Positions 1 through 5,943 of a stretch of DNA of 5,943 nt are shown here, piece by piece. This DNA comes from Akkermansiaceae bacterium (lineage in GTDB: Bacteria; Verrucomicrobiota; Verrucomicrobiia; Verrucomicrobiales; Akkermansiaceae): contig JALZWJ010000092.1 of NCBI GenBank assembly GCA_023300065.1, positions 1 through 5,943 of the forward strand, in the 5' to 3' direction. Each line of letters begins with the position of its first letter. Position 1 is the first letter of the stretch. Below the pieces are notes generated by a model. That model did not search any database. It saw only the letters and a list, made by a program, of their open reading frames with translations, and was not told the origin of the DNA. A program made the translations under genes and the position numbers.

Positions 1-2
1 CC

Positions 3-584
3 GGCGTCTTCGGATCTCGCCCTTCTCGCCGCACTGGCAAGAAAGCCTCGCTCAAAGATCTGCGCGCGATCCCGTGGGTCTTCTCCTGGACGCAAGCCCG
101 CTTCTACCTCCCTGGTTGGTATGGCGTCGGCTCCGGGCTGGAGGCAATCGGCGAGGAAGCCTACCAGAACATTAAGGACAATCTTCCTAAGTTTGACTTC
201 CTCCGCTACGTCTTCACCAACATCGAGTCCTCCCTCGCCTCCGCGAATATGGAGACGATGAAGCAGTATGCGAACCTCTGCCCGGATGAAGCTCTGCGTG
301 AGCGTCTCCTCAGCCAGATCTTAGAGGAATATGATAAAACCCGTAGATTAGTATACGACCTCTTCGGCCGTGAATTCGACTCCCGCCGCCCTCGCATGGA
401 GAAAACGCTCGCGGTGCGTGAGGTCCCTCTGGAGGTTCTCCACAAACAGCAGATCTCATTGTTGAAAAATTGGCGTGCTGCGGGGAGCCCCGTGGAGGAG
501 GAAGGTGGACGCTTTGACCGCGACTTCCTCGCGCTCCAACTCACCATCAATGCAATCTCATCCGGCCTCCGCGAGACGGGTTGA
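3..584 (+). CDS. ppc: Phosphoenolpyruvate carboxylase, C-terminal part (5' end outside window)
   Basis: This is the last 193 residues of phosphoenolpyruvate carboxylase, the cytoplasmic enzyme that adds bicarbonate to PEP to give oxaloacetate and so refills the TCA cycle. The frame is open from base 3, with no start in the window; the internal ATG at 249 is not the real start. Family landmarks are plain. A GSRPSRR phosphate-site motif lies at the very beginning, followed by LRAIPWVFSWTQ and LPGWYGVGSGLE, which match the GSRPAKR, LRAIPWIFAWTQ and LPAWLGAGTAL blocks I recall from the E. coli enzyme. The protein ends in LTINAISSGLRETG, matching the hallmark C-terminus of the family, which usually ends in NTG; here the Asn is Glu. 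Full-length members are around 900 residues, so about four fifths lies upstream. The last stretch (about residues 80-193) is more divergent than the catalytic core, as usual. The next gene begins 51 bases downstream on the same strand, with no clear terminator between them. Confidence 0.96.
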   Translation, partial: GVFGSRPSRRTGKKASLKDLRAIPWVFSWTQARFYLPGWYGVGSGLEAIGEEAYQNIKDNLPKFDFLRYVFTNIESSLASANMETMKQYANLCPDEALRERLLSQILEEYDKTRRLVYDLFGREFDSRRPRMEKTLAVREVPLEVLHKQQISLLKNWRAAGSPVEEEGGRFDRDFLALQLTINAISSGLRETG

Positions 585-591
585 TCCACCT

Positions 592-620
592 TTGACACGC
601 TTGCCCTCTTCTCTGATTCA
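592..620 (+). promoter_or_regulatory. Possible sigma70-like promoter before the sugar dehydrogenase gene
   Basis: A perfect -35 hexamer TTGACA lies at 592-597 in the short gap after ppc. Seventeen bases on, the -10 position (615-620) reads GATTCA, a poor match to TATAAT. Transcription from here would start near 627, giving a very short leader before the ATG at 636. The weak -10 means this could be chance. Confidence 0.3.
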
Positions 621-635
621 AGCCATGGTTTGTGG

Positions 636-2282
636 ATGAGATTTATAAGCGCCCTACTCGCCTCGCTCCCTCTTTTCGCCTTTGGCGAGGCGAAGGTGCC
701 TGCGGACGAGCACTTCCGTGTCGATACGGTGGCGGGGGGCTTTGTTGATGCGATGGAAATCGCGGTCACGCCGAGGGGGGCTGTCTTCGTGATCGAGCGG
801 ACGGGGGCGTTAAAGATCGTGAATCCCGAGAGCGGGGAAATAAAGCTCATTGAGACGCTGCCCGTCGAGGTCCGTAAAGACCAATACGCACGGGAATGCG
901 GTTTACTAGGCATCACACTGGACCCGAACTTTGCAAAAAATCAGTGGCTTTATCTCTACTACTCGGCGAAGGAAAAATCAGTCCACCGGTTGGCTCGCTA
1001 TCAATTTGATGGGAAGAAAATCCACTCGCCTAAGACGCTCCTAGAAGTCCCGCAAGATCGTGAGAATGGAACCTGTCACGAGGGTGGGTCTTTGGCCTTT
1101 GGGCCGGATGGCTGCCTCTACCTCTCCACCGGAGATAACACATGCCCATTCAAATCAAATGGCTCAGCGCCGATCGACGAGGGCCCAGACCGCAAGTGGT
1201 ATGACGCGCAGCGCTCCGCCGGAAACACGAACGACCTACGTGGTAAAATCCTCCGTATCAAGCCCACCGCAGAAGGCGGCTACACGATTCCAGAAGGAAA
1301 CCTTTTCCCAAAAGGCACCGATAAAACAAAACCTGAGATCTACGTGATGGGGTGCCGGAATCCCTACCGAATCTCGGTCGATCAAAAAACGAATGACCTT
1401 TACTGGGGAAAAGTCGGCCCCGATGCCGGAAAGGACACCAGCCGTGGCCCACGTGGATATGACGAAATCAACCGGGCCCGCAAAGCCGGAAACTATGGCT
1501 GGCCCTACTTCAGCGCGGATAACAAGGCCTACACCGATTACGACTTCGTGACGAAGAAGAAGGGTGCAAAATTCGACCCCGCCAAGCCGATCAACACATC
1601 AGTCAACAACACTGGCCTCACCGAACTCCCCCCCGCTCAACCGGCCTTCTGGTTCTACTCACGCGCCTCAGCCTGCGCTGGTCCGGTCTTCTATGCCGAT
1701 CACTACCCGACTGATCAGGGCGGCCTCCCGAAGGCGCTCGATGGCTGCCTTATCATCTACGATTGGACCAGCACTTGGATGCGCCTCATCAAACTCGATG
1801 AAAAAGGTGACATCGCATGGAATGAATCTTGGCTTGGAAAATATCGTTTCGTCCATCCCGGCGATATGGAGATGGGGCCTAAGGGAGAGCTCTACATCCT
1901 CGAATACGGCTCAGCGTGGTATGATGGTAAGGACGGTAAATTAAAGCGTGTGACCTACTCCGATACCCCTCAAGTGATCGAAGCCCCGGCCTCTGATCCA
2001 CGCATGGCGGGCCTCCCTACGGATCACCCCGGCACCGCATTGATCGCCGGCACGACCTGCCTCGCGTGTCACAGCACCCAGCATCAATCGATTGGGCCAA
2101 GCTTCCGCGATGTTGCTAAAAAGTATCAGAACGATCCAAAGGCAAGCGAGACCCTCGCCGAGAAAATCATCAAAGGTGGCGTGGGAGTGTGGGGTGAGCA
2201 GCCGATGCCACCGCACCCGCAGCACAACATCGAAGAGACTCAGCAGATGATCGAGGCCATCCTTCAAGTCCCCACGAAATGA
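636..2282 (+). CDS. Exported PQQ-dependent sugar dehydrogenase-like protein with C-terminal cytochrome c domain
   Basis: Likely a periplasmic quinoprotein that oxidises a sugar or related alcohol with PQQ and passes electrons to its own haem c domain and then to the respiratory chain. Numbering is from the ATG at 636 (548 residues). That start gives a clean signal peptide (residues 1-19, MRFISALLASLPLFAFGEA); an in-frame TTG at 630 would add only Met-Trp, and neither has a clear ribosome binding site. Residues about 25-445 are a beta-propeller of the glucose/sorbosone dehydrogenase type. The landmarks are CHEGGSLAFGPDG with His148 at the position of the catalytic base, STGDNT, NTNDLRGKILRI, and GCRNPYRIS with Arg241-Asn242 matching the PQQ-contacting Arg-Asn of soluble glucose dehydrogenase. 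Residues about 462-548 form a class I cytochrome c: CLACH at 475-479 binds haem and Met524 in QPMPPHP is the probable axial ligand. Seven further cysteines in the propeller are many for an exported protein. The substrate cannot be read from the sequence. The stop overlaps the next start by 4 bases (ATGA). Confidence 0.9.
   Translation: MRFISALLASLPLFAFGEAKVPADEHFRVDTVAGGFVDAMEIAVTPRGAVFVIERTGALKIVNPESGEIKLIETLPVEVRKDQYARECGLLGITLDPNFAKNQWLYLYYSAKEKSVHRLARYQFDGKKIHSPKTLLEVPQDRENGTCHEGGSLAFGPDGCLYLSTGDNTCPFKSNGSAPIDEGPDRKWYDAQRSAGNTNDLRGKILRIKPTAEGGYTIPEGNLFPKGTDKTKPEIYVMGCRNPYRISVDQKTNDLYWGKVGPDAGKDTSRGPRGYDEINRARKAGNYGWPYFSADNKAYTDYDFVTKKKGAKFDPAKPINTSVNNTGLTELPPAQPAFWFYSRASACAGPVFYADHYPTDQGGLPKALDGCLIIYDWTSTWMRLIKLDEKGDIAWNESWLGKYRFVHPGDMEMGPKGELYILEYGSAWYDGKDGKLKRVTYSDTPQVIEAPASDPRMAGLPTDHPGTALIAGTTCLACHSTQHQSIGPSFRDVAKKYQNDPKASETLAEKIIKGGVGVWGEQPMPPHPQHNIEETQQMIEAILQVPTK
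2058..2072 (+). other. Haem c attachment motif CXXCH
   Basis: Codons for Cys-Leu-Ala-Cys-His, residues 475-479 of the dehydrogenase. This is the only CXXCH in the protein, so one covalent haem is expected. The likely Met ligand is encoded at 2205-2207. The spacing of about 45 residues fits a small cytochrome c of the c551/c552 kind. Confidence 0.92.
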
Positions 2283-2905
2283 CTCTCGTTTACCAAGACG
2301 AAGACATCGTGGTCGTCGAAAAACCCAGCGGCTTCCTCTCGGTTCCCGGACGTGGGCCGGAAAAAATTGATTCCGTCTCCCACCGGATCCGCACCACCAT
2401 TCCGGGGTGCATTGACCAGCCATCGGTCCACCGGCTCGATATGGACACCTCCGGCTTGATGGTATTGGCCCTCACCACAGAGGCCCACCGTCACCTCTCA
2501 CGGCAGTTTCAAGACCGCCTCACCGACAAGCACTACCTCGCCCTTTTAGAAGGTGAGTTGGCCGGGGAAGAAGGTGAAATCAACCTCCCCTTCCGCCTCG
2601 ATGTCGAGAACCGCCCGCACCAAATCTATGATGACGTGCATGGAAAAATGGGGACCACGCATTGGAAAAAAATCGGCATTGAAAACGGCCTGACCCGCAT
2701 CGCCTTTCACCCCATCACGGGGCGCACGCACCAACTGCGGGTGCACTCGGCGCATGAGAAAGGGCTCGGCATCCCCATCGTCGGGGACCCGCTCTATGGA
2801 AATGGAATCAACCCCGGCGAGATGAAACTCCACGCCACCGAGCTGACTTTCACCCACCCCACAACGGCTGAACGCCTCACGTTCAAGTCTCCCCCGCCGT
2901 TCTAA
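2279..2905 (+). CDS. rluA: RluA-family RNA pseudouridine synthase
   Basis: Cytoplasmic enzyme that isomerises specific uridines in RNA to pseudouridine; 208 residues, close to the 219 of E. coli RluA. The N-terminus LVYQDEDIVVVEKPSGFLSVPGR is very like that of E. coli RluA, which modifies 23S rRNA U746 and U32 of some tRNAs. The catalytic motif HRLDMDTSG lies at residues 51-59, with Asp54 as the nucleophile. QFQDR (76-80), an NRPHQ segment (111-115) and ITGRTHQLRVH (146-156) are the other family blocks, and VGDPLYG follows at 168-174. There is no N-terminal S4 domain, which also fits RluA rather than RluB/C/D/E/F types. The start ATG overlaps the dehydrogenase stop codon, so translation is probably coupled and the two genes are co-transcribed, although their functions have no obvious link. 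The family is certain; the exact RNA target is inferred by similarity. Confidence 0.93.
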   Translation: MTLVYQDEDIVVVEKPSGFLSVPGRGPEKIDSVSHRIRTTIPGCIDQPSVHRLDMDTSGLMVLALTTEAHRHLSRQFQDRLTDKHYLALLEGELAGEEGEINLPFRLDVENRPHQIYDDVHGKMGTTHWKKIGIENGLTRIAFHPITGRTHQLRVHSAHEKGLGIPIVGDPLYGNGINPGEMKLHATELTFTHPTTAERLTFKSPPPF

Positions 2906-2912
2906 GCGGCGG
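2894..2912 (+). repeat. GC-rich hairpin over the rluA stop codon
   Basis: CCGCCG (2894-2899) and CGGCGG (2907-2912) form a perfect 6-bp stem around a 7-base loop that contains the TAA stop. No T-run follows (the next bases are CCATCATCACC), so it does not look like a standard intrinsic terminator. It could still slow transcription or protect the 3' end of the upstream message. Confidence 0.35.
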
Positions 2913-2940
2913 CCATCATCACCTTCATCATCTACCTCCC

Positions 2941-2972
2941 TTGAAATAAACCTTGCATAACAAGGTAGCTTG
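2941..2972 (+). promoter_or_regulatory. Probable padR promoter/operator with overlapping inverted repeats
   Basis: The 84-base gap before padR holds a perfect inverted repeat, ACCTTG-CATAA-CAAGGT (2950-2966). Overlapping it is a second, smaller one, CAAG-GTAG-CTTG (2961-2972). A good -35-like hexamer TTGAAA (2941-2946) sits just upstream; the best -10 candidate, TAGCTT at 2966-2971, is weak and the spacing (19) is long. PadR proteins bind as dimers to short palindromes near their own promoters, so this is the natural place for autoregulation. The repeat is directly visible; its role as an operator is inferred. Confidence 0.5.
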
Positions 2973-2989
2973 CCGTTAGTTATTTTCAT

Positions 2990-3334
2990 ATGAGCGATGG
3001 CTTCGACAACTGGACAGTCCAACTTCGGAAGGGCATTCTGGAGTTCTGCGTCCTCTCCTCCATCGCCGCGGACGAAGAAAGCTACGGTTACGAACTGGTC
3101 AAAAAGCTCGTCAATGCCCCCGGCCTCGATGCCTCAGAGGGAAGCATCTACCCCCTTCTCTCACGCATGAGAAAACAAGGACTCATCCAGTCCCGGCTCG
3201 AAGAAAGCGATGCTGGCCCCGCCCGTAAATACTACCGCCTCACAGCGACTGGCAAGGCCCGCAGTCTCGCCATGAAGTCTTACTACGGCAGCCTCACCGC
3301 CGCCGTACAATCACTCAGCAATCCTCAAAAATAA
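2990..3334 (+). CDS. PadR-family transcriptional regulator
   Basis: A small winged-helix DNA-binding protein of 114 residues, the usual size of the short PadR subfamily that has only the DNA-binding domain and one dimerisation helix. Diagnostic motifs run through the whole length: NWTVQLRKGILEFCVLSSI (residues 7-25), SYGYELVKKL (31-40), ASEGSIYPLLSRMRKQGLI (48-66, recognition helix and following strand), ESDAGPARKYYRLTATG (72-88), then a C-terminal helix (about 89-110). PadR proteins are mostly repressors that release DNA on binding a ligand or partner; no ligand can be inferred here. It begins after an intergenic region with palindromes, has no visible Shine-Dalgarno sequence, and lies 6 bases before the large membrane protein gene, which is almost certainly in the same operon and its main target. 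Confidence 0.95.
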   Translation: MSDGFDNWTVQLRKGILEFCVLSSIAADEESYGYELVKKLVNAPGLDASEGSIYPLLSRMRKQGLIQSRLEESDAGPARKYYRLTATGKARSLAMKSYYGSLTAAVQSLSNPQK

Positions 3335-3340
3335 TTTTTC

Positions 3341-5941
3341 ATGAAGAACGATCATTGGCTCACCCAAGAAGCCCGACATGCCCTCGATACTTGGGAACAA
3401 ACTCACCGCGCTCGGTGGGAGCTTGAGCAAGCAGACCCTAAGGAAGTGCGAGCAGATCTGGAAGCCCACCTCTGGCACAGCCGCGAGGGAAGCACGGAGC
3501 CCGTCACCCTTCCGCAAGTAGAAAGAGCGATTGATGAAATGGCTCTGCCCAGCATGCAGGTTTGGGAATCCTCCCCCATTAGACAGGAACCTCGCCGCGG
3601 CTTCTTAAGGCGTTGCGCAGGATTCTTCACGATGCCCTTTTTCTACAGTATCTGGCCGCTCGTGATCGTCCTTGGTGAGATTTTCACCGGCACACTTGCC
3701 TCCTTGTTTTTTGATCCCCTTTCCCGCCTTCCTCAAATCATCCTCATCCTTTCCTTTTCCATTTTAGGCCTCTTTAACCTCTTCAACACTTTTGAAAAAT
3801 CGAGACCTATCTGGCTCACCATTCTCCGTGGCGCGGGTGTTATTGTCGCTGGATACTGGGGGCTCCTCCTCCTGCCCATCCTTCTCATCGGAACCCTCGG
3901 GTATGGCGCAGGAGTCATCGCGACCGTCGGGTTAGGCCTCTTAGCGGTCCCCCTATTCCTCCTGTGCGCGCTGGCCGCAGCCGCGCCGCTTTACCTTACC
4001 TTTGGGTTCCTTAAACGCGGTTATCCAGAATCTCATCACACCCCTTGGCTCATCGGAATGCTCCTCGGCCTCGGTCTGTTGCTCCTTGTCGAGGCTCCCG
4101 CCTACATCACCCGCTATGGCGTAGCCAACAACAATCCAGCTCTCATTCGGAGTCTAGGCTCTGAGGAAACCCTTCTCGCGATGTGCTACGAGGGCCCGAT
4201 TGGCCAAAGAAGTTTCACTGATACTTCAGGTTTCATTCCGAGTCTTTTGAGGACCACCTTCTTCAGCTCCAGCTCAAGAACGAAAAACCGCAGCGAGCAA
4301 AATCACGAACTCTATTACCGCGTCACTGGCCGCGCTTTCAATAGCGAAGAACCACCAAGCTCTGGGCTTTTCAGCCATGGGGGTGGACGAACCGCAGGCG
4401 GGGTAATTTTCGATAAAGATCTCGGAAGCGATGGAGTCTCCGCTCGTGTCGCAGATCTCGATCTCGCGACCTCTCGGCTCGATGCTCACGTCGATTCGGC
4501 CTCCGGCCTTGGCTATTGGGAATGGACCATGGAGTTCGAAAACTCCGGTTTCCGTAACAAAGAAGCCCGCATGCAGCTGCTCCTTCCGAACGAGGGAGTC
4601 GTCTCCCGCCTCACACTCTGGGTCAATGGCGAGGCCCAAGAAGCCGCCTTTTCCTCCACCGCAAAAGTGACGCAAGCCTACAAATCTGTCGCCGTCGCAG
4701 AAAGGCGCGACCCCGTCCTAGTTCGCTGGGTAGGATCCGACCGCGTCCTTGTTCAATGCTTCCCCGTTCTCCCGGAAGAAAACATGCGCATCCGGATCGG
4801 CATCACCGCCCCGCTCGATTCTGACGGCCGTCTTTTCCTGCCCCGTATCATCGAGAAAAACTTTGGGATCTCCGCCGAGCTCGACACCGATATCTGGGTT
4901 CAAGGCGATCTCGAAATGTCCCTCGATGGCCTCAAAGGAAAAGGGACAAAAGGTCAATGGCGCGAGACTCACGGCACCCTCTCAGCTCGCCACCTCATGG
5001 CCGCCCACACCCACGTGCAATGTGCGCTTCCAGACCAAGTCGGCACCGTCTGGACCGGCGATCAATTCTCCGGTAAAAAGCTCGTCCGCATCCCCCTCCC
5101 CGCAAACACCAAAACCGAAAAACAAAGCGTCGTCCTTGTCGTCGATGGCTCATCATACTTTGGCGATTGGGCTGATGCCGCAGACGAGGCCATTGCCGTG
5201 CTGCGTAACTCAGGTCATGAAATCGAAGTCATTCTCGCCGCCAATGAAGAGGTTCATACAAACTTCACCAGTCTCAGCGAATTCCACTTCGGTGGCGGAC
5301 AGGACTGCATTCCAGCACTGGAAGCAGGCCTCCACCTCGCCAACGAGAGGCGCACCCGCCACCTCATCTGGCTGCACGGATCCCAGCCCGTTTCATTTAA
5401 GAACGAAGAAGGCTTCCTCCAGCTTCTTGAACGAGGCTTCCATCAAGTTGACTTCAGCGTCATCGACCTCGCCGGAGGCCCAAATCGTCTTCTCGAAAAA
5501 GCGGCCAAACGGATTGGAATCGCGAACAACGCCCGCCCCAGTTCACCTGATAAACTTTCTGCCGAACTCGTAAAACTCATCCAGCCGAGTTCTCAGAAAT
5601 TCCAGTGGCTTGAGCAACCCGCCGCCCCTACCGAAGGGCAAGAAGTCTGGGATCACCTCGCCCGCTGGCACGTCTGGCAGCAGGTTAAAAAGCACGCCGT
5701 TGGATCCACCGATCACGCCCACCTCGCAAAGATCGCCGCAAAATACCAACTCGTCACCCCTGTGAGTGGAGCGGTCGTCTTAGAAACGAAGCAGGACTAT
5801 CAGCGCTTCGGCCTCAAACAAGTCGACGCCTCCACAACCCCGTCCATCCCGGGAGTTCCGGAGCCCTCCACCGCCCTTCTCACTTTCCTCGGCAGCCTCA
5901 TGCTCTTTCGCCGTAACCGCGCCCTCCCTACGAAGGGTTAA
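3341..5941 (+). CDS. PadR-linked polytopic membrane protein with HAAS-like, VIT and vWA-like domains and PEP-CTERM signal
   Basis: An 866-residue envelope protein of unknown role. Residues about 5-85 are soluble and helical (PKEVRADLEAHLWHSRE, then LPQVERAIDEMALP), resembling the HAAS/DUF1700-type domains found beside PadR genes. About five membrane helices follow (near 101-123, 132-150, 164-186, 189-221, 236-256). Lys/Arg-rich loops at 152-163 and 225-226 put the N-terminus in the cytoplasm and everything after 257 in the periplasm. Residues 258-385 have no domain I recognise. Residues about 390-490 look like a VIT domain (WEWTMEFENSGFRNKEARM, LLLPNEGVVSRLTLWVNGE, QAYKSV). Residues about 595-728 look like a von Willebrand A fold, but its metal site is degraded. 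A tail with LVTPVSGAVVLET (804-816) leads to VPEPSTALLTF (839-849), a hydrophobic stretch and RRNR, a standard PEP-CTERM signal for exosortase. There is no Shine-Dalgarno sequence; the ATG 6 bases after padR is the first in frame and gives a complete HAAS-like domain. Overall it resembles the VIT proteins of exosortase systems in Bacteroidota. Domain order is well supported; function is not. Confidence 0.88.
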   Translation: MKNDHWLTQEARHALDTWEQTHRARWELEQADPKEVRADLEAHLWHSREGSTEPVTLPQVERAIDEMALPSMQVWESSPIRQEPRRGFLRRCAGFFTMPFFYSIWPLVIVLGEIFTGTLASLFFDPLSRLPQIILILSFSILGLFNLFNTFEKSRPIWLTILRGAGVIVAGYWGLLLLPILLIGTLGYGAGVIATVGLGLLAVPLFLLCALAAAAPLYLTFGFLKRGYPESHHTPWLIGMLLGLGLLLLVEAPAYITRYGVANNNPALIRSLGSEETLLAMCYEGPIGQRSFTDTSGFIPSLLRTTFFSSSSRTKNRSEQNHELYYRVTGRAFNSEEPPSSGLFSHGGGRTAGGVIFDKDLGSDGVSARVADLDLATSRLDAHVDSASGLGYWEWTMEFENSGFRNKEARMQLLLPNEGVVSRLTLWVNGEAQEAAFSSTAKVTQAYKSVAVAERRDPVLVRWVGSDRVLVQCFPVLPEENMRIRIGITAPLDSDGRLFLPRIIEKNFGISAELDTDIWVQGDLEMSLDGLKGKGTKGQWRETHGTLSARHLMAAHTHVQCALPDQVGTVWTGDQFSGKKLVRIPLPANTKTEKQSVVLVVDGSSYFGDWADAADEAIAVLRNSGHEIEVILAANEEVHTNFTSLSEFHFGGGQDCIPALEAGLHLANERRTRHLIWLHGSQPVSFKNEEGFLQLLERGFHQVDFSVIDLAGGPNRLLEKAAKRIGIANNARPSSPDKLSAELVKLIQPSSQKFQWLEQPAAPTEGQEVWDHLARWHVWQQVKKHAVGSTDHAHLAKIAAKYQLVTPVSGAVVLETKQDYQRFGLKQVDASTTPSIPGVPEPSTALLTFLGSLMLFRRNRALPTKG
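3353..3595 (+). other. HAAS-like cytoplasmic domain of the VIT protein
   Basis: Residues 5-85 are charged and helical. DPKEVRADLEAHL (32-44) resembles the helix of HAAS-type domains that carries the EELEEHL-like signature, and PQVERAIDEMALP (58-70) resembles the following EEAIERLGDP-like segment. HAAS-type domains occur in membrane proteins encoded beside PadR genes. Similarity was judged by eye. Confidence 0.6.
4508..4810 (+). other. VIT-like domain region
   Basis: Residues 390-490 follow the usual course of a VIT (vault/inter-alpha-trypsin) domain. There is a strand pair with FENSGFRNKEA, then LLLPNEGVVSRLTLWVNG, an A-x-x-x-Y turn (AKVTQAYKSV), a DPVLVRW strand, and a closing VLPEENMRIRIGITAPL strand. 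VIT domains usually precede a vWA domain, as here, and are often found in secreted or surface proteins. Confidence 0.7.
5123..5524 (+). other. vWA-like domain region with degenerate MIDAS
   Basis: Residues 595-728 begin with QSVVLVVDGSSYF, matching the first strand and DxSxS loop of a von Willebrand A domain. They continue through GGGQDCIPALEAGL and RHLIWLHGSQP, the positions of the GGT and TDG motifs. Asp602 and Ser604 are present. The third loop residue is Tyr606 instead of Ser, the Thr of GGT is Gln654, and the Asp of TDG is His679. Metal binding of the usual kind is therefore doubtful. Confidence 0.6.
5855..5920 (+). other. PEP-CTERM exosortase sorting signal
   Basis: Residues 839-860 hold VPEPST, a hydrophobic helix (ALLTFLGSLMLF) and a basic end (RRNR). 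This is the three-part PEP-CTERM signal cut by exosortases in exopolysaccharide-producing Gram-negative bacteria. Only six residues follow. No exosortase gene lies in the window. Confidence 0.88.
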
Positions 5942-5943
5942 GG

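What the first reader, a model, noticed from the sequence alone, without database searches (positions are those of the whole stretch)
2990..5941. PadR plus HAAS-TM-VIT-vWA-PEP-CTERM protein: a candidate two-gene envelope module
The sequence shows a short PadR gene and, 6 bases later, an 866-residue protein. That protein has a HAAS-like cytoplasmic domain, about five membrane helices, a VIT domain, a vWA-like domain and a PEP-CTERM signal. PadR/HAAS pairs are known as regulatory modules. VIT proteins that are exosortase targets are known in Bacteroidota (XrtK/XrtN-type systems). Joining the two themes suggests that a cytoplasmic PadR circuit controls a surface protein, or that the HAAS domain senses the state of the ectodomain. 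What the module does is unknown.
Basis: partly seen in the sequence, partly recalled or inferred. Interest (0 to 1): 0.7.

Follow-up and report, generated by a model that had tools for sequence, protein, structure and literature searches.

The report
PadR-wired sorted envelope protein
In Verrucomicrobiota and related bacteria a small repressor gene and one inner tail of the membrane protein encoded next to it are nearly always found or missing together, and the repressor likely switches off its own operon at a conserved DNA site until that tail is predicted to release it.

Summary
A PadR gene (2990-3334) is followed after 6 bases by an 866-aa protein with a three-helix N-terminal domain, about five membrane helices, an ectodomain folding like inter-alpha-inhibitor heavy chain 1 (VIT plus vWA) and a PEP-CTERM tail. 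It is not an accidental arrangement. Of 99 scorable non-identical homologues, 69 of 71 with the N-terminal domain have padR upstream and 0 of 28 without it do. That domain is HAAS: Pfam HAAS is its commonest match (14 of 40 members, best E 2.8e-6), and it is the stretch that best tracks PadR divergence. A palindrome TACCTTG-N5-CAAGGTA (window 2949-2967) lies upstream in 60 of 69 padR loci and 0 of 33 padR-less ones. So a HAAS-PadR dyad has been joined to an XrtN-like exosortase-target family. Autorepression, HAAS-PadR contact and the signal are inferred. The exosortase link rests on the sorting signal and on adjacent exosortase genes in relatives; genome co-occurrence gives no support. The strict tree test leans one way but is not significant. 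New variant of a known kind.

The parts
2949..2967 (.). Candidate PadR operator: AACCTTGCATAACAAGGTA, palindrome ACCTTG-N5-CAAGGT at 2950-2966, 23 nt before the padR start
   Evidence: Exact inverted repeat; only exact copy in the held genome; like sites in 60 of 69 padR loci and 0 of 33 padR-less loci
2990..3334 (+). padR, 114 aa
   Evidence: PF03551 75 bits, cut-off 27
3341..5941 (+). 866-aa HAAS-TM-VIT-vWA-PEP-CTERM protein
3341..3556 (+). HAAS domain, residues 1-72
   Evidence: Three helices; Pfam HAAS in 14 of 40 family N-termini; hhalign to perm_prefix_1, prob 79.8, E 1.5e-5
3635..4114 (+). Membrane region, residues 99-258, about five helices
4442..5800 (+). ITIH-like ectodomain, residues 368-820
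   Evidence: Foldseek and VIA-align matches to ITIH1
4514..4798 (+). VIT domain, residues 392-486
   Evidence: PF08487 over cut-off
5102..5590 (+). vWA-like domain, residues 588-750
5855..5920 (+). PEP-CTERM sorting signal, residues 839-860
   Evidence: TIGR02595 18.3 bits, cut-off 16; P840 and E841 invariant in 106 rows

Best explanation
The window encodes a PadR-HAAS regulatory pair joined to an ITIH-like PEP-CTERM membrane protein, in which PadR likely represses its own operon at the palindrome ACCTTG-N5-CAAGGT and is predicted to be released when the membrane protein's cytoplasmic HAAS domain changes state. Shown by computation: the gene pair, the domains, their joint presence or absence in homologues, the recurrent palindrome and its absence where padR is absent. 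Inferred: PadR binds the palindrome and autorepresses; HAAS contacts PadR; the trigger comes from the periplasmic VIT-vWA ectodomain or from the state of its C-terminal sorting signal. Because the protein is also anchored near its N-terminus by about five helices, cutting at the PEP motif would not free it to the surface; it would leave an inner-membrane protein whose far end has been cut or coupled to something in the envelope, which is a natural thing for a sensor to report. On this reading the pair does the work of a two-component system for envelope state.
For: padR upstream of 69 of 71 HAAS-bearing and 0 of 28 HAAS-less homologues; in the first set 51 of 60 gaps are 22 nt or less, many a 4-base overlap. 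Operator-like palindrome in 60 of 69 padR loci, 0 of 33 padR-less; for loci fetched after the motif was fixed, 10 of 10 and 0 of 9. HAAS identity: 14 of 40, profile match with controls. PadR distances over 57 loci follow HAAS (r 0.845, partial 0.409 given the rest) more than any of 21 equal-length blocks of the protein (r at most 0.780, partial at most 0.286). Sorting signal invariant. Three loci with a diverged N-terminus lack padR; there the gene follows creD, and in the one profiled (L233) a response regulator and a histidine kinase lie downstream. Precedent: the Listeria PadR LltR represses its own operon, which holds a DUF1700 membrane protein, about 150-fold (PMC6624303); Ravi et al. define the HAAS-PadR dyad as a stand-in for two-component systems (PMC11237479).
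Against: No binding, expression or processing data. The independent-pairs test is one-sided but not significant: 5 of 5 (p 0.0625) on the first tree, 3 of 4 with 1 undecided and 0 opposed (p 0.25) on the larger one, which has long branches. Exceptions L073 and L226 have HAAS without padR. Nine of 69 padR loci lack a site of 11 or more within 1200 nt. 6 of 26 perm_prefix padR loci also reach 11 of 14, none 12, so the motif is not wholly private. The correlation only partly removes shared descent. No exosortase co-occurrence. HAAS model finds no significant PDB match.
Confidence: 0.55

Rival explanations
1. HAAS is a level gauge only: newly inserted membrane protein binds PadR through HAAS and sets its own dose, with no sensing by the ectodomain or by sorting.
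For: Same linkage, operator and co-divergence data; Listeria PadR proteins mainly regulate their own operons by negative feedback (PMC6624303).
Against: Would not need so conserved an ectodomain and sorting signal for the circuit itself, though these may serve the protein's own work.
Confidence: 0.27
2. PadR answers directly to a small envelope-active compound; HAAS is a passenger or a membrane tether.
For: LftR of Listeria responds to aurantimycin, and its authors suspect compounds as signals for the others (PMC6624303).
Against: HAAS and padR are found and missing together (97 of 99) and HAAS follows PadR divergence most closely, which a passenger would not explain.
Confidence: 0.12
3. The two genes stand side by side by accident.
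For: 28 HAAS-less relatives manage without padR.
Against: 69 of 71 linkage in records from several phyla and a shared operator-like site.
Confidence: 0.02

Closest known systems
HAAS-PadR-like wHTH dyad (Ravi et al. 2024, PMC11237479; passages seen)
   Same: Standalone PadR gene beside a protein with an N-terminal three-helix HAAS domain fused to membrane helices
   Different: The passages seen list PspC, Toastrack, FtsX-like, FtsW-like and other partners, not a VIT-vWA ectodomain or a sorting signal
LltR operon of Listeria (Hauf et al. 2019, PMC6624303; abstract, Discussion and passages seen)
   Same: padR then a DUF1700 membrane protein; autorepression measured there
   Different: There the exoprotein is a separate gene with DUF4097; here ectodomain and HAAS are one protein
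XrtN-system VIT protein (TIGR04477), MSEP-CTERM (TIGR04286), PEP-CTERM integral protein (TIGR02921)
   Same: Homologous over the VIT region, some also over the membrane region; 49, 41 and 19 of 49 members match at E up to 1
   Different: Under the TIGR04477 equivalog cut-off (126 of 250 bits); whether those models hold a HAAS domain or a PadR neighbour was not tested
perm_prefix_1 permeases (NF038403) with PadR
   Same: padR found in 26 of 31 fetched loci; weak profile homology of the N-terminal domain; operator-like sites of like geometry, by eye
   Different: Different membrane and outer domains; other operator letters
Inter-alpha-inhibitor heavy chain 1 (ITIH1)
   Same: Ectodomain fold over residues 368-820
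   Different: Animal secreted protein (recalled); 11-12% identity; no HAAS, membrane region or PEP signal known to me

Membership tests
HAAS domain (PF22564; Ravi et al.) | Profile match | tested here: met
   14 of 40 family N-termini match at E up to 10, best 2.8e-6, the commonest family; the window's own N-terminus gives no hit
HAAS domain (PF22564; Ravi et al.) | Three consecutive helices | tested here: met
   Helices 9-28, 33-47, 57-66/68 in two models
HAAS domain (PF22564; Ravi et al.) | GxP motif at the third helix | tested here: inconclusive
   By eye: GAP, GEP or GSP in several rows, ALP in the window, absent in others; not counted
HAAS-PadR dyad | Standalone PadR gene adjoining | tested here: met
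   69 of 71 HAAS-bearing homologues, window included
HAAS-PadR dyad | HAAS passes a signal to PadR | not testable with these tools
   Only indirect: co-divergence
HAAS fold in the PDB | Structural match to a solved HAAS protein | tested here: inconclusive
PadR (PF03551) | Curated cut-off of 27 bits | tested here: met
   75 bits
padR_acidobact (TIGR03433) | Curated cut-off of 101.8 bits | tested here: not met
   56.5 bits
XrtN system VIT protein (TIGR04477) | Equivalog cut-off of 250 bits | tested here: not met
   125.8 bits
XrtN system VIT protein (TIGR04477) | Cognate exosortase next door | tested here: inconclusive
   Window contig ends 2 bases after the gene; exosortase adjoins in 11 of 91 loci and 6 of 14 others
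PEP-CTERM protein (TIGR02595) | Curated cut-off of 16 bits | tested here: met
   18.3 bits
PEP-CTERM protein (TIGR02595) | Cleaved by an exosortase | not testable with these tools
   No experiment
VIT (PF08487) | Curated cut-off of 26.5 bits | tested here: met
   28.4 bits
vWA domain | Pfam vWA profile | tested here: not met
   No hit on the window; VWA_2 in 2 and VWA_3 in 1 of 49 members, best E 0.075
vWA domain | Fold | tested here: met
Exosortase Q (NF012182), for the window genome's exosortase | Cut-off of 270 bits | tested here: not met
   145.2 bits, its best NCBIfam hit

The most novel reading that the evidence does not exclude
A sortase-type substrate that reports on its own processing: the ITIH-like ectodomain and invariant PEP signal are the sensor, five helices carry its state across the inner membrane, and HAAS-PadR turns it into transcription, so the cell reads exosortase or envelope status with one membrane protein in place of a two-component system.
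Probability: 0.18. Interest if true: 0.85.

Novelty: new variant of a known kind. Interest (0 to 1): 0.6.

Why it matters
Multi-membrane PEP-CTERM proteins with VIT domains are catalogued as exosortase targets, with no function that I know of. Tying one branch of them to a specific repressor, a conserved operator-like site and a cytoplasmic signalling domain makes their role testable and would carry HAAS-PadR signalling into the exosortase world. Searches of the open full-text library for exosortase with VIT domain (0 papers), exosortase with PadR (1 paper, an archaeal genome by its listing) and XrtN or XrtK (no relevant title) showed no report of such a link; papers of subscription journals are not covered.

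Tried and rejected
Exosortase co-occurrence as proof of function. In family f1, 28 of 145 genomes have the protein; 25 of these 28 have a PF09721 exosortase, the three without (G141, G214, G242) being 58-77% complete; of the 20 that are near complete all 20 do, but so do 99 of 109 near-complete genomes overall. The exosortase subfamily that adjoins some members: 20 of 141 genomes of the order; the protein, at places below E 1e-50: 23 of 141; both: 4, about 3.3 expected.

PadR regulon beyond its operon. In G000 one exact site and eight with one mismatch, control pattern three. In nine genomes, of four exact sites three lie at the operon and one (G091) elsewhere; one-mismatch sites elsewhere are about as many as control sites. 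Three non-operon sites examined lie inside ORFs.

PDB matches of the HAAS domain by sequence or fold: nothing convincing. padR in trans for the two exceptions: G274 has none; the genome of L073 has one PadR-like frame, beside another membrane protein whose start looks HAAS-like by eye. A sigma-70 promoter: none found in 2880-3060; the terminator-like hit there is the palindrome itself. Rfam: no match in the window.

Rows dropped before counts: of the first 102 loci, 11 with an identical protein stretch and 5 broken or cut (L019, L020, L023, L038, L062), leaving 86. Of 23 later loci 18 were duplicates, 3 were added, L201 (contig edge) and L204 (fragment, has padR) were left out of the tree; L204 is counted. 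Of 28 more 11 were duplicates, 15 were added, and L231 and L232 are further matches of genes already in. L080 and L096 (contig edge) and L221-L223 (diverged N-terminus, no padR) stand outside the 71 and 28. L083 counts as HAAS-bearing although its HAAS frame is broken off from the rest.

Full report
What is there. The window is a whole 5943-base contig of a 2.2 Mb genome held as 65% complete; its nearest named relatives are Verrucomicrobiales and Akkermansiaceae MAGs. All listed genes run on the + strand: the end of PEP carboxylase, a glucose/sorbosone dehydrogenase with a cytochrome c domain, an RluA-type pseudouridine synthase, padR and the 866-aa gene. The contig ends two bases after that gene. 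In the closest named relative (L035, 82% identity) the same RluA-padR order is seen and the next gene starts 21 nt after the VIT gene.

Protein anatomy. Pfam and NCBIfam give VIT and PEP-CTERM over cut-off and a below-cut-off match to the XrtN target family. The model built on 106 homologues is confident (pLDDT 91.5) and its ectodomain is that of ITIH1. I infer from helix count and basic residues a cytoplasmic N-terminus, about five membrane helices, a periplasmic ectodomain and a C-terminal helix with a basic tail. P840 and E841 of the PEP motif are invariant in 106 rows.

Is the N-terminal domain HAAS? The window's own stretch hits nothing. Of 40 family N-termini 14 hit Pfam HAAS, best E 2.8e-6, more than any other family; the next, PCP_red, has 10, best 0.002. 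A profile of the family aligns with the PadR-associated perm_prefix_1 domain at probability 79.8 and E 1.5e-5; 60 column shuffles reach at best E 0.021, 18 decoy blocks of the same protein at best 0.0058, and PadR itself 0.0075. Both models give three helices, as Ravi et al. describe for HAAS.

Linkage. 102 loci from two searches gave 86 usable non-identical rows: HAAS with padR 60, HAAS without 1 (L073), neither 23, contig edge 2. In the 60, 51 gaps between the genes are 22 nt or less and many are a 4-base overlap; L018 has an extra gene in between. Adding 18 rows from two more searches gives 69, 2, 28 and 2, plus 3 rows with a diverged N-terminus and no padR. HAAS-less versions occur in Verrucomicrobiaceae, in Pseudomonadota such as Duganella and Massilia, in one member of the window's own clade (L037) and elsewhere. 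On the first tree, built without the HAAS columns, each trait changes 7 times and 5 of 5 independent pairs agree (p 0.0625); on the larger tree HAAS changes 9 and padR 8 times, 3 of 4 pairs agree, 1 is undecided and none oppose (p 0.25), with long branches flagged. The trend is one-sided but not significant by that strict test. L226 (weak HAAS, no padR) is sister to L230 (neither), which looks like decay after loss of padR; that is inference.

Operator. The palindrome at window 2950-2966 recurs before padR. Scored on 14 positions, 37 of 58 loci reach 11 within 120 nt of padR (Markov controls 0.28%), while 0 of 23 HAAS-less genes reach 10 within 250 nt. Of 19 low-scoring loci, 15 have a site of 11 or more further up, for example L004 14 of 14 at -823, before extra operon genes. 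Over 1200 nt before the VIT gene: 60 of 69 padR loci reach 11 (48 reach 12; shuffles 1.5% and 0) and 0 of 33 padR-less ones; loci fetched after the motif was fixed give 10 of 10 and 0 of 9. Among 26 perm_prefix padR loci 6 reach 11 and none 12; by eye several carry TACATCG-type palindromes of like geometry.

Coupled divergence. Over 57 loci PadR distances correlate with the whole core (r 0.855), and with HAAS (0.845) more than with any of 21 overlapping equal-length blocks (0.647-0.780); partial correlation 0.409 against at most 0.286. Shared descent is only partly removed by this.

Exosortase. In 11 of 91 loci the next gene is an exosortase of one subfamily, in 10 of them with an EpsI-like gene or fusion: 8 HAAS-less and 3 HAAS-bearing loci. 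Of 53 HAAS-bearing loci with at least 1 kb downstream 2 have it. Six of 14 further loci also have it. The one exosortase detected in the window's incomplete genome, on another contig, is of this subfamily (E 4.5e-59), fused to the EpsI-like domain and next to a second VIT-vWA protein with a PEP-CTERM tail. That is suggestive, but across 141 genomes of the order subfamily and protein are independent: 20, 23, shared 4, 3.3 expected. So I claim target status from the signal and from adjacency in relatives, not from co-occurrence.

Regulator swap. In one genus (L221-L223) the gene lies between a creD-like gene and the exosortase; in the one profiled (L233) creD is PF06123 at E 2e-124 and a response regulator and histidine kinase lie downstream. 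This fits the published idea that HAAS-PadR stands in for two-component systems.

Mechanism and limits. Best reading: a local autorepressor whose release is set by HAAS. Autorepression has good indirect support and a precedent in Listeria; HAAS-PadR contact has moderate support; the nature of the signal has none yet. Papers: PMC11237479, passages only; PMC6624303, abstract, Discussion and passages; all others, search listings only.

Noticed in passing
L233 (G426), with like loci L234 and L235: Gene order creD, VIT protein with a diverged N-terminus, exosortase, EpsI-like gene, response regulator, histidine kinase on one strand (L233); padR not found. A two-component system seems to stand in for PadR.
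   Followed up: partly
L168 (G000:C127) 502-4532: In the window's own genome a TIGR03788-like VIT-vWA protein with PEP-CTERM tail (502-2403), an XrtQ-like exosortase fused to an EpsI-like domain (2450-3736) and a 267-aa protein with no family hit (3732-4532) lie in a row.
   Followed up: partly
L242 7717-9000: A second padR followed by a gene whose start looks HAAS-like lies just upstream of the padR-VIT-exosortase operon.
   Followed up: no
L004, L008, L051, L056, L062, L068 before padR; L018 between padR and the VIT gene: A related small gene of about 150 aa (QPGPSGV motif) belongs to the operon in some loci; the operator-like site then lies further upstream in several of them.
   Followed up: partly
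L126, L133, L140, L142, L114: padR genes beside perm_prefix_1 proteins carry palindromes of like geometry but other letters (TACATCG-N5-CGATGTA type), perhaps a specificity code among PadR-HAAS pairs.
   Followed up: no
L037 and L042 (one MAG); L241 and L242 (G423): One genome can hold both a HAAS-less, padR-less copy and a HAAS-bearing, padR-linked copy.
   Followed up: no
window 5144-5377 (residues 602-679): In the vWA fold D602 is invariant and S604 and H679 are at least 90% conserved; by my reading His679 sits where a metal-binding Asp is usual.
   Followed up: no
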